From assembly GCF_037996765.1 (NCBI RefSeq), contig NZ_JBBNAD010000005.1, positions 32,001 to 96,000 of the forward strand: a stretch of DNA of 64,000 bases, given 5' to 3'. The translations under genes and the position numbers were made by a program. The DNA is from Bdellovibrio sp. GT3. Lineage in GTDB: Bacteria; Bdellovibrionota; Bdellovibrionia; Bdellovibrionales; Bdellovibrionaceae. Shown piece after piece: positions 1 to 64,000 of this stretch. Under the pieces are notes generated by a model, which did no database searches, was not told the origin of the DNA, and saw only the letters and a program-made list of their open reading frames with translations. Position 1 is the first letter of the stretch. Each line of letters begins with the position of its first letter.

Positions 1-546
1 CCTTATACAGATGCCGGTCTTACGCATTTTCATAATCTTTTGCCTGAAGCCCGCAAAAACGTAGCTCATGCTTTGCATGCCTATGTAGGAGCTTTGAAGG
101 CCGAACTGGCGAGCGGGCTTTACCAGAACGACCGATTCGTGTTGCAGTTCCTTTTCCGCATTGGACAGGCACCAAGCACGGATCTTTCCAATACATTGAA
201 GAACGAGCGCTTCATCCAAATCTACAATCGTGATAATCTGCAGATCTTCCGCAGTCTTGCGTGTTATGAGCGTTGCTCATTCACGTTAGAGCAGTTAACC
301 AGCCGTACTTGGCTGGAACTATGGGAAAGGGACACCATGTTCACCATGACCTTTTCTAAAATGGCTCAGAACTTACGTTCTGTGATGAAGTATTGTGCAA
401 TTAACTTCGATTTCCCCTACCACAATGTCACTGAAATCGACTCAGCCATGTCCTATTCATTCCAATACAAGCTTAAAACCGTCTGTGGTTTGACTCGCCA
501 AAATCAAATCCAGTCGGCCCTGCTCATTGAGGACTGGAAGTTCTAA
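1..546 (+). CDS. Hypothetical protein, 5' end cut off by window edge
   Basis: The reading frame is open from base 1 (frame 1) to the TAA at 544-546, so the true start lies upstream of the window; 181 codons are visible. I do not recognise the family. The visible part is a soluble, mixed-charge sequence with several cysteines and aromatic residues and no membrane segment or signal peptide. A TTG at 40 is a possible internal start, but the frame runs straight through it without a convincing ribosome site, so truncation is more likely. It is followed by a 9-bp hairpin and then rhlE on the same strand. Confidence 0.6.
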   Translation, partial: PYTDAGLTHFHNLLPEARKNVAHALHAYVGALKAELASGLYQNDRFVLQFLFRIGQAPSTDLSNTLKNERFIQIYNRDNLQIFRSLACYERCSFTLEQLTSRTWLELWERDTMFTMTFSKMAQNLRSVMKYCAINFDFPYHNVTEIDSAMSYSFQYKLKTVCGLTRQNQIQSALLIEDWKF

Positions 547-579
547 AAAACTCTGTAATTTTGGGAAGATAAGTCTTTT

Positions 580-604
580 GGGGTTGCGGTTTGGACGCAA
601 CCCC
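580..604 (+). promoter_or_regulatory. Perfect 9-bp hairpin in front of rhlE
   Basis: GGGGTTGCG at 580-588 pairs with CGCAACCCC at 596-604 around a 7-base loop. No U-run follows on either strand, so it is a poor intrinsic terminator. It ends 17 bases before the rhlE ATG at 622. It could stabilise the end of the upstream message or form a leader structure for the helicase gene. Confidence 0.4.
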
Positions 605-621
605 TGTAGCTATCTGTCCCT

Positions 622-1986
622 ATGACTTCTGTAAAATTCTCTGATCTTCCCCTTGTAGAACCTATCCAACGTGCTGTCGCTGAAACCGGCTATACAGTTC
701 CAACCCCTATTCAGCAACAAGCGATTCCTCACCTGTTGGAAGGCCGCGACCTTTTGGGTTGCGCTCAAACCGGCACCGGTAAAACCGCTGCCTTTGCCTT
801 GCCGATCCTGAATCACCTGGCAAACCAATGGAACAGAACAGCTCCAAAACAAGCGCGCGTTCTGGTTCTGGCTCCGACACGTGAACTTGCCATTCAAATT
901 CACGAAAGCTTTCAAACTTATGGCAAGCATATGCGCATTCGCACCGCTGTTATCTTCGGTGGCGTCGGCCAGCAGCCGCAAGTAAAAGCTCTTTCTCAAG
1001 GAGTGGATGTTTTGATTGCGACTCCGGGTCGCCTGTTGGATCTGATTCAACAAAAACATCTGCAATTGGGAAAATTGGAAATATTCGTTTTGGATGAAGC
1101 CGATCGCATGTTGGATATGGGCTTCCTTCCAGACATCAAAAAAGTAATCAATCTACTTCCGGCAAAACGCCAGAATCTTTTCTTCTCGGCAACCATGCCG
1201 AAGGAAATCCAGAAACTGGCTGACTCCCTTTTGCAGAATCCTGCGAAAGTGGAAGTGGCACCTGTCTCTTCAACGGCAGAAATGATTGAGCAATCGGTCA
1301 TGTACGTGGATCGCAGCAAAAAGCGCGACTTGCTTCGCCACCTTCTTCAGGACAAGACTTTCGATAAAGTGATTGTCTTCACCAGAACCAAGCACGGTGC
1401 AAATCGTGTGGCTGAGGGTCTTGCCAAGAATCACATTCCGGCAGAGGCCATTCACGGAAATAAATCTCAGAACGCGCGCCAACGCGCCCTTGAGAATTTA
1501 CGCGAAGGTAAAATCCGCGTTCTGGTGGCAACGGATATCGCTGCTCGCGGTATCGACATTGATGACATCAGTCACGTGATTAACTTTGAACTTCCCAATG
1601 AAGCCGAAAGCTATGTTCACCGTATCGGTCGTACCGCCCGCGCCGGCAGCCAGGGTATTGCCATTGCATTTTGTGATGCCGAAGAGAAATCCTATCTTCG
1701 CGACATCGAACGCCTGATTGGTAAAACCATCCCAGTCGTCACCGAACAACCTTACCATTCTGCTGAAATCGCCGGAAGCCACATCCTTTCCAAAGGAAAA
1801 GCCAAAGCCATGATTGAGGCTATGGAGAACGCGAAACCAAGTCGCGGTGGTTTTAAAAAACGCCGTCGTTTGAACCCTCGCAAAAAGCCGCCCACTTTTG
1901 AAGCTAAAGGAGGCGCACCGAAAGGTGGTGCTCCCAAAGGCGGCGCTCCGAAAGGCGGCGCGCACGGCGGAGGACATAAAAAATGA
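622..1986 (+). CDS. rhlE: DEAD-box ATP-dependent RNA helicase, RhlE type
   Basis: A cytoplasmic RNA helicase that unwinds short RNA duplexes, usually in ribosome assembly, mRNA turnover and cold adaptation. All core motifs are visible in order: Q motif ([10 protein letters not shown], about residue 27), Walker A AQTGTGKT (about 48-55), PTRELA, DEAD (about 158), SAT, and [10 protein letters not shown] in the second RecA domain. The C-terminus is a basic tail: an Arg/Lys block followed by four Gly-Gly-Ala-Pro-Lys units and a Gly/His end, plausibly an RNA-binding tail. Length is 454 residues. It overlaps hflX by 4 bases (ATGA), so the two are probably translationally coupled. The subfamily name rests on overall resemblance. 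Confidence 0.93.
1909..1977 (+). repeat. 15-bp tandem repeat encoding GGAPK units in RhlE tail
   Basis: Four imperfect 15-base units each encode Gly-Gly-Ala-Pro-Lys, followed by [10 protein letters not shown]. The units differ mostly at third codon positions, so the protein repeat has been kept while the DNA diverged. Unit number may vary between strains by slippage. Confidence 0.8.
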
Positions 1987-3413
1987 GCCTGCACGAAACA
2001 AGTGAAGCAGTTCCTAAGGCCGTTCTTGTAGGCCTCCAAATTGGCAGAACTTCTGAATCAGAAGTTCAAAGCTCTTTGGTCGAGCTTTCGCGCTTGGTTT
2101 CAACGCTGGGCTTTGAGGTTATTGGTAAATTACACCAACGTCGTACTTCTACAAAAAGCGCGACAGTTCTGGGCGATGGCAAATTGGTTGAGCTGGCGAA
2201 ATGGACCGGCGGTACTGGTAAAATTGCGCCAAATTTTGTTAAGAAAAAACACAAAGCTGCTTTGAAGTTTAAAAACGAAGACGAAGAAGACGACATCTTT
2301 GACTTCCCCGAGGAAACTTTCGAAGAAAGTGAACCCGAGGACTTTGTGGAAGTGGAGAACCCTCAAGATCAAGCCCAGTGGGTGGTCTTTGACTGTGATC
2401 TTTCACCGCTTCAGTTGCGCAATATCGAAAGTGCTACAGGCGCCAAGGTTTTGGATCGCACGGGCGTGATCATTGAAATCTTCAGTCGCCATGCTCGCAC
2501 GCGGGCTGCCCGTTTGCAGGTGGAAATTGCTCGCCTGACTTACGTTGCGCCTCGCATGCGCGGTGTCTCCGGCGGGGACGATGACCGCATGGGTGGTGGT
2601 GGTAAAGGTGTCGGGGAATCCGCGATCGAGTTGGATCGCCGTAAAATTCGCGACCGTATCAAAGAATTGAAACAGGAACTTTCCTCTATCGGACAGGAAC
2701 ACCTAACCCGTCGGTCACGACGCGAGCAGGAGGCCTGCGTAGCCCTAGTTGGGTACACCAATGCTGGCAAGTCCTCCTTGATGCGTACGATGACTGGCAG
2801 CGAAGTTTATGTCGCCGATAAGTTATTTGCGACATTGGATACAACTGTTCGCGCCGTCTATCCTGAGACTCGCCCTAAAATTTTACTTTCCGATACAGTG
2901 GGCTTCATCAAAAAGCTTCCGCATGATCTGGTTGCCTCATTCAAATCCACTTTGGATGAAGCTTTAAACGCATCCCTGTTGTTGTTTGTTGTGGATGCTG
3001 CCGATCCGTCCTTCCGCTCGCAACTGGAAGTCACAAAAACGACTTTGGCTGAAGTGGGTGCTGGGGACATCCCGAGCTTGCTTATTCTTAATAAGCGCGA
3101 TTGTTTAACAGAGGAACAGACGTCCAGTTTGGCCACCGAATTTCCTGACGCTGTGTTTTTGTCTACTCGCAATGCGCAGGACGTTGAAGATCTGCGTTTG
3201 CGCCTGGTTAAGTTTTTCGAAAACTCCATGCGCGAGGAAGAGATCTTTATTCCGTATAAAGTTCAAGGGGTTATTGGTGACATCCGGGCTCGTTTAAAAG
3301 TCTTGGGTGAATCCTATGACGAAAAAGGTGTGCGACTAAAGGTCCGTGCCAACTCCGAGGACTTTGATAAGATCGCCAAAAAAATTCGTGATGCACTGGC
3401 TGATATCGATTAA
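1983..3413 (+). CDS. hflX: HflX-family ribosome-associated GTPase
   Basis: HflX is a TRAFAC GTPase that binds the 50S subunit and splits stalled or stress-inactivated 70S ribosomes. The N-terminal domain is followed by a coiled linker and the G domain with G1 GYTNAGKSS (about residue 257), G2 threonines in TLDTT, G3 DTVGF and G4 NKRD. The Gly-rich segment before the linker (MGGGGKG) is typical of the family. At 476 residues it is longer than most. The extra length comes from a Lys-rich then strongly acidic insertion at about residues 83-125, inside the N-terminal domain. The start overlaps the rhlE stop by 4 bases, coupling two RNA/ribosome factors. Confidence 0.92.
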
Positions 3414-3475
3414 CAGCGTTTCATTATTAAAGTTTAACTCGCTCTAATCAGCTCAAAAACCTTAAAGTAGCATCG

Positions 3476-4465
3476 ATGAAAACAAGTTTATCGGTGCCAC
3501 TTTCAGTACTAGTTTCCACTCTTAGCATTTTTCAAGGCTCCCCGGCTCAAGCACAAGGGATCGTTCGCTATAACGCGAAAGATGAAAGAAAGCTATTAGG
3601 ACCCCGCTATCAAGGTCGCCTGGTTCCCATGGCAAGTCTGAATCAATTGGCCGACGATAACAGCGAACCCATGATTTTGATTCATGGCCGTTCCGGCTCC
3701 GTAAATAATTTCACTCAGTTGCTATCGAGTACTCCGCGCATGACGGAGTACCGACTCTTCTATTTTGCCTATGATGATCTTCACCGTTCACTAAAACGTT
3801 CAGCTCAGGATCTAGCGCTTAGTATTTTGAAGCTTCGTACGTCCCGTGTGACGTTGCTCGCTCATAGCATGGGTGGATTGATTGCCCGTGAAGCGTTGAA
3901 CTATCTGGCTAAGAATGGCTTTGCCGAAAACACACCTTCGATCCGCGTGATCAGCATAGATTCCCCTTGGCAGGGTGGCACCTCCGCCGGATGCACGCAC
4001 AAAGGGACCAGTGTGGACCGCATGGTTGAATATTTTCTGCCAGCGGCTTTGACAGATATGCGCTCTTGTTCAGACTTCTTTCAGAATCTCTACAACGTAA
4101 GTTTGCCGGAAAAGTTCAGCATTGAGCTTTATTTTGCTCAACATGGTGCTCAGGCACTGGATCACACCGAAGCACCACTGAATCGCCTGCCGGCAAAAAT
4201 TGCAAACCTGTTTACGGATGGCACACCGATGACCGGAACACTTTACGAGATGAATTTTTGGAATGCGATGTCGACGTCATCTCAATATCCGGCTTTTGTG
4301 AATGAGTTGTCGGCAATCCATGAACATTCAAAAATAGCGGCTCGGGACGTTAAGAGCCTTCTTGAAAAACATTTCCCTCGCTTCCCCGGAGATCACTCTT
4401 CAGTCATGATGTCTCACCCCAGCAAAGACCTGGATTTACCCAAGTATCTGCAAAGCATACTTTAG
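3476..4465 (+). CDS. Secreted alpha/beta hydrolase, lipase-like
   Basis: A 329-residue protein with an N-terminal signal peptide ending about residue 26 (SPAQAQ), so exported. After it comes an alpha/beta-hydrolase core: the oxyanion loop LIHGRSG, then the nucleophile elbow AHSMGG (Ser about residue 131), which fits the lipase GxSxG consensus. SIDSPWQGG is shaped like the loop carrying the catalytic Asp, and GDHSSVMMSH near the C-terminus probably supplies the His. The fold resembles PGAP1-like or triacylglycerol lipases. Substrate is not deducible; lipid or ester hydrolysis in the periplasm or outside the cell is inferred. Its stop overlaps the stop of the convergent MFS gene by 4 bases. Confidence 0.8.
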   Translation: MKTSLSVPLSVLVSTLSIFQGSPAQAQGIVRYNAKDERKLLGPRYQGRLVPMASLNQLADDNSEPMILIHGRSGSVNNFTQLLSSTPRMTEYRLFYFAYDDLHRSLKRSAQDLALSILKLRTSRVTLLAHSMGGLIAREALNYLAKNGFAENTPSIRVISIDSPWQGGTSAGCTHKGTSVDRMVEYFLPAALTDMRSCSDFFQNLYNVSLPEKFSIELYFAQHGAQALDHTEAPLNRLPAKIANLFTDGTPMTGTLYEMNFWNAMSTSSQYPAFVNELSAIHEHSKIAARDVKSLLEKHFPRFPGDHSSVMMSHPSKDLDLPKYLQSIL

Positions 4466-5679
4466 GTCTTTACCTTGTGAGACTTGGGATAAAGCGCAAA
4501 CAAACCCCAAGCTACAATACTGATGACTGCAGCCAACATGTAGGCACTTCCGGGAAATTTCACTGGCGCTGACTCAGCGGTGAAACGTGCAAAAATATCG
4601 GTATAGATCAAGGGGCCGATGATCGAAGTAATGCTGGCAATGGAAATCAATGTGCCCTGCAGTTCACCCTGCTCTTGGGGAGGAGTGTCCTTCGAGATCA
4701 AAGACATTGATGCAGGCCCCGTAAGCCCATTCATGCAGGTGATCGCCATCACCGCATAAAGCATCCATCCCTGAGTCACTGTTGCGTAGCCCACGTAAGC
4801 CAGAACGCAAAACATCATCCCAACATTTAAAGTCTTCAATTCCCCCCATCGTGGGACCAAGACTCGAGTCAGATACCCTTGAACAAAGGCAATGGATACT
4901 CCAATAAAGGAAAGTGACAACCCCACTTCAAAAGTCGACCAGTTGAATTTGTATTGAGTGAACAAAGTCCAGATACTTGGATGGGAATGACCCGCCAGAT
5001 AAAGCAGGAAATAGATCCAAACCAACAATCTCATTCCTGGTTTGAACAAGACCTTGAACAAGGATTGAAATGGATTCAAGCGGCGCCATTCGATCTTTCG
5101 GCGATGAGCCTCATCCAGGGACTCGGGCAATATAAAGTAGCCAAATGCGAAGTTCAGTAGATTAAAGACGGCCGCCGCAATAAACGGCGCTTGATATCCG
5201 TAATGTCCCAACATGCCACCCAATGCAGGTCCCACGATGAACCCCAACCCAAAGGCTGCTCCAATCATGCCGAAGTTAGCAGAACGATTCGTATCATCTG
5301 AGATGTCGGCCATATAGGAACTTGCCACCGTCATGCTTGCGCCAGTCAATCCGGAAATAATTCGACCGGCAAACAGGATTCCCAACGTGGGTGCAAAGGC
5401 CATCAGCAAATAGTCCAAGCCCGCACCCAGCAAAGAAACCAAAAGAACGGGTCTGCGCCCAAATCGATCTGACAATGAACCCAGCACAGGTGAAGCAAGA
5501 AACTGCATCAAAGCATAGACGGAAATGAAGTAACCAAAATAATGATTAACGAAGGAAGGATCATGACCAAAGCGACGTATCACATCCGGAAAAACTGGAA
5601 TCAAAACTCCAATTCCCAGAGCGTCCAGAAAAATTGTTGCGAAAATAAAACGGACACTGGCAGATGAACTTTTCTTCAT
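4462..5679 (-). CDS. MFS exporter, TetA-like (12-TM drug/proton antiporter family)
   Basis: An inner-membrane major facilitator of about 405 residues with 12 hydrophobic segments. The loop 2-3 motif GSLSDRFGRRPVLL (motif A) is intact, and the motif C-like GPALGG lies in TM5, which marks it as a drug:H+ antiporter-1 member; the closest style is the TetA(class A-C)/MdtG group. Start chosen at ATG 5679 with a purine-rich GTGGGA 4-9 bases upstream; a GTG 9 bases earlier is also in frame but has no ribosome site. No regulator lies next to it. Substrate is unknown; tetracycline should not be assumed. Confidence 0.87.
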   Translation of the reverse strand: MKKSSSASVRFIFATIFLDALGIGVLIPVFPDVIRRFGHDPSFVNHYFGYFISVYALMQFLASPVLGSLSDRFGRRPVLLVSLLGAGLDYLLMAFAPTLGILFAGRIISGLTGASMTVASSYMADISDDTNRSANFGMIGAAFGLGFIVGPALGGMLGHYGYQAPFIAAAVFNLLNFAFGYFILPESLDEAHRRKIEWRRLNPFQSLFKVLFKPGMRLLVWIYFLLYLAGHSHPSIWTLFTQYKFNWSTFEVGLSLSFIGVSIAFVQGYLTRVLVPRWGELKTLNVGMMFCVLAYVGYATVTQGWMLYAVMAITCMNGLTGPASMSLISKDTPPQEQGELQGTLISIASITSIIGPLIYTDIFARFTAESAPVKFPGSAYMLAAVISIVAWGLFALYPKSHKVKT

Positions 5680-5782
5680 ATATCCCACTTTGCAAGTTGA
5701 GTAATTATTCTTTTATCAAAACATTTTCGCAAGTGAGTTTTGTGACTGTCCTGTGGTAAACTGATTCGTATCGGAGGTACTT

Positions 5783-6400
5783 ATCTATCAAGGCGAGCGA
5801 TTCAATAGCATTAGCCACTTGGTGGGCGCCGTTCTGGCGGTCGCGGGCGCCTCTGTCCTTGTCACTCTGGCCAGCGTGCAAGGAGACGTCATAAAAATCG
5901 TCTCTGCCAGCGTCTATGGCGGGATGCTTGTCTTGCTGTATACAATATCAACTCTCTATCACAGCATTCAGGGCCGGGCGAAAAAGATTCTCCAAAAACT
6001 CGATCATATGGCGATCTATCTTTTGATCGCGGGTACCTACACTCCATTCACTTTGATCACATTGCATGGTCCTTGGGGATGGTGGTTGTTCGGCATCAAT
6101 TGGACACTGGCAGTGATCGGAATTGTTTTTGAACTGACTCTGTCGCACCGAACACGAATTCCTTCGATGGTGATTTATGTCGTGATGGGATGGCTTATTG
6201 TATTTGCCATGAAACCCCTCACTGAAAATCTGGATCCTCGCGGTGTCGCGCTGTTAGCCACTGGTGGACTTTTATATACCGGCGGTATTGCCTTCTTTTT
6301 ATTTGATGAGAAGGTGAAACACTTCCATGGTATCTGGCATTTGTTTGTTATGGCAGGCAGCATCAGTCAGTATTTCTGCATTCTTTATTATCTGATTTAG
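5783..6400 (+). CDS. Hemolysin III / YqfA family membrane protein
   Basis: A seven-TM protein of the HlyIII/PAQR-like family. Diagnostic residues are visible: a conserved N-terminal ERFNSISHLVGA, SxxYH (STLYHS), DH in LDHMAIYL, and the late HFHGIWHLFV metal-site motif. The first ATG/GTG/TTG in frame is TTG 5819, but that start would delete the conserved N-terminal helix. A strong GGAGG at 5773-5777 instead points to translation starting near 5783 (ATC) with no canonical start codon in range. The start is therefore uncertain; the frame is open upstream to a TGA at 5762. Role in membrane stress or metal-linked function is family knowledge; haemolysis is not established for most members. Confidence 0.8.
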   Translation: MYQGERFNSISHLVGAVLAVAGASVLVTLASVQGDVIKIVSASVYGGMLVLLYTISTLYHSIQGRAKKILQKLDHMAIYLLIAGTYTPFTLITLHGPWGWWLFGINWTLAVIGIVFELTLSHRTRIPSMVIYVVMGWLIVFAMKPLTENLDPRGVALLATGGLLYTGGIAFFLFDEKVKHFHGIWHLFVMAGSISQYFCILYYLI

Positions 6401-6423
6401 TATCGTTTTGACTCCAACGTCGT

Positions 6424-6440
6424 TGGCACATCCTTTGTAA
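6424..6440 (+). promoter_or_regulatory. Possible sigma-54 promoter, imperfect
   Basis: TTGGCACATCCTTTGTA matches 11 of 14 specified positions of YTGGCACGrNNNTTGCW. The -24 GG is present, but the -12 element is GT instead of the near-invariant GC. It lies about 65 bases upstream of the secreted-protein gene at 6504. It would need an enhancer-bound activator, whose site I cannot identify. Confidence 0.25.
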
Positions 6441-6503
6441 TTGCATCCTCTCGGGGCCGGAATGTTTCGGCAAAGAACAAACCACACTCGAGGGGGAATC
6501 ACC

Positions 6504-6929
6504 ATGAAAGCACTATTTGGATTCATCGCAGTAACAATGATCGCTGTCTCTTCATTCGCAGGACACTTCGACGATATGTTTAAACCAGGCCGTGGCGACC
6601 GGGGTCATGGTGGCGGTTGGGGCCGCCCCAATGTCACCTGCAGTGCTTCTGACAATGGTTGGGAGGAACACTGGGGTGGACATTCTGACTGTCGATCTTG
6701 TCTAAAAAAACACGGCAGCTGTGTGGAAACATGCAGTGCCAGCTATTACATCGTTAAGGCCGAAGGAACAGATTACCGTGGTTACAAGATGACGCTTGAA
6801 TCGCGAGGTGAATCCCGCTACGAAGCCGAGCGCGATGCTTTGAGATCCTGCAATCGTCGCTACAACAACTGCAAAGTCATATCTTCGAACTCCAGAAGCG
6901 AAACGGTTTCACGTCGCTCCTGCCGCTAG
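6504..6929 (+). CDS. Secreted Cys-rich small protein
   Basis: A 141-residue protein with a clear signal peptide (MKALFGFIAVTMIAVSSFAG). The start is fixed by GAGGGGGAA just upstream of ATG 6504; an earlier in-frame TTG has no such site. The mature part opens with a Gly/His/Arg-rich stretch (GRGDRGHGGGWGR) and contains about nine cysteines, suggesting disulfide bonding in the periplasm or outside. The C-terminal region (YEAERDALRSCNRRYNNCKV) resembles short DUF-type secreted repeats, but I cannot name the family. An imperfect sigma-54-like element precedes it. Confidence 0.75.
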   Translation: MKALFGFIAVTMIAVSSFAGHFDDMFKPGRGDRGHGGGWGRPNVTCSASDNGWEEHWGGHSDCRSCLKKHGSCVETCSASYYIVKAEGTDYRGYKMTLESRGESRYEAERDALRSCNRRYNNCKVISSNSRSETVSRRSCR

Positions 6930-6998
6930 ACTTGGCTAAGTACATTCGCAAATTCGCAGTCCTTGTGCTATCCTGAAAGGAGCACAAGGACTTCGCGC

Positions 6999-7586
6999 GT
7001 GAATAAGGAACTCTCAAGACTTTTTGAAAATCAGAATCCCCTGGATTTGTCGCAGGCATTGCAACACTATGCCTGTGTTTCAATTATTCTGCGTGGAGCC
7101 TTGGATGATTTGCAAATTGGCTTCATTCAACGCGCCATTCACCCCGATGATCGCTGGTCAGGACAAATTGCTTTTCCCGGAGGCAAAAAAGAAGAATGGG
7201 ACCGTTCCGCCCTGCATACCGCAATTCGCGAAACGCAGGAAGAAGTGGGTATCATTTTGACTCAGGAAGAAGTCATCGGCCAGCTGGATGACGTCCAAGC
7301 CCGAAAAGCCGGCACTATGCTGGATTTCTTTATTCGTCCCTACGTTTTCTATATTGATAAAGATTTTGATATCCATTTGGATCCCAACGAAGTTGCTGAT
7401 TTCTTCTGGACACCCCTGAAACATCTTATCAGCCCCGAACGTGCGACCACTCATGGGTTCATTCGCGACCAAATCAGCGTCGAACTTCCAGCCATTGCAC
7501 TGGATCGGGATGTCCCGCTTTGGGGATTGTCGTACATGATCACACAGAATCTGCTGAAGCAGCTAAAACCTCGCATCTCAAACTGA
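6999..7586 (+). CDS. Nudix hydrolase, CoA pyrophosphatase-like (NudL/YeaB type)
   Basis: Probably hydrolyses CoA or related nucleoside diphosphate derivatives in the cytoplasm. The UPF0035-type signature IQRAIHPDDRWSGQIAFPGG leads into a Nudix box with the REtqEEvGI core (about residues 80-88). The first Glu of the box is replaced by Asp, a mild deviation. Length of 195 residues fits the NudL family. Start taken as GTG 6999 because AAGGA sits at 6986-6990, 8 bases before it; a TTG at 6963 would add 12 residues without a ribosome site. Confidence 0.85.
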   Translation: MNKELSRLFENQNPLDLSQALQHYACVSIILRGALDDLQIGFIQRAIHPDDRWSGQIAFPGGKKEEWDRSALHTAIRETQEEVGIILTQEEVIGQLDDVQARKAGTMLDFFIRPYVFYIDKDFDIHLDPNEVADFFWTPLKHLISPERATTHGFIRDQISVELPAIALDRDVPLWGLSYMITQNLLKQLKPRISN

Positions 7587-7624
7587 GAATGTTTGGAATT
7601 TTTTAAAAATTTTGGAAATTGCCC

Positions 7625-7651
7625 TCAACTCTCCAAAAGTCCAGCCGATAG
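7625..7651 (+). promoter_or_regulatory. FliA (sigma-28)-type promoter
   Basis: TCAA at 7625-7628, exactly 15 bases, then GCCGATAG at 7644-7651. The enterobacterial FliA consensus is TAAA-N15-GCCGATAA, so this matches 3 of 4 and 7 of 8 with perfect spacing. Transcription would start near 7658. A fliA gene is present at 43.6-44.4 kb. Confidence 0.6.
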
Positions 7652-7695
7652 GTATGACATCAGCCCACTGCGAGTGGGAGCGAAAGGAGCCTTGA

Positions 7696-7785
7696 ATGGC
7701 ATCAACGCATGTAGTACTTCACGAATTCATTCTTTCTACGGAGATTCGTGAATTGGTAACTTACCGGGAGACCGGACCACCGTAA
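7696..7785 (+). CDS. Possible 29-aa small protein
   Basis: ATG 7696 to TAA 7783-7785 encodes a 29-residue peptide (MASTHVVLHEF at the start, ETGPP at the end). AAAGGAG at 7683-7689 is 6 bases upstream, a well-placed ribosome site, and the frame is closed just before the terminator. No membrane segment or known family is visible. The 9-bp hairpin lies inside the coding region, so selection may act on RNA structure instead. The ORF may be incidental. Confidence 0.4.
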   Translation: MASTHVVLHEFILSTEIRELVTYRETGPP

Positions 7786-7830
7786 CTACCATCCCCCTAG
7801 CCTAGTAATAGAGGGAGAATATAAATAAAA

Positions 7831-7870
7831 AAAACCAGAACGATCTCTACGTTCTGGTTTTTTGTTTTTT
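7831..7870 (+). terminator. Strong intrinsic terminator, probably bidirectional
   Basis: A 12-bp perfect stem, AAAACCAGAACG (7831-7842) and CGTTCTGGTTTT (7850-7861), with a 7-base loop and a T-rich tail to 7870. A-runs on the left side allow it to end the leftward barrel gene at 7893 as well. Confidence 0.85.
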
Positions 7871-7892
7871 TAGATATGTGCGTTCTTGGATT

Positions 7893-8843
7893 CTAAAGGA
7901 TTGAGAACGTCGTTGCGAAATTCACCGTCGTTGAATCTGCCGTCAGAGTGTCTGGATAGAAATTTAAAAACGGCGCAAAGAAAATGTCCCGGCGAATTGC
8001 ATATCCCAAACCCAATCGGGAACTCAAAGTACGGTTCCACAAAGTAAATGCATCTTCAGTCCCGCGTGGATTATTGAAGCCCACAGCCACGGACGAGTAC
8101 ATGCTGAACTTATCTGAGAAGTTGTATTTCACCTGCGGGAAGAAGGCCACAGAGTAACGGCCGGTCTTCATTTCATATTTGTTTTTAACATTCGGACCGC
8201 GATCAAAGAAGTAATAGTCAAAAGAGGCATCAACCCCTGCCGCAAAACCCGTAGTCCCAAAGTTATAAATCAAAGAAGAGTCATAGCCAAAAGCTGCGTA
8301 TTCCCCGATTTCACGGAATGTTTGATTCGTTACGTAAGTCCCCTTAACGCCATTTCGCATTTGGAGTTCTCCAACGCGAGAACTGCGGTCGACGCCCAAA
8401 TAGGGATTTCTAACATCATAACGTTTCACACCCTGGAACGGCGTTAAAGCACTCGCCCCGGTACCGACCGACAAAGCCGTTTTTGAATCAAAGCGATAAC
8501 GAGCACTCAGGGAACCACCCAGAGACGTTTCGCAGGCACAAATACTGCCATCGGGATTAGGTTGATTGGGGTTGGATAGATCACCCACTGGAGGCCCCGA
8601 GTAGCTAAGGCTGGCTTTTAGAGAGTAGCGGGAAAGAGATCCTGACTCCGCCTTCATACGCGCATCCGTGATGTCTTTGTCTTCGGCGAATTTCTTATTG
8701 ATGACGCTTTCTTGTTTTAGTACGGAGCTTTGCTCTGCTGGGGCTGATCCTGAAGTGGACTCAGGCATGATAATTTTAGAAGTTTGTGCAAAAGCACTGA
8801 TTGAAAACCCCAAAACGGCTGAAACCAAAATCAATTTGCTCAT
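7893..8843 (-). CDS. Outer-membrane beta-barrel protein, hypothetical
   Basis: A 316-residue protein with a signal peptide ending SAFAQ. After a variable Ser/Glu-rich N-terminus (to about residue 75) it shows alternating hydrophobic/aromatic strands (for example YSVAFFPQVKYNF and FSMYSSVAVGF), with Asn/Gly turns and a terminal strand ending in a hydrophobic residue (FATTFSIL), as expected for a barrel inserted by BAM. Two cysteines (ICACE) sit near the first strands. Start at ATG 8843 because AGGGGAGA lies just upstream; an ATG seven codons earlier lacks a site. No function can be assigned. Confidence 0.75.
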   Translation of the reverse strand: MSKLILVSAVLGFSISAFAQTSKIIMPESTSGSAPAEQSSVLKQESVINKKFAEDKDITDARMKAESGSLSRYSLKASLSYSGPPVGDLSNPNQPNPDGSICACETSLGGSLSARYRFDSKTALSVGTGASALTPFQGVKRYDVRNPYLGVDRSSRVGELQMRNGVKGTYVTNQTFREIGEYAAFGYDSSLIYNFGTTGFAAGVDASFDYYFFDRGPNVKNKYEMKTGRYSVAFFPQVKYNFSDKFSMYSSVAVGFNNPRGTEDAFTLWNRTLSSRLGLGYAIRRDIFFAPFLNFYPDTLTADSTTVNFATTFSIL

Positions 8844-9010
8844 GAAATCTCCCCTGATGGGCATGCTTGTACAGTGGGAGACCCCAAAAAGATAGTTGGG
8901 TTTTGGTTAAGAGAGCATTCTTTAAAAAAAGTACCTGCTTTTTATCGACCCCCATTGCCCCAAACGAGGCAACTCTGTGAACCTAATAGAACCAAACAAA
9001 AGGGGCATTC

Positions 9011-10327
9011 ATGAAAACCTCTCGAAGAGGTTTCCTTCAATTATCGGCCAGTTCGATTATAGGCTACTCTGCGCTCAGTTCCCCCCTTTTTTCCGGGATT
9101 GCCGAGGCGGCAAGTGGATTCTCCGGGAATATTCCAATCTGTCAGCACATGACAAACTCCCACTCTACACAAATCACCGTTTTGACGGACGGTTACAATC
9201 CCTATGCCTACCGGGTTTTCGACTCCCAGGGGCGTCCGGTCGCTGTGCAAATCTGGGATCATGAAATCCGCAAATGCTATCACCAGGGTATCGATAAACT
9301 TCACATCACCGGCATGGATCCAAAGCTCTCCTACTATCTGCAGGTGATTGACAAGAATCGGGGGAATGTTTTGGATGAGAGGAAGTTTAAAAGCCTTAAG
9401 CTCTCTTCCCGATCCAACCTGCGATTTGCTTTGGTCAGTTGTGCCAGTGATTTTTTTAAAACCCATGCCCGGGTCATGTGGGACAATCTTTTCGCGCAAA
9501 AACCTGACTTCATTTTTTTAGTCGGCGATGCCGTTTACGCGGATTTTGGATGTCCCACCACGGAAGACAATATTTGGATTCGTTTTTGCGAAACACGCTC
9601 GCGGCTGCGCCATTTCCGTCAGCCCTCTTTGATTCCCACTTTGGCTGTTTGGGATGACCATGATTATGGGCGCAACAACATGTACAAAACTTTCAAATAC
9701 AAAGTCAGCTCCAAGCGCACCTTTGATCTATTTTTTGGCAGCCGCAGTACGGATGGATTTAAACGCACCATGGGGGTCGGATCACAGCTGACAGCCTTCG
9801 GTCACAAATTCTTTTTCATGGATGACCGGTATTATCGTGACGAGGCCCAATGCGGCGGCATGATGTGGGGAAGCGAACAGCAGGAGCAGTTCCTGGAGAA
9901 TATCTGCGACAACTCCAAACCCACCTGGATTTTCAACGGCAGTCAGTTTTTCACCGGCTACCATAAACAGGAATCCTTCGCCAAAGATTACGGCAAAAAC
10001 TTTGTGGATCTGTTGGCAAAACTGCGCAAATGTGACGCTCCTGTGGCTTTCGGATCGGGCGATGTTCATTTCAGTGAAGTGACCAGTGTGGATCCGAAAT
10101 ATCTGGGCTACCGAACCTACGAGTACACTTCCAGCGCCATCCACTCGATTAATTTTCCGGTGAAGCTGATTTTAAAAAATCCCCGACGCGAAAGATTTGC
10201 CTGGCACCACAACTTTGTAATCATCGACAGCCAAGCAAGCAAGGGCGCATTGAAAGTCAACGCCATGGCCATCAATGCACGAAACAGAATCGAATTCACT
10301 CACCAGGCAACGATCAAACGTTCCTGA
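9011..10327 (+). CDS. phoD: Alkaline phosphatase D-like phosphodiesterase, Tat-exported
   Basis: A PhoD-family metallophosphatase that releases phosphate from phosphodi/monoesters outside the cytoplasm. The N-terminus carries a twin-arginine motif (SRRGFLQLS) and a hydrophobic stretch, so it should be folded in the cytoplasm and exported by Tat. A fibronectin-like N-terminal domain is followed by the metallophosphatase core: LVGDAVYAD (about residue 173), WDDHDYG (about 216), and late GDVHFSEV (about 352) supplying metal ligands. Length is 438 residues. It overlaps the convergent dehydratase gene by 14 bases at the 3' ends. Phosphate control is typical of the family, but I see no Pho box. Confidence 0.85.
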   Translation: MKTSRRGFLQLSASSIIGYSALSSPLFSGIAEAASGFSGNIPICQHMTNSHSTQITVLTDGYNPYAYRVFDSQGRPVAVQIWDHEIRKCYHQGIDKLHITGMDPKLSYYLQVIDKNRGNVLDERKFKSLKLSSRSNLRFALVSCASDFFKTHARVMWDNLFAQKPDFIFLVGDAVYADFGCPTTEDNIWIRFCETRSRLRHFRQPSLIPTLAVWDDHDYGRNNMYKTFKYKVSSKRTFDLFFGSRSTDGFKRTMGVGSQLTAFGHKFFFMDDRYYRDEAQCGGMMWGSEQQEQFLENICDNSKPTWIFNGSQFFTGYHKQESFAKDYGKNFVDLLAKLRKCDAPVAFGSGDVHFSEVTSVDPKYLGYRTYEYTSSAIHSINFPVKLILKNPRRERFAWHHNFVIIDSQASKGALKVNAMAINARNRIEFTHQATIKRS

Positions 10328-11165
10328 TTTTTCTAAGATGAAAAAGAACTTTAGGAATAAGATCAATCACATCGGATGCCATCATGGAAAGAGGATCTTT
10401 TCCCTTCTGCACCCACATGTTGGCGGTGGCACCATGAATGTAAGCTGCAAGCAATGCCGCCTCGGCGGGGTTCATTTTCTGTGCAAGCAAGGCCACCATC
10501 ACTCCCGCCAAAACATCCCCGGTTCCAGATTTAGCCAAGGCAGAGTTTCCCGTGGCAATTGTCGATAAGCTGTTGGCCGAAGCGACCAAAGTGCGATGAC
10601 CTTTAAGTAAAACAACACATCCCAATTTCTTTTGCGCGGTGATTACTGCGGCCACTCGATTTTTATTGATCTTGTCGCTGCTCCAATCCAAAAGACGCGA
10701 AAGCTCCCCTGCATGAGGGGTCGCTATCCACTCCGGAGGTAGCGGAAATATTTTCTCCTGGGCCACGACGGTCAATGCATCGGCATCCAAAATAACCTTT
10801 TTCTCTTTGGAGATAAGTCCGTGGATAATTTCGGAGGTGAAGTCATTCACGCCGAATCCGGGCCCAAGTAAAACGGCGTCGAATTCAATATCCTGCCAAG
10901 GAATTGTGGCAAGATCCCGCGGAATAACATCGGGATGGTCCCAAGCTGACAGATCAATATTGCGTTGACCCACAATTGCATAACCGCTTCCCATTCGCAG
11001 GGCCGCCTTTGCCGCCAGCACACCCGCCCCCGGATAATCGGAGCTGCCCGCCAGGATCAGACTCTTTCCCCGACTGCTCTTATTATCTGAAACGGAAACA
11101 GGAGGTAAAAGATTCGCGGCTTCCTGTTTTCGCAAAATTCTGACGGAACTTGTGGAGGTTTTCAT
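10314..11165 (-). CDS. nnrD: ADP/ATP-dependent (S)-NAD(P)H-hydrate dehydratase
   Basis: Repairs hydrated NADH/NADPH by dehydrating the S-epimer at the cost of ADP or ATP. It is a ribokinase-fold enzyme of the YjeF C-terminal (carbohydrate kinase) family. Visible motifs: GKSLILAGSSDYPGAGVLAA (N-terminal Gly-rich), GPGFG (about residue 103), ATPHAGE (about 142) and the nucleotide/anion-hole motif AKSGTGDVLAG (about 228). Only the dehydratase half is here; the epimerase half (YjeF N-terminal) that is fused in many bacteria is absent. Start set at ATG 11165 to match domain length (283 aa). map starts 25 bases away on the other strand. Confidence 0.88.
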   Translation of the reverse strand: MKTSTSSVRILRKQEAANLLPPVSVSDNKSSRGKSLILAGSSDYPGAGVLAAKAALRMGSGYAIVGQRNIDLSAWDHPDVIPRDLATIPWQDIEFDAVLLGPGFGVNDFTSEIIHGLISKEKKVILDADALTVVAQEKIFPLPPEWIATPHAGELSRLLDWSSDKINKNRVAAVITAQKKLGCVVLLKGHRTLVASANSLSTIATGNSALAKSGTGDVLAGVMVALLAQKMNPAEAALLAAYIHGATANMWVQKGKDPLSMMASDVIDLIPKVLFHLRKIRNV

Positions 11166-11190
11166 AAGAATCAGTGTATAACTGCCATCT

Positions 11191-11949
11191 ATGATCGTAA
11201 AGACTGAAGCAGATTTGGAAGGGCTTAAAAAGATTGGCAAGATCGTTGCCAATTGCCTGCAATATATGTCCAAGAAAATGGAACCCGGTATGACAACCAA
11301 AGAGTTGGACAACATCGGGGGCAAATTCCTGGAAAAGCATGGCGCACGCTCCGGCCCCATGCTGGTTTACAATTTTCCCGGCTACAACTGCATCAGCCTT
11401 AACCATGAAGCGGCACACGGAGTGCCGTCAGACAAAATCATTCAAGCCGGTGACCTGATCAATATCGACGTCTCTGCGGAACTAAACGGATACTTTGCTG
11501 ACAATGGTAGCTCCTTTACGGTTCCACCGGGACGCCCTCAGGATGAGCGTCTTTTAAAAGCGACCAAACTGGCTTTGGAAAATGCCATTGCTGGCATTAA
11601 AGCTGGCATCAAGCTGAATGAAATCGGCCGCCGGGTGGAGCAAATTGCAGACGAATACGGGTACTCCATTATCGAGAACCTGGGAAGTCATGGTGTCGGC
11701 AAATCACTGCATGAAAATCCAAAATTTATTCCCAGCTACTATGATGGCAATGACGACCGCCGCTTAAAAGAAGGCCACGTGATCACTATCGAGCCATTCC
11801 TTTCCACAGGAGCCCACTTCGTCGACGAGGTGGAAGGCGACAAATGGACTTTGGTGACTGCGCCTGAACATCGCACTGCACAGTTCGAACATACAATGGT
11901 GGTTCTTAAGGACCGCGCTCTGATTTTAACAATTCCAGACCCTGTTTAA
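11191..11949 (+). CDS. map: Methionine aminopeptidase, type I
   Basis: Cytoplasmic dinuclear metallopeptidase that removes the initiator Met from nascent proteins. The pita-bread fold ligands are in place: His in NHEAAHGVP, Asp in NIDVSAELNGYFADN (two Asp ligands), His in GSHGVGKSLHENP, Glu in TIEPFL and Glu in QFEHTMVV near the C-terminus. There is no N-terminal zinc-finger or SH3-linker extension, so it is a short type Ia form of 252 residues. It is divergently transcribed from nnrD across a 25-base gap, so their promoters must overlap one another or each other's coding start. Confidence 0.94.
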   Translation: MIVKTEADLEGLKKIGKIVANCLQYMSKKMEPGMTTKELDNIGGKFLEKHGARSGPMLVYNFPGYNCISLNHEAAHGVPSDKIIQAGDLINIDVSAELNGYFADNGSSFTVPPGRPQDERLLKATKLALENAIAGIKAGIKLNEIGRRVEQIADEYGYSIIENLGSHGVGKSLHENPKFIPSYYDGNDDRRLKEGHVITIEPFLSTGAHFVDEVEGDKWTLVTAPEHRTAQFEHTMVVLKDRALILTIPDPV

Positions 11950-12024
11950 TCACAATACTAACCCCAATGCCTTGCTGGGACTGTCTTTAGCTCGCTAGCC
12001 TGTTTTCAGGAGCAAGGGGGCAAG

Positions 12025-12225
12025 ATGAAACGTTGGGTGTTGTTCACGGTATTAATCATCTTTCATATCGTCTGGATTGGAATGCTGACCGTTGCAGATG
12101 CTGCAGCCACCAGCCATGTTACTCTCCCTCAGGAAGTCCTTGTCTCCTCGATAATTTTAATTGCTTGGGTTGGTTATCAGGCCCTGTCCTGGGCTCGCAG
12201 CGGAATTCAGGAAAAAATGAAATAG
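12025..12225 (+). CDS. Small membrane protein, hypothetical
   Basis: A 66-residue protein with two predicted membrane helices (about residues 5-22 and 38-56) and a basic tail (SGIQEKMK). The start is supported by AGCAAGGGGGCAAG just upstream of ATG 12025. The first helix could be read as a signal peptide, but the second hydrophobic stretch argues for an inner-membrane hairpin. No family recognised. Confidence 0.65.
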   Translation: MKRWVLFTVLIIFHIVWIGMLTVADAAATSHVTLPQEVLVSSIILIAWVGYQALSWARSGIQEKMK

Positions 12226-12303
12226 CACAGCGCCTTATCGCTATAATCTTTAAATAAAAAGTGAAAGCCTAGGTGGCATAGATTTAAGCCATGGGAGGCC
12301 TTC

Positions 12304-12702
12304 GTGAAACTATTTATCGCTCTTCTTGCAACATTGGTTGCGTTCTCTGCTCAAGCTGCTGATCAAAAATTGGGTAACGTTATCCTGGTTGAAAGAGAGA
12401 TTCCAAATCCATACGATCTTTGCGTTAAAAACGTCATCGACAAAACAGACAAAAAGCAAAATTCATTCTATTGCGTGATCAAGTACACAAAAGCATCAAT
12501 GGAAATGCCGGTGGGTAAAGCTTCTCCAATTTCATACTCAACAGAACATTGCAAAGTTCGCTCTGAAATCGGCAATGGCAATATGATGATTGGTTTTGGT
12601 CCGGAAAAAGTAGCGGTGGATTTTGAAACTGCAAGAGCTTGCCTTTTGGAAGGTTTGACAGCTCACGGTCGCTTGACTGTGAAAGTAATGACAATCGAAT
12701 AG
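12304..12702 (+). CDS. Secreted hypothetical protein
   Basis: A 132-residue protein with a textbook signal peptide (MKLFIALLATLVAFSAQAA). It begins at GTG 12304 or the equivalent codon just after GGGAGGCCTTC. The mature part is a small mixed alpha/beta sequence with four cysteines (DLCVKNV, YCVIKY, EHCKVRS, RACLLEG) likely to form two disulfides in the periplasm. A strong bidirectional terminator follows at 12723. No family recognised. Confidence 0.75.
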   Translation: MKLFIALLATLVAFSAQAADQKLGNVILVEREIPNPYDLCVKNVIDKTDKKQNSFYCVIKYTKASMEMPVGKASPISYSTEHCKVRSEIGNGNMMIGFGPEKVAVDFETARACLLEGLTAHGRLTVKVMTIE

Positions 12703-12722
12703 ATTGGAACCGAATACCAACT

Positions 12723-12753
12723 AAAAAAGGGAAGCTGATGCTTCCCTTTTTTT
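12723..12753. terminator. Bidirectional intrinsic terminator
   Basis: A6, then GGGAAGC (12729-12735), loop TGAT, GCTTCCC (12740-12746), then T7. It serves the rightward secreted-protein gene and the leftward TolC-family gene that stops at 12758. Confidence 0.85.
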
Positions 12754-12757
12754 ATTT

Positions 12758-14062
12758 TCAGAGTTCTTTCCCAACAGACAGCTCCAAATTCACCTGAGCT
12801 TCGGCCGCATTCACTTGCGCATTGACCAATCCAGCACGGGCCCTGAATAAATCAAGTTCCGCATCCAATCTCTCTGAACTTGTTCGCGTTCCAGCTTTGA
12901 ACGACTGAGTCGCCAGGCGAACACTCTCTTTGGCTTTCTCGACGTCGATCGTTTTCGCTTTATACAAAGCGGCCGAATATAAATATCGACGCTTCCAAAA
13001 ATCAAAATCAAATCCGGTCTTAAGCTTTGCCTGCAACGTTCTTTGCTGGGCTTGCACTTGTCGGGCGTCTGCCTGCGCGGATTGGGATGAAGAGGCAAAG
13101 CCATCGAAAATAGACCACGTCATATTCACACCCCAGGAATAAGCGTTATTAAAGTCCTGATCACGCAATCCTTTGCTGATGTTGTTATAGTAGTCTGCCT
13201 GACCAAACAGGGAGAATTTTGGTATCCAGTGCTTATAAGCCGCCAGCCACGCTTTGTGAGCTGCAAGTTCGCGATCTTGAATCGCTTGATAATCCAGTCG
13301 CTCAATTTTTTGCGGTTTCTGCAAATTCGCCACTCTTTGCGCATCAGGAACCGGCAGATCCCCTTGCAGAGATTGCCCCGTGTCCTCCACTCCCAATCCC
13401 ACCAGTAGATTCTGACGGGACAAAACAGTGTTGTCCTGGGCATTTAAAGTTTCAGAGAGGGCTTCCCCCAGCTGAACTTCCACTCGCAGGACATCAAACT
13501 TGGTGCCGGTGCCGCTTTTTTGAAATGCACGGGCCCGTGATAAGTGGTCCTCCAATGTTCTGACATTCTGAAAAGACACCTTCTCAAGTTCAACGGCTGC
13601 GATCGCCTTATAAAATTTCAACTTCGTATCCTGACTTAATTGGAATCGCGCCCAATCAGCTTCCTTGTCAGCGGCGTCGGTACCATGGCTCATGGAGCGA
13701 AAACGATCCCAATTCGCAAGACCATCAAAGAACATCCACTCGGCCCGGGCTGACCATATCGTATAGGGTTGAATCATTTCGATGGTTGTCGGAGGCCCAC
13801 CCAAGGTCACTCTTTGCAGCATGAACTTCTCATCGAAGAGATGACTTCCCCCAAGAGTCACACGTGGCAGGAATAAGGAGTAAGCCTCGGTTTTCTTCCA
13901 ACTGGCCTCGTCTTTCGCAGCCTCGGCGATCTTCACTTGTGGCGAGGTGCTATTCGCAATATTTAAGGACTCCGCAAGAGTCAGGCTCTGCCCTTCTGTA
14001 TTCGCGAATACAGAGATACCAAGCATGGTTGTTAGAGCGATGGCGATGTTTAAAATTTTCAT
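12758..14062 (-). CDS. TolC-family outer-membrane efflux channel
   Basis: A trimeric outer-membrane/periplasmic channel subunit of 434 residues with a signal peptide ending VFANT. It has two repeated OEP halves: long alpha-helical hairpins (ANSTSPQVKIAEAAKDEASWKKTEAYS near the N-terminus, and NAQVNAAEAQVNLELSVGKEL at the end) flanking beta segments (VNMTWSIFDGFA). The ending LSVGKEL is the usual OEP terminus. No inner-membrane pump or adaptor lies beside it, so its partners are elsewhere. It is divergent from a MarR regulator with a 13-bp palindrome between them, which suggests repression by that regulator. Confidence 0.88.
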   Translation of the reverse strand: MKILNIAIALTTMLGISVFANTEGQSLTLAESLNIANSTSPQVKIAEAAKDEASWKKTEAYSLFLPRVTLGGSHLFDEKFMLQRVTLGGPPTTIEMIQPYTIWSARAEWMFFDGLANWDRFRSMSHGTDAADKEADWARFQLSQDTKLKFYKAIAAVELEKVSFQNVRTLEDHLSRARAFQKSGTGTKFDVLRVEVQLGEALSETLNAQDNTVLSRQNLLVGLGVEDTGQSLQGDLPVPDAQRVANLQKPQKIERLDYQAIQDRELAAHKAWLAAYKHWIPKFSLFGQADYYNNISKGLRDQDFNNAYSWGVNMTWSIFDGFASSSQSAQADARQVQAQQRTLQAKLKTGFDFDFWKRRYLYSAALYKAKTIDVEKAKESVRLATQSFKAGTRTSSERLDAELDLFRARAGLVNAQVNAAEAQVNLELSVGKEL

Positions 14063-14087
14063 ATTTCACCATATTTCTTGATCTTTA

Positions 14088-14120
14088 TTAGCCACCTAAT
14101 TAAAATGATTAGGCTACTAA
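14088..14120. promoter_or_regulatory. Palindromic operator between TolC-family gene and marR
   Basis: TTAGCCACCTAAT (14088-14100) and ATTAGGCTACTAA (14108-14120) form an inverted repeat matching at 10 of 13 positions with a 7-base spacer. It lies between two divergent genes, one of them a MarR-type regulator, which fits a shared autoregulatory site. Confidence 0.5.
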
Positions 14121-14181
14121 CAAATGTCAACAGTGCCCAAAGGGTCTTTGATAATCTGAATTTTCCTTGAATGGAGGCCCT

Positions 14182-14697
14182 ATGGCAAAACTATTTCTCC
14201 AAACACTTCCGACACAAGAAGAATTGCAGCAAAATGCCGCCGAGCTTTGCCCTAATGTTGATCCGAATGCGTTATACACACACTTGTTGTTCAGAAAAAT
14301 ATCCACTGATTTGGAATCCAAATTCGATAACTTTTTCGCGAAATGGAATCTATCGCCCGGTCGCTTCACTCTTTTGATCATGCTTCGCAAAGCTCCAGGT
14401 GGTTTGATGCCTTCAGAAATTGCGCAAAAAGTGGGTGTCACGCAAGCCACTATCTCGGGATTGATCAACAGCTTGGAAAAAGCTGAATTGGTTAAACGTA
14501 CAACTCATGAAAAAGACGGTCGTTCCTTTGTTATTCAGTTAACTGACAAAGGTTATGCGTTGATCGAGGAGGTTTCTCCTCTTTGGTTCACGAACATCGG
14601 AAATTTCTTTGGTCAATTCAACGAAGAAGACCAAAAACTGTTAAATGGACTTCTGATTCGCATGTCGGAAAATACAAACCTTTTGAATATGAAATAA
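14182..14697 (+). CDS. MarR-family transcriptional regulator
   Basis: A winged-helix dimeric repressor of 171 residues. The MarR core is clear: FFAKWNLSPGRFTLLIMLRKAPGGLMPSEIA, the recognition helix region VTQATISGLINSLEKAELV, and the wing KRTTHEKDGRSFVIQLTDKG with the conserved D-x-R. Helices at both ends would form the dimer interface. Start at ATG 14182 with GGAGG 4 bases upstream; an upstream TTG would add five residues. Its divergent neighbour is a TolC-family channel, so it probably controls efflux in response to a small ligand. Confidence 0.9.
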   Translation: MAKLFLQTLPTQEELQQNAAELCPNVDPNALYTHLLFRKISTDLESKFDNFFAKWNLSPGRFTLLIMLRKAPGGLMPSEIAQKVGVTQATISGLINSLEKAELVKRTTHEKDGRSFVIQLTDKGYALIEEVSPLWFTNIGNFFGQFNEEDQKLLNGLLIRMSENTNLLNMK

Positions 14698-14727
14698 AAA
14701 AAACCCGGGTTCACCGGGCTTTTTTTA
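14698..14727. terminator. Bidirectional intrinsic terminator
   Basis: An A-run, then CCCGG (14704-14708), a 5-base loop, CCGGG (14714-14718) and a T-run. It separates marR from the convergent secreted-protein gene that ends at 14729. Confidence 0.8.
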
Positions 14728-14728
14728 T

Positions 14729-15934
14729 TTAGTAATCACCTTTTAGTGCACAACTATAAACTTCGTTCAGATTCGATCCCGTGGAATTTTGCAGCGGACC
14801 GAAGTGATTGTATGATTTGCCTGCTGCGAAATGCGGGCTGACACAACGATCTTTTGGAAGCTTCAAAGAGCCACTTGATTGTAAATTCGATGGATGAGTA
14901 TTTCCGGATTTGGAAGTATTCACCTGCACTGCAAACATACCTGTTACTTTAGCAACCCCGCAGAAGGCATTGAAAGTCTGCATTGCGCTACCCAGAACAC
15001 GGATCATCTCGGCTTTAGAGGCAGTTTTGCTGATTTGATTGTTTGGATAAAGTTTATTCCACTCGCGAATACAAGCTTGTACGTTACCGCTTGCCGTCGG
15101 TGTGAATTGAAACAGACCGATATTCAACTTGGAAGCCTCATCCTGATAAGGGTCTTCGTAAAACAACACCCCTGCCGGACGACGATATCCTGATGGTGCG
15201 TTTTTGCTGGCAACGTTGCCGGATTTGGAAGTGTCCGCTGAAGTTAAAGACTCGGTGTACGACATACACATCATAAGCTTCGACCAAAGCTTGGTCGCCT
15301 TCACGGCACTTTCGCGGTCACCATTCATAGCACCTCGACGGTACTCATTCATTCTATTGTTAAATGTATTCAGTTTCGTGATCACCGTAGATGACGGAAC
15401 CTTCCCGCTTGCCAGGGTTTTCGTCAAAGACGACGAACTCACTGTACATAAAGGATGGGAGATCAAACTGGTTTCCAGATAAGTGTTTTCATTCGTGCTC
15501 ATCCCATAAGAGGAACCCACATAACCAAGGCCCGCCTTGGACGGATACATTTTCAACTCCACCGCATAAGCAATGCGATCCGCGAAGCGATAGCGAGTAT
15601 CCAGATTCACATCCACGTTATCTGTTTTATAGGACTGAGTCTGATCGCGTTCAGGAATCAGCTCTCTATATGAAGTATAGAAACTATCCACCAATTTCCC
15701 CACTGGACCCGCCACCTCAGTAAAGATGTCGAAATCTGCCGGAAGAACTGAACCGGTCGTTGCCGGAGGTTCTGGGGTGGTCGGCGTGGAAGGAGTCGAA
15801 GGCGTCGATGGAGTCGAGGTCGAGTTGTCGTCGCCTGAATCCACCGGCTGTTTCGCCATCGCGTTCGCCGTATTGCCCATTAGAAGAGTTACCAAAGCTG
15901 CCATCAAGATTTTAGTCGTATTTGTGTGTGTCAT
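14729..15934 (-). CDS. Secreted protein with Pro/Thr/Ser linker, possible lysozyme-like domain
   Basis: A 401-residue protein with a signal peptide (cut near NTANAMA), then an acidic patch and a tandem Ser-Thr-Pro linker (about residues 38-62) leading into a globular domain of about 330 residues. The later region (LNIGLFQFTPTASGNVQACIREWNKLYP) has the Gln-Phe and helix pattern often seen in lytic-transglycosylase/lysozyme folds, but I cannot identify a catalytic Glu with confidence. Four or more cysteines suggest disulfides. AGGAGG precedes the ATG. Function unassigned; a wall- or surface-acting secreted enzyme is only a guess. Confidence 0.7.
   Translation of the reverse strand: MTHTNTTKILMAALVTLLMGNTANAMAKQPVDSGDDNSTSTPSTPSTPSTPTTPEPPATTGSVLPADFDIFTEVAGPVGKLVDSFYTSYRELIPERDQTQSYKTDNVDVNLDTRYRFADRIAYAVELKMYPSKAGLGYVGSSYGMSTNENTYLETSLISHPLCTVSSSSLTKTLASGKVPSSTVITKLNTFNNRMNEYRRGAMNGDRESAVKATKLWSKLMMCMSYTESLTSADTSKSGNVASKNAPSGYRRPAGVLFYEDPYQDEASKLNIGLFQFTPTASGNVQACIREWNKLYPNNQISKTASKAEMIRVLGSAMQTFNAFCGVAKVTGMFAVQVNTSKSGNTHPSNLQSSGSLKLPKDRCVSPHFAAGKSYNHFGPLQNSTGSNLNEVYSCALKGDY
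15781..15824 (-). repeat. 9-bp repeats encoding the Ser-Thr-Pro linker
   Basis: Near-identical GGAGTCGAA-like 9-base units give consecutive Thr-Pro-Ser triplets on the minus strand. They form a flexible linker after the signal peptide and are a likely site of length change. Confidence 0.7.
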
Positions 15935-16031
15935 GCCTCCTAGATCGGAGTTAGGTCCTAAGACTTAAGGCTCCCCAGACGAGACTGGACCTGAACTAGA
16001 CCTCTACTGGACGTAAGTCAGAACATTTGGC

Positions 16032-16058
16032 TCAAGCTCACCCGCCAAAATCCGATAT
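16032..16058 (+). promoter_or_regulatory. FliA (sigma-28)-type promoter
   Basis: TCAA at 16032-16035, 15 bases, TCCGATAT at 16051-16058. It has the same -35 and CCGATA core as the elements at 7.6 and 37.6 kb. Start of transcription would be near 16065, 26 bases ahead of the ATG at 16091. Confidence 0.5.
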
Positions 16059-16090
16059 GAGTAATAACCAAATAAAAAGGGAGTATCAGA

Positions 16091-16390
16091 ATGAGTCAAT
16101 ACGATGTACCCGGTCTTTATAACTTCTTGGCACATACACCTGAAGCGGGTCTCAGAAAAATGTTCGTTGATGGCAAAGCCTTCACCGAAACTCACTTCAA
16201 TTTGATGATGAAAATTGTTCGCGCCGGCGATGAAGCCAAATTTGTAGAGCATTTTGAAAAGCAGGACTTCCCTAAAATCAAGATGGGGCCTGCAGACGTG
16301 AAAATTAAAGAGAAATTCTGGAATGAAGCGATCGCGGTGTGGGACAGTCGTGGACTTCTGGCTCCAGCTGTGGCAACTAAGGCGGCATGA
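16091..16390 (+). CDS. Hypothetical protein (99 aa)
   Basis: A small soluble protein without signal peptide, mainly helical with a high share of Lys/Glu and a short C-terminal Ala-rich end. AAAAGGGAG lies 9 bases before ATG 16091. It overlaps the RlmM-like gene by 4 bases (ATGA), so the two form an operon. A FliA-like promoter precedes it. No family recognised. Confidence 0.75.
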   Translation: MSQYDVPGLYNFLAHTPEAGLRKMFVDGKAFTETHFNLMMKIVRAGDEAKFVEHFEKQDFPKIKMGPADVKIKEKFWNEAIAVWDSRGLLAPAVATKAA

Positions 16391-17280
16391 TCGCTTATCT
16401 TGCCCCGGAAAAATTTCTGCCTGAACTGCAGGCCGAGCTTAAAGGTATCACTGCAGTTTATGGCAACCTGGTTCTAACCAATGGGCCCATTCAGACATCT
16501 GTGTGGGCCCAAAATATTTGGACCAACGTGGAAATCGTTTCTTTTGAATCGATCTCCCAGGCCGTCAAAGAGCTTAAAAGCCGTGGCCTTTTGTGGGCGC
16601 TTTATTCCTTCGACAATCATCGCCGCGCTCAACTTATTCAGGATCAGCTTCCGAAACTGCGCCCGCGGGTGATGAATTTCCTTAGTGATCTCCCAACGGA
16701 TCCTTTGGGGGCATGGACCCTGATTGATAAAAACACTCTGTTGATTTCCAATGAAACCAACTCCCTATTTCCTTTGGGAGCGGTGGCATTTAACGAAGAC
16801 AAACTCACCCCGCCTTCCCGCGCTTATTTAAAGCTGTGGGAGCTATTCACCGTTTATGGCGTTCGCCCCAAAAAAGGTCAGCGAGTTGTCGACTTTGGCA
16901 GCTGCCCCGGAGGATGGACGTGGGTGTTGCAACAAATGGGTTGTGATGTGATTAGCATTGATCGCGCGCCCTTGGACGAAAAAATTGCGCGTCTGCCGCG
17001 CATTCAATTTATGAAAACCAATGCATTCAATGTAAAGCCCGCAGATATCGGCGCCATTGACTGGTTCTTTTCAGATATCATCTGTTATCCTGCGAAACTT
17101 CTGGAACTGGTTCTGGAGTGGCAGAAGTCAGGCCTGTGTGAAAACTTCGTCTGCACGATCAAGTTTCAGGGCGGCACTGACTTTGAATCACTTAAAAAGT
17201 TTCAGGCATTGGAAAATGCCCATGTGATTCACCTGCATCACAATAAGCACGAAGTGACGGTTTGGATTCGCAAAGCGTAG
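16387..17280 (+). CDS. RlmM-like 2'-O-ribose RNA methyltransferase (FtsJ fold)
   Basis: A SAM-dependent methyltransferase; RlmM itself methylates C2498 of 23S rRNA. The Rossmann domain starts with VVDFGSCPGGWTWVL (motif I, about residue 162), followed by ISIDRAP, SDIICYP and CTIKFQG. Lys-Asp-Lys-Glu tetrad members are plausible at the motif-I-proximal Lys, Asp in SDIICYP, Lys in TIKFQ and Glu in NKHEVTVW. At 297 residues it is shorter than E. coli RlmM (about 366), with a reduced N-terminal RNA-binding part, so the exact target is uncertain. Translationally coupled to the preceding 99-aa gene. Confidence 0.82.
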   Translation: MIAYLAPEKFLPELQAELKGITAVYGNLVLTNGPIQTSVWAQNIWTNVEIVSFESISQAVKELKSRGLLWALYSFDNHRRAQLIQDQLPKLRPRVMNFLSDLPTDPLGAWTLIDKNTLLISNETNSLFPLGAVAFNEDKLTPPSRAYLKLWELFTVYGVRPKKGQRVVDFGSCPGGWTWVLQQMGCDVISIDRAPLDEKIARLPRIQFMKTNAFNVKPADIGAIDWFFSDIICYPAKLLELVLEWQKSGLCENFVCTIKFQGGTDFESLKKFQALENAHVIHLHHNKHEVTVWIRKA

Positions 17281-17283
17281 CTC

Positions 17284-18033
17284 CTATTCAGTCCCCAACG
17301 GTGTGACTGGCTTTTCCTTGATATATTGAAATTCCTGATCGGTGGCCTTTTCAAGGTTCTTCTTGGTTTCAGCCGCCTTCTTTTTCAGGTTTTCCTGTTC
17401 TTTCTTTTGATCCTGAAAGCGCTGAGTATACTGACGATGAAGCTGATTGAACTCGTCGTTCTTGGCGCGCATGTAATCATCAAAGTCTTTGCGCTTGGTT
17501 CTGGTCTCATCCTCGAAAGCATCGCGCTTTTCCTTTTGTGCGGCATAGAACTGCTTACGTTCATCTTCCATTTTTACATAAAACTCCGTGCGTTCAGTCG
17601 GAGTCAGGCCTTTTCTTTTTGCGAACTCCTCGCGACGATCCTTCTGGGACTTGCTGAACTCATTGCGCTCATCGTTCTGCTTCTTGGTAAAATCCGCGCG
17701 AATCTTTGTCATGTCCTTGCTAAAGTCATTGCGCTTTTTATTGACGATGGAACTAAAGCGATTGCGAACCTCAGAGGGGGATTTGCTCAAATCCGACATC
17801 ATCTGATCCATGAAGGCTTTTTCATCGTTCTCTGACTTCTTTTCTGCCGGAATGTTCTCGCGCAGCTTTTCCATCGCATCACGATCTGCTTTCAGCGAGT
17901 ATTTGTCGTCCACTACTGAAGTCGATTTACTCTGGGCAATTGCCGGACTCATCGACAGCCCTAATGCGAAGGACAGGACCAATGTCCTAGAAAAACCAGA
18001 CAGCCCATTCATCCTTGATCGTGATAGTCTCAT
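17284..18033 (-). CDS. Exported hendecad coiled-coil protein
   Basis: A 249-residue protein with a signal peptide (cleaved near SPAIAQ) followed by an almost entirely charged helix. From about residue 100 it runs in 11-residue units, each starting with a charged pair and a Phe at position 4: RNDFSKDMTKI, then RADFTKKQNDE, then RNEFSKSQKDR, then REEFAKRKGLT, and later RKQF, RDAF, RKDF, NDEF and TQRF units. This is the signature of a hendecad coiled coil. Start at ATG 18033, preceded by AAAGGGGA. It is probably a long periplasmic rod; function unknown. Confidence 0.8.
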   Translation of the reverse strand: MRLSRSRMNGLSGFSRTLVLSFALGLSMSPAIAQSKSTSVVDDKYSLKADRDAMEKLRENIPAEKKSENDEKAFMDQMMSDLSKSPSEVRNRFSSIVNKKRNDFSKDMTKIRADFTKKQNDERNEFSKSQKDRREEFAKRKGLTPTERTEFYVKMEDERKQFYAAQKEKRDAFEDETRTKRKDFDDYMRAKNDEFNQLHRQYTQRFQDQKKEQENLKKKAAETKKNLEKATDQEFQYIKEKPVTPLGTE

Positions 18034-18080
18034 AGAAGTCCCCTTTAGTGCGTTTTGTCTTTTTTTGAGAATAATTGGAC

Positions 18081-18107
18081 TCGAAAGAAAACTCAACCCA
18101 CCGATAA
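18081..18107 (+). promoter_or_regulatory. Possible FliA-type promoter
   Basis: TCGA (18081-18084), 15 bases, ACCGATAA (18100-18107; 7 of 8 to the FliA -10). If used, transcription would begin almost at the ATG at 18115, giving a leaderless or near-leaderless message, which lowers confidence. Confidence 0.35.
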
Positions 18108-18114
18108 GGTGACT

Positions 18115-18774
18115 ATGCTATACGGAAGAAGAGTTATTGAACCTCAACGAGTGCCCCACGGGAACGGTCGCAAAAGGTTCATCCTAAATAAAGCGTTTCA
18201 GTACAAGTATTCCTGGTACATGATCACGGCATTTGCCGGTGGCGCGCTTCTATTCTTCATCCCGGCCTATTATTTCATTTCTCAGAACTATGAATTATTT
18301 AAGACCCTGGCGTACGATACTCAACCTAGACTGGTCGAGCATTTGGAACGTGAGATGGTCTGGTTGCGCGTATTTCTTGGGGCCAGCATGGTCGCTATCA
18401 CTGGCGTCACCCTGTTCCTGAGTATCCGTATGACCAAGAATCTGCTTTCTCCTCTTATTAAGATGGAAAATCACATGCATCAATTGATGCTGGGTCAATG
18501 GCATATCGAAGATTACGTGATCCCTGAAGAGGACGACTTCCGTGATCTGTCGATGACCTATGACTATTTCTATCGCGCTTTAAAAGCGAACACCGAAACA
18601 GAACTAAAACTTCTGGAAAAACTGTCCATCGACCCCCAAAACCGTGAAGCCTATGCCGCTTGGAAGCATCTGTTGGCAGAAAAACGCGCACGCTTGGGTA
18701 TCCAGGAAGAATTCATTTCTAACGACAATGTGACCGAACTGCGCACGTCAGAACACAGAAGACGAGTCGGCTAG
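18115..18774 (+). CDS. Membrane protein with HAMP-like cytoplasmic region
   Basis: A 219-residue protein with two membrane helices (about residues 40-58 and 82-103) separated by a short periplasmic loop. After the second helix comes MTKNLLSPLIKMENHMHQLMLGQWHIEDYVIPEEDDF, which follows the HAMP pattern: a Pro in the first helix and a conserved Glu/Asp before the second. A helical tail follows, with no kinase or receptor output domain. It looks like a stand-alone signalling adaptor or a reduced chemoreceptor/histidine kinase relative. The start at ATG 18115 has AAGGTG only 4 bases away and a FliA-like element right before it. Confidence 0.7.
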   Translation: MLYGRRVIEPQRVPHGNGRKRFILNKAFQYKYSWYMITAFAGGALLFFIPAYYFISQNYELFKTLAYDTQPRLVEHLEREMVWLRVFLGASMVAITGVTLFLSIRMTKNLLSPLIKMENHMHQLMLGQWHIEDYVIPEEDDFRDLSMTYDYFYRALKANTETELKLLEKLSIDPQNREAYAAWKHLLAEKRARLGIQEEFISNDNVTELRTSEHRRRVG

Positions 18775-18872
18775 TTCTTGCCTCTTTCCGCCTTAAATAT
18801 GAAAGATGGGCTAATTCAATAATTGCTCTCAACCATATTAATCCGTAGTATCAATAAAACTGCGGAGTGTTT

Positions 18873-20168
18873 ATGATAAACGAACTGAAAATCGTAAACT
18901 TTAGATCGATTACCAGCGATAAAGTTATACTTAAGAATAATCTAACTACAGTTATTGGTTCCAATGGCACGGGGAAGACGAACTTAATTCTTGCATTGAA
19001 ATTTATTGCTAGTTGTTTGTCAGAATCACCCGTCAGGGCAATTCAGCGCGCAGGGGGGCTTGACAAAGTCTTCTCAGTTAGAGAACGACGTGCACAAAAA
19101 TGTTCGTTTCAAATTTCAATTTCACGTGATCCAGATGAGAACCTGGCCGATGAACGTACTCCATCACATCCATTCACCGAAGCAGTCTACTTTTTTGAGT
19201 TGATGTATGACGAATCTCAAAAAAATCTAAAAATTAGCAAGGAAAAACTCACTTTTAAAAACGCTCCATCAAATGAAGGCGTGGTTATTTTCGAAAGAAA
19301 CACCATACACCAGTCGACTAATAAGATTAGTGGATTAGTTAGAAAAGTATTTGATGAAAACGGCGAATTTCCTTTTCTAGGCATTGAACCAAACAGCCTA
19401 CTACTTTCTAGATTTGGTCATATTTTGCGTCGCGACTCAACATATCCCCTTAGAAAAGCAATTAGAAAAGTCTGGTTAGAGCTTGCCTCCATCATTGGGT
19501 ACAATTTCGACCCACAGGCCTTACGCAAATCAGCTGATCTACTGTCATCAAATGAGCTAGCTTATGATGGAAAGGGATTCGCTGCTATCATTAATCGACT
19601 CAAAAGTAGTGATTCAGTAGTTCTCAGGCTCCGTGGTAGATTCGAAGAAGTCGACGGCCCCGAATTAATGACCCAGCTGTCTGACATTTATCAAGACATT
19701 CTTCCATTTCTCGCGGAAGTGAACTCCAGCGAAGCTATTGACACAACAACAGTTAATTTGGAGTTTACAGAAAAACACCAAGTTGGCACTCAAAAACACT
19801 TTAGCTCAGAGAATTTATCGGATGGAACGATGAAGTTCTTGGCTATTGCAACAGCAATTCTAATGCCTGGATACTCACTACTTTTCATTGAAGAGCTCGA
19901 GAACTATTTGAATCCAAAAGCAATCAGAAGACTAATACAGCTTATGCGTGACACATCATCACCGAACAAAAGATTTATACTAACTACACACTCAGAAACC
20001 ATTTTAAATCTTATGCGCCCCTCCGAAATACTCGTAAGTAGACGGGACGAGGATGGCTCAACCTATTACACGCAATTTGAAAAACTAAAAGAAATTGATT
20101 CGGCAATCGATAGCTCCGGAATGTCTCTTGGTACAATTTGGGCTAAAGGTGGACTCGATGCCTTCTAA
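18873..20168 (+). CDS. AAA/ABC-type ATPase, OLD/RecF-like (AAA_21), putative defence ATPase
   Basis: An SMC/RecF-style ATPase of 431 residues. Walker A GSNGTGKT is at 29-36, the ABC signature-like NLSDGTMKFLAIA at about 311, Walker B LLFIEELEN at about 335, and the switch His in LTTHSE at about 370. It resembles the ATPase halves of OLD nucleases, PARIS AriA and AbiL-type systems. It has no TOPRIM domain of its own; that appears to be supplied by the next gene, which overlaps by 11 bases. Start at ATG 18873 (GGAG 5 bases upstream); GTG 18867 is the alternative. Sampled lines are about 25-28% GC versus about 48% in flanking genes, which suggests transfer. Confidence 0.85.
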   Translation: MINELKIVNFRSITSDKVILKNNLTTVIGSNGTGKTNLILALKFIASCLSESPVRAIQRAGGLDKVFSVRERRAQKCSFQISISRDPDENLADERTPSHPFTEAVYFFELMYDESQKNLKISKEKLTFKNAPSNEGVVIFERNTIHQSTNKISGLVRKVFDENGEFPFLGIEPNSLLLSRFGHILRRDSTYPLRKAIRKVWLELASIIGYNFDPQALRKSADLLSSNELAYDGKGFAAIINRLKSSDSVVLRLRGRFEEVDGPELMTQLSDIYQDILPFLAEVNSSEAIDTTTVNLEFTEKHQVGTQKHFSSENLSDGTMKFLAIATAILMPGYSLLFIEELENYLNPKAIRRLIQLMRDTSSPNKRFILTTHSETILNLMRPSEILVSRRDEDGSTYYTQFEKLKEIDSAIDSSGMSLGTIWAKGGLDAF

Positions 20169-20751
20169 GAAGAAAGTCGCTCTTCTGATCGACGGAAAAT
20201 CTGAACGCGCAATCCTCGAAAAGCTTGATCGTACGGCCCATGACTTTTCACCAATTAAACGAGATCGGAACGGCAAGGACGTGTCCGCAAAAGCAATAGC
20301 AAATGAGTGCATCGAAATTTTGGGATTTTCCAGCAAGCTTCATCAGTCAAACATCATCATTGTCGATAGAGAAGACCGCACTACATCGGCTCTCACTTTA
20401 GAAACTGAAATTAGAAACTTAATTGCAGAAAATTTTAAAGGTACCTTCGACTTAGTTGTAAGCGATAAAATGTTTGAAAACTGGATCCTAGCTGACATTG
20501 AGAATGTCAGCTCTAAAAATCCAACTTTGCTAAATCCGACACCGAATTCCAAAGAGTACGAAGGCACTCATGGGGCTGGACAAATCGAGTCAATTTGGAA
20601 AACAACCCATTCAAAAAGATTCGGAAGCGATAAGGCTGGAAACTGCAAGAAGCTTTTCAAACACGTTCGTCCATTGATTGGATCAACATACTCACATAGC
20701 TTACATAGGTTCTTACAAATATTGCAAAAGCATGAAATTAAAATTTACTAG
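20158..20751 (+). CDS. TOPRIM-like protein (DUF4276/RloB-like), partner of the ATPase
   Basis: A 197-residue protein starting with LLIDGKSERAILEKL, the beta-strand/Glu pattern (Glu16) that opens TOPRIM-type folds. NIIIVDREDR (about 65-74) supplies the acidic DxD-like site, and FENWILAD (about 106-113) matches the ExWxxAD signature I associate with DUF4276 proteins. The C-terminal third is basic and helical. It overlaps the upstream ATPase gene by 11 bases and ends the AT-rich segment. By analogy with ATPase+TOPRIM defence pairs (OLD, Gabija, PARIS) it may be the nuclease effector. This is inference; the family call needs a profile search. Confidence 0.75.
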   Translation: MPSKKKVALLIDGKSERAILEKLDRTAHDFSPIKRDRNGKDVSAKAIANECIEILGFSSKLHQSNIIIVDREDRTTSALTLETEIRNLIAENFKGTFDLVVSDKMFENWILADIENVSSKNPTLLNPTPNSKEYEGTHGAGQIESIWKTTHSKRFGSDKAGNCKKLFKHVRPLIGSTYSHSLHRFLQILQKHEIKIY

Positions 20752-20871
20752 ATGGCAAACCGAAGGAGACATACTACTTCATTGCATTTAATCATTTTCT
20801 AGAAAAATTTACTTACGTTTCACCGGTTTCCACTCCATGATTTCTTTACTCATTGAGAATAGAGGCTGGGG

Positions 20872-21339
20872 ATGCGTGCAACTTCTTGGAAATTGGCCAC
20901 TTTTATTTTTTTCAATTTCATGTCTGAGTCAATTCTGGCTCGTCCAGCTTGCTACAATGCAAGTAACCCACAGGCCATCACAATCAAAGAATCAGAAGGC
21001 AAAGAAAGTAAAGAATCAGCCAGTACTGCCAAGGCAATTTGGGAAAATGAAGCAACAGATCAAGATGGCGTGCTGGTACCCGCCTACATAAAGCTAAATG
21101 CGCAATCCAAGAATCTGCGCTTTTCGACGATGGCCTTGCGATTTCCTGACGGAGAACCCGACAAATACTACGTCGAATGCGACGGCGGGTTTCTGACTCT
21201 TGTAAAAACCGGAACCCGTTTGAAGCTAAATTCCACATATCTGGCCGGAGAGATTCAATCATCCAACGATGATGGCTGTGGTATGGGAGAAGTGAAATTT
21301 AAGGATCTTATTCTTGAGAAAACAAACTGCCCTCAATAA
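20872..21339 (+). CDS. Secreted hypothetical protein
   Basis: A 155-residue protein with a hydrophobic N-terminus (cut probably near SILARP), then a Lys/Glu/Ser-rich stretch and a compact beta-rich domain (YVECDGGFLTLVKTGTRLKL) with four cysteines. The ribosome site is weak (GAGGCTGGGG), and an in-frame start a few codons later is possible. It lies just outside the ATPase/TOPRIM pair and has the GC of the host chromosome. No family recognised. Confidence 0.65.
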   Translation: MRATSWKLATFIFFNFMSESILARPACYNASNPQAITIKESEGKESKESASTAKAIWENEATDQDGVLVPAYIKLNAQSKNLRFSTMALRFPDGEPDKYYVECDGGFLTLVKTGTRLKLNSTYLAGEIQSSNDDGCGMGEVKFKDLILEKTNCPQ

Positions 21340-21346
21340 CCAGTAA

Positions 21347-21805
21347 CTACCGTTCGCGACGCATGGTCTGACGAAGTTGGCTTTCCACATCGCGTTTTTT
21401 GATGGATTCGCGCTTGTCGTGGGTCTTTTTACCCTTCACCAAGGCGATCTCTAATTTTGCACGACCGTTTTTGAAATAGATCTTCAAAGGTACGCAGGAA
21501 TAACCTTTTTCTGCCAAGGCGGCTGCGATTTCATCGAGCTCCTTGCGATTCATCAAAAGTTTTCTTAGGCGTTCAGGAACGTGATTGTTGTAGCTGGAAG
21601 CTTTGTATTCAGCGATGTGCGCATTCTGCAGGAAGGCCTCGCTGCCACGGAAAGTGATATAGGAATCCTTTAGCTGCACGTCTTTATTGCGCAGGGATTT
21701 GACTTCGCTTCCCATCAACATAAGACCCGCTTCGAAAGTTTCCACAATCGTGTAATCGAAACGCGCCTTTTTGTTGTCCTGAATGATCAGAATGTTACCG
21801 CTCAT
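21347..21805 (-). CDS. smpB: SsrA-binding protein SmpB
   Basis: Binds tmRNA and brings it to stalled ribosomes for trans-translation. The 152-residue length, the N-terminal NKKARFDYTIVETFEAGLMLMGSEVKSLR core, and the basic C-terminal tail (HDKRESIKKRDVESQLRQTMRRER) are all typical. The SsrA RNA gene itself is not in the window. It follows rsmA by 3 bases and is the last gene of the tsaD-rsmA-smpB run. Confidence 0.96.
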   Translation of the reverse strand: MSGNILIIQDNKKARFDYTIVETFEAGLMLMGSEVKSLRNKDVQLKDSYITFRGSEAFLQNAHIAEYKASSYNNHVPERLRKLLMNRKELDEIAAALAEKGYSCVPLKIYFKNGRAKLEIALVKGKKTHDKRESIKKRDVESQLRQTMRRER

Positions 21806-21808
21806 GTC

Positions 21809-22633
21809 TTACTCAAATCCAAACTTGTGATACAGCTTTACGAACTGCGCGGGGCTTAATTCCTCGGCACGGGCTGTTTCCGGGAACCCCAGTTCCTTGA
21901 TCCACTCTATCAGTTGTTCTTGAGTTACATTTCTTTGTCCCAAAATACCAGCCAAATTTTTCTTCAAAAGCTTGCGCCGTTGGGCAAAGGCCATTTTAAC
22001 GAAGGTCAGGAAGGATTTGTGGTTTTTCACTGCACTTGTAATGCGCGTGAAACCCAAAACGCGGCTGGCCACCTTTGGCGGCGGAGCAAAGTCCCCGGGA
22101 CCCGCTTCAGACACGATGTGAATGTTCCAGAAAGTCTGCGCGATCACACTCAAAAGACCATAGTGCTCATCCCGAGCCGGTGCTTTGATTCTTTGCGCGA
22201 CTTCTTTTTGAAACATCAAAACCATGTGCGCGACGCCGTGGTTTTCCATCGAGCGTTCAATCACGATACTGGAAGAAATCTGATACGGAAGATTGCTGAC
22301 GAATACCAATTTTTTATCACTGAAGAATTGTGACCAATCCATACGAAGCGCGTCTTCTTCATGAACGGTCAAACCTTTACCACGCCAGTAAGCTGCAATC
22401 TCGCGATCCAGCTCGATCACCTGCATCGGCACATTCAATTCCAAAAGCAAATCTGTCAAAGCCCCGGGACCAGGCCCCACTTCCACCATTTGCTCTGGCT
22501 GGAAAGCTTTAACCTGATCAATGATGCGATTGATGACCACGTCATTCACCAAAAAGTTTTGCCCTAGAGCCTTCTTAGCTTCAATGCCCAGTAGTTCCTG
22601 GGCCTTTTTCAATCGTTCGCGGGCATAACTCAT
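21809..22633 (-). CDS. rsmA: 16S rRNA dimethyladenosine transferase
   Basis: KsgA/RsmA dimethylates A1518 and A1519 of 16S rRNA during 30S assembly. Motif I is VEVGPGPGALT after the substrate helix KKALGQNFLVND; the catalytic NLPY motif (VSNLPYQISS) is present, and the C-terminal helical domain closes with KLYHKFGFE. Length of 274 residues is standard. Its start overlaps tsaD by 4 bases, so translation is coupled. Confidence 0.95.
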   Translation of the reverse strand: MSYARERLKKAQELLGIEAKKALGQNFLVNDVVINRIIDQVKAFQPEQMVEVGPGPGALTDLLLELNVPMQVIELDREIAAYWRGKGLTVHEEDALRMDWSQFFSDKKLVFVSNLPYQISSSIVIERSMENHGVAHMVLMFQKEVAQRIKAPARDEHYGLLSVIAQTFWNIHIVSEAGPGDFAPPPKVASRVLGFTRITSAVKNHKSFLTFVKMAFAQRRKLLKKNLAGILGQRNVTQEQLIEWIKELGFPETARAEELSPAQFVKLYHKFGFE

Positions 22634-23667
22634 TTAAAATCCGATGTAAGAGCGTGAGGAGATGGACCCAGATCGATTTCTGAAGTTTCACCGCGAGCCA
22701 TGCGCAAGGCACCTGCGTATCCGATCATGGCAGCATTGTCTGTGCAATAACGTAAAGGTGGAATCACAAGACGCAATCCACGTTTCGCAGCCCATTCTTC
22801 AGCGCGGGCACGAAGTCGCGAGTTCGCACTCACTCCCCCCGTTAAGATCACGCGCTTGGCTTTGAAAATTTTTGCAGCCCGATCCAATTTAGCAATAAGC
22901 ACATCAACAATCGCTTCTTGAAACGAAGCGCACAGATCCGGCAATTGCGCCTTCACTTGTTCAGGTCCTAATTGCTGAATCATTCTTTGCCCCGAAGATT
23001 TAAGCCCCGAGAAACTCATATCAAAAGTGTCTTCGTGAATCATACTGCGCGGAAACTCAAACGCCTGGGGATTTCCCTGCTTGGCCATTTGATCAACCTT
23101 CACGCCACCTGGGAATCCAAGGCCCGCCATCTTTGCAAACTTATCAAAGCATTCGCCAGCTGCATCGTCCTTGGTGGCCCCAAGAACCCGATACTCGCCC
23201 AATCCCGTGATGTGATACAGGCTTGTGTGCCCACCACTGATTGCCAGACCCACATACGGATAATCAAAATCCTCTGGCGGAGCAAACTGAGCATCACGTA
23301 AAAATGGCGCCAGTAAATGACCTTCCAGATGATTCACCCCTAAGAAGGGAATGTGTTTGGCTTGCGAAAGTGATTTTGCCGTAACCAGTCCCACGATCAA
23401 AGCACCCACCAAACCTGGACGGTTGGTAACGGCAATCCCGTGAATATCGGACCAGTTCATATTGGCTTTTTTAAAGGCTTCCTCGATCAGAGGAATAAGG
23501 GCGATGGAATGATTGCGAGCTGCGATTTCCGGAACCACGCCACCGTAGGCTTCGTGCTCCAGATCCTGAGAAGCGGACACCACCGAATGCACCCAGCCGC
23601 TGCGATCCACGATCGCAACTGAGGTATCATCACAACTGGTCTCTATCGCTAATACTCTTTCAATCAC
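22630..23667 (-). CDS. tsaD: tRNA N6-threonylcarbamoyladenosine synthase subunit TsaD
   Basis: Catalytic ASKHA-fold subunit that transfers the threonylcarbamoyl group to A37 of ANN-decoding tRNAs, working with TsaB/TsaE. Motifs: LAIETSCDDTSVAIVD at the start, the metal-binding HLEGH (variant of HMEAH, about residue 112), SGGHTSLY, DDAAGECFDK, GGVSANSRLR and a final FDL-like segment. The metal-binding motif has Leu and Gly in the variable positions but keeps both His. Length 345. First gene of the tsaD-rsmA-smpB group. Confidence 0.95.
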   Translation of the reverse strand: MIERVLAIETSCDDTSVAIVDRSGWVHSVVSASQDLEHEAYGGVVPEIAARNHSIALIPLIEEAFKKANMNWSDIHGIAVTNRPGLVGALIVGLVTAKSLSQAKHIPFLGVNHLEGHLLAPFLRDAQFAPPEDFDYPYVGLAISGGHTSLYHITGLGEYRVLGATKDDAAGECFDKFAKMAGLGFPGGVKVDQMAKQGNPQAFEFPRSMIHEDTFDMSFSGLKSSGQRMIQQLGPEQVKAQLPDLCASFQEAIVDVLIAKLDRAAKIFKAKRVILTGGVSANSRLRARAEEWAAKRGLRLVIPPLRYCTDNAAMIGYAGALRMARGETSEIDLGPSPHALTSDFK

Positions 23668-23673
23668 TTTGGC

Positions 23674-24369
23674 TTATTTCATACCCTTCAAACGGATCTT
23701 AGCACGGCGGGCTTCATCTGACTTCGGAAATTTGCTTAAAACCTCATCAAAAAAGGTTTTAGCTTCCTCTTTCATACCCAGCTCCTGGAAGGAAACACCG
23801 ATTTTATAGGTCGCATCTGCAAAGTGAGTCCCCTTCGGAGATTCATCACGGTATTTTTGATAAGACAAGATGGCCTGTTTCCAGTCCTTTTTATTGAAAT
23901 GTTCCTGAGCGGTTTCATAGGAACCACGTTTTGATTTTTCCACGGCTTTATCAGCGGCAGCTCGCTCAGCAGCCGCTTTTTCAGCAGCTTCCGCTGCTTG
24001 GCGATTGGCCTGAACTGCATTTAGAACAGCCGCTTGCTGATACATCTGGTTTTCCATTTTAGTCAGGCTTTCCTGCAAAATGTCCACTTTCTTGGTCAAT
24101 GCTTCGTTCTGCTGTTGAGCAGCTTTTAATTGTTTTTCCAAATTTTCAGTCTGCTGGCTGTTTTCAACCACATCCAGACGACCATTCAGCGCACGCATTT
24201 GTTCCTGAAGATCAGTCACACGTTCACTGGCATCAGCGTTCGCACGCTGCATGGTATTTACTTGTTGTTGGTAAACCTGGCGTTGCTCGGTGTTGCGAAC
24301 ATCATTACGAGTTTGCAGACAGCCGGTCATGAAAAGTGAAATGGCAACCAAGGTAACAAGTAACTTCAT
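23674..24369 (-). CDS. cpoB: CpoB/YbgF-like Tol-Pal system protein (TPR)
   Basis: A 231-residue envelope protein. Its N-terminus has a lipobox-like end (LFMTGC, Cys17), so it may be a lipoprotein, unlike soluble E. coli CpoB. A Gln-rich coiled coil (about residues 30-130) provides trimerisation, and TPR repeats follow (YETAQEHFNKKDWKQAILSY, then FADATYKIGVSFQELGMKEEAKTFFDEVL). It works with Tol-Pal to coordinate outer-membrane constriction and wall synthesis. It overlaps the DUF4398-like gene by 4 bases, and pal is two genes upstream, which supports the name. tolQRAB are not in the window. Confidence 0.85.
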   Translation of the reverse strand: MKLLVTLVAISLFMTGCLQTRNDVRNTEQRQVYQQQVNTMQRANADASERVTDLQEQMRALNGRLDVVENSQQTENLEKQLKAAQQQNEALTKKVDILQESLTKMENQMYQQAAVLNAVQANRQAAEAAEKAAAERAAADKAVEKSKRGSYETAQEHFNKKDWKQAILSYQKYRDESPKGTHFADATYKIGVSFQELGMKEEAKTFFDEVLSKFPKSDEARRAKIRLKGMK

Positions 24370-24677
24370 AGAATGTCTCCGGTCTTTTGACGTATCAAAC
24401 GAGCTGAGTTCTCTGCTTTTTCGGCAGCGAAACGGGCTCTGACAAATTGTTCTTTAGCTCGGGCGAAATCACGGTCGTTATAATAAATGCGACCTTTGCG
24501 ATAGGCTTCTTCAGCCTGATGCCAATATCCTGGCGAATGACGGGCGGCTTGAACAGAACGGGCTGCATCGATAGCAGCCCGTGCAAGTGAGTAGTCCTCG
24601 ATGGGCGCAGGGACCGTCTGGCATCCAACCATCACCGAAAAAAATAAAACTCCGATGAGTAATCTGGCCAATGTCAC
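24366..24677 (-). CDS. Small lipoprotein, DUF4398-like
   Basis: A 103-residue protein with a lipoprotein signal (FSVMVGC, Cys about 19), then a helical domain: YSLARAAIDAARSVQAARHSPGYWHQAEEAYRKGRIYYNDRDFARAKEQFVRARFAAEKAEN. The Ala/Arg-rich helices, with their AxxxY/W spacing and late YxxRDFARAK, fit the DUF4398 style. It lies between pal and cpoB, with 14 bases to pal and a 4-base overlap with cpoB, which suggests a role in outer-membrane/peptidoglycan linkage. Confidence 0.78.
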   Translation of the reverse strand: MTLARLLIGVLFFSVMVGCQTVPAPIEDYSLARAAIDAARSVQAARHSPGYWHQAEEAYRKGRIYYNDRDFARAKEQFVRARFAAEKAENSARLIRQKTGDIL

Positions 24678-24691
24678 TGCGACCCTACTTA

Positions 24692-25192
24692 CTACTGAGC
24701 AGGTACGAAGTTAGCGCGGCGGTTTTTAGACCAAGCTTCTTCAGAATCACCGTTAGCAACTGGTTTTTCTTTACCGTAAGAGATAGTGCTCAAACGGTCA
24801 GCTGCGATACCCATGGAAACCATGTACGCTTTAACTGCGTTAGCACGACGCTCGCCCAAAGCAACGTTGTATTCGATAGTACCACGAGAGTCACAGTGAC
24901 CTTCGATTTGTACTTTTACGTTACCGTTCTTTTTCATCCACTCAACGTTTGTTGCGATATCTTTTTTAGAGTTCGCATCAAGGCTGGATTTATCGTAACC
25001 GAAATGAACTGTTACTAGTCCATCGATTTTACCAGAGTCAGAACCTGCTGGATCAAAGCTCATTGGCGTTGACTCAATTGCAGTGTTACCAGTTGGGGAA
25101 GTAGAAATGTTTGCATCTGATTGAGATTGTTTACCTTTACAACCAACTACCATCGCACATGCAACAAGACCGAATACCAATTTACGAACCAT
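24692..25192 (-). CDS. pal: Peptidoglycan-associated lipoprotein Pal
   Basis: Outer-membrane lipoprotein that binds meso-diaminopimelate in peptidoglycan and the Tol complex. Lipobox VVGCK (Cys about 18), a Ser/Thr-rich linker, then an OmpA-like domain: VHFGYDKSSLDANSKKDI, the peptide-binding motif IEGHCDSRGTIEYNVALGERRANAVKAYMVSMG, and SYGKEKP. The GHCDxxGTxxYNxxLGxRRA signature is complete. Length 166. AGGAGG lies just before the ATG, and a TTGACA promoter sits about 60 bases upstream. Confidence 0.95.
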   Translation of the reverse strand: MVRKLVFGLVACAMVVGCKGKQSQSDANISTSPTGNTAIESTPMSFDPAGSDSGKIDGLVTVHFGYDKSSLDANSKKDIATNVEWMKKNGNVKVQIEGHCDSRGTIEYNVALGERRANAVKAYMVSMGIAADRLSTISYGKEKPVANGDSEEAWSKNRRANFVPAQ

Positions 25193-25230
25193 GATGTCCT
25201 CCTATGAAGTTCATATAATTTACATTAAAA

Positions 25231-25258
25231 ACTTTAATTTATAGCGGCTCATTGTCAA
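25231..25258 (-). promoter_or_regulatory. Sigma-70-type promoter for pal
   Basis: On the minus strand TTGACA (25258-25253), 16 bases, then TAAAGT (25236-25231). The -35 is perfect and the -10 matches 4 of 6. Transcription would start near 25224, about 32 bases ahead of the pal ATG. Confidence 0.5.
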
Positions 25259-25523
25259 AGCTTTTGCTTCCTTTGAGTGTGTTGCGTTGATTTGGAGTTA
25301 AAGACTGAGACAAAAATATGCAGAAATCTTCCGTTTAGAATATTTGCTAGATAATGCCAAGCAGCAGGACCTTCGTCATCATACCGCCTCTTTGGCTCAG
25401 TATTTGAAGTTTTCATAAGTCAGAATGAAGAAAGCCATCCGCAAGCGCATTATTCACTTTTGGGAAGCTCCCGAGGTGCCCTTATTGGGCGCCGTCGGTG
25501 GGCCTTTGACAGGCAGTCTCACA
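25259..25523. other. Intergenic region between pal and an exported methyltransferase-like gene
   Basis: With the preferred start at 25524, the gap from pal is about 330 bases. Besides the pal promoter I see no gene, repeat or clear hairpin. The reading frame of the downstream gene is open back to 25425, so 25425-25523 could be coding if an earlier start is used, but that would bury the signal peptide. Confidence 0.4.
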
Positions 25524-26273
25524 ATGAGACAGCTTTTGGTTGCGGTCCTTCTGACGATGGCCTGTTTTTCAAGCAATGCCCAAGCGGCGGCGCCCCTTTG
25601 TTCCGAGGTGTTCACGCCTTCCCGAGCTTCAATTCCCCTGATCACCAAGAGGGTCGCGGAGAACATCTTCGCCACCAACCGCAATCTTGAAGACTACTCT
25701 TTGGAGTTACATCCTGATTTCAAAGTAAGCATCGCCAAACTTACTGCCAACCAGCACTGGGTGGATTTGGGTGCCGGCAAGGCGACAGCGCAAATTCAAT
25801 TTTTGAAGTCCTTCAAAAACAAAAGCGACCGACCTCAAATGACCGCCGTGGCTTTCAAGCTGGATCGCTGGTTCAAGCCTTCCACCTTTAATGGAAAATT
25901 AAGTATCCAAGAGGGCGCCTATGAGGCGATGCCCACGGCCTCCTGGAAAAAAGCGGACGTGGTTACGGACTTGTACGGCGTTCTGTCCTACACAACGGAC
26001 TTTTCCGGGGCTCTACAAAAAACTGTTGATATGATGAATGTTCATGGTGAGCTTTACCTCCTGGCTCTCCCTTGGGGCTACCAATTTGAAAAAGGGCCAA
26101 CCCAGATGGACCTGCCCCAATATCTTGAAGGCATTGAGGGCTTGCGAATAGAACATCTTCAACGAGGACAATTCAAAATCACCAAAACCCAAGAGTCCGT
26201 CACTATTCCACCGGTTGAGCTGCTTCGTTACACCGACAGCCCTCCTCCGCTTCGCACTTTTCAAATTAAGTAA
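25524..26273 (+). CDS. Exported protein with methyltransferase-like Rossmann domain
   Basis: A 249-residue protein. From ATG 25524 it has a signal peptide (MRQLLVAVLLTMACFSSNAQA, cleaved near QAAA). The mature part carries WVDLGAGKATAQ, a class I SAM-methyltransferase motif I, then ADVVTDLYGVLSYTTDF in the motif IV position and GELYLLALPWGYQF. Methyltransferases are rarely exported because SAM is cytoplasmic, so either the start is wrong (frame open to ATG 25425, 33 codons earlier) or this is a repurposed domain. Function unknown. Confidence 0.65.
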   Translation: MRQLLVAVLLTMACFSSNAQAAAPLCSEVFTPSRASIPLITKRVAENIFATNRNLEDYSLELHPDFKVSIAKLTANQHWVDLGAGKATAQIQFLKSFKNKSDRPQMTAVAFKLDRWFKPSTFNGKLSIQEGAYEAMPTASWKKADVVTDLYGVLSYTTDFSGALQKTVDMMNVHGELYLLALPWGYQFEKGPTQMDLPQYLEGIEGLRIEHLQRGQFKITKTQESVTIPPVELLRYTDSPPPLRTFQIK

Positions 26274-26400
26274 GCCCCCTCGCTCTGCGTCGCACTGAGC
26301 CAATCCGCTCGGTCTTGACAAAGGGCGATGCCCCCCAAGATTATTGATAATAATGACAACTAGCGGCCAGGAGGCTGCTTATTGTAATGGGGGGAAGTCG

Positions 26401-26913
26401 ATGGAGAAAATCAGCTGGATTAAAGAACTTGTGAAGGCTGAACAGCAGATGGAAGAGTCCGGTCTTGTGGACATGAGCTTCGGTTTCGACGCTGACAAAA
26501 TCATGGTCGGCGAAACGATCCAATTCCTTCTGGCTTTGAAGACAGAATTTGTTGATTCTTCTTCAGCGTTCAACGAACTAAAGCCTTCCGCTTTGGGTCG
26601 TATCAAAATCTACGGTATCGCAAAAACTCACGCCGACTTTATGTTGTTCCGTAACGGCTTCAAAATGATCTTTTCATTGAAGGGCCCAGGACAAATCAGC
26701 GTGCGCTTTAACTTTATCGGTACAAACTACATCCCAACACCAGGTGCTGGCGATGCTCAGGCCACAACGACAAACGTTATGGACGAGCACGTTGTTGAAG
26801 CTAAATGGGGTGCCTTTGGCGAGTTGGTGTGGACTTACCAAAACCAACCGGTGAAGTTGGAATACATGGTTCGCCACTATCTGACCTTGTTCATCAAGGA
26901 AAGTTCAAAATAG
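26401..26913 (+). CDS. Conserved-looking hypothetical cytoplasmic protein
   Basis: A 170-residue soluble protein with no signal peptide or membrane helix. The N-terminus is helical and acidic; the rest alternates strand-like segments (GRIKIYGIAKTHADFMLFRNGFKMIFSL, VRFNFIGTNYIP). A very strong ribosome site (GGGGGGAAG) lies 4-6 bases before ATG 26401, suggesting high expression, and a strong terminator follows. Upstream is a GGGC/GCCC hairpin and an ATTATT-AATAAT palindrome. I do not recognise the family. Confidence 0.75.
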   Translation: MEKISWIKELVKAEQQMEESGLVDMSFGFDADKIMVGETIQFLLALKTEFVDSSSAFNELKPSALGRIKIYGIAKTHADFMLFRNGFKMIFSLKGPGQISVRFNFIGTNYIPTPGAGDAQATTTNVMDEHVVEAKWGAFGELVWTYQNQPVKLEYMVRHYLTLFIKESSK

Positions 26914-26920
26914 ATTTCTA

Positions 26921-26949
26921 AAAAGGGAGCCACAAGCTCCCTTTTTTTT
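26921..26949 (+). terminator. Intrinsic terminator
   Basis: AAAA then GGGAGC (26925-26930), a 5-base loop, GCTCCC (26936-26941) and T8. Ends the gene at 26401. Confidence 0.88.
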
Positions 26950-27055
26950 ATGTCCAAAGATGTCCGCCCTATCCGACCGGCGGGAGCATCCCCAAGCATC
27001 TCACGACCTGAATTCCCCCGCTGATTGCAAGCACCTCAAGCTCGGAGGTTCTATC

Positions 27056-27328
27056 ATGAAAGCAAAACAACTCATCAAAAACAAAAAAGGCCAAGGCCTT
27101 ATCGAATATCTGATCATCGTTGCCATCGTCGCCGTCGGCAGTATGGCTGTTATCAAACTTGTCGGTGCAAACATCGATGTTCAATTTGCTAACGTCGCCA
27201 AAGCCCTGGGTGGTGATTCCGGAAAAATCGCCGCCAAGGAAGTCACAGAGGGCGTTTATAAAAAACGCGACTTCGGCAACTTCTTCGACGACGCCGTCAA
27301 TGACAAGTCTTCAAAAAAGGGACAATAG
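27056..27328 (+). CDS. flp: Flp/Tad-type pilin
   Basis: A 90-residue class III prepilin. The short basic leader ends KNKKGQG, and cleavage after that Gly would leave LIEYLIIVAIVAVGSMAVI, with the essential Glu at +3 to +5 and a hydrophobic assembly helix. The rest is a short charged tail. GGAGG sits 8 bases before ATG 27056. It heads a run of pilin-like genes and is probably the major fibre subunit of a Tad pilus used for surface attachment. The 29-base overlap with the next gene suggests coupling. Confidence 0.88.
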   Translation: MKAKQLIKNKKGQGLIEYLIIVAIVAVGSMAVIKLVGANIDVQFANVAKALGGDSGKIAAKEVTEGVYKKRDFGNFFDDAVNDKSSKKGQ

Positions 27329-27674
27329 AGGTCAAGGGCTACTGGAAACCGTTTTAATTCTGCCCGTGGCCCTGGCATTCATCGGTTTGCTGTTCTTTGC
27401 TAGCTATCGGGCGCTGGTTTACTTCTATGCCGATCACATTCTGCATGAAGCGATGATCTGCACGGATGCAGACACTCTGTCCACTTGCGAACAGGACTTC
27501 ACACCAAAGATCAGGAAGATCACTCTGCGAAATGAAAACATATCATTGCGACTGAGTCGTTCCGGCTGGGGAAAAAACCACACTCTGACAGGACGTGTGG
27601 AAATCGCCAGCAACCTGAAAACCAAAATTAAAATCGAAAAAATCATGCGCTTTCCAATCAAGGGGTCCCCATGA
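27300..27674 (+). CDS. TadE-like minor pilin
   Basis: A 124-residue protein starting inside the flp gene. The leader RDNRGQGLLETVLILPVALAFIG has the Gly-before-hydrophobic pattern and Glu five residues later, as in TadE/TadF pseudopilins. Two cysteines (MICTDADTLSTCEQ) follow a transmembrane helix, and a basic beta-like C-terminus completes it. Expression is probably coupled to flp because the start lies 29 bases before the flp stop. Confident as a pseudopilin; the exact Tad name is uncertain. Confidence 0.75.
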   Translation: MTSLQKRDNRGQGLLETVLILPVALAFIGLLFFASYRALVYFYADHILHEAMICTDADTLSTCEQDFTPKIRKITLRNENISLRLSRSGWGKNHTLTGRVEIASNLKTKIKIEKIMRFPIKGSP

Positions 27675-28384
27675 AATTCCAAAATCAAAATGGCTTTGCC
27701 TTGGCCATCATGGTTCCCCTGCTTCCCGTTATTCTGGGATTCAGCTTGATGTCTTATGCAGCAATTGGATTTATGCAAATAGATCAAAAGTTCAAACACA
27801 CCTGCCGCAGCGGCGGGCTTGCCGGACAGGAGAAGGCCAGTAAACAAATCGAAGCCCTGCTGAAACTAAATCCCAAGGCTGCAAACCTTATTCGAGATTT
27901 GCGCCAAGCCGAAAGGGCCCTCAAGGTGGCCAAGAACCCGGCAGTCCAAGCCGCCATCTTGGTCAGGATTGGCATCATCCAAGCTGCTCAGCATGTTTTA
28001 AGCATTCGCCAGAAGCAAATCATCCTTCAGGGAAATCTGGCTTTGCAATCCGCCAATCAGTCCACCTCCTCTCGACTGCGAAAGGTCGGTACGGAACTTC
28101 GGGACTACGACAGCATTTTTACAAGCAAATTCCTGTCCCACCCCCGCGCAGCTCCCCGCCTGTCCGTCTCGCCGGACGGGCCGGACATCGCTCCGATTTA
28201 CCGAACTGATCCCGACATCGAAACCCGCCAAGCCTTGGTGCAAAGCTGGCAATACGACCTTAGCATGCCCCTGAATCTGCGAGGCTTCATCTCGGGGAGC
28301 TTTAAATTCAAAAAATCTTGCTCGGTCACAGTGACCGCCAAAGGACAATCATGGATACCAAAAATTCACAGGGACAGATTCTGA
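27671..28384 (+). CDS. TadG-like or pilus-locus membrane protein
   Basis: A 237-residue protein with one N-terminal hydrophobic helix (NGFALAIMVPLLPVILGFSLMSYAA), preceded by a short leader. A long helical stretch rich in Ala/Gln/Arg (about 55-140) follows, then a beta-like end. The N-terminus resembles TadG/pseudopilin leaders, but the central helices are unusual for TadG. It overlaps the TadE-like gene by 4 bases and the next small pilin-like gene by 34 bases, so it belongs to the same operon. Confidence 0.65.
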   Translation: MKFQNQNGFALAIMVPLLPVILGFSLMSYAAIGFMQIDQKFKHTCRSGGLAGQEKASKQIEALLKLNPKAANLIRDLRQAERALKVAKNPAVQAAILVRIGIIQAAQHVLSIRQKQIILQGNLALQSANQSTSSRLRKVGTELRDYDSIFTSKFLSHPRAAPRLSVSPDGPDIAPIYRTDPDIETRQALVQSWQYDLSMPLNLRGFISGSFKFKKSCSVTVTAKGQSWIPKIHRDRF

Positions 28385-28557
28385 TTGAGACCTGTCTTTT
28401 CATGTTCTTTGTTCTTTTGGTCTTTTGCATTGGCTATAGCAAATTTCAAACAACAGCAAAATCCCGAACCAGCAAAAACCACCAAGGATATAAAAGTTAT
28501 GAAAATATTAAACACCGAAATCACGGATTTCAATTCTCTCAAGATGTTGTTCGTTAA
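28351..28557 (+). CDS. Small pilin-like protein
   Basis: A 68-residue frame starting at ATG 28351. Its N-terminus (KNSQGQILIETCLFMFFVLL) has the class III pattern of Gly-Gln, hydrophobics and Glu seen in the two neighbours, followed by a membrane helix and a basic, His/Lys-rich tail. It overlaps both the preceding gene (34 bases) and the CpaB-like gene (59 bases). Such overlap would normally mark it as a shadow, but the pilin signature in a pilus operon argues for a real gene. Confidence 0.5.
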   Translation: MDTKNSQGQILIETCLFMFFVLLVFCIGYSKFQTTAKSRTSKNHQGYKSYENIKHRNHGFQFSQDVVR

Positions 28558-29026
28558 TAAATTTACTGCATTGAAGTTTGATCACAGGCTGCTGCTTCTG
28601 GGATTTGTCATTCTAGGCGCAATGGCCTTTTTCAATCGAAGCGACGAGCCCGTTGAAGCTCCGGTCCTTGAATCAAAGCCTCAATCGGTCGACACCTTCA
28701 TTCCCCGTGGACACGTCTTGATTCCCTTGGAACTTGCCAACTCCGAAGCTTTAAGCTCCATCATTGGCGACATGGGAGGCGTGGTGGATTTGTACCTTGC
28801 CTCTGAAGAAAAAAAGATCGGCGGTCTGCTGGTAGCTTCGCGCGTGAAGTTGGTACGAGCTCCTCTGAATCCGGATCAGTTTGCCGTGTTGGTTAAGGAG
28901 TCCGACGGCGGAAAAATCCTGCAACGAAACGGACCCTTCATTGCAGTCGTTCAAAATCCTGAAGCTCGCGGCGCAAATCTCGCCAGGGAAAACAAAAGCT
29001 CCGTGCGCATCGAATACTCGAACTAG
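28499..29026 (+). CDS. CpaB/RcpC-like Tad pilus assembly protein
   Basis: A 175-residue protein with one membrane helix (about 25-41, LLLLGFVILGAMAFF) and a periplasmic domain: TFIPRGHVLIPLELANSEALSSIIGDMGGVVDLYL. The placement of a strand, VLIPLEL, then DxxDxxL-type segments resembles the RcpC/CpaB domain that lines the Tad secretin. The usual SAF domain is short or absent, making it smaller than typical CpaB (about 250-300 aa). AAGGAT precedes ATG 28499. Start and name are moderately certain. Confidence 0.65.
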   Translation: MKILNTEITDFNSLKMLFVNKFTALKFDHRLLLLGFVILGAMAFFNRSDEPVEAPVLESKPQSVDTFIPRGHVLIPLELANSEALSSIIGDMGGVVDLYLASEEKKIGGLLVASRVKLVRAPLNPDQFAVLVKESDGGKILQRNGPFIAVVQNPEARGANLARENKSSVRIEYSN

Positions 29027-29034
29027 GAAATATT

Positions 29035-29907
29035 ATGAAACAGTTTTTACTTCTGATTATGGGGCTATTCCACTCTGCAAGTTGCCTCGCCAGCGGCGTG
29101 TTAATTCAAGCCCCCGGCAGCAGCCCCGACGAATTCATGAAATACCTGAAGAGTCATCCCGCTGCGATCCCCCACAGCCAGTTTCAATCAGAAAAACTGA
29201 GAAGCAATCCTCGCCAGGAAGAGGATCTTTATCGCATCGGTGACAATATGGAAGTTCCGGCAAAGGTGCTTGCGGAAAAGTTTAAAACTATTGAAGATGG
29301 CGGCCCGTTAAGTGAGACCTCTACGAATTTCATCTTTGATTTGACCAGCAGACTTCTTGAACGACCCGACTTGCAGAACAACGCGCAGTTGAAAACCTTG
29401 AATTGCAAGGTCCGTGGTCTGCTGGGAATTCCAATGGAAAAATGCAGAAAAGTTCAAGTGGACTTCCCGGCCATTGGACGCCAGTGGTCCTTTGCCTCGG
29501 TCGTAATGATCGAATCAGCCGCATTTACATTGAGCGCTATCAATCATCTGGATATTTCCAGCGAGGCTGTTTATCAGTTTGCTTTGATTTCAGATACTCA
29601 CAAGACGGTGATGTTCAAAGGAACCTATGCCCAATTCATGCAGCAACATTTCTCTGCCGAGACGCTGGTTAATGGAAGCTGCCGGGGCTTCAGCTCCAAT
29701 ATCGATGATTTTCAAATCTTGAATTCCGGATCAGTCTATTTTGACAATGATTGTATTAAATCAGCTTCTTCACCGAAGAACTCATCCCGGTTTGGCGACT
29801 GGATTGAAAACAACAAATCCTGGGTTTATCCCGTCGGAATTTTACTGATTGGCAGTGCCGGCGCTTATGCTTTGAAAGACAAAACTTTGGTAATCACAAA
29901 ACCTTAA
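29035..29907 (+). CDS. Exported membrane-tail protein of pilus locus
   Basis: A 290-residue protein with a signal peptide (cut near CLASG), a large periplasmic domain with four or more cysteines (NCKVRGL, EKCRKV, GSCRGF, NDCIKS) and one C-terminal membrane helix (VYPVGILLIGSAGAYAL). It starts 8 bases after the CpaB-like gene. It ends 4 bases into the convergent amidohydrolase. Role is probably tied to the pilus by position only; no family recognised. Confidence 0.7.
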   Translation: MKQFLLLIMGLFHSASCLASGVLIQAPGSSPDEFMKYLKSHPAAIPHSQFQSEKLRSNPRQEEDLYRIGDNMEVPAKVLAEKFKTIEDGGPLSETSTNFIFDLTSRLLERPDLQNNAQLKTLNCKVRGLLGIPMEKCRKVQVDFPAIGRQWSFASVVMIESAAFTLSAINHLDISSEAVYQFALISDTHKTVMFKGTYAQFMQQHFSAETLVNGSCRGFSSNIDDFQILNSGSVYFDNDCIKSASSPKNSSRFGDWIENNKSWVYPVGILLIGSAGAYALKDKTLVITKP

Positions 29908-31172
29908 GTCAGATCCAAAGTTTTACCGTCGAAAACGACTTCTTTAATTTTATCGTCTTCAATGATCGTCCAAGAATCCGTGTAAGTCGCATCAGGATGC
30001 CCATGATAAACGCTTAAATCCCCAGTGAATCGTTTGATTCGATCTTTGGGGCTTTCCTCAAGGGCTTTCTTGTTTGAAAAGAAGGACGTGGGTTCAATTG
30101 GGCTGTCACAACCGAAAGAAATCGGAATTTGCGCATTCTTAAGTGCTTCCCACGGGAAAGCGTAAGAATAAAGGCCGCGCAATTTTTGTTGCAACCACTG
30201 ACGATCACTTAACCAATGGCATGGTTGCATATGGCAGCGCACGTGCAGTGGCTTCATCATCTGAATGGTTTCAGGGCGCAGAACCTGGGCATGCTCCAGA
30301 TTTAGGCGACCCACAAATCCTTGCGCAGAAACCTGACGTGCCAGCTTCACCATTCTGTGGGCAGCTTCATCACCGATCGTATGAACGGATACTTCCAAGC
30401 CCGCAGACCAAGTCAGCTTCAACAACTCTTCGACATCTTCGAGCGACCACAAAGTTTTTCCATAGTTTTCGCCCTCGCCATTATATGGGCGAGACAACAA
30501 AGCCGTTTCAGATCCCAGGGATCCATCATAGAAAAACTTTATTCCCTTGGCTCTTAGAAGTTTGCTGGGCGTTTTTCGCGCCATCAACACAGATGCAATC
30601 GCCGCATCCAGCTGTTTCAAATTATGAACCGTGTAGTTTTCCTCAATCGCCAAAGTCAGCTCATTGGCCTCTTCCATTTCGACCAATAAATTCCACAAAG
30701 CATCTGTGCAGGACATATCGCGGATATGAGTAAATCCAGAACGATTGTACATCTTGCAAGCGGCAAGAATCTGTTGGCGTTGCTGCTGCTTTTCAAAAGG
30801 TGGGATTCGTTCGAAACTTTGTAAGTGAATTTCTTCAGAAAGAAGGCCCGAGTCCGATTGTAACCCCAGCTCTTTTAAAGCTGCTGAGTTCACCCACGCT
30901 GTGTGACCGTCGGCTCTGCACAGATAAACTGGATAGTTTGGGAAAACCTCATCCAGTTGCTGCTTGGTCGGAAGTTTTTTATCTGCCCACTTGTTTTCGT
31001 TCCAACCAAACCCTACAAGCCAACCACCACGGAAGGCGGTCTTATTTTGCAAATTCACGTAACGAATGTCCTCGGGACTTGGCAGATCAAACAACATCAA
31101 ACCCGTGGCGAATTCGCCGGTGGCCAGAAAGTGAGTATGACTGTCGTAAAGACGTGGGATCTTTAAAAGCAT
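29904..31172 (-). CDS. Amidohydrolase 3 family (YtcJ-like) metal-dependent hydrolase
   Basis: A TIM-barrel metallohydrolase of about 422 residues. The metal site opens with YDSHTHFL at the very start (HxH), followed by ADGHTAWVNSAAL, the late SVHTIGDEAAHR and FGCDSPIEP. These fit the YtcJ/Amidohydro_3 group acting on N-acyl or cyclic amide substrates; the substrate here is unknown. No signal peptide, so cytoplasmic. The preferred ATG at 31172 lies at the end of a 13-bp hairpin that also overlaps its ribosome site. It shares the strand with the Met/Gly gene upstream. Confidence 0.83.
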   Translation of the reverse strand: MLLKIPRLYDSHTHFLATGEFATGLMLFDLPSPEDIRYVNLQNKTAFRGGWLVGFGWNENKWADKKLPTKQQLDEVFPNYPVYLCRADGHTAWVNSAALKELGLQSDSGLLSEEIHLQSFERIPPFEKQQQRQQILAACKMYNRSGFTHIRDMSCTDALWNLLVEMEEANELTLAIEENYTVHNLKQLDAAIASVLMARKTPSKLLRAKGIKFFYDGSLGSETALLSRPYNGEGENYGKTLWSLEDVEELLKLTWSAGLEVSVHTIGDEAAHRMVKLARQVSAQGFVGRLNLEHAQVLRPETIQMMKPLHVRCHMQPCHWLSDRQWLQQKLRGLYSYAFPWEALKNAQIPISFGCDSPIEPTSFFSNKKALEESPKDRIKRFTGDLSVYHGHPDATYTDSWTIIEDDKIKEVVFDGKTLDLT

Positions 31173-31202
31173 AAGGCCCTCTGTTTTATCAGAGGGCCTT
31201 AT
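31171..31202. terminator. 13-bp hairpin: terminator of the Met/Gly gene and leader of the amidohydrolase
   Basis: ATAAGGCCCTCTG (31171-31183) pairs perfectly with CAGAGGGCCTTAT (31190-31202) around a 6-base loop. It lies 31 bases after the stop of the leftward Met/Gly gene. A U-rich run follows in the rightward direction (GTTTTTT) and a shorter one leftward. The amidohydrolase ATG begins at the base of the stem, and its AGAGGG ribosome-like site lies in the 3' arm. Confidence 0.65.
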
Positions 31203-31233
31203 GTTTTTTAAGTTATAATTTTTAATTCTTAAA

Positions 31234-33396
31234 TTAGCGACCTGTGCCGACGCCAACGCCCGTTCCCGTCGTCCCTGTTGGAACTGGAATACCTGAACCT
31301 GGAACCGTCACTCCGCCACCGATCGGTGTCGTCGCTGTGCCGCTGCCACCCATAATCACGCCACCCGGCATAGTCGTTGTGCTGTAAGCACCCACTGGGT
31401 AGTAGCCAGATGAACCGGAACCACCAATGTAACCTGTGCTACCTGAGAATGCTCCAGATCGGATGCTATAAAGTTTTTGCTGCAAGGTCATGATCTCTGC
31501 AACAACACTTTGAGAAGCCTGTTCACGTTGCACTTGAGACTGCATGTAAGCTTGTTGCTGCGCCATCGCAGATTGATATTGCTGCATCTGCATTTGCATC
31601 ATTTGCTGTTGCATTTGCATCATACCCATATCACCCGCGTAACCGCTGGACATCGCTCCCATATATGTGCCCATTCCGCCCATATACATACCGCCCATGT
31701 AGGAACCGGCCATGCCACCCATGTACATACCACCGCCAGCAATACCGCCGACCATCGCACCCGGGTAAGCCATACCGCCACCCATATACATGCCGCCCAT
31801 GTAGGAACCAGCCATTCCGCCCATCATGTTACCCATGTACATGCCACCGCTGGCAATACCGCCAACCATCGCACCCGGGTAAGCCATACCGCCACCCATG
31901 TACATGCCGCCCATGTAGGAACCAGCCATGCCGCCCATCATTGAGCCCATCATATTGCCCATCATGGAACCCATGTACATACCGCCGGAAGCCATGCCAC
32001 CGACCATAGTGCCCATCATGTTACCCATGTACATGCCGCCCATCATAGAGCCCATCATATTACCCATCATGGAACCCATCATACCGCCTGGATATGAACC
32101 CATGAAACCGTTGGCAATACCATTTACGAAACTCATACCACCGTTAGCATATGGACCCATGCCCATACCCATCGGACCAGCTACACCCCAAGGACCCATG
32201 CCCGGAGCATAAATACCACCACCCATTTGAGCGTATGGATTCATCATACCCATTGCATAAGGGTTACCCCACATGCCCGAACCATTTGCGCCACCGTATG
32301 GACCATACATACCGTAAGGACCACCGTTCTGACCATAACAACCAAAACCACCGGCACCGATACCACTGCCCATTTGTGCTCCATAAACACCGCTACCACC
32401 AGCAAAAGCCTGAGTCAGGCCTGTTGCCATGTAAGGCATACCCATCATCCAATATGGAGCTGGATTCATCGGGTAACCAAGATTTGCCGCTGCATCTACA
32501 GAGTACTCATTTGCTTGTTTACCCATGTACATGCCAAGAACACCCATACCGACGTTGGCGATAACACTTGTCCAGTCAGTTTGAGGTTTTTCATAACGAT
32601 AGCCATTACCTGCAGCCGCACAATCACCGCTTCCGCAGACGCCAGCCTCAGTAACACCACGTTGAGCATCTTGTCTTGCTTGAAGAGCGTCTTTACGAGC
32701 GTCCTTCAAATCATCATTTGCATATTCAATAGAACGATCGATTGCTTCGATGTCATCACGAAGTCTGTTTGCTGTTTGAACAGATTTACCGTAAGCCGTA
32801 ATAGACGTCTTACATTTTTCAACTCTGCCAACACGACGATCTTTATTTTGATACTTTGCGTTTGAACAAACGCTGGTGTTAATAGCACCACGTTTGCTTT
32901 TGTTACAAACGTAGCTGCCGCCACCATCAGTGCCATTCCATTCTACCGGAGTAAAGGCACCCGGAGAGGATTTTCCTTCATCATTTTGTGTCAGGCTATC
33001 TTCATCTTCGCCCATGTCAGCCGAAACGATCGGACCATTTGGCATGTAACCTGTGTATTCGCTGCATGAACGAGAGTTGTCCATATGCTCATAAAGCGTC
33101 GAAGAATAGTCCTCAGAGATCACGTCGTCGATGTCACGCTTCGCGTACTTCATGTCGCGTTCCATCTTTTGCAGCTCACGCTTTTTCTCTGCTTTGTCTT
33201 TTTTCATTTGCGCGATGGATTGCTGAATCTCAGAAACCATATCGTCTTCAGATGTCGCAGCCGAGCCCGCACTGTAATTATAAGGACATGCCTGCATACC
33301 GCCTGCTAATCCAACACCATACAATTGAGCCTGTGCATTCACAGCAAAACCCAACACGATCGTCAGTGGGGTTGCAACGCGAATCCATAATTTCAT
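31234..33396 (-). CDS. Large exported Met/Gly-repeat protein
   Basis: A 720-residue exported protein. Signal peptide MKLWIRVATPLTIVLGFAVNAQAQ. Residues about 45-120 and 185-250 are charged, coiled-coil-like (KDKAEKKRELQKMERDMKYAKRDI; DDIEAIDRSIEYANDDLKDARKDALQ). From about residue 330 the sequence becomes Gly/Tyr/Met/Asn-rich. About residues 430-590 are a tandem Met/Gly array (MYMG, MMG, GSYMGG, AYPGAMVGG), with a perfect-length 38-residue duplication. A Gln/Met run (MMQMQQQMMQMQMQQY) and a Gly/Ser/Thr tail follow. AGGAG fixes the start. No known family. It may be a surface or extracellular material protein. Confidence 0.75.
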   Translation of the reverse strand: MKLWIRVATPLTIVLGFAVNAQAQLYGVGLAGGMQACPYNYSAGSAATSEDDMVSEIQQSIAQMKKDKAEKKRELQKMERDMKYAKRDIDDVISEDYSSTLYEHMDNSRSCSEYTGYMPNGPIVSADMGEDEDSLTQNDEGKSSPGAFTPVEWNGTDGGGSYVCNKSKRGAINTSVCSNAKYQNKDRRVGRVEKCKTSITAYGKSVQTANRLRDDIEAIDRSIEYANDDLKDARKDALQARQDAQRGVTEAGVCGSGDCAAAGNGYRYEKPQTDWTSVIANVGMGVLGMYMGKQANEYSVDAAANLGYPMNPAPYWMMGMPYMATGLTQAFAGGSGVYGAQMGSGIGAGGFGCYGQNGGPYGMYGPYGGANGSGMWGNPYAMGMMNPYAQMGGGIYAPGMGPWGVAGPMGMGMGPYANGGMSFVNGIANGFMGSYPGGMMGSMMGNMMGSMMGGMYMGNMMGTMVGGMASGGMYMGSMMGNMMGSMMGGMAGSYMGGMYMGGGMAYPGAMVGGIASGGMYMGNMMGGMAGSYMGGMYMGGGMAYPGAMVGGIAGGGMYMGGMAGSYMGGMYMGGMGTYMGAMSSGYAGDMGMMQMQQQMMQMQMQQYQSAMAQQQAYMQSQVQREQASQSVVAEIMTLQQKLYSIRSGAFSGSTGYIGGSGSSGYYPVGAYSTTTMPGGVIMGGSGTATTPIGGGVTVPGSGIPVPTGTTGTGVGVGTGR
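31663..32100 (-). repeat. Tandem Met/Gly-coding repeat with a 114-bp period
   Basis: Short Met-Gly codon units are repeated dozens of times. Within them a 114-bp unit is duplicated almost exactly: the segment beginning at 31741 recurs at 31855. The unit encodes 38 residues and includes AYPGAMVGGIA. The near identity suggests recent duplication and likely length variation. Confidence 0.85.
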
Positions 33397-33435
33397 ACTC
33401 GATCTCCTGAAAATAATAAGCACTATTCGTTTCAC

Positions 33436-33463
33436 TTATCGTCAGAACTAGACAGAGACTTGA
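33436..33463 (-). promoter_or_regulatory. FliA-like promoter for the Met/Gly protein
   Basis: On the minus strand TCAA (33463-33460), 16 bases, GACGATAA (33443-33436). It has a 3 of 4 match at -35, 7 of 8 at -10, and spacing one base longer than ideal. Transcription would begin near 33429, about 33 bases before the ATG. Confidence 0.35.
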
Positions 33464-33590
33464 CTCAAAACTGATCACTCCGGACCAAAATATGAGTAAA
33501 CTGGACCAAGCTCGTCGTCCTCCATGACAACTCAAGTACTTCTCGAAAATACTTTGCACTCGTACACTTCAAATCCTACACTACGTTCAT

Positions 33591-34700
33591 ATGAGCAAGC
33601 ACACAATTCTTTGTGTTGACGATGAAATTGACAATGTCGAGGCTTTAGAACGGCTCTTTCGCAAGAAGTATACTGTACTAAAGGCCACGTCTGGAAAGCA
33701 GGCCCTCGAGGTTCTCGACCAACATCGAGGCCCCCTTGCTTTGATCATCACCGATCAACGAATGCCCGAAATGACCGGCGTGGAGTTTTTGGAAAAAACT
33801 CTGGAATCCTATCCTGAGACAATTCGTATTCTTTTGACGGGTTACACTGATCTGGAGTCCATCATAACTGCTGTGAATAAAGGTCAGATCTTCCGCTATC
33901 TCACGAAACCGTGGGACCCGGTCGACTTGTCGAACACCGTGGATCACGCGGTTGAAAGATTCGAGCTGGGACAACAGCTGAAAACCCGCAATTCAGAACT
34001 AGCCAAGGCGCTTGAAGAACTAAAAAGCCTGGATGTGGCGAAATCCAATTTCATGATTTTGATTAATCATGAATTAAAAACCCCGCTGACTTCCATTCTA
34101 AGCTTCTCGGCATTACTAAGCGAATCTTCGCTGGCAGATGAAGACAAGCTTATGGTGAATCGCATCTCCCGCAGCGCGGATCGTTTAAAGAGCCTGGTTG
34201 ATGATGTTCTGCTTATTGTGCGCGCCGAAACCAATCAGTTAAAAATCGATGTGCGGAATGTGGCTTTTTCGGAGTTTGATGAGCTCCCGAAGGAAGTCGT
34301 TAATCTTCTGAATCAAAAACAGCTTAAAGTTACCAGCGACATCTCCCCTTCCGGAGTTTTGGCGGATGTACGTCTGGTGAAACAAGTCATGCAGCGATTG
34401 ATTCACAATGCTGCAAAATTTGGACAGGAAAACAGCGCTATCGAAGTCAAAGTGATCGCCGACGGAAAAGTGGCGCGCTTTGCGGTGTCGAACAAAGGTC
34501 CCCACCTTTCCGCGCGAGTGATTGATAAAATCATGAAGCCGTTCTACATCGACGAGGATGTCATGCACCACTCAACGGGTACGGGACTTGGACTGACGAT
34601 CTGTCAGGCGATTCTTAAGGCCCATAACTCCCAGCTCCAATTCGACAATACGGATCAAGGGGTGACGGTGTTCTTCGAGCTTCCGCTCGCAAATCCGTAA
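33591..34700 (+). CDS. Hybrid response regulator / histidine kinase
   Basis: A cytoplasmic 369-residue protein. N-terminal receiver domain (CVDDEIDN acidic pocket, phospho-Asp in IITDQRMPEMTG at about residue 55, Lys in YLTKPWDP at about 108), then a HisKA domain with FMILINHELKTPLTSI (His about 160), and an HATPase with IHNAAKFG (N box), a degenerate G1 region (FAVSNKGPHL) and TGTGLGLTIC (G2). There is no membrane or sensor domain, so it probably receives phosphate from another kinase or integrates a second input. It sits between the two halves of the Tad locus, which suggests control of the pilus. Confidence 0.88.
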   Translation: MSKHTILCVDDEIDNVEALERLFRKKYTVLKATSGKQALEVLDQHRGPLALIITDQRMPEMTGVEFLEKTLESYPETIRILLTGYTDLESIITAVNKGQIFRYLTKPWDPVDLSNTVDHAVERFELGQQLKTRNSELAKALEELKSLDVAKSNFMILINHELKTPLTSILSFSALLSESSLADEDKLMVNRISRSADRLKSLVDDVLLIVRAETNQLKIDVRNVAFSEFDELPKEVVNLLNQKQLKVTSDISPSGVLADVRLVKQVMQRLIHNAAKFGQENSAIEVKVIADGKVARFAVSNKGPHLSARVIDKIMKPFYIDEDVMHHSTGTGLGLTICQAILKAHNSQLQFDNTDQGVTVFFELPLANP

Positions 34701-34705
34701 AATGT

Positions 34706-34754
34706 CCGGAATCCGCAGTTCCGGCGGGCCTTAAACCCGCCAGGACTGCGTCCT
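34706..34754 (+). promoter_or_regulatory. Three consecutive hairpins before the secretin gene
   Basis: CCGGAA/TTCCGG (34706-34724), GGCGGG/CCCGCC (34723-34741) and AGGAC/GTCCT (34742-34754) fill the gap between the kinase and secretin genes. No U-run follows any of them. The first two share two bases, so they are mutually exclusive at the edge. Confidence 0.4.
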
Positions 34755-34776
34755 GAGCTTGCTCTGGCAGGCTCTC

Positions 34777-36084
34777 ATGAAAACTTTCGCCTTTATTCTT
34801 ACAACGTTCTTAGTTTTTAAAGCACTGGCAGCTCCCACTGAAATCGCAATTTCATTGGGTGAATCCACCTCGCTGCCAATTAATCCAAGTTCCTCGGTGT
34901 GGATTCAGGATCGCGCCCTGATCAAAGCCGAAGCGATCGGAAGTCGACTCCAATTAAAAGGAGTCAGCGAAGGACTTACCACCGCCCGCATCGATGATAA
35001 ACTTTACCGAATTCAAGTTCTGCATCCGGCAAAGCGGGCTGCATACAAGGATCTGAAAAAACACATTGGCAAGTTTGTGGGTTTGAACGTTGAAATTGGC
35101 GATGGCGACCTCTTGGTCACCGGTCGCCTGTATCGCATGAAGGATTGGATCAGATTGGGCGAGTCGTTAAAAGAATCCGGCGCATCCTATCAGATGCGTG
35201 CTGAACTTTCTCCGGAACTCCAAAACGAAAGTCAGCAGTACTTCAGCAACATTTTAAGCAAAGCAAAGATTCCTCCACAGACAGTGATCTTCATTCCGTC
35301 GCCGGAAATCCGTGCTTCCGGAAGTGATGCTTTAATCAAGAAGTATGAAAAGCTATTTCGCCCTTTTGGAGTCACAGTGGTGAAAGATCAAAACAGCATT
35401 GATATTGCACCGACCGTTAAGGTGCAGATTACGGTCGCGGAGGTTAAGCACTCAGCTGCTTTGGGTTTTGGAATTAAGTGGCCCTCGGGATACTCAGCCA
35501 CCCTATTGGCCAACGGAGGCACACTGCTTTCTGATGCAGAATTCCTGGCAACAGCTTTCGAACAGAAAGGTTATGGAAAAATTCTAGCCAGCCCCAACAT
35601 TATTTGTCGTAGTGGCAATGAAGCAGAGTTTCTGGCCGGCGGTGAATTTCCCATTAAAATTATGAACTATCGAATCAACGACATCGTTTGGAAGCGCTAC
35701 GGAATTCTATTGAGAGTGCGGCCGCGAGCTGATTCATCAGGTCGCATAAGTCTGTCTCTGGAAACTGAGATCTCAACTTTGGACCTCGGAAAGGAAGTCG
35801 ACGGTGTACCGGGTATACTTACAAACCGTGTTTCCAGTCACTTCGATCTGACTCGCCCACAAACAATTGCTCTTTCCGGGTTGATAAAAAATGAAAATGG
35901 AAACTCATCCAGTGGCTTGCCCTTGCTATCCAGATTACCGGTATTAGGTGCTCTATTCTCCAGCAAGGATTTCAAGGAGGATCGCTCGGAACTGGTTATC
36001 TTCGTCAGACCCACAATCATGAACGAAGCCGAAAACACAGACTCTTCACCACAACACATTGGAAGAATTCAAAATGAACGCTGA
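34777..36084 (+). CDS. cpaC: Tad pilus secretin (CpaC/RcpA)
   Basis: Outer-membrane secretin of a Tad system, 435 residues from ATG 34777 with a signal peptide (ALAAPTE). An N-terminal domain of the pilus-secretin type (TSLPINPSSSVWIQDRALIKAEAIGSRLQL) is followed by a BON-like domain (KFVGLNVEIGDGDLLVTGRLYRMKDWIRL) and then the secretin domain (QITVAEVKHSAALGFGIKWPSG, ILASPNIICRSGNEAEFLAGGEFPI, LSLETEISTLD, and PVLGALFSSKDFKEDRSELVIFVRPTI). The final motif is the standard secretin end. It overlaps cpaF by 11 bases. Confidence 0.88.
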   Translation: MKTFAFILTTFLVFKALAAPTEIAISLGESTSLPINPSSSVWIQDRALIKAEAIGSRLQLKGVSEGLTTARIDDKLYRIQVLHPAKRAAYKDLKKHIGKFVGLNVEIGDGDLLVTGRLYRMKDWIRLGESLKESGASYQMRAELSPELQNESQQYFSNILSKAKIPPQTVIFIPSPEIRASGSDALIKKYEKLFRPFGVTVVKDQNSIDIAPTVKVQITVAEVKHSAALGFGIKWPSGYSATLLANGGTLLSDAEFLATAFEQKGYGKILASPNIICRSGNEAEFLAGGEFPIKIMNYRINDIVWKRYGILLRVRPRADSSGRISLSLETEISTLDLGKEVDGVPGILTNRVSSHFDLTRPQTIALSGLIKNENGNSSSGLPLLSRLPVLGALFSSKDFKEDRSELVIFVRPTIMNEAENTDSSPQHIGRIQNER

Positions 36085-37213
36085 TTTGAAAAATACATTT
36101 TCTACAATTCAAAAAAAGATTCAGGACATTCCACTGAATGAACTGTTGCTGTCTCCCGACGAGGAATCTCTGTTGCGCTCTCAAAAGATGGATCAATTGA
36201 TCCAGCAAGAAACCGCTTACATGGTTGAAAGCCTGGGACAAAGAATTCGCGATGAGTACTATTCGTGGGGTCCCCTGTGCTGTCTTATGGAAGATGAATC
36301 CATCAGTGAAATTCTGGTTAATGGCCCCGACAACATCTGGTTTGAACAAGCCGGCACACTCCATCAACATCAGGATACATTTCTGTCGGATATCAGCTTT
36401 CGCAATTTTCTGGAACGTATTTCCCAGGCAGCAAAGTGTTTCGTGACGGTTGAACACCCCTCAGCCGACAGCAGTTTTGGTGATTTTCGCTTAAGCTTAA
36501 TCGGTGCGGAACTAACTCAATCACATCCGCATCTTTCGCTGCGACGTCATCCTAAGAATCCATGGACATTTGAAAAGCTGAAAGAAAACTCCTGGTGTCG
36601 CGAATCTGATATTGAGCTGTTTAAAAAACTTATTCACGAAAGAAAGAACTTCCTGGTTATCGGCGCCACCGGCTCCGGAAAAACCTCGGTACTGAATTCG
36701 CTATTGAATTTAATGAACCCCAATGAACGCGTGGTGGTCATCGAAGACACTGCAGAGATCGCACTTCCCAATAGCGCCAGCATGAAACTGCTGACCCGGG
36801 AGGATCCACAGGGAATTTTACCTGGCATTGATCAAACACAATTGGTAAAGCGCTCTTTGCGTTTAAGGCCGGATCGCCTGGTTATGGGAGAAGTTCGTGG
36901 TGCTGAGGCGAAGGACTTTTTAATGGCTCTTGCCACCGGGCATGCGGGAAGCTTTGGAACCTTGCACGCGCAGGACGCCGCCCAGGCATTGATTCGCCTG
37001 GAGATGCTGATTCAAATGGGAGCCCCACAGTGGAGTCTCACTGCGATTCGTCGGCTGATTCAGCTCTCGCTCGATTGCATTTTGATTGCCGGTCGAGAGC
37101 CTTCAGGACAAAGAATTTTTAAAGGGGCTTATCGACTTTGCTCTCTGGAAGACCATGGCTTCCTGGTTGAGCCGCTGGACCTGACTGAGGGAAGAACTCT
37201 TCCGCCTTACTGA
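36074..37213 (+). CDS. cpaF: Tad/Flp secretion ATPase CpaF
   Basis: Hexameric traffic ATPase of the GspE/CpaF family that powers pilus assembly. Motifs in order: the N-terminal domain with MEDESISEILVNGPDNIWFE, Walker A GATGSGKTS (about residue 196), the Asp box VVIEDTAEIAL, Walker B RLVMGEVRGAEAKDFLMALATGH, and the His box GSFGTLHAQDAAQALIRLE. Length 379. Start at ATG 36074 with GGAAG upstream. The gene after it is on the opposite strand and overlaps its 3' end by 95 bases, so TadB/TadC/CpaE homologues are not adjacent. Confidence 0.93.
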   Translation: MNADLKNTFSTIQKKIQDIPLNELLLSPDEESLLRSQKMDQLIQQETAYMVESLGQRIRDEYYSWGPLCCLMEDESISEILVNGPDNIWFEQAGTLHQHQDTFLSDISFRNFLERISQAAKCFVTVEHPSADSSFGDFRLSLIGAELTQSHPHLSLRRHPKNPWTFEKLKENSWCRESDIELFKKLIHERKNFLVIGATGSGKTSVLNSLLNLMNPNERVVVIEDTAEIALPNSASMKLLTREDPQGILPGIDQTQLVKRSLRLRPDRLVMGEVRGAEAKDFLMALATGHAGSFGTLHAQDAAQALIRLEMLIQMGAPQWSLTAIRRLIQLSLDCILIAGREPSGQRIFKGAYRLCSLEDHGFLVEPLDLTEGRTLPPY

Positions 37214-37544
37214 CGTTCTGGAAGGCTTCTTCCGAACGAGTCATTTCCGCGTTGTCGCGAGCAATGGATTTTGGATTCGTGAAGAAGGCCTTGTTCAGAT
37301 CTTCGATCACTTTCTTTTTGCTCATCTCAGGAGTTTTATAACTGATCGGCGCCTCTGGCGTCGGCAGTTGACCTGTCTGGCGCATCTCTTCCAGTTGCTT
37401 GCTAAGCTGAATTCGATCCCCCAAGGAATTCTTTCCTTGCGGACGACCCATCTCAGGTGCTCCCGGTCGCGCTGGTTGAGCAGCAGCCATTTCCACCATT
37501 TTCATTCGTGGACTTGCTGGAATAATTCCGCTGATCTTTTCCAT
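37119..37544 (-). CDS. Hypothetical protein, Met/Pro-rich, Tad-locus neighbour
   Basis: A 141-residue soluble protein with no signal peptide. It has a Pro/Met/Ala-rich N-terminus (MKMVEMAAAQPARPGAPEMGRPQG) and a charged middle. Start at ATG 37544 with GGAGGT 6 bases upstream; a GTG two codons earlier abuts the site. Its last 31 codons are antisense to the cpaF C-terminus, an unusually long convergent overlap. A FliA-like promoter lies 56 bases upstream. No family recognised. Confidence 0.7.
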   Translation of the reverse strand: MEKISGIIPASPRMKMVEMAAAQPARPGAPEMGRPQGKNSLGDRIQLSKQLEEMRQTGQLPTPEAPISYKTPEMSKKKVIEDLNKAFFTNPKSIARDNAEMTRSEEAFQNVSKAEEFFPQSGPAAQPGSHGLPESKVDKPL

Positions 37545-37599
37545 ACTCACACCTCCGTGTGCTTTTAAGAAAAACCATCCATGGTTTCCCCTATACTTC

Positions 37600-37626
37600 G
37601 TATCGGAATAAGACGTCTCAGCTTGA
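37600..37626 (-). promoter_or_regulatory. FliA (sigma-28)-type promoter
   Basis: On the minus strand TCAA (37626-37623), exactly 15 bases, TCCGATAC (37607-37600). It shares the TCAA and CCGATA blocks of the other FliA-like sites. Transcription would start about 7 bases after the -10, some 48 bases before the ATG at 37544. Confidence 0.5.
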
Positions 37627-37674
37627 GACCCGTTAAGGCAATCTGGACCTATGTCGGTGCTGCTTCAGGTTTTG

Positions 37675-38445
37675 TTAAGCAAGAGGATAGAAATTCCAAG
37701 GACTTGCGGGATGGCCCAACAAGCGCTCGCATATTTTTTTAACCAACGGGTCTTCGCTCCCCGACCAGAAAGTACGGCCAATCAGAAAGCTTTGGGAGAA
37801 CTCCATCCAGTTGGAAAACTTACCATCGGCTACAGGTGCCATCTTTAGAATTTGCGACCACGCCTCGTTGTCATCCAGGTAGCCGGCGGTAAAGCACAGG
37901 CGCACCAGATGAACAAATCGGGCTGCATCCCAAGCCAATATCCCGGGCTCGCCCAAGAACTTCAAAGTTCGTTGAATCCACATTGCAAGTTTTTGATAGT
38001 CCTCATCCGACATTTGCGCAGGCTTGTCCTCGCTGAAATCAAAAGAGAAAACCTGCTTAAACTTTTCCAAATTCTGCGCACTCAGGCTGCCGTCGGCAGG
38101 CACCAAACCACGCAAGACATTGAATTTTACGCGATGGCCCTGCTGACGAATATCTTCCAGATTTCTGATGGCGTCCTCGCGGCTTTTCACTCCCCAGAAA
38201 TCCTGTAGAATTTCAATGCAGTCCGCTTTGATTTCGTCGCCCCAGTTCATATCCAACCGAAAGAAATATTCACCGACCTCGTCAAGAACCTGCTCTTTGA
38301 CGTCTTCAGCCAGTTCCTGACCTTCCACCAAGTCCGAGCCAATGATTTCGTACAAATCATCCAAAAGATGGTTTTCCTCAATAAAAACCGCGCCCATGCA
38401 CATCATGTTTTTTTCTAGTGTTGTTTCCGGCAAAACTCTTTGCAT
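37675..38445 (-). CDS. DUF1266-like protein
   Basis: A 256-residue soluble protein. The C-terminal half carries the DUF1266 pattern: ILAWDAARFVHLVRLCFTAGYLDDNEAWSQILKMAP followed by FSNWMEFSQSFLIGRTFWSG (the WD-xxR, GYxxxxEAW and WxxFxxSxLxGRxFW blocks). The N-terminal half is a distinct acidic, helical region. Start at ATG 38445, with AGGAGA just upstream. The biochemical role of DUF1266 proteins is not known. It is divergent from the next gene. Confidence 0.8.
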   Translation of the reverse strand: MQRVLPETTLEKNMMCMGAVFIEENHLLDDLYEIIGSDLVEGQELAEDVKEQVLDEVGEYFFRLDMNWGDEIKADCIEILQDFWGVKSREDAIRNLEDIRQQGHRVKFNVLRGLVPADGSLSAQNLEKFKQVFSFDFSEDKPAQMSDEDYQKLAMWIQRTLKFLGEPGILAWDAARFVHLVRLCFTAGYLDDNEAWSQILKMAPVADGKFSNWMEFSQSFLIGRTFWSGSEDPLVKKICERLLGHPASPWNFYPLA

Positions 38446-38519
38446 GGGATCTCCTGTTCCTGTCTGTGTCTTATTCAATTACGTTTCTTTGTCATTTTCA
38501 ATGTGATAAACGTAAAGTC

Positions 38520-39173
38520 ATGCTTAAGAAAATCCTAAAGGGCATGATCGCCCTCTTTTTTATTTTTGTTGGTGGAATGATTATTTTGATCGGATACACG
38601 ATCTATAATCCCGACTCTATCTTCACCGCTTTCAACAAACTGACAAGCTTCGCAGTTCGCGATGAAGATTACAAAGAGCAGGAGGAATACTTCCTTCAGG
38701 GAATTAAACACATTCATCTGCAAAGTGGTCGCATGCCAATCAACGTGCGCACATACAATGGATCGACAATGAAGGTCAGCATCGAGGGCTCGGCTCCGCG
38801 CTTTGAAAAAGGCCCTTATGTTTTCCAGGTAACTGATGCAGAAAACATTAAGCTCGAGTTGCAGGAACCGGCTTCGGCACACTGGTTTCACATGAATATC
38901 AATGGCGAGGAATACACCGAGCAAACAGAGTCTAAACTGACTGCGACTGTATATCTTCCAGAAAAATACACAGGCCGGTTGCAGTTGGAAACCCATAGCG
39001 GCAACGTTACGTTCTTTGTTGATAAAAATCAGATCTTTGAATTTGAATTGAAATCAGAAAGCGGCAAGATCGAAAACCAAGCCCAGATGAATCCCCAGGC
39101 GGCAAGCTCCCCGGATCAAGTGGCCAAGATTCAAATCCTGACCACTTCCGGAAACATCACAGTCACCAACTAA
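38520..39173 (+). CDS. Membrane-anchored DUF4097-like beta-helix protein
   Basis: A 217-residue protein with an N-terminal membrane helix ([19 protein letters not shown]) and an extracytoplasmic domain of repeated strand patterns ending [22 protein letters not shown] and [11 protein letters not shown]. The S-G-x-hydrophobic repeats are characteristic of DUF4097 putative adhesin/beta-solenoid domains. Start at ATG 38520. It overlaps the convergent aspS stop by 4 bases. Confidence 0.75.
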
Positions 39174-41002
39174 CCAGCAGTATTCTTGTCAGTCTTCGCG
39201 CGCTCTTCTATAGCTTTTTCAGCCAGAGCGCTTAGACGAACACCAACCTCTGCCAGCTGGTCATTTTTAACTTCACTTGGACAGTCCGCCATCAAGTCAG
39301 TCGCCTTCGCTGTTTTAGGGAATGCGATCACTTCACGAATAGCGTCAGTTTCACAAAGCAACATCACCAGACGATCCAAGCCCCAGGCAATACCACCATG
39401 TGGAGGAGTGCCATACTTCAAGGCCTCAAGGAAGAATCCAAACTTGTGTTCAGTTTCCTCTTTACTCATACCCAAAAGACGGAACATCGCCTGTTGAATT
39501 TCGTTACGATAGATACGGATGGATCCGCCACCCATTTCGTAACCGTTACAAACAAGGTCGTAAGCTTTTGCCAGGATTTTTCCGTAAGCTTCCTCGTTGG
39601 TACCCAGAAGATCATCAAAGGATTCATCTTTTGGAGATGTGAATGGATGGTGACGAGCCACCCAGCGTTTTTCATCCGGAGAGTACTCCAGAAGCGGGAA
39701 ATCCACGACCCATAGGAATTTATAAGCTTTGCCGTCAATCAAACCCAACTCTTTACCCAGGTGCAACCGCAACGTGGAAAGAGCTGCACATGCGATATCG
39801 AATTCATCGCCAACGATCAATGCACAGTCACCTTTTTGTGCGCCCGTGGCTGCAAAGATCTCTGCCAGTTTTTCTGGAGTAAAGAATTTGGATACTGGAG
39901 ATGTCAACGTGCCGTCCGCCTCAGACTTGATCCATACCAAGCCTTTAGCACCTGCACGTTTTGCCATATCAGTCAGTTTGTCGAATTGGCCACGAGAGTA
40001 TGTGCCACCTTTTGGAACAGCGATACCGCGAACAATCGCTCCACGTGCCAAAGCATCATCGAATACTTTGAAGCCCGAACCCGTCACGATGGATTTCAAA
40101 TCTTTGATCTCCATGCCGAAGCGTGTATCTGGCTTATCGATACCATAACGATCCATCGCATCTTGGTATGTCATGCGCGGGATTTCCCCCACGTCGATAC
40201 CTTTGATCTCTTTCCAGATCATACGCAGCATTTTTTCATTCATCGCCATGATGTCCTCTTGGTCGATGAAAGACATTTCCATATCAATTTGCGAAAACTC
40301 CGGCTGACGATCCGCACGCAAGTCTTCGTCACGGAAGCAACGAGCAATTTGGAAATAGCGATCGTAACCGCCAATCATCAAAAGCTGTTTCAGAGTTTGC
40401 GGAGACTGAGGCAATGCATAGAACGTACCTTGGTTCACACGAGAAGGAACCAAATAGTCACGAGCACCCTCAGGAGTGGATTTATACAAAATTGGAGTTT
40501 CCACTTCAATAAAGCCATTGTCAGACAAGAAACGTCGAACCACTTGAGCCACTTTATGACGAGTGATTAAGTGAGACTGCAAACGCTCCGTACGCAAATC
40601 CAGGTAACGGTACTTCAGACGAAGCATTTCATTGACGTTGTTATCGCCGGCTTGGAATGGCGGAACTGCGGACTCATTTAGAATTTCACAACGTGTGGCT
40701 TCAATTTCGACCTCACCCGTTTTGATTTTAGTATTCTTCATGCCATCAGGACGAGCACGAACAACGCCTTCAACAGCGACAACGAACTCACCACGCAGAT
40801 TTTTTGAAGCAGCTGTTTCAGCTTTGTTTGGATCCAGAACAACTTGAACGATGCCTTCGCGATCGCGCAAATCAATGAACACCAAGTTCCCGTGATCGCG
40901 TCGAACATCGACCCAACCCATCACAACAACTTTTTGCCCAACATTAGCGGCCGTCATTTTACCGCAATAATCAGTTCTCTTCAGATCCTTAACAAATTTC
41001 AT
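39170..41002 (-). CDS. aspS: Aspartyl-tRNA synthetase, bacterial type
   Basis: Class II synthetase that charges tRNA-Asp. N-terminal OB-fold anticodon domain ([31 protein letters not shown]), motif 1 region, motif 2 [24 protein letters not shown] (about residue 215), the inserted GAD domain of the bacterial type (about 290-410), and motif 3 [13 protein letters not shown]. Length 610. Whether it is discriminating or also charges tRNA-Asn cannot be told here. Confidence 0.96.
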
Positions 41003-41205
41003 GGATAACCCTTATCAAAGGAAAGAATGCCCAGAAAAAGCCCAAGCATTCAAAAATACTCTCATTTCCCGGATCAAACGTCAAAACCCAACGCCCAGTT
41101 TAATCGCGGCCAAAGCCTAGTAAAGCTCGGAGCCATAACCCTTCCCAACGCCAGAGCCTCAGCTATATACTCAAACTCTAAGTTGTACGTAGAAAGGACC
41201 GAAGT

Positions 41206-41511
41206 ATGCCTAAATTCACGATTAATCACGATTCCTCTCACTCCGCGCCTGAAGCCTATAAGAAAATCAAAGAATTTTTAGCAAACGACCTTGATATTCG
41301 TAAATTCGATCCCAAATTGAAGTGCGATTTCAGTGATGGAACGATGAGTTGCAAAATGAATGGCTCCCAGTTCAAAGCGGACATGAATGTTGCCGCTGCG
41401 GGCAATGGCAGTAAGGTGTCAGTGACCGTGGATCTGCCGTTGATGCTGACTCCGTTCAAAGGTAAGGTTCAGGAAACTTTGGAAAGAAAGCTCGCTAAGT
41501 ATTTGGGCTGA
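41206..41511 (+). CDS. PHA granule-region-like protein
   Basis: A 101-residue protein resembling the polyhydroxyalkanoate system family (PF09650 style): TINHDSSHSAPEAYKKIKEFL, a middle FSDGTMSCKMNGSQFKADMNV with alternating strands, and VDLPLMLTPFKGKVQETLERKLAKYL at the end. No PHA synthase is near, so it may simply share the fold. AAAGGA precedes ATG 41206, and a TATACT-like -10 lies at about 41165. Confidence 0.75.
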   Translation: MPKFTINHDSSHSAPEAYKKIKEFLANDLDIRKFDPKLKCDFSDGTMSCKMNGSQFKADMNVAAAGNGSKVSVTVDLPLMLTPFKGKVQETLERKLAKYLG

Positions 41512-41539
41512 TTCTTTTCTTTCCGTTTAAAAAGGTTGT

Positions 41540-42670
41540 ATGGCAAAAACCAAGGCGAAAACCTCCACGTCGAAAGACACAAAAAAGGTAAAGGCGGCTT
41601 CCAGCGAAGCCAGTCCGAAAAAACCTGCGCCTAAAAAAACTGCCAAAGACAAAATCGAAACCAAACAAGTCGTGGCGGAAATCGTTGATGATGAATCCGC
41701 CGAATCCTCACTGGAACATGCCGAAGCCGACAAAGCCTATGCCGTTCCTTCCAATGAAGATGACAACGTTGAAATTCTGGAGCCGGAGCCCTCGTCCAAT
41801 CTGCCAAGTGTAGATAACTCCAAGGCCATAACTTCCTCAGATCCTCTGGCAATATACCTGAACGAAATTCGCCGGTACCGCGTTCTGACCAAAGAGGAAG
41901 AAATCGCCCTGGCTAAAAAGTATTTTGAAACCAAGGATCCGGAAGCAGCGCAAGCCCTGGTTAAATCCAACTTACGCTTCGTGGTGAAAGTGGCCGCTGA
42001 GTATTCCAAGTTCGGCGCAAAAATGATCGACCTTATTCAGGAAGGCAATGTGGGATTGATGCACGCCGTGCGTGAGTTCAATCCGTACAAAGGCGCCCGT
42101 CTGATCACTTATGCTGTGTGGTGGATTAAAGGTTATATTCAGGAATACCTGATGCGCCAGTATTCCATGGTCCGCATCGGCACAACTCAAAATCAAAGAA
42201 AGCTTTTCTATCAACTGCAAAAAGAAAAGAACGCTTTGGATGCGATGGGCATTGAACCCACGACAGCATTGATCAGTTCGCGCCTGGGAATCCCCGAGGA
42301 TGAAGTGCGCGACATGGCCATGCGCATGACCGGTCGTGATGTCAGCCTGGATAAACCGGTAGATGAAGATTCCGGAACCAGCCTGGGTGATTTGCAGAAA
42401 AGTCCCGATAACCAGGCGCCGTTGGACGAGCAATTGGCCCGCCAGGAACAACTTGAAATTCTGAAAAACAAAATTGAAGAGATCCGTCCCGATCTTTCCG
42501 ACCGCGAGAAAATCATTTTGGACGAACGTATTCTGAATGACGAGCCATTGACGTTACAGGAAATTGGCGAAAAATACGGAATCACCCGCGAGGCCGTCCG
42601 CCAGATGGAAGCGCGTCTTATGAAAAAGATCAAAGCGAAAATGGAAGAATCCGAAGACGAGAGTGAGTGA
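41540..42670 (+). CDS. RpoH-like (sigma-32 family) sigma factor with long N-terminal extension
   Basis: Group 3 sigma-70 family factor, 376 residues. Residues 1-90 are an extension: a Lys/Ala/Thr-rich basic segment (about 1-38) followed by an acidic one (about 45-90). Then region 1.2/2 (DPLAIYLNEIRRYRVLTKEEEIALAKKY, LIQEGNVGLMHAVREFNPYKGARLITYAVWWIKGYIQEYLM), an RpoH-box-like SMVRIGTTQNQRKLFYQLQ, region 3, and region 4 with TLQEIGEKYGITREAVRQMEARLMKKI. It probably directs a heat-shock or general stress regulon. Not linked to a sensor gene here. Confidence 0.85.
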   Translation: MAKTKAKTSTSKDTKKVKAASSEASPKKPAPKKTAKDKIETKQVVAEIVDDESAESSLEHAEADKAYAVPSNEDDNVEILEPEPSSNLPSVDNSKAITSSDPLAIYLNEIRRYRVLTKEEEIALAKKYFETKDPEAAQALVKSNLRFVVKVAAEYSKFGAKMIDLIQEGNVGLMHAVREFNPYKGARLITYAVWWIKGYIQEYLMRQYSMVRIGTTQNQRKLFYQLQKEKNALDAMGIEPTTALISSRLGIPEDEVRDMAMRMTGRDVSLDKPVDEDSGTSLGDLQKSPDNQAPLDEQLARQEQLEILKNKIEEIRPDLSDREKIILDERILNDEPLTLQEIGEKYGITREAVRQMEARLMKKIKAKMEESEDESE

Positions 42671-42982
42671 TTAAAATTGCCACTCTAAGTTTGCAACCAC
42701 TCTCACCTTGTTTTGAGTTTGGCCTTTGAAATCATCCAATGCCAATTGGCTTTTAAATTTACAGCCCAACTTTTTAGCTGTCTCCACCCAACTGACCTGA
42801 ACTTCCTGCACATCAACTTCGGGTTGTACGTCATGATGATAAACCACATCCGTATTTAGTTTCTCAAGACCGGCTGTGCGCCAATTCACCCGGTAAGCCG
42901 CCATGGAAGCCTCTGCCGCGGTTGCTTGAAAGATTAAGAAAAAGCCTACTAAGATTGTGATTGTTTGAATTACTGTCTTCAT
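42671..42982 (-). CDS. Secreted hypothetical protein
   Basis: A 103-residue protein with a signal peptide (MKTVIQTITILVGFFLIFQATAAEA). The mature part has a strand-rich segment (DVVYHHDVQPEVDVQEVQVSW) and one cysteine. Start at ATG 42982, though the ribosome site is poor, so a nearby start cannot be excluded. Its stop abuts the RpoH-like gene tail to tail. No family recognised. Confidence 0.65.
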   Translation of the reverse strand: MKTVIQTITILVGFFLIFQATAAEASMAAYRVNWRTAGLEKLNTDVVYHHDVQPEVDVQEVQVSWVETAKKLGCKFKSQLALDDFKGQTQNKVRVVANLEWQF

Positions 42983-43085
42983 GAATCTAATACTACCGGA
43001 GCACAACAGAAATCACTCACTCACATTCAAGTCGTTTCAAGACATATTCCAAGTTCCTTGCAGAAACAAAATGCAGGCCCCCACT

Positions 43086-43415
43086 TTAGTGGAACTGTGC
43101 CGGTACCTCTGATCCACGGACCTCACCGTCAGGTCGATCTGGATCAACTCTCAAAGCCCCTCCTGCAGAAGGATGGCAGTCTTTACTATGATTCTCGAGT
43201 TTTGCGAGATCATTCATTTTCGTCATTTGAGACTGATCAGGGCAAGGCAACACACCAGGTCTTTGGAATACACCCTTGGAGCGCAACGCCCGATCCACAT
43301 CCGGAGAGTTGCTATAGTCGTTAATCATTTGATCCATATTCGAAGAAGGCGCGGCGTATACTGGTGTCGCTGCGGAAATTATCAAACCTGCTAAAAACAA
43401 CATTGGAGTTCGCAT
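43086..43415 (-). CDS. Secreted small hypothetical protein
   Basis: A 109-residue protein with a clear signal peptide (MRTPMLFLAGLIISAATPVYA) and a short acidic/Pro-rich mature part with two cysteines (LPCPDQ, KDCHPS). AGGAGG lies 5 bases before ATG 43415. It ends in a hydrophilic, Arg/Asp/Gly-rich tail. No family recognised. It follows the fliA operon terminator. Confidence 0.7.
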   Translation of the reverse strand: MRTPMLFLAGLIISAATPVYAAPSSNMDQMINDYSNSPDVDRALRSKGVFQRPGVLPCPDQSQMTKMNDLAKLENHSKDCHPSAGGALRVDPDRPDGEVRGSEVPAQFH

Positions 43416-43582
43416 AATGACCTCCTATAACATCCCTATACTACCACATCCCAAACCTTCAGAGCCCCACCCAATGCCAACTGCCACTCTCACGGCACTC
43501 TCACCCTCGCCCAACGTCACACCCCAAACCCAATCCCAAACCAAAGTCCCGAATCAACGGTCCTTGGGGGTATCGGAAAACA

Positions 43583-43612
43583 AAAAACGCCAGGGGTTAG
43601 CTGGCGTTTTTC
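43583..43612 (-). terminator. Terminator after fliA
   Basis: AAAACGCCAG (43584-43593), a 7-base loop, CTGGCGTTTT (43601-43610). On the minus strand it lies 31 bases past the fliA stop and is followed by a U-run. The A-run on the other side makes it usable in both directions. Confidence 0.85.
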
Positions 43613-43642
43613 TAGGTGTGATAGAAACTTTTATTAAAACGA

Positions 43643-44428
43643 TTAGGCTACTTCTAGTTCGCCGGCGCCGATTGTGGCTGCCAGTTTTGCACGAAGGCGC
43701 GTAACTGCTTGAGCATGAAGTTGGGACACGCGGGATTCAGTGACTCTTAGAACCTGACCGATTTCTTTCAGATTCAGGTCTTCGTAGTAGTACAACGAAA
43801 GAACCAGGCGTTGTCTTTCCGGAAGTTCCTCAATCGCAGTCGCCACAACCTCTTTGATGTTTTTCACATTCAATTGATTGAACGGACTGTTGGTGCGGGA
43901 GCCTTCCAGGATATCCATGATGGATTTTTTATCTGTATTACTGAATGTCGTCGCCTGATCGATTGGCAACAAGCTCACAGGGCGAACTTGGTTTACCAGA
44001 TCATGGAACTCATCGATGTTCACGTTAAGTGCTTTGGCAACTTCCTCGTCCGTAGCAGTACGGCCCAAGTCAGCTTCCAATTGAACCATGGTGCGATCCA
44101 AAAGTTTTGCCTTGTCACGGATGGAGCGAGGCACCCAGTCTTGGGCACGAAGTTCATCCAGAATGGCACCGCGAATACGGAATTCAGCGTATGTCTTGAA
44201 TTTATTATCACGTGTGGAGTCGTATTTTTCGATGGCGTCCATCAAACCGATAACACCAGCGGAAACCAAATCATCCAATTCGATGTTAGAAGGAAGTCTA
44301 ACGGCGATCTTCTGAGCGATAAACTTAATAAGTGGAGCGTATTCTCTAATAAGGTCGTCTTTTTTAGTCGGCGCGAGCTGACGTGGCTCATCCTTGTACT
44401 TCTTCAACAAAGCCGCATTTTTCCCCAT
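43643..44428 (-). CDS. fliA: Flagellar sigma factor FliA (sigma-28)
   Basis: Group 3 sigma factor of 261 residues. Region 2: IKFIAQKIAVRLPSNIELDDLVSAGVIGLMDAIEKYD with KFKTYAEFRIRGAILDELRAQDWVPRSIRDKAK, the FliA-type block. Region 3 follows and region 4 is ELPERQRLVLSLYYYEDLNLKEIGQVLRVTESRVSQLHAQAVTRLR. It should direct late flagellar, chemotaxis and attack-phase genes. Last gene of the fliL-fliA run and the probable reader of the TCAA-N15-CCGATA elements in this window. FlgM is not seen here. Confidence 0.96.
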   Translation of the reverse strand: MGKNAALLKKYKDEPRQLAPTKKDDLIREYAPLIKFIAQKIAVRLPSNIELDDLVSAGVIGLMDAIEKYDSTRDNKFKTYAEFRIRGAILDELRAQDWVPRSIRDKAKLLDRTMVQLEADLGRTATDEEVAKALNVNIDEFHDLVNQVRPVSLLPIDQATTFSNTDKKSIMDILEGSRTNSPFNQLNVKNIKEVVATAIEELPERQRLVLSLYYYEDLNLKEIGQVLRVTESRVSQLHAQAVTRLRAKLAATIGAGELEVA

Positions 44429-44508
44429 ATTTATCCCTCTTGAAGTCTATGTTAACAAACACCCAAGTGTGCTGAAAGTCCAATTCTGTATCGGACCAGT
44501 AGATCGCT

Positions 44509-45339
44509 TTAAGCGACCCCCACCACTTGATCCCAAAACATCTGCATTCCTCCATTAGCTTCAATAAGCTTCGAGGAAGTTTCCAACTGCGCAGATATTT
44601 GACGAATCGCCTTGGAAGATTCCGCACCGACATCGTGTCTCACAATGAGACGCTGCATTTGTGTTGCTTTTCTTAAAACCGAATCATTTGGAACTGAGCC
44701 CCAGTAATCAAGACCAATGTACAGGAAGCGATTCACAACATCGTTGAATCGTTTGTACAAACTCATGCCCTCTTCTTCATCACGCACTTGATTGCAGATG
44801 ATCGAGAAGTGATTCACTTTGTAGTTCTTGTTCAAAACTTTGATAAGTGCGTAGGCATCGGCGAAGCTGGAAGGATCCGGCGTGATAACAACGCTGACTG
44901 ACTGAGCTGCGGAATTCAGGAACAATACGTTTTCCGCAATTCCCGGTGCCGTATCAATCAAAAGAAAATCAAAACCCATTGGCAGGGAGCCAATAGCTTC
45001 CACCATTGCACGTCTTTCGAAGTGATTCAGGTTGTTGAACTCAACAACACCGCTGCCACCCGGAATCAGGAACACATCCTTGGACACTTCCAAAAGAATG
45101 TCCTTCATTTCCTTGCGACCCGCCAGAATGTCGTGAATGCTGCCCTGGCTTTTTGCACCAAACATGATATCCACGTTCGCCATGCCCAGATCACCATCAA
45201 GAATCAAAACCTTTTTGCCTTTTTGCGCCAGGCTCAACGCCAGATTTGCAACCAACGTTGTTTTACCAACACCACCCTTTCCAGAAGTGATACTGATTGT
45301 TCTTGTGCGATAGAGATCAAAAGTATTTAAACGACTCAT
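44509..45339 (-). CDS. flhG: FlhG (MinD-like flagellar number regulator)
   Basis: A MinD/ParA-type ATPase that limits flagellar number with FlhF. Deviant Walker A TSGKGGVGKTTLVANLA (about residues 18-34), then LILDGDLGMANVDIMFG, the Walker B-like FLLIDTAPGIAENVLFLNSAAQS and PDPSSFADAYALIK. Length 276. Overlaps flhF by 4 bases. The gene is followed by an 80-base gap before fliA. Confidence 0.94.
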   Translation of the reverse strand: MSRLNTFDLYRTRTISITSGKGGVGKTTLVANLALSLAQKGKKVLILDGDLGMANVDIMFGAKSQGSIHDILAGRKEMKDILLEVSKDVFLIPGGSGVVEFNNLNHFERRAMVEAIGSLPMGFDFLLIDTAPGIAENVLFLNSAAQSVSVVITPDPSSFADAYALIKVLNKNYKVNHFSIICNQVRDEEEGMSLYKRFNDVVNRFLYIGLDYWGSVPNDSVLRKATQMQRLIVRHDVGAESSKAIRQISAQLETSSKLIEANGGMQMFWDQVVGVA

Positions 45340-46772
45340 ACAGCCTCAGAATCCTGTTGTTTAAATTTGGTAATTCTAAAAATCAGATCCAGCAGACGCT
45401 CTTTCGTGGCGAACTCGAAATCCTCAGGAACACGAGAACCGATTCCAAATGAGTGTAGTGGAATATCAAAGCGCTTCATAAAGTTATAAATAGTTCCATG
45501 CTGTGTGGACTCATCCAACGAAGTGAAGATCACATCCTTGTAGCCCATCACCGAGTAACGACGACCCAACTCGATCGCATCCGCATCCTTGGTGTTTGAA
45601 GACATGGTCAGATGAATACTTGCGTTCAGTGCCTGAGGTGGCAATAGATTGCGAAGCATCTGAATCTCTTCATTGCTTTTCAGACTTAAACCGGTGAAAT
45701 CAACCAGTACGCAATCAACATTCGCCAGATAGCGCATCAGATTGCTCCAGTCATTTTGAGAGCGAATCACCGAGAAAGGCACATTCAGAATCTGTGCATA
45801 GATCTTCATCTGATCAGCGGCACCCACTTTGAAAGTGTCCGTTGTGAAGATCGCGACTTTCTTGCGCTCACGAACCACCATGTGGCTGGCCATTTTGATC
45901 AATGCCGAAGTTTTTCCGCTACCCGCCGGGCCGACGAAGCAGTGGATTTTTCCCGCCGTCGGATTCTGGGAGATTTTGATTGCATCCAGAACATGACGAG
46001 CCACAAAGGCCTCTGCAAGAGCTTTGTTTTTCAATTTCAATGGCGACAGCGTCTCCTGCGCATGAGTCAGAATATCGGCTGCGATTTCAGATGCCATTCC
46101 TGAACGAGTCAGTTTTTCAAAGACCGAACTCAAATCATAAGAAATACCGTAGTCAGCACCAGGATGTGCTCCCACGAATGTTTGCGGCATTTGCTGGAAG
46201 TGAGTGATCACCTGTTTCAAGGAGGCAATTTCATTTTTCAAGGCACGAATTTCTTCGTTGTCAGCCGGCGGCTTTACCGGAGCCGCGGGAGCTGGCTTCG
46301 GTTGTAGAGTGGGTGCTGCTTTCTTTGGCTGGAAAACCTGCTCCTGCTCCTGGAAAGCATGCAACGCTCTTTGCGCAGCGTTCTTCACACGCTCTTCAGA
46401 CATTTTTTGCTGACGGGCGTATTCGTTTTCATCCTCAATATCAATGTAACGACGTTGTGTGATCGGTGCTGGAGCCTGGCTTTTTTGCACATGCTTTTCC
46501 ACCATTTTGTGAATCAACTCTTTTTGCTGACGAGCTGTACTGGCAAGGAATCTTTCACGATCCTGCTCACGCAAGCGTGATTCTGCAAATTTCTTTTTTT
46601 GCAGAGTTTCCTCGGAAACCGCGGCTGTGATTTCCACACTGCCTTCACCAACCAGGCCGAAGCTTTTATTGTTGTCACGGGCAGAGAGAATAATGGCGTC
46701 AGGTCCCAATTGGGACTTCACCATCTCCAGAGCTTCCTTCATTGTACGTGCTTCAAATTTCTTAACCTGCAT
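45336..46772 (-). CDS. flhF: FlhF, SRP-type GTPase for flagellar placement
   Basis: A 478-residue GTPase that places the flagellar basal body at the pole. N-terminal MQVKKFEARTMKEALEMVKSQLGPDAIILSARD is family-typical. A basic/Gln-rich middle (about 60-200) precedes the NG domain with FVGPAGSGKTSALIKMA (about residue 284), FTTDTFKVGA and DCVLVDFTGLSLKSN; the usual DTAG-type motif is DFTG here. Overlaps flhA by 11 bases and flhG by 4. Confidence 0.94.
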   Translation of the reverse strand: MQVKKFEARTMKEALEMVKSQLGPDAIILSARDNNKSFGLVGEGSVEITAAVSEETLQKKKFAESRLREQDRERFLASTARQQKELIHKMVEKHVQKSQAPAPITQRRYIDIEDENEYARQQKMSEERVKNAAQRALHAFQEQEQVFQPKKAAPTLQPKPAPAAPVKPPADNEEIRALKNEIASLKQVITHFQQMPQTFVGAHPGADYGISYDLSSVFEKLTRSGMASEIAADILTHAQETLSPLKLKNKALAEAFVARHVLDAIKISQNPTAGKIHCFVGPAGSGKTSALIKMASHMVVRERKKVAIFTTDTFKVGAADQMKIYAQILNVPFSVIRSQNDWSNLMRYLANVDCVLVDFTGLSLKSNEEIQMLRNLLPPQALNASIHLTMSSNTKDADAIELGRRYSVMGYKDVIFTSLDESTQHGTIYNFMKRFDIPLHSFGIGSRVPEDFEFATKERLLDLIFRITKFKQQDSEAV

Positions 46773-48861
46773 GGCTCATCTCCACAAGTGCAACCGATTG
46801 AACATCCGCATCTGAGGTCAACTCGTTATGCGAAAGCACAACCAATTGAGGTATAAAACGCGAAGTCAGTTTATAAATATGTCTACGGGAAGTCGGACTG
46901 GTCAGCAAAATCGGCTGACTTGCCACTTCCGGATGGTTTTCCACAGCACGTGCGATCTCGTTGATCAGACGATGAGCCGTGTTTGGATCCATCACCAACT
47001 GAACACCCTGCTCTGTTTGCAGAAGTGAGTTGGCGATAAGTTCCTCGATAACCGGATGCAGGGTCATAACTGGAATGTTACCTTGATCCGTTGTGTATTT
47101 TGCGGTGATTCCACGAGCCAAGGATCTGCGAACTGCCTCAGTCAGCATTTCGATATCTTTCGTGCGCGGAGCCTCATCAGCCAAAGTTTCAAAGATAGTC
47201 AGCAAGTTACGAATCGAGATCTGCTCTTTAAGCAGCCCTTGCATAACTCGAACCACAGAGCCCAGGGACATAAGATCCGGGATAAGTTCTTCCACAACTT
47301 TCGGGTGAGACTTTTTGAAGTTTTCCACCAAAGTCGCAGCTTCCTGACGACCCAACAATTCGTGAGCGTGAGAGCGGATGATCTCGGTCAAGTGAGTTGC
47401 CATAACTGTTGGCAAATCCACCACTGTGTAACCAGCGATCTCTGCATCCTCTTTGCGATTCGGAGAAATCCACAAAGCATCCAACCCGAACGCCGGCTCT
47501 TTGGTTTTGATACCATCAATATTTTCAGTAACGTTACCTGGATCCATGGCCAACAAGGATTCAGGACGAAGCATACCGCCACCGACTTTGTTGCCCTTGA
47601 TCATCAGACGGTATTCACCCGGCGCCAACTGCAAGTTGTCGCGGATATGAATACTTGGAACCACAATCCCCAGATCCAAAGCGAATTGCTTACGGATGCT
47701 GACGATACGTTCAAGCAAGTCACCGCTTTGATCAGACTCGACAATGCTGATCAAACCGTAACCAACTTCCAACTCGACCATGTCGACTGGAAGCATGCTT
47801 TCGATGTTTTCTTTTTTCGGAGCGACCGCTTGAGTTTCCAAAGCTTTCTTTTCTGCGGCGGCAGTTTCTGCTTTGTACTTTTTAAGAACCCACGCGATAC
47901 CACAAAGGAACCCACCCATCATCAGGAATGGAAGTGTCGGAAGGCCCGGAACCACACCCATCAGGATCAATACACCACCAGAAATCATAACGGCACGTGG
48001 ATTGATCAAAAGCTGGCTCGTAACCTCGTCACCCATGTTTTTCTCTGAGTTCGAAGTACGGGTAACGATAGTACCGGCCGCAGTGGAGATGATCAGAGCC
48101 GGAATCTGCGCAAGCAAACCGTCACCGATCGTCAACATTGTGTAGTACTTGGCCGCGGTACCGATATCCAAACCTTTTTGGATTACACCGATACCTAAAC
48201 CACCCAGGATGTTGATCATCGTAATAATGATACCCGCAATGGCATCACCACGAACGAACTTCGAGGCACCATCCATCGCTCCGTAAAAGTCCGCTTCCTG
48301 TTCGATTTGACGACGGCGTTTACGGGCTTCAACTTCAGTGATGTGACCGGCGTTCAGTTCGGCATCGATCGACATCTGCTTACCTGGCATCGCATCCAAG
48401 GTGAAACGTGCAGCAACTTCGGCCACGCGCCCGGAACCCTTGGTGATAACCATGAAGTTGATGACGATCAGGATTGCAAACATGATAAAACCGATGACGT
48501 AGTTACCGCCGACAACGAAGTTCGCGAAAGATGCGATAACTTCACCGGCTGCGTGCTCGCCTTCATGTCCATGAGTCAGAATCAAACGCGTCGTCGCCAC
48601 GTTCATGGACAGTCGGAACAACGTCGTCATCAAAAGCAACGACGGGAAGGATGTGAAATCCAGAGCTCTTTGTGTATAGATCGAAACCAGAAGAATCAAA
48701 ATACTGATCGCCAACGAGAACGTCAGCGAGATATCCAGCATCATCGGAGGCAATGGAACGATCATCACCGCCAGAATTGCCAGGATACCAAATGCAATAA
48801 AAAGATCCGTATTCTTAGTATACTTTTCGAATCTTTTTAAGAATTGAAACACATCTTCCAT
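46762..48861 (-). CDS. flhA: FlhA, flagellar export apparatus membrane protein
   Basis: A 699-residue core of the type III export gate. Eight N-terminal membrane helices (about 20-320), then FHIPEP-type signature FVVGGNYVIGFIMFAILIVINFMVITKGSGRVAEVAARFTLDAMPGKQMSIDAELNAG with the charged RxxEVxARF block, and a large cytoplasmic domain with CGIAWVLKKYK as a linker. Full length for the family. Overlaps flhF by 11 bases; its ATG shares one base with the flhB stop. Confidence 0.96.
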   Translation of the reverse strand: MEDVFQFLKRFEKYTKNTDLFIAFGILAILAVMIVPLPPMMLDISLTFSLAISILILLVSIYTQRALDFTSFPSLLLMTTLFRLSMNVATTRLILTHGHEGEHAAGEVIASFANFVVGGNYVIGFIMFAILIVINFMVITKGSGRVAEVAARFTLDAMPGKQMSIDAELNAGHITEVEARKRRRQIEQEADFYGAMDGASKFVRGDAIAGIIITMINILGGLGIGVIQKGLDIGTAAKYYTMLTIGDGLLAQIPALIISTAAGTIVTRTSNSEKNMGDEVTSQLLINPRAVMISGGVLILMGVVPGLPTLPFLMMGGFLCGIAWVLKKYKAETAAAEKKALETQAVAPKKENIESMLPVDMVELEVGYGLISIVESDQSGDLLERIVSIRKQFALDLGIVVPSIHIRDNLQLAPGEYRLMIKGNKVGGGMLRPESLLAMDPGNVTENIDGIKTKEPAFGLDALWISPNRKEDAEIAGYTVVDLPTVMATHLTEIIRSHAHELLGRQEAATLVENFKKSHPKVVEELIPDLMSLGSVVRVMQGLLKEQISIRNLLTIFETLADEAPRTKDIEMLTEAVRRSLARGITAKYTTDQGNIPVMTLHPVIEELIANSLLQTEQGVQLVMDPNTAHRLINEIARAVENHPEVASQPILLTSPTSRRHIYKLTSRFIPQLVVLSHNELTSDADVQSVALVEMSHAG

Positions 48862-49925
48862 TATCTTTTCTTCCTACGTAAGCGATAAACATATGAAAGC
48901 ACTTCAGCCACCGCAACAAACAGGTCTCTTGGGATCACCTGTCCGATCTTCATGGTTTTAAAGATCGTTCGTGCCAGCGGTTTATTTTCCACGATTGGAA
49001 TATTGTGCTCTCTTGCGAGCGCCTTAATATTCTCTGCCACCGAGTCCGCTCCCATCGCCACCACTTGAGGGGCCGGCAGATTGTCTGAATACTTCAGAAC
49101 CACTGCAATATGGGTCGGATTCGTGATCACAACGTCCGCCGTCGGAACATCCGCCATCATCCGCTTGGAGGCCATCTCCCTTTGGATACGACGAATGCGC
49201 GATTTGATCATAGGATCACCCTCGCGCTGCTTGTGCTCTTCCTTCACTTCCTGTTTCGTCATCATCATCTTCTTTTCAAGGTCCCAGCGTTGGTAGAAGT
49301 AGTCAGCACCTGCAAGCACCAGCATAATTCCACCCACACCACCCAAAAGCTTGGCGACGATGGCGCCAATGTAAGTGCAGATTTGTTCAATCGAGAAACT
49401 CATCATATATGGAATCTGATGAACTTCCCCACGTAACAAGAAATACAAAACCAAACCAATGGCACCCATTTTCAGGATGCCTTTAACCGCCTCCATCACC
49501 GCACGAAGACTCATCACACGCTTCATACCCTCAACCGGGTTGAGCTTGTTTGGATCCGGTGTCAAAGCATCCTCAACTTGCAGGAAGCCAATTTGCGCCA
49601 CAGTTGAAGCAGCTCCTAACAAACCAGCGATCCCCATAACGGGAGCGATCAGTATCAATGTCTTCTCTCCGTTCATACGAAGAGCATCTGTGAAGTTGCC
49701 CGAACGAATTGTTGTTACCAATTCAGGGCCGAAGGAATAAAGAAACAGGTCATAGAAATTTTGAAAAAAGAAACGACCCAAAGCATACACGCCACCCGCA
49801 GCTGCCAACAACAATACTGCTGTTGCCAACTCCTTGGATTGAGCGACGTTACCTTTTTTGCGAAAATCTTCCCGTCTGGCGTCCGTTGCGTCTTCGGTTT
49901 TTTCGCTGTCGTTTTCGTCTGACAC
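48861..49925 (-). CDS. flhB: FlhB, export gate substrate-specificity switch
   Basis: A 354-residue protein with four membrane helices after a charged N-terminus (DENDSEKTEDATDARREDFRKKGNVAQSKEL) and the autocleaving NPTH motif in VITNPTHIAVVLKY (about residue 267). The cytoplasmic FlhBc continues to the basic end. Cleavage at N-PTH switches export from rod/hook to filament proteins. Placed between fliR and flhA. Confidence 0.96.
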   Translation of the reverse strand: MSDENDSEKTEDATDARREDFRKKGNVAQSKELATAVLLLAAAGGVYALGRFFFQNFYDLFLYSFGPELVTTIRSGNFTDALRMNGEKTLILIAPVMGIAGLLGAASTVAQIGFLQVEDALTPDPNKLNPVEGMKRVMSLRAVMEAVKGILKMGAIGLVLYFLLRGEVHQIPYMMSFSIEQICTYIGAIVAKLLGGVGGIMLVLAGADYFYQRWDLEKKMMMTKQEVKEEHKQREGDPMIKSRIRRIQREMASKRMMADVPTADVVITNPTHIAVVLKYSDNLPAPQVVAMGADSVAENIKALAREHNIPIVENKPLARTIFKTMKIGQVIPRDLFVAVAEVLSYVYRLRRKKR

Positions 49926-49961
49926 TTAGTTCCTTCCTAGAACTTCATCTCTGCTTAAATT

Positions 49962-50741
49962 CTACAATGCTTTCATCACTTTGAACAGTTGCGAGGCTGT
50001 GATTTCGACCAAGCCGTTCATCTCTAAAATCATCAATGGCAAACAAATGAAAACCACTGCCATACCGATCATGATCGTGACCGGCATACTCGTAACCAGG
50101 ACGTTGATCTGGGGCACTGCTCTTCCCAGAATTCCCATTGCCAGATTCACCAACAGAATCGTTACCAGTACGGGTGCACACATTTTGATAGTTAGAATAA
50201 AAGTTGTTTGTCCAAACACCGCCATTTCAGCAAAAGGCCCTACATTCAGACTCAAAGAACTTACTGGTACCAAAGAATAACTTTCGACAATTGCACGAAT
50301 CAGAATATGGTGCCCGTTGATCGCCAAAAAAACCAACGTGCCCAATGTGGAGTAGAAAGACTCCAGTGCGTTGCCCGTCGTACCCAGCAATGGATTGTAC
50401 ATCTGCCCCGCTGACAAGCCCACGCTCATCGCAGTCAAATCCCCCACCATGGAGACAACAAAAAAGAAGATACGGGTTAAAAACCCAAGTGACACGCCAA
50501 CGATCAGCTCCCGGATAGCTAAGGATATGATTTCATTCGAAATAACCAGGTAGTCGATGTTGCCAATTTTAACCACGGGAAACAGAAGAACGCTCAGAAC
50601 AATCGACAGAAGAACTTTAACCGGCGTGGGAATAGTCTCAGATCCAAAGAAAGCGGACGCCACAACAAAGGAGATCATGCGCAGGAATACCAGCGCAAAT
50701 AGCAAAAGCTGTCCTTCTGTATAAGCCGTCCAATTCAGCAT
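49962..50741 (-). CDS. fliR: FliR, flagellar export protein
   Basis: A 259-residue inner-membrane protein with six hydrophobic segments and the family pattern LLFALVFLRMISFVVASAFFGSETIPTPVKVLLSIVLSVL, then GFLTRIFFFVVSMVGDLTAMSVGLSAGQMYNP. Forms the export gate with FliP5-FliQ4. The start is directly before the fliQ stop (50741/50742). Confidence 0.95.
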   Translation of the reverse strand: MLNWTAYTEGQLLLFALVFLRMISFVVASAFFGSETIPTPVKVLLSIVLSVLLFPVVKIGNIDYLVISNEIISLAIRELIVGVSLGFLTRIFFFVVSMVGDLTAMSVGLSAGQMYNPLLGTTGNALESFYSTLGTLVFLAINGHHILIRAIVESYSLVPVSSLSLNVGPFAEMAVFGQTTFILTIKMCAPVLVTILLVNLAMGILGRAVPQINVLVTSMPVTIMIGMAVVFICLPLMILEMNGLVEITASQLFKVMKAL

Positions 50742-51014
50742 CTATTCCCTAACCATCGCTGGAATGTTTTCAATCAAGGTCGAAGTATAACTTGTCAGAA
50801 CATCCATCATCCACGGTCCGGCCAGTACAATAACCGCTGCAACCACGATCATTTTGGGAATGAAAGTCAGGGTTGCTTCATTGATTTGCGTAAGAGCCTG
50901 GAAAATACTGACGGCCAAACCGACAACAAGAGTACTGATCAACAGAGGTGCCGCAAGCATCGCTGTTGTACGAAGAGCATCCTGTCCTAATCTGATTACT
51001 AAATCTTCAGTCAC
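50742..51014 (-). CDS. fliQ: FliQ, flagellar export protein
   Basis: A 90-residue protein with two membrane helices: TAMLAAPLLISTLVVGLAVSIFQALTQINEATLTFIPKMIVVAAVIVLAGPWMM, the typical FliQ hairpin. Start chosen at GTG 51014, with GAGGTG 5-10 bases upstream; a TTG at 51026 is also in frame. FliP ends 9 bases before. Confidence 0.94.
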   Translation of the reverse strand: MTEDLVIRLGQDALRTTAMLAAPLLISTLVVGLAVSIFQALTQINEATLTFIPKMIVVAAVIVLAGPWMMDVLTSYTSTLIENIPAMVRE

Positions 51015-51022
51015 TTTACACC

Positions 51023-51781
51023 TCAACCGAAACTTTTAACCATCGAACCGATCAGAAGACCCCAACCGTCGACAAGTACGAAAAGCATAATTTTAAATGG
51101 CAAAGAGATAACAATTGGCGGAAGCATCATCATACCCATCGCCATCAATACGCTGGACGCCACAATGTCGATAACCAGGAATGGAAGGAAGATGATAAAT
51201 CCGATTTGAAATGCGGTTTTCAATTCAGAAACCACGAATGCCGGAACCAAAACCATTGTCGGAACTTCCGCACGGGTCTTCGGCTTTTCAACTTTTGAAA
51301 GTTTCACGAATAAAGCCAGATCGGAATCACGGGTTTGATTGAACATGAATTTGCGAAGTGGAGCCAAAGACTGCTCGATCGCCTGATCTTGTGAGATCGT
51401 GCCTTTAAGATAAGGCTGAACACCATTCGTGTTGATTTCATTGAATGCCGGTTGCATCACAAAGAAAGTCAAAAACAAAGACAAACCGATCAGCAACTGA
51501 TTCGGTGGCATCTGCTGCACACCCATGGCTTGTCTTAAAAAAGAAAGAACGATGATAATGCGGGTAAAACCCGTCATCATAATCAAAATTGCCGGCGCCA
51601 ACGTCAGCACCGTCATGATAAGAACTAATTTAATTGCATTTACAACTTCATTGGGATTGTCTGCCGTCTTGAACCCTAGGTTCACCGTAGGCAAAGTCAC
51701 CTGCGCAAATGCGTGGGAGCTTGTCAACAATACCAGTGGCAACAGAATCAAACTCCACAGAGTCAGTTTCTTTAGATTCAC
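51023..51781 (-). CDS. fliP: FliP, flagellar export protein
   Basis: A 252-residue core gate protein. A cleavable signal sequence ([14 protein letters not shown]) precedes [60 protein letters not shown] and [32 protein letters not shown], with the conserved PP and the [16 protein letters not shown] end. Overlaps fliO by 4 bases. Confidence 0.96.
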
Positions 51782-52488
51782 TGAAAACTCCTCATGCCTT
51801 TCAAACGTTTGGAAACAATGTCCTTGATTCCGCTGATCGCAAATTCATCATCTGCATCCTGCTCTTGAGCGCGACCTTTGGTACTTTTGAAGCTGACACG
51901 AGCTGCTGGTTCTTCGATTTCCTCTGCCTGATCTTCCACGAACGATCCCATCACTTTACCGAAATTTTTCGGAGCTTCCTCAGGAACTTCGTCATCAAGC
52001 AAGGACAAAGACTTAATCATTGAAATATTGTGATCAGTAACACCGATCAGGATCGACTCCCCCGCCACGCGAACGATCGCAAGACTTTTCTTGGGACCAA
52101 GGAAATGCTGCTGCAACACCTTGATTTGAGTCTGATGCTTTCTGTCTTTAGGAACGGAGTATTTGCGCAGGAAAATAAATGCGCCACAACCCACAGCTCC
52201 CAAAAGTGAAAGAGTCATCAGGATACGGAACCAGCCAGAGCTTTCCGCACCCGCATTCTTTTGTTTTTCCAGATTCAGTGGAATCTCTGATTCTTTTCGG
52301 TTGTCAACTTTAGGCATATCTTTGGCAGCCACGGCGTCCGCACCAGGTGCAGCTTCAACGGCCACCGCCTCAGAATCAACTTCCGCAGTAATAGCAGCCG
52401 GAGCCGCCTCAGAGGTAGGGGCCTCTTTTTCTGCCGCTTGGGCAGATACGGAAATCACAAAAAGAAGAGAAAGAATCCACTTCATCAA
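51778..52488 (-). CDS. fliO: FliO, export gate assembly factor
   Basis: A 236-residue protein with a signal peptide ([14 protein letters not shown]), an Ala/Glu-rich periplasmic segment, one membrane helix ([22 protein letters not shown]) and a FliO cytoplasmic domain: [39 protein letters not shown]. It stabilises the FliP ring. Longer than E. coli FliO because of the extended periplasmic part. Confidence 0.88.
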
Positions 52489-52495
52489 AAACCTC

Positions 52496-52873
52496 TTACT
52501 TCAGCTGTTCTACGCGTTCAGCCGGAGAAATAATATCAGTCAAACGAACACCGAACTTCTCATTGACCACCACGGCTTCACCCCGGGCAATCAACTTGTC
52601 ATTCACGTAAACTTCCATTGGCTCACCGGCCAACTTATTCAATTCAATAACGCTACCTTGAGTCAGATTCAAAAGCTCACTCACCGGCATTTTCGTACGG
52701 CCCAACTCCACTGTTACTTTCAATGGAATGTCCAAAATCAGATTCAGGTTTCTGTCTTTTATAAGCGATCCGCTGCCTGTCTCTTTTTTGGAAGCAGCAC
52801 CGCCATCAGCCACCATACCGGAAGCTTCTGCCATTAACTGATCTGCCAAATCGTCCAATTTATCGTCTGTCAT
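52496..52873 (-). CDS. fliN: FliN, flagellar switch protein
   Basis: A 125-residue C-ring subunit. A short N-terminal helical region precedes the SpoA domain LDIPLKVTVELGRTKMPVSELLNLTQGSVIELNKLAGEPMEVYVNDKLIARGEAVVVNEKFGVRLTDI, close to the consensus. Length and order (fliM-fliN-fliO) are standard. Confidence 0.95.
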   Translation of the reverse strand: MTDDKLDDLADQLMAEASGMVADGGAASKKETGSGSLIKDRNLNLILDIPLKVTVELGRTKMPVSELLNLTQGSVIELNKLAGEPMEVYVNDKLIARGEAVVVNEKFGVRLTDIISPAERVEQLK

Positions 52874-52881
52874 TTATCCCC

Positions 52882-53901
52882 CTACTTGATTACCGGACGA
52901 GTCACTTGGACAGCCACGGTTCCATGATGTATTCCGTAATAACCTAAAAACTTTTTAATACCTTCTACTTCAACTTCGAACTCACCTGTGGCGTCCTGAT
53001 CCAGAGGAATTACATCCCCCACTTTCAGTCCCATCATGTCGCGAAGCTTGATCTCGGTTTCACCCAAGTTCACTTTGATTTCCAAATCTGTTTCCAAAAG
53101 CTGTTCCTGAATTGTGGAAGTCCACAACTTCTTATCAGTTTGGTCAGACTCAACCTGGAAACCTGTCGATAGTTTTTGTTTGATTGGCTCAATCGTCGCA
53201 TATGGAATCACGATGGAAACCGTTCCTGATGCGTTCTCAAGCTCAACGTCAAAAGTGGAGGCGATAACCACGTCTGTCGGAGGTACGATACCCACGAATT
53301 GTGGATTCACCTCAGTACGCACGAAAGAACAACCGATTTTTTCAACAGAGGCCCATGCAGTCTCAAGATCGTTGATCGCAAGACCCACAACCTTTTGCAC
53401 GATCTGAAGTTCGATCGGCGTAAAATCTTTACCGTCAATTTTTGTATATGGGCGGTCTGCACCACCGAAGAAGCTGTCCACCAATGCATAAGCCAGCTTG
53501 CTTTCAATTACGAAAAGAGCCGAACCACGCAGGTTACCGAAACGCAGAACGCACATACAAGTCGGCATCGGCAAGGTATTGATGAATTCACCGAATTTCA
53601 AAAACTCTGTACCGGTCAAAGTGATAGATGCAATTTTGCGAAGTGCTGAAGACAAGGAAACACGGAAAGCTCTCATGAACTTTTCGTAGATAACCTCCAA
53701 CTGTGGCAAACGGCCGCGGATGATACGATCCTGGCTGGTCAGGTCGTAAGAAATAATCTTACGCTCTTCAACCTTGCCACTGCCGCCACCGGAACCACCA
53801 CCACCATCGTCGGACTTAGGTGAGTCTGAAGACGCCACATCCCCGTCGGAAACCGCGGCTAGTAACGCATCAACTTCACTTTGCGAAAGAACCTGATTCA
53901 T
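52882..53901 (-). CDS. fliM: FliM, flagellar switch protein
   Basis: A 339-residue C-ring protein. The N-terminus has the CheY-P-binding peptide QVLSQSEVDALLAAV, then a Gly/Ser/Asp-rich linker (about residues 25-45) and the middle CheC-like domain. A C-terminal SpoA domain follows (TDLEIKVNLGETEIKLRDMMGLKVGDVIPLD). Ends in VTRPVIK. The CheY-binding peptide shows that chemotaxis controls the motor. Confidence 0.96.
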   Translation of the reverse strand: MNQVLSQSEVDALLAAVSDGDVASSDSPKSDDGGGGSGGGSGKVEERKIISYDLTSQDRIIRGRLPQLEVIYEKFMRAFRVSLSSALRKIASITLTGTEFLKFGEFINTLPMPTCMCVLRFGNLRGSALFVIESKLAYALVDSFFGGADRPYTKIDGKDFTPIELQIVQKVVGLAINDLETAWASVEKIGCSFVRTEVNPQFVGIVPPTDVVIASTFDVELENASGTVSIVIPYATIEPIKQKLSTGFQVESDQTDKKLWTSTIQEQLLETDLEIKVNLGETEIKLRDMMGLKVGDVIPLDQDATGEFEVEVEGIKKFLGYYGIHHGTVAVQVTRPVIK

Positions 53902-53910
53902 AGCCCTGCC

Positions 53911-54441
53911 TTAGTTATAAAGGAACTCAGTAAACAACACGTTTGAAATCTTCCCTTGAACCAGGAATGAATTGATCGTGTCTTTGATTTCATTCTTCAA
54001 GCTGTCACGACCCTCACGAGTCGAAACCTCTTCATAAGTTTTGGAAGACAGAATAATAATAATGATGTCGCGGATTTGAGCTTTGCGTTTGTCGATCTCT
54101 TCCGCGGCTTTTTCGCCTTTTAGCTCAAGCTCAATGTTAACTTTCGCCACGCGACGGCCTTTTGAGCCGGCCAGATTAACGATAAATGTCTCCAACGGAA
54201 CCACTTTACCGACGATCTCTTTCTCTTCAGCGGCTTCTTTATGTTGCGCCTCTGCCTCGCCTTTAATAACGTCTTCGATTTTAGGTTCAGCGGCTTCCTT
54301 TTGCTTGCCTTTGTAAAGCATAAAGCCAACACCTGCGACAATGAGCATATTGATCACTGCAAGTGCAATAAGAAGTATAGGCTTTTGTCCTGAACCGCCT
54401 GATGATGCTGCTTCTGCGGCTGGCGCATTTTCTTCTGCCAT
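53911..54441 (-). CDS. fliL: FliL, basal-body stator-associated protein
   Basis: A 176-residue inner-membrane protein. N-terminal Ala/Glu/Gly-rich tail, one membrane helix (ILLIALAVINMLIVAGVGFML), then a periplasmic domain: PLETFIVNLAGSKGRRVAKVNIELEL and RDSLKNEIKDTINSFLVQGKISNVLFTEFLYN. It helps stators generate torque. First gene of the operon; GGAGGA lies 5-8 bases before ATG 54441 and a sigma-54 promoter stands about 60 bases upstream. Confidence 0.92.
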   Translation of the reverse strand: MAEENAPAAEAASSGGSGQKPILLIALAVINMLIVAGVGFMLYKGKQKEAAEPKIEDVIKGEAEAQHKEAAEEKEIVGKVVPLETFIVNLAGSKGRRVAKVNIELELKGEKAAEEIDKRKAQIRDIIIIILSSKTYEEVSTREGRDSLKNEIKDTINSFLVQGKISNVLFTEFLYN

Positions 54442-54747
54442 TCATCCTCCATGATGAACGACCACAAATGGGAGTGGTCTCATGGAACATCTAAGCAACA
54501 GCAATGCCAACAGGTCCTCGGTCCAGTCACCATTCCTGCAGTCCAACATATTTGATTACAGGCAAATTTTGCCTCCCCGGAAAATGTTTCCATCCAAAAT
54601 TTTTATGACGGGAGTCAAAGAATTGGCGAGGCAAGTTTGACTGCTTATCAGCACACTAGGACCTTGGTCCATCGCAGGACGCACTTTAGAGGTTCATAAT
54701 ATTGGTGGGTAAGACCCTATTATCCCTATATAAGGAAGGAGTTCTTT
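54442..54747. other. Divergent intergenic region between fliL and a 104-aa gene
   Basis: A 306-base stretch without a gene. It holds the sigma-54 element for fliL near 54.5 kb and a GGACCTTGGTCC palindrome near 54660. A short A/T-rich segment (TATTATCCCTATATAAGG) before the ribosome site of the rightward gene probably includes its -10. No activator site could be identified. Confidence 0.5.
54493..54510 (-). promoter_or_regulatory. Sigma-54 (-24/-12) promoter of the flagellar operon
   Basis: On the minus strand TTGGCATTGCTGTTGCTT (54510-54493). It matches 12 of 14 specified positions of YTGGCACGrNNNTTGCW, with the essential GG (54508-54507), exactly 10 bases, and GC (54496-54495). Transcription would start near 54483, about 40 bases ahead of fliL. 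This implies an RpoN plus an enhancer-binding activator for the operon. Confidence 0.7.
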
Positions 54748-55062
54748 ATGGATAACCAAACAAATCAAAACCTCAGTGGACTGCAATCCCACTTTGGCGA
54801 AATATCGTCCGCCTTGAAAAGCCAGTTTTCCAACCTGAACCTTTCAGAAGAGCAGATCCGCGAGGCCTTAAAAAGTCCCGATGATCTTGTAAACTTAATT
54901 TGCGAAAAAACCGGCTTGTCCAAAGAAGCTGCCAAAGAAAAAGTCCATTCTCTAATGGCTCAATACAATATTTCAGATGATCAAGCCAAAGGCTTTATGG
55001 CGCGAATGACCGACAAGGTCGAAGACGGCATTGACGCCATCAAATCCAAATTCACCCACTGA
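54748..55062 (+). CDS. Hypothetical helical protein (104 aa)
   Basis: A small, soluble, helical protein (LSGLQSHFGEISSALKSQF, LSEEQIREALKSPDDLVNLICEKTGLSKEAAKEKV, ARMTDKVEDGIDAIKSKF). No signal peptide. AAGGAAGGAG lies 7 bases before ATG 54748, so it is probably well translated. It has the helical, Lys/Glu/Asp-rich make-up of stress or chaperone-like small proteins, but no family is recognised. A terminator follows. Confidence 0.75.
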   Translation: MDNQTNQNLSGLQSHFGEISSALKSQFSNLNLSEEQIREALKSPDDLVNLICEKTGLSKEAAKEKVHSLMAQYNISDDQAKGFMARMTDKVEDGIDAIKSKFTH

Positions 55063-55079
55063 TCCAATATGATTGAAAT

Positions 55080-55110
55080 AGCCTCCCTCTGATACAGGGA
55101 GGCTTTCTTG
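55080..55110 (+). terminator. Intrinsic terminator
   Basis: GCCTCCCT (55081-55088), a 7-base loop, AGGGAGGC (55096-55103) then TTTCTT. It ends the 104-aa gene. Confidence 0.82.
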
Positions 55111-55147
55111 TTGGATTTCGCCCGCTGCCTTGGATATTATTAATTTC

Positions 55148-56242
55148 ATGACAGCATTGAAACAGCGCCTTTTGGACTATTACGAAAAAAATGAAACTAA
55201 AGTGGATATCGCCTTCTTTCTGGGCGGTTTTCTTTTTGATGTCCTGACACTTTCCGATGTCGATGATCCTCTTAGCATCGTCCAGCAAATCGTCTATCTT
55301 GGCGTCATCGGCCTGATTCTATTCTATGACTTCCTAAACACACACGGTCTGGCCCGGATAAGCTCACGAGTGACCAAGTTCTGGGAATACAGAAATCTTG
55401 CAGTGCACTTTCTTCTGGGAAGCTTGCTAAGCGTTTATTCACTGTTCTTTTTGAAAAGCTCATCCATTTTCTCCTCTATTGTCTTCGTCGGCCTGATGAT
55501 GGGCATCATGATCGCGAACGAACTTAAAACCGTTCAAAAATCAGCGGTGGATTTAAAAGTCGGCCTGTACGTCATCTGCCTTTTTGCTTTTTTCTCGATG
55601 ACCATTCCGGTCCTGGTGGGATTCGTTGGAATCACCACATTCCTTGCATCCATCGCACTGACTGCGGCAGTGGTTTATGGCGCTTACCGGATGCTGAACA
55701 AGAAGGTCGATAATAAAAAGCTGTTACTAAGAACACTGGCCTTGCCCGGTTTCAGCGTGCTGGGATTGTTTGTGATTTTGTACTTCATAGGATGGATTCC
55801 ACCTGTGCCACTGACTGTGCAGAACATGGGGATCTACCATAATATCGAAAAATCAGAAGGTAAATATTTGCTGTCTCATGAAAACCCATCCTGGAAGTTC
55901 TGGAAAAACGGCGATCAGGATTTCGTCGCAGAGCCTGGTGATAAAATATATTTCTTTGCACAAATATATTCCCCCGCCCGCTTTGATGATTCTGTGATCG
56001 TTCACTGGTATTACAAAGATCCGCGCCAAGGTTGGATTAGCACCGACAAAGTGCCTATGAGAATTTCGGGTGGTCGCAAAGAAGGTTTCCGTGGATTCTC
56101 CATGAAACAAAATTACACCGCCGGCGAAGGACGCATCAGCGTCGAAACCACGGATGGTCGGGAGATCGGCAGAATCTATTTCAACGTCATCAAGACCGAT
56201 CAGACCTCAACCTCAAGAACCTTCACCACCGAGACGATGTAA
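55148..56242 (+). CDS. Membrane protein with DUF2914 domain
   Basis: A 364-residue protein with about seven to eight hydrophobic segments (residues about 20-230), then a periplasmic or outer DUF2914 domain: GDKIYFFAQIYSPARFDDSVIVHWYYKDPRQGWISTDKVPMRISGGRKEGFRGFSMKQNYTAGEGRISVETTDGREIGRIYFNVI. That block (VxHxWYY, GFRxxxxK, G.WRV-like) matches the family. The role is unknown. Start at ATG 55148 is a choice between weak ribosome sites; an in-frame TTG six codons earlier is possible. Confidence 0.8.
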   Translation: MTALKQRLLDYYEKNETKVDIAFFLGGFLFDVLTLSDVDDPLSIVQQIVYLGVIGLILFYDFLNTHGLARISSRVTKFWEYRNLAVHFLLGSLLSVYSLFFLKSSSIFSSIVFVGLMMGIMIANELKTVQKSAVDLKVGLYVICLFAFFSMTIPVLVGFVGITTFLASIALTAAVVYGAYRMLNKKVDNKKLLLRTLALPGFSVLGLFVILYFIGWIPPVPLTVQNMGIYHNIEKSEGKYLLSHENPSWKFWKNGDQDFVAEPGDKIYFFAQIYSPARFDDSVIVHWYYKDPRQGWISTDKVPMRISGGRKEGFRGFSMKQNYTAGEGRISVETTDGREIGRIYFNVIKTDQTSTSRTFTTETM

Positions 56243-56263
56243 AGACTCTCAATGAGAGTCTTT
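56241..56263. terminator. Bidirectional terminator overlapping both stop codons
   Basis: AAAGACTCTC (56241-56250) pairs with GAGAGTCTTT (56254-56263) around a 3-base loop. The DUF2914 gene stops at 56240-56242 and suhB at 56251-56249, so both stop codons lie in or at the edge of the hairpin. Confidence 0.65.
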
Positions 56264-57088
56264 ACTGATATTCGCGGCGAGAACACTTTGCAGCTGTTTC
56301 ACGATCGCTGGTTGGCCTGCTATAATTGAATTCTTGTAGGGATTGTATTTATCTCCGCGATACGTGGTCACAATACCACCGGCTTCTTCAACCAACAAAA
56401 TTCCCGCAGCTGCATCCCAAGGCTGAATATTTCTTTCCCAATATCCGTCAAACACACCGCGAGCCACCTGCGCCAGATCATACGCCGCAGCTCCAGGACG
56501 ACGGACACCACGGCACTTGCGAACCACATCATTGAAAACTTTCAGCTGTTCAGAAATCACGTGCTCGTGTTCAGCCACGAATCCCGTTGCCAGCAGCGCA
56601 TCTTCGAGTTTTTCATTTTTGGTGATTGAAATTTTACGTCCGTTTACAAAAGCACCTTCACCGCGAATCGCAGTATAAGTTTCGTTCAGCATCGGCACAT
56701 CGATCACAGCGAGCTGAATCTGCCCGTTAATTTCCAATCCCAAACTTATACAAAATATCGGAAATCGATGAATGTAATTCGTGGTTCCATCCAAAGGATC
56801 CAGAATCCATCGACCTTGTGCACCCGCAGATTCCCACTGGACCTTGGCCCCAGCGGCATACGATTCCTCTCCAAGGAACTCTATGTCAGGAAAATTTTTC
56901 TTTAAGTAGTCCGAGATGACTCGTTCTGATTCTTTGTCGGCCTCTGACACAAGTCCAGCTTGGAATTTGTGTTCGATGTGCTCTAAGTTACCGAAATAAT
57001 TGAGAAGCACTTCACGCCCCAAGCTCACAGCTTTGATCGCCGTACCTAAGACCTGCTTCCAATCCCTTGATTTTACGCTGTTTTCCAC
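56249..57088 (-). CDS. suhB: Inositol-1-monophosphatase family, SuhB-like
   Basis: A Mg-dependent phosphatase of 279 residues. Motifs: EFLGEESY (metal site), WILDPLDGTTNYIHRFP (the DPxDGTTN block, about residue 94), and ERNIQPWDAAAGILLVEEAGG (WDxAAG block). SuhB also acts in ribosome biogenesis through transcription antitermination in enteric bacteria. No myo-inositol genes are near. It reads convergently with the DUF2914 gene. Confidence 0.93.
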   Translation of the reverse strand: MENSVKSRDWKQVLGTAIKAVSLGREVLLNYFGNLEHIEHKFQAGLVSEADKESERVISDYLKKNFPDIEFLGEESYAAGAKVQWESAGAQGRWILDPLDGTTNYIHRFPIFCISLGLEINGQIQLAVIDVPMLNETYTAIRGEGAFVNGRKISITKNEKLEDALLATGFVAEHEHVISEQLKVFNDVVRKCRGVRRPGAAAYDLAQVARGVFDGYWERNIQPWDAAAGILLVEEAGGIVTTYRGDKYNPYKNSIIAGQPAIVKQLQSVLAANISKDSH

Positions 57089-57222
57089 GTTGTCACCTCT
57101 AAGTCAGGACCGTCAGATGATTGACCGATTCCAGGACTTAAAGCTACCATGGATGTAAGGCCAAAGGAAGGGCCCGAAACTTAAGCATTCACGCGGGTTT
57201 TAACATTATGAGGATTCAAAAA

Positions 57223-57999
57223 ATGGCAGCGAAATCAGATACGGTTGTAAAACTAGTGATAGTTTTGTTCATCTCTCTACTTTCTTTTTCGGTGGGTCTA
57301 TTTGCCGGTAAGAGCTTTAGTGACAACCAACACACGATTTCACAATTGGAGCCACAAAAATCCACAGCAACTCGCGAAGTGGCATCTGAGCACGGTGCGC
57401 CTGCAACAGAATCCAAATCCGGCGCTATGACTGATGATGAGATTGCCAAACTTGCTGAGGAATTCGTTGCTGACGAAACCCCGACAGCTGCTGCTGATGC
57501 TCACGGTACTGCACCTGCGCACGGTGAAACTGCACATGCTCCAGCTCATGGCACTGCTCCCGCAGCTCACGCCGAAACAGCAGCAGACACGCATGGCGCT
57601 CCGGCAAAATCCGCAACTAAAGAAGAGCCTTCTTCTGTAGCTAAAGAATTGGCTGCTGGCAAAGCACCTCAAACTCGCACAGCTCCTGCTGCAGCTGCCA
57701 AAAAAGAAGAATCACGCATTCCTTCTTCTTTGCCAAAAGATGTAGCTCAATACTCTGTGGGTAAATTCACTGTTCAAGTTGCAGCTTATGCTGACGAAGC
57801 TGAAGCACAAAAATTCGCTTCTGATTTGAAAACCAAAGGCTACAGCGCGTTTTATATTCCTGCGAACATCAAAGGCAAAACCTGGTACCGCGTAAGTGTT
57901 GGACAATTCGCCACTTCCAAAGAAGCGGCTTCTTACAGATCTGAATTGCTGACAAAAGCAAAAGTATCCTCTGCAATCGTTCAAAAAATCACTGAGTAA
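57223..57999 (+). CDS. SPOR-domain cell-division/envelope protein
   Basis: A 258-residue protein with one membrane helix (VIVLFISLLSFSVGLFAGKSF), a long low-complexity periplasmic linker rich in Ala/His/Thr/Glu (about residues 70-170), and a C-terminal SPOR domain (TVQVAAYADEAEAQKFASDLKTKGYSAFYIPANIKGKTWYRVSVGQFATSKEAASYRSEL). SPOR domains bind septal glycan strands lacking stem peptides, so it probably acts at the division site. GAGGAT precedes ATG 57223; an ATG at 57208 would put the site inside the gene. A strong terminator follows. Confidence 0.85.
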   Translation: MAAKSDTVVKLVIVLFISLLSFSVGLFAGKSFSDNQHTISQLEPQKSTATREVASEHGAPATESKSGAMTDDEIAKLAEEFVADETPTAAADAHGTAPAHGETAHAPAHGTAPAAHAETAADTHGAPAKSATKEEPSSVAKELAAGKAPQTRTAPAAAAKKEESRIPSSLPKDVAQYSVGKFTVQVAAYADEAEAQKFASDLKTKGYSAFYIPANIKGKTWYRVSVGQFATSKEAASYRSELLTKAKVSSAIVQKITE

Positions 58000-58023
58000 C
58001 TTCCTTACTCAAGACTCGCGAAA

Positions 58024-58054
58024 AAGCCTGCGCCTTAAACGCAGGCTTTTTTTA
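58024..58054 (+). terminator. Intrinsic terminator
   Basis: A5 then AGCCTGCG (58025-58032), a 7-base loop, CGCAGGCT (58040-58047) and T7. Ends the SPOR gene. Confidence 0.88.
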
Positions 58055-58219
58055 TGCCCAAGACTCTGGTCCCAAATCAAATCAAAAGTCCAACTCGCTC
58101 CATGTCTCTGATCAATCCGCCGATTTCCCCCTTGGTAATGGTTCAAAGCAAGATCATGCTTAAGCCAAACGAAATGGCTCGCCAGCCGTATCCCGGCAGG
58201 CGAAGGCTGGAGGCTTTAC

Positions 58220-58900
58220 ATGAGCAAAAAATCCACTCGCTTGATTGTCGTTGGCGCACTCTACACAGTGCTGGGACTTGTGGCCTTGGCATTCGCATCC
58301 GCCACCACTTTTGCAGCGGTCATGACCTTGTCTGTTATTCTTGCTATCGGCGGCATCGCACAGATCGCGTATGGAATCCAAGGGCGTAAGACTGGACAGC
58401 TATGGCCCCATGTGGCCTTGGGTTGTCTTGCTTTGGTGTGTGCCGTCCTCATCGCCAGAAATCCCGTCGCAAACACGATGGTTCTGACCTTTATGATTGG
58501 CTTTTTTCTTTTCGCTGGAGGACTTGCGAAAGTCATAGGTGCTGCTGTGGAACGCACAACGGGCTGGGGCTACTACCTGATGAACGGGTTGGTCTCCATC
58601 TTACTTGCGGCAATTATTCTGTTCAGCTTTCCGGTATCCTCATTTTGGACAATTGGAACTTTCGTTGGTGTCGACTTGATCATAGGCGGTCTCAGTCTGC
58701 TTGGATTGGGATATTCTATTCGTAAAGCAAGAAAAGAAGTCGTGCGCAACATGAACTCGCTGCTACCGGAAACCTACGATGAGATTGAGTACGAATACTT
58801 CCACAAACAAAATGCCGATTTGGAAGATGAACACAGTGGCTCTGATGAGAAAAGAAAAGACAAGGACAAGGACAGTGAAGGCTCTTCAAGACTTCACTAG
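58220..58900 (+). CDS. HdeD-family membrane protein (DUF308)
   Basis: A 226-residue inner-membrane protein with about six helices in two DUF308 repeats: VVGALYTVLGLVALAFA, then VMTLSVILAIGGIAQIAYGI and FMIGFFLFAGGLAKVIGAAVERTTGWGYYLMNGLVSILLAAIILF. The C-terminus is a charged cytoplasmic tail rich in Lys/Asp/Glu. HdeD is linked to acid tolerance in E. coli, but that role is not established for other members. GGAGG is 9 bases upstream of ATG 58220, and the GG of the site lies in a GGCTGG arm that can pair with CCAGCC at 58182. Confidence 0.83.
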   Translation: MSKKSTRLIVVGALYTVLGLVALAFASATTFAAVMTLSVILAIGGIAQIAYGIQGRKTGQLWPHVALGCLALVCAVLIARNPVANTMVLTFMIGFFLFAGGLAKVIGAAVERTTGWGYYLMNGLVSILLAAIILFSFPVSSFWTIGTFVGVDLIIGGLSLLGLGYSIRKARKEVVRNMNSLLPETYDEIEYEYFHKQNADLEDEHSGSDEKRKDKDKDSEGSSRLH

Positions 58901-58907
58901 TCTGAAA

Positions 58908-59510
58908 CTACCAGGCGAAGAACAATCCGGTGCGCACAATGCCGCCGAACGTGGGGTTTGGATCAAAATCCTGCCCCATCAGCGCACGCCCCTCAAGGCT
59001 TGCGATCGCTCCAAAACTTTTCGTGAATTGATACGAGGCATCTGCTCCCACGGCGAAACCACCCATCATTTTTGAACCTGTTGATTCCGTCAGACGATCA
59101 CTTGCCAGAGTGGTGGTAATTTCCTCGGTGTAGGTACCAATTCCGCCCGCGCCAAAAATGGAAAAACGCGGATTTTTCTGTCCATGCCTCCACAAGTGCC
59201 AGCGCCCCCACATAACCATCTCTTTGTGATCACGCTCGATATTCAATGTGGAGTTTCCGGAAGACTCATTAAACTGGGAGTACTCAAACAAAATAGACCA
59301 GGCCGTTGCCCGATAGGCAAAACTGATATTCTGCGGTTTCTGTTCCAGCCAGTTTTCAGCCGCATCTTTTTCATAGCGCAATTCAAAGGACAATGGATAA
59401 ATCTGCAATTGATTTATTTGCGGCGCAACCACAGGTCTTTTCATGCGCGATTGTTGCGCAAAAACATTTGTGGAAACCATTAAAATCAAAGCCGCCAGGA
59501 TCAGTCTCAT
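58908..59510 (-). CDS. Outer-membrane beta-barrel protein (200 aa)
   Basis: A 200-residue protein with a signal peptide (ALILMVSTNVFAQ) and alternating aromatic strands (LQIYPLSFELRYEKDAAENWL, ISFAYRATAWSILFEYSQF, GIVRTGLFFAW). The C-terminal strand ends in Phe-Ala-Trp, close to the usual terminal aromatic barrel signal. It overlaps the lipoprotein gene upstream by 4 bases, so the two are an operon. No specific family. Confidence 0.75.
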   Translation of the reverse strand: MRLILAALILMVSTNVFAQQSRMKRPVVAPQINQLQIYPLSFELRYEKDAAENWLEQKPQNISFAYRATAWSILFEYSQFNESSGNSTLNIERDHKEMVMWGRWHLWRHGQKNPRFSIFGAGGIGTYTEEITTTLASDRLTESTGSKMMGGFAVGADASYQFTKSFGAIASLEGRALMGQDFDPNPTFGGIVRTGLFFAW

Positions 59511-60850
59511 TTCTGAGCCTCGCTAATTTCAAAGCGTCCGTTTTGGCTTAAGCAGCTCTTATTGGAATTCGTCTCTGCAGAATTAATAATTTCGACCATG
59601 AACTGACATTCTTTTTCATTCATATCAGGAATTTGCGCCGACAATACTGTCAGGAAACGAGTCGGTGGATAATACGTGCTTGCTTCAACGTTGATAAAGT
59701 CCTGACGGAAAACCGGCAGAGCCTTCACGATCCAGGTCGCAACTTTCTTGCGCATCTCCAAAGCATCGACACCGCGGGACTCCGCTGATTTATCAGTGAA
59801 CAATTTCAACAAGCGTGAGTACTTGGTTCCCAGGCTGTACGCCATGTCACGCATGTATTCCTCATAGGCTTGACGGGAGTTGAAGTTCACGTAGCTTGCC
59901 GTGATGCTGCGAAGTCTTTCTGCAGCAACCAGACTGACCACTTCATACTCTGCCACATTCAAAGAACGTTGACGTTTGAAGTCCGGCAGGGAGGAAGCAA
60001 TAAATTCGGGATCGCCGGTATAAACCCAACCCCAGAAATCCGCCAAGCCTTCATTCAGGCCACGGTGAAGATAACGGTTGTAATAGCGCTTTACCAATTT
60101 TTCAGAAACCACAATCTCGCGACCTTTGCCAATCTTCGGAGCGCCGTCGACGCGCAAAGAAGTCGCATTCGCTTTATCTTCCACAATTCCCGCCAGCTTC
60201 AAAAATTCACTGCGATCATGATTGGAGCCCGTGTGGATCTCCTGCTCGCCCGCCGGATCCTTGAAGTCCTTCATCACCAATTTGTAGTAAAGGGAGTGAA
60301 AATGTTCATGCGCCAGAATCCCGCCATTCACTGCGATTGGCAGATTTTGGTGAGTGTACGGAACGATCAAAATGGAATCTGTCGAGCCATCGTAAAGTGC
60401 GTTGTTAATCAAGCCACTGGATTCACGAACTGCAACACCAATATCTCGCGGCCAGTGATTCACACCACCCGCTCCGACTTCTTCATCCAATTTTGCCAGA
60501 TTTTGCATATGTCCATAGATCGCCACCAATTGCTGACTTTGCTCATTGGTAGGAACGAAATTGCCATCGGTGTTTTTGATAAAACGCCCCTGCGGTGCAG
60601 GGCCATTTAAGCGATTGTCCAAAATTCGGGGACTGATAAAAAAGCGAACGAAACGTCCGGAAACCTCACGCAGACTATCCAAACCTGAAAGCTCAATGAA
60701 TTTCAAGGAGTACCCGTTCTTGCTATCGTTCATGGGAGCAAGAACTTGAACAGAACCAGAAACCTGCGACGTATTCTCCTGACCAGAGCACGCCGTGACA
60801 GCCATGGCCAATAGGATTACGGAAGTGATTTTAGGAAGAACAAGCTTCAC
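59507..60850 (-). CDS. Lipoprotein with HExxH-like metalloprotease motif
   Basis: A 447-residue lipoprotein. From GTG 60850 (GGAG upstream), the signal reads LVLPKITSVILLAMAVTACSG, with VTAC as the lipobox (Cys about 21). About residues 170-185 read GGILAHEHFHSLYYKL, the HExxH zinc-metalloprotease motif (His-Glu-His-Phe-His), supporting a peptidase. The rest shows no recognised family. It is translated with the 200-aa barrel protein. Bacterial surface or secretion-related proteolysis is plausible but not shown. Confidence 0.7.
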   Translation of the reverse strand: MKLVLPKITSVILLAMAVTACSGQENTSQVSGSVQVLAPMNDSKNGYSLKFIELSGLDSLREVSGRFVRFFISPRILDNRLNGPAPQGRFIKNTDGNFVPTNEQSQQLVAIYGHMQNLAKLDEEVGAGGVNHWPRDIGVAVRESSGLINNALYDGSTDSILIVPYTHQNLPIAVNGGILAHEHFHSLYYKLVMKDFKDPAGEQEIHTGSNHDRSEFLKLAGIVEDKANATSLRVDGAPKIGKGREIVVSEKLVKRYYNRYLHRGLNEGLADFWGWVYTGDPEFIASSLPDFKRQRSLNVAEYEVVSLVAAERLRSITASYVNFNSRQAYEEYMRDMAYSLGTKYSRLLKLFTDKSAESRGVDALEMRKKVATWIVKALPVFRQDFINVEASTYYPPTRFLTVLSAQIPDMNEKECQFMVEIINSAETNSNKSCLSQNGRFEISEAQK

Positions 60851-60951
60851 AAAGTCCTCTCCAGGCACTATAAAAAAGGTGCCTCGCACGGTCTTCGACC
60901 AAATGCGTTATAGTTTTAGCGGAAGTTCACAAAAAACTCAATGATAACTTA

Positions 60952-60976
60952 GGGATAGACAAACTTTGTCAGTCCC
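60952..60976. promoter_or_regulatory. 25-bp palindrome upstream of pcrA
   Basis: GGGATAGACAAA (60952-60963), one central base, TTTGTCAGTCCC (60965-60976). Ten of twelve positions are symmetric, with a perfect GACAAA/TTTGTC core. It lies between the divergent lipoprotein and helicase genes, a position suited to a repressor site. It does not resemble a standard LexA box closely. Confidence 0.4.
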
Positions 60977-61067
60977 ACTAAAACTTCGACAGTCTCCTTC
61001 ACCAAGGCTTCGGCGCCCCAAGCCCGCCGCCTTAGCCAAACAGGGGACTTGAATCGGGAGAGCTCGC

Positions 61068-63368
61068 ATGGATGTATTGGAATTTGTTACGAAAAATTTG
61101 AATCCTGCGCAGAAGGATGCGGTTGAAACCCTTGAGGGACCTGTATTGATTTTGGCAGGAGCGGGCTCCGGTAAAACACGGGTTCTTACCCACCGTATGG
61201 CAAATATGATCGGAAACGGGGCCGCGAGCCCTGACGAAATCCTGATGGTGACCTTTACTAATAAGGCTGCCAAAGAGATGGAACATCGTATTTACAAGCT
61301 GCTGACCGACCTTCAGGTTCCGGTTCACAGTCAGCTTTGGATCTCCACCTTCCATAGCTTTTGCGTTCGCATCCTTCGTCAGCACATCACGCTTTTGGAT
61401 TACAAACCATTCTTCGGAATTTACGACTCCTCTGACTCTTTGGCGCAAATCAAAAAAGTCATGACGGCATTGAACATCAACGACAAAATTTATCCGGCAA
61501 AAAACTTCCAGGGTCGCATCAGCAGCGCAAAGATGATGGGTTTGAATCCGGAGCAATTTGAAAAGGGCAACAAACGCCTGATGGATCAAAAAACTGTCGA
61601 TGTCTACAGGGCCTACGAAGCAGAAATGCGCAAAGCTAACAGTCTGGATTTCGATGATCTTTTGATGAAGACCTACGAACTCTTCCGCATGTATCCGGAT
61701 ATTCTGGCGCAATATCAGCAAAAATTCCGTTTCATCATGGTGGATGAGTATCAGGATACCAATCACATTCAATATTTGCTGGTACAGATGCTGGCCAAGG
61801 CTCATCGCAATCTTTGCGTTGTTGGGGATGAGGATCAGTCGATTTACTCTTGGCGCGGAGCGGACATTAAGAACATTTTGGATTTCGAAAAGGATTTCCC
61901 AGAGGCCAAAGTTGTTAAGCTGGAGGAGAACTATCGTTCCTCTGCAAACATCGTGAACGCCGCAACAGCCGTGATCAAAAACAACTCGCAAAGAAAAGAC
62001 AAAACGCTTTTCACTTCCAATCAGGAAGGCGATTTGATCAACGTGCGCGAAGAGCGCAATGAATATGACGAAGCGAAATTCGCCGCAAAAACCATTCAGA
62101 CCATGATCAATGATGGCGAAGGTTCCTACAACGACTATGCAATCTTCTATCGCACCAATGCCCAGTCACGCGTCCTGGAAGAGCAACTTCGCACAACAGG
62201 TATTCCGTATCGCCTGGTGGGCGGCGTGCGTTTCTATGAGCGCATGGAGATCAAGGACATCCTTTGCTACTTGAAACTTTCCATCAATCCCGCAGACGAT
62301 ATCGCCTTCAAACGCATTATCAATGTCCCGGCACGCGGTATTGGCAAAACCACCGTCGAGAAAATTGAAGAGCTGGCTCATCAAAAGAACATGACGATGA
62401 TGGAAGCTGCCGAAAAAGCCGTGAATGAGCGCCTGTTCAACGCGGGCACTTCAGGCAAAATCCGCCGTTTCATGGATATGATGGGCGAACTGCAAGTGAA
62501 TGCCACTTCGTTCAAACTGACTGACTTTTATCACATCGTCTTGGATCGCACAGAATATCTGATGGCCTTGAAAAAGGATGAGTCCCCTGAAGCTCAAGCT
62601 CGTATTGAAAACTTAGAGGAACTCGACAACGCCATCGCCCAGTTCAGTAAAGAACGTGGCGAAGAATCCACTTTGACCAGCTTCCTTGAGGAAATGGCTT
62701 TGGTGAATGACGTGGACTCTTTGGATCAGGAGCAAAATTCGGTAACGATGATGACCCTGCATATTTCCAAAGGTTTGGAATTTCCTTATGTCTTCGTCGT
62801 CGGTCTTGAGGAAAATCTTTTCCCAAGTGCCCGCAGTTCTGAATCCGAAGACAAAGATGATGTCGAGGAAGAACGTCGCTTGGCTTACGTGGGCATGACC
62901 CGCGCTCGCCAGAAGCTATGGCTGACATACGCAAAAATGCGCCGCGTTTGGGGTCAGGAGCAATTCAATCCTCCATCCCGTTTCTTAAAAGAAATTCCGA
63001 ATCAGTTTGTCACTTTCAAATCTGCGGCGGCTGAAGCTCCGCGTTTTGTTTCCAAATACGGCAGCAGTGGCAGCAACTCGGACGAGTACTTTCCAAGTGC
63101 ATGGTCCTCGTCGACTGGTGGAACACGCAATAAGCCACGCACTGGTGGCGACGACTTCGATACCCAGGACTTCCCGGACTATGATGACATGGACTCATCC
63201 AACAAGAGTTCTTACTCAAAAGGCATGCGTGTGCGCCATCCAACTTTTGGAGTCGGCACAGTCTATGCGACCGAAGGCGCTGGCGATGCTTTGAAAGTAA
63301 GCGTTATGTTCACCGACAATACGGTTAAAAAGTTTGTGGCGAAGTACGCCCGCCTTGAAAGAGTTTAA
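61068..63368 (+). CDS. pcrA: DNA helicase, PcrA/UvrD/Rep family
   Basis: Superfamily 1A 3'-5' helicase of 766 residues used in DNA repair and conflict resolution. Motifs: Q motif (NLNPAQKDAVE), Walker A AGAGSGKT (about residue 31), TFTNKAAKEM, Walker B VDEYQDTN (about 225), motif III VGDEDQSIYSWRGA, motif IV LEENYRS, motif V HISKGLEFPYVFVVGLEE and motif VI YVGMTRAR. The C-terminus GMRVRHPTFGVGTV is a PcrA/UvrD Tudor-like tail that binds RNA polymerase in other bacteria. GGGAGAG precedes ATG 61068. Confidence 0.95.
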   Translation: MDVLEFVTKNLNPAQKDAVETLEGPVLILAGAGSGKTRVLTHRMANMIGNGAASPDEILMVTFTNKAAKEMEHRIYKLLTDLQVPVHSQLWISTFHSFCVRILRQHITLLDYKPFFGIYDSSDSLAQIKKVMTALNINDKIYPAKNFQGRISSAKMMGLNPEQFEKGNKRLMDQKTVDVYRAYEAEMRKANSLDFDDLLMKTYELFRMYPDILAQYQQKFRFIMVDEYQDTNHIQYLLVQMLAKAHRNLCVVGDEDQSIYSWRGADIKNILDFEKDFPEAKVVKLEENYRSSANIVNAATAVIKNNSQRKDKTLFTSNQEGDLINVREERNEYDEAKFAAKTIQTMINDGEGSYNDYAIFYRTNAQSRVLEEQLRTTGIPYRLVGGVRFYERMEIKDILCYLKLSINPADDIAFKRIINVPARGIGKTTVEKIEELAHQKNMTMMEAAEKAVNERLFNAGTSGKIRRFMDMMGELQVNATSFKLTDFYHIVLDRTEYLMALKKDESPEAQARIENLEELDNAIAQFSKERGEESTLTSFLEEMALVNDVDSLDQEQNSVTMMTLHISKGLEFPYVFVVGLEENLFPSARSSESEDKDDVEEERRLAYVGMTRARQKLWLTYAKMRRVWGQEQFNPPSRFLKEIPNQFVTFKSAAAEAPRFVSKYGSSGSNSDEYFPSAWSSSTGGTRNKPRTGGDDFDTQDFPDYDDMDSSNKSSYSKGMRVRHPTFGVGTVYATEGAGDALKVSVMFTDNTVKKFVAKYARLERV

Positions 63369-63380
63369 TAGAAAATGGGG

Positions 63381-63409
63381 TTGACTCCTTTTTGATAAAC
63401 AACAATCAT
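63381..63409 (+). promoter_or_regulatory. Sigma-70-like promoter, low certainty
   Basis: TTGACT at 63381-63386, 17 bases, AATCAT at 63404-63409. The -10 matches 4 of 6. A CAACAA/TTGTTG hairpin overlaps its 3' half, just upstream of the ATG at 63437. Confidence 0.35.
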
Positions 63410-63436
63410 TTTGTTGAACAATTATAAGGAGTCTCC

Positions 63437-64000
63437 ATGAAAAAACTTTTAGTATCAGCAGCCGTAGTCGTTTCCGCAGTTTGCTCTGTAGCTTCAGCAA
63501 AAGATTACACTTCTTCTTTCACTTCATACAGCTCTGCTCCTATGAATGAAATCACAACGAACCTTACTCAAGGTCATTTCATTTCCGGCAACAACTGTAA
63601 AGATTGCGACAGCGGCACAGCAATTGCGGCAAGTGTTTCTTACTTGCGTTATTTGCAAGACGGCTGGCAAGTAGGCGGCGAAGGCGGCATCCAAATTCTT
63701 TCCAAAGCATTCTCTGGAACTGGCAGCAGCGAAACTTTGATCGACCTTGCAGCGATCGGCGCTTACAACTTCCAAAGCGATTTGAAAACTTCATTCTTTG
63801 CTAAAGCGGGTGTAGGTCTTTACTCTGTTCGTGACGGCGCAGACTACGAAAACCAATTCGGCTTCTTCCTTGGTGGCGGTAAACGTTTCCAAATCCTGGA
63901 TGGTATCACTTACACTCCAGAACTTCGTCTTGAGAAAAAAGGCGAATTGGACATGGGTTTCAACATCGCTTTCCTAAACTTCTCTCTTTTCTGGAACTAA
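63437..64000 (+). CDS. Secreted outer-membrane barrel-like protein
   Basis: A 187-residue protein with a signal peptide (MKKLLVSAAVVVSAVCSVASAKDY). The mature part has a small disulfide candidate (NNCKDCDSG) and repeated amphipathic strands (AVSYLRYLQDGWQVGGEGGIQIL, TSFFAKAGVGLYSVRDGADY, GFFLGGGKRFQIL, FNIAFLNFSLFWN), with an aromatic-rich final strand typical of OmpW/Ail-like small barrels. ATAAGGAG lies 8 bases before ATG. The stop is the last codon of the window, so the gene is complete. Confidence 0.78.
   Translation: MKKLLVSAAVVVSAVCSVASAKDYTSSFTSYSSAPMNEITTNLTQGHFISGNNCKDCDSGTAIAASVSYLRYLQDGWQVGGEGGIQILSKAFSGTGSSETLIDLAAIGAYNFQSDLKTSFFAKAGVGLYSVRDGADYENQFGFFLGGGKRFQILDGITYTPELRLEKKGELDMGFNIAFLNFSLFWN

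What the first reader, a model, noticed from the sequence alone, without database searches (positions are those of the whole stretch)
7625..7870. Structured FliA-type transcript with an embedded 29-codon ORF
An excellent sigma-28-like promoter (TCAA-N15-GCCGATAG) precedes a roughly 210-nt segment packed with hairpins (6-bp, 9-bp and several shorter) and closed by a 12-bp terminator. It also contains a 29-codon ORF with a well-placed AAAGGAG. Seen directly: promoter match, hairpins, ORF, terminator. Inference: an abundant swimming-phase RNA, possibly a small-protein mRNA, a regulatory RNA, or both. Bdellovibrio merRNA, a massively expressed attack-phase c-di-GMP RNA, shows that such transcripts exist; I could not match its GEMM core here.
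Basis: partly seen in the sequence, partly recalled or inferred. Interest (0 to 1): 0.78.

Follow-up and report, generated by a model that had tools for sequence, protein, structure and literature searches.

The report
Attack-phase RNA encodes conserved 29-residue protein
A short gene in a Bdellovibrio predatory bacterium, whose counterpart RNA in the reference strain is the second most abundant small RNA of swimming cells and was described as non-coding, turns out to carry a 29-amino-acid protein kept by natural selection in every Bdellovibrio genome examined.

Summary
The window is from a Bdellovibrio genome. A sigma-28 (FliA)-type promoter (7625-7651), a Shine-Dalgarno site, a 29-codon ORF (7696-7785) and a terminator form one self-contained unit. 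Orthologues occur in all 24 genomes of the genus searched and, diverged, in three other genera of the family. In the genome that matches strain HD100, the orthologue coincides in place and strand with APsRNA5 (PMC3627812: 388,842 RPKM in attack phase, 73 in growth phase, second only to merRNA). APsRNA5 was published as non-coding and without a FliA promoter; both statements look wrong. Codon evidence is strong: 68% of single-base codon differences are synonymous, against 25 +/- 7% in column permutations, with no stops. The 'packed hairpins' are not conserved; only the terminator covaries across the genus. An unexpected extra: the codons of E-x-R-E-L (GAG-x-CGT-GAA-TTG) are frozen even at synonymous sites, unlike flanking genes, so an RNA- or DNA-level element probably overlaps the ORF. 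The protein (consensus MAxxxVVRHExILxxEIRELxLHxETGPP) has no Pfam, NCBIfam or PDB relative. Best reading: an attack-phase mRNA for a new small protein, possibly with a second RNA-level role. What the protein does is inference.

The parts
7625..7651 (+). FliA (sigma-28)-type promoter, TCAA-N15-GCCGATAG, with a conserved spacer
   Evidence: same promoter in all 24 orthologues of the genus and in G035; one such site per genome in the five where the long form was found
7657..7682 (+). 5' leader with hairpin CCCACTgcgAGTGGG (7664-7678); start of transcription inferred near 7657-7660
   Evidence: the arms are replaced together in near relatives (CCCAC/GTGGG, GCCAC/GTGGC, TCCAC/GTGGA); most other species lack this hairpin
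7683..7689 (+). Shine-Dalgarno AAAGGAG, 6 nt before ATG
   Evidence: conserved in all 24 genus members and G035, in the forms AAAGGAG, AAGGAGG or GAGGAGG
7696..7785 (+). 29-codon ORF, MASTHVVLHEFILSTEIRELVTYRETGPP*
   Evidence: homologues in 33 genomes; 68% synonymous among single-base codon differences against 25 +/- 7% in permuted columns; no internal stops
7740..7755 (+). GGAGATTCGTGAATTG block in which synonymous sites are frozen across the genus (proposed overlapping RNA- or DNA-level element)
   Evidence: GAG 24/24, CGT 23/24, GAA 24/24, TTG 24/24; in flanking genes 0 of 29 two-fold, 0 of 10 Leu and 0 of 9 Arg invariant columns have a single codon
7831..7861 (.). intrinsic terminator (12-bp stem, A run before and T run after), probably bidirectional and shared with the convergent gene at 7893-8864 (-)
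   Evidence: 5 of 9 counted pairs have compensatory changes

Best explanation
This is a self-contained gene: a sigma-28 (FliA) promoter drives a roughly 205-nt mRNA that is translated from a strong Shine-Dalgarno site into a 29-residue cytoplasmic small protein and ends at an intrinsic terminator. It is the orthologue of APsRNA5 of B. bacteriovorus HD100, so APsRNA5 is an mRNA (at least in part) rather than a non-coding RNA. Shown here: promoter, ribosome-binding site, ORF and terminator conserved together; protein-level selection; restriction to four genera of one family. Taken from the literature: massive, attack-phase-specific abundance in HD100. Inferred: the protein, predicted to be a short helix (VVRHExILxxEIREL) followed by an ETGPP tail, accumulates in swimming cells and works by binding a partner protein or complex through the helix face and the conserved E..E.REL....ETGPP residues; its supply ends when FliA-dependent transcription stops on prey entry. 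Likely as an addition: the frozen GGAGATTCGTGAATTG block has a second, nucleotide-level role.
For: Homologues with promoter, SD and ORF in all 24 genus genomes (own included) and G035; diverged homologues in g6 and g8 with FliA-like promoters. Codon test: 0.678 synonymous against 0.249 +/- 0.070, 0 of 1000 permutations reach it, 0 stops against a mean of 23; other forward frames 0.18-0.20; median dN/dS 0.36. G and P codons at the C-terminus use 3-4 synonyms while the amino acids are invariant. Length changes are whole codons (27-31 aa). The stop codon itself varies (TAA, TAG, TGA). Only the terminator covaries. Orthologue ORF at G006:C1:605512-605598(-) lies inside APsRNA5, 605,441-605,617(-), 388,842 RPKM in attack phase against 73 (PMC3627812); the coordinate match is supported by the c-di-GMP-I aptamer found inside the published merRNA interval of the same contig. 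No co-directional gene directly downstream.
Against: No ribosome profiling or mass spectrometry: the recent HD100 proteome reports that small proteins are under-represented (PMC12546842), so translation is inferred. The published 5' end of APsRNA5 (605,617) lies 24 nt downstream of the -10 box, not about 7, and Table 2 of PMC3627812 does not mark a FliA promoter for it; processing or a block at the leader hairpin would explain this but was not tested. No family or structural match indicates a function. The partner-binding role is inference only (about 0.4 on its own).
Confidence: 0.85

Rival explanations
1. Dual-function RNA: it makes the small protein and also acts as RNA, through the frozen GGAG[AC]TTCGTGAATTG block, by pairing with another RNA or binding a protein such as a GGA-binding regulator.
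For: Synonymous sites frozen in that block but free in the TGPP codons and in flanking genes; GAG and GAA are each fixed at their own place, which simple codon bias does not explain; extreme abundance of the HD100 RNA.
Against: No compensatory changes in the only obvious partner, the in-ORF CACGAAT arm, which is broken in several lineages. Antisense matches elsewhere look like chance or lie on the strand opposite to the mRNA, as in a pilB-like gene. The block is only partly kept in g6 and g8.
Confidence: 0.35
2. Non-coding regulatory RNA as published for APsRNA5; the ORF is fortuitous.
For: Published as such; no peptide reported so far.
Against: Codon-level selection, frame-preserving length changes, conserved SD and start, no conserved fold.
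Confidence: 0.04
3. Arrest (stalling) peptide: the conserved Gly-Pro-Pro at or near the stop stalls ribosomes, and the stalled ribosome or the RNA is the functional output.
For: GPP immediately before the stop in all 24 genus members, and Gly-Pro-Pro conserved in the other genera.
Against: In G035, g6 and g8 the tail is often extended (PPG, PPVG, PPMG, PPN, PPRPASKNG); the stop codon is not conserved; there is no downstream gene to regulate in cis in the window.
Confidence: 0.08
4. A merRNA-like c-di-GMP reservoir.
For: Same expression class in HD100.
Against: No GEMM or any Rfam match here; merRNA is a separate locus in this genome.
Confidence: 0.01

Closest known systems
APsRNA5 of Bdellovibrio bacteriovorus HD100 (PMC3627812)
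   Same: Orthologous: same sequence family, same neighbours (Nudix gene upstream, outer-membrane-type gene convergent downstream), ORF inside the published transcript on the same strand
   Different: Published as non-coding and without a FliA promoter; here it has a conserved ORF and a FliA-type promoter
merRNA (HD100), with c-di-GMP-I riboswitch RF01051
   Same: Short, extremely abundant attack-phase RNA from an intergenic gene (published for HD100)
   Different: No aptamer here; separate locus in the same genome
Bacterial dual-function sRNAs (such as SgrS/SgrT; from general knowledge)
   Same: Small abundant RNA with a short SD-led ORF; possible second nucleotide-level constraint
   Different: No RNA target or pairing region demonstrated; the ORF fills the centre of the transcript
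Leader or arrest peptides ending in proline (TnaC type; from general knowledge)
   Same: Short ORF ending in Pro
   Different: No downstream gene under control; tail and stop codon vary

Membership tests
APsRNA5 orthologue group | Coincides in position and strand with APsRNA5 in the HD100-like genome | tested here: met
   ORF G006:C1:605512-605598(-) within 605,441-605,617(-); coordinate frame checked with the merRNA aptamer
APsRNA5 orthologue group | Attack-phase-specific abundance in the window's species | not testable with these tools
   No expression data for this species; HD100 data only (PMC3627812)
FliA (sigma-28) regulon | Promoter close to TAAR-N15/16-GCCGATAA | tested here: met
   TCAA-N15-GCCGATAG, conserved in all 24 genus orthologues and G035; TAAA-N15-GCCGATAG in a g6 member
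FliA (sigma-28) regulon | Transcription depends on FliA | not testable with these tools
   Needs 5'-end mapping or FliA binding data; the published HD100 5' end lies 17 nt downstream of the position expected
Translated small-protein gene | Codon-level purifying selection with conserved SD, start and frame | tested here: met
Translated small-protein gene | Peptide or ribosome footprints detected | not testable with these tools
   No such data held; small proteins under-represented in the HD100 proteome
Structured regulatory RNA | Conserved base pairs with compensatory changes outside the terminator, across the genus | tested here: not met
   (in-ORF helix: 0 of 7 pairs with compensatory change); a leader hairpin is kept only within subclades
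c-di-GMP-I riboswitch / merRNA | GEMM aptamer | tested here: not met
   the genome's own aptamer is elsewhere
Dual-function RNA | Nucleotide-level constraint beyond the protein code, with a function | tested here: inconclusive
   Synonymous lock found, its cause unknown; no target found
Arrest/leader peptide | Regulated co-directional gene directly downstream | tested here: not met
   Downstream gene is on the opposite strand in the window; neighbours vary in others
Any known protein family | Match in Pfam, NCBIfam or PDB sequences | tested here: not met

The most novel reading that the evidence does not exclude
The second most abundant attack-phase sRNA of Bdellovibrio is a bifunctional gene: it makes a new 29-residue protein family (helix plus ETGPP tail) and its coding sequence carries an overlapping RNA element. 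In related genera the same transcript carries a further conserved 5-7 codon ORF ending RPDI, so the RNA would be a dedicated platform for tiny proteins of the swimming predator.
Probability: 0.3. Interest if true: 0.8.

Novelty: new member of a known kind. Interest (0 to 1): 0.64.

Why it matters
If translated in proportion to its RNA, this would be one of the most heavily produced proteins of swimming Bdellovibrio, and it appears in no protein-family library searched. It makes a direct test possible of what an obligate predator produces in bulk while it hunts, and it shows that at least one RNA listed as non-coding in the standard HD100 transcriptome is very probably an mRNA. It also argues that other attack-phase 'ncRNAs' should be re-read for small ORFs.

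Tried and rejected
Rfam at gathering and relaxed thresholds: nothing credible. Conserved RNA fold: rejected apart from the terminator. In-ORF hairpin CACGAAT/ATTCGTG as the cause of the synonymous lock: rejected, since the left arm is broken in several lineages without compensation while the right arm stays frozen. Trans target of the frozen block: the best repeated near-match is a pilB-like ATPase gene, on the wrong strand. Pfam, NCBIfam and PDB sequence searches: no relative. Homologues outside the family: none at E <= 0.01 among 369 genomes of the phylum apart from one partial match (0.009) judged chance. The RPDI mini-ORF was looked for in the genus of the window and not found. AlphaFold2 gives a helix at residues 4-18 with mean pLDDT 70 and pTM 0.28; a fold search was not run because a lone helix is uninformative. 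No paper beyond PMC3627812 mentions APsRNA5 in the library searched.

Full report
What is there. The window lies in a Bdellovibrio genome (G000, 3.58 Mb; the same promoter in named records is always from Bdellovibrio). At 7625-7651 stands TCAA-N15-GCCGATAG, at 7683-7689 AAAGGAG, at 7696-7785 a 29-codon ORF ending in TAA, and at 7831-7861 a 12-bp terminator.

Is it more than chance? The promoter motif alone occurs 13 times in the genome (3 for the reversed control), and the fold without terminator is only weakly better than shuffles (z -2.0). Neither would decide the matter. Conservation does. A DNA search found relatives in most of the 23 other genomes of the genus, and a protein profile found the ORF in all of them, in G035 of another genus, and, with a wider profile, in six genomes of genus g6 and two of g8. 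Nothing else in 369 genomes of the phylum is convincing. In all 24 genus members and G035 the order promoter, SD, ORF is the same, and most of the promoter spacer is conserved as well.

The ORF is a gene. Consensus MAxxxVVRHExILxxEIRELxLHxETGPP. Of single-base codon differences among 22 distinct sequences, 68% are synonymous; permuting columns gives 25 +/- 7%, and none of 1000 permutations reaches the observed value. There are no internal stops, against a mean of 23 in permutations; the other forward frames give 18-20%; median dN/dS is 0.36. Length changes are whole codons; the stop may be TAA, TAG or TGA. The permutation test does not correct for phylogeny, but the contrast between frames of the same alignment does not depend on it.

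It is not a conserved RNA fold. RNAalifold on 19 orthologues keeps the terminator and two short pairs. The terminator has compensatory changes in 5 of 9 counted pairs; the hairpin inside the ORF (CACGAAT with ATTCGTG) has none in 7 and is broken in several lineages. A leader hairpin in front of the SD exists in the window's subclade and in the HD100 subclade, where its arms change together, but not in most of the genus.

It is the orthologue of APsRNA5. The genome G006 has one contig of 3,782,950 bases, the length I remember for B. bacteriovorus HD100. The published merRNA interval on it holds a c-di-GMP-I aptamer on the right strand, which supports the identity. The ORF orthologue at 605,512-605,598 (-) lies inside APsRNA5, 605,441-605,617 (-), reported with 388,842 RPKM in attack phase and 73 in growth phase, second to merRNA (PMC3627812). 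That paper calls it a non-coding sRNA and does not mark a FliA promoter. The sequence has one, TCAACTATCCAAAGGTCTGGCCGATAA, whose -10 box ends 24 nt upstream of the reported 5' end; a start about 17 nt upstream of the reported one, followed by processing or a block at the leader hairpin, would reconcile the two (inference).

An unexpected layer. Within the ORF the codons GAG, CGT, GAA and TTG of E-x-R-E-L are frozen (24, 23, 24 and 24 of 24 genomes), while the Gly and Pro codons of the tail use three to four synonyms. In the two flanking genes, none of 29 two-fold, 10 Leu or 9 Arg invariant columns has a single codon. Codon bias is a poor explanation, because Glu is GAG at one place and GAA at another. 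The in-ORF hairpin does not explain it, and no trans target was found. An overlapping RNA- or DNA-level signal is likely; what reads it is unknown.

How it most likely works. FliA-dependent transcription gives a large amount of a short mRNA in swimming cells, which is translated from a strong SD into a small cytoplasmic protein with a predicted helix (residues 4-18 in a 30-residue member, mean pLDDT 70) and a conserved ETGPP tail. Small proteins of this size usually act by binding a larger partner (general knowledge); that is the mechanism proposed, and it is inference. No library match suggests the partner. There is no co-directional gene after the terminator in the window, so a leader-peptide role is unlikely. 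Stalling at Gly-Pro-Pro is possible but is weakened by tail extensions in other genera.

Relatives with two ORFs. In g6 and g8 the transcript carries, before the ETGPP ORF, a second SD and a 5-7 codon ORF ending Arg/Lys-Pro-Asp-Ile (MPGRPDI, MPSRPDI, MASRPDI, MPGKPDI, MAQRPDI, MRPDI). It was not found in the genus of the window.

Novelty. The RNA is known in HD100; its coding content, the protein family, the FliA promoter and the synonymous lock were not found described in the papers searched. It is a new member of a known kind: a small-protein mRNA, perhaps dual-function.

Noticed in passing
L070-L077 (genera g6, g8), upstream of the ETGPP ORF: A second SD followed by a 5-7 codon ORF ending RPDI or KPDI (for example MPGRPDI, MRPDI) on the same FliA-type transcript; absent from the genus of the window.
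   Followed up: partly
L080 (HD100-like merRNA region) and L138 (merRNA region of the window's genome): merRNA also carries an AGGAGG-led mini-ORF: MRTHEHHDDELK in HD100, MKHRIHDHHDEAPK in the window's species; conservation not tested further.
   Followed up: partly
L133, L136, L137 (HD100-like APsRNA2, APsRNA6, APsRNA7): Other published attack-phase 'ncRNAs' contain ORFs with ribosome-binding sites: 15 codons in APsRNA2, about 90 with a hydrophobic stretch in APsRNA6, about 72 in APsRNA7. They may be small-protein mRNAs too.
   Followed up: no
window 7740-7755: Synonymous sites frozen across the genus inside the ORF; cause unknown.
   Followed up: partly
window 7629-7643 (promoter spacer): The 15-nt spacer of the FliA-type promoter is nearly as conserved as its boxes, which is unusual and may mark a further regulator's site.
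   Followed up: no
G025 and other g3 genomes: The protein was not found in genus g3, whose member G025 has the contig length I remember for the epibiotic predator B. exovorus JSS; a link with periplasmic invasion is possible but the identity was not checked.
   Followed up: no
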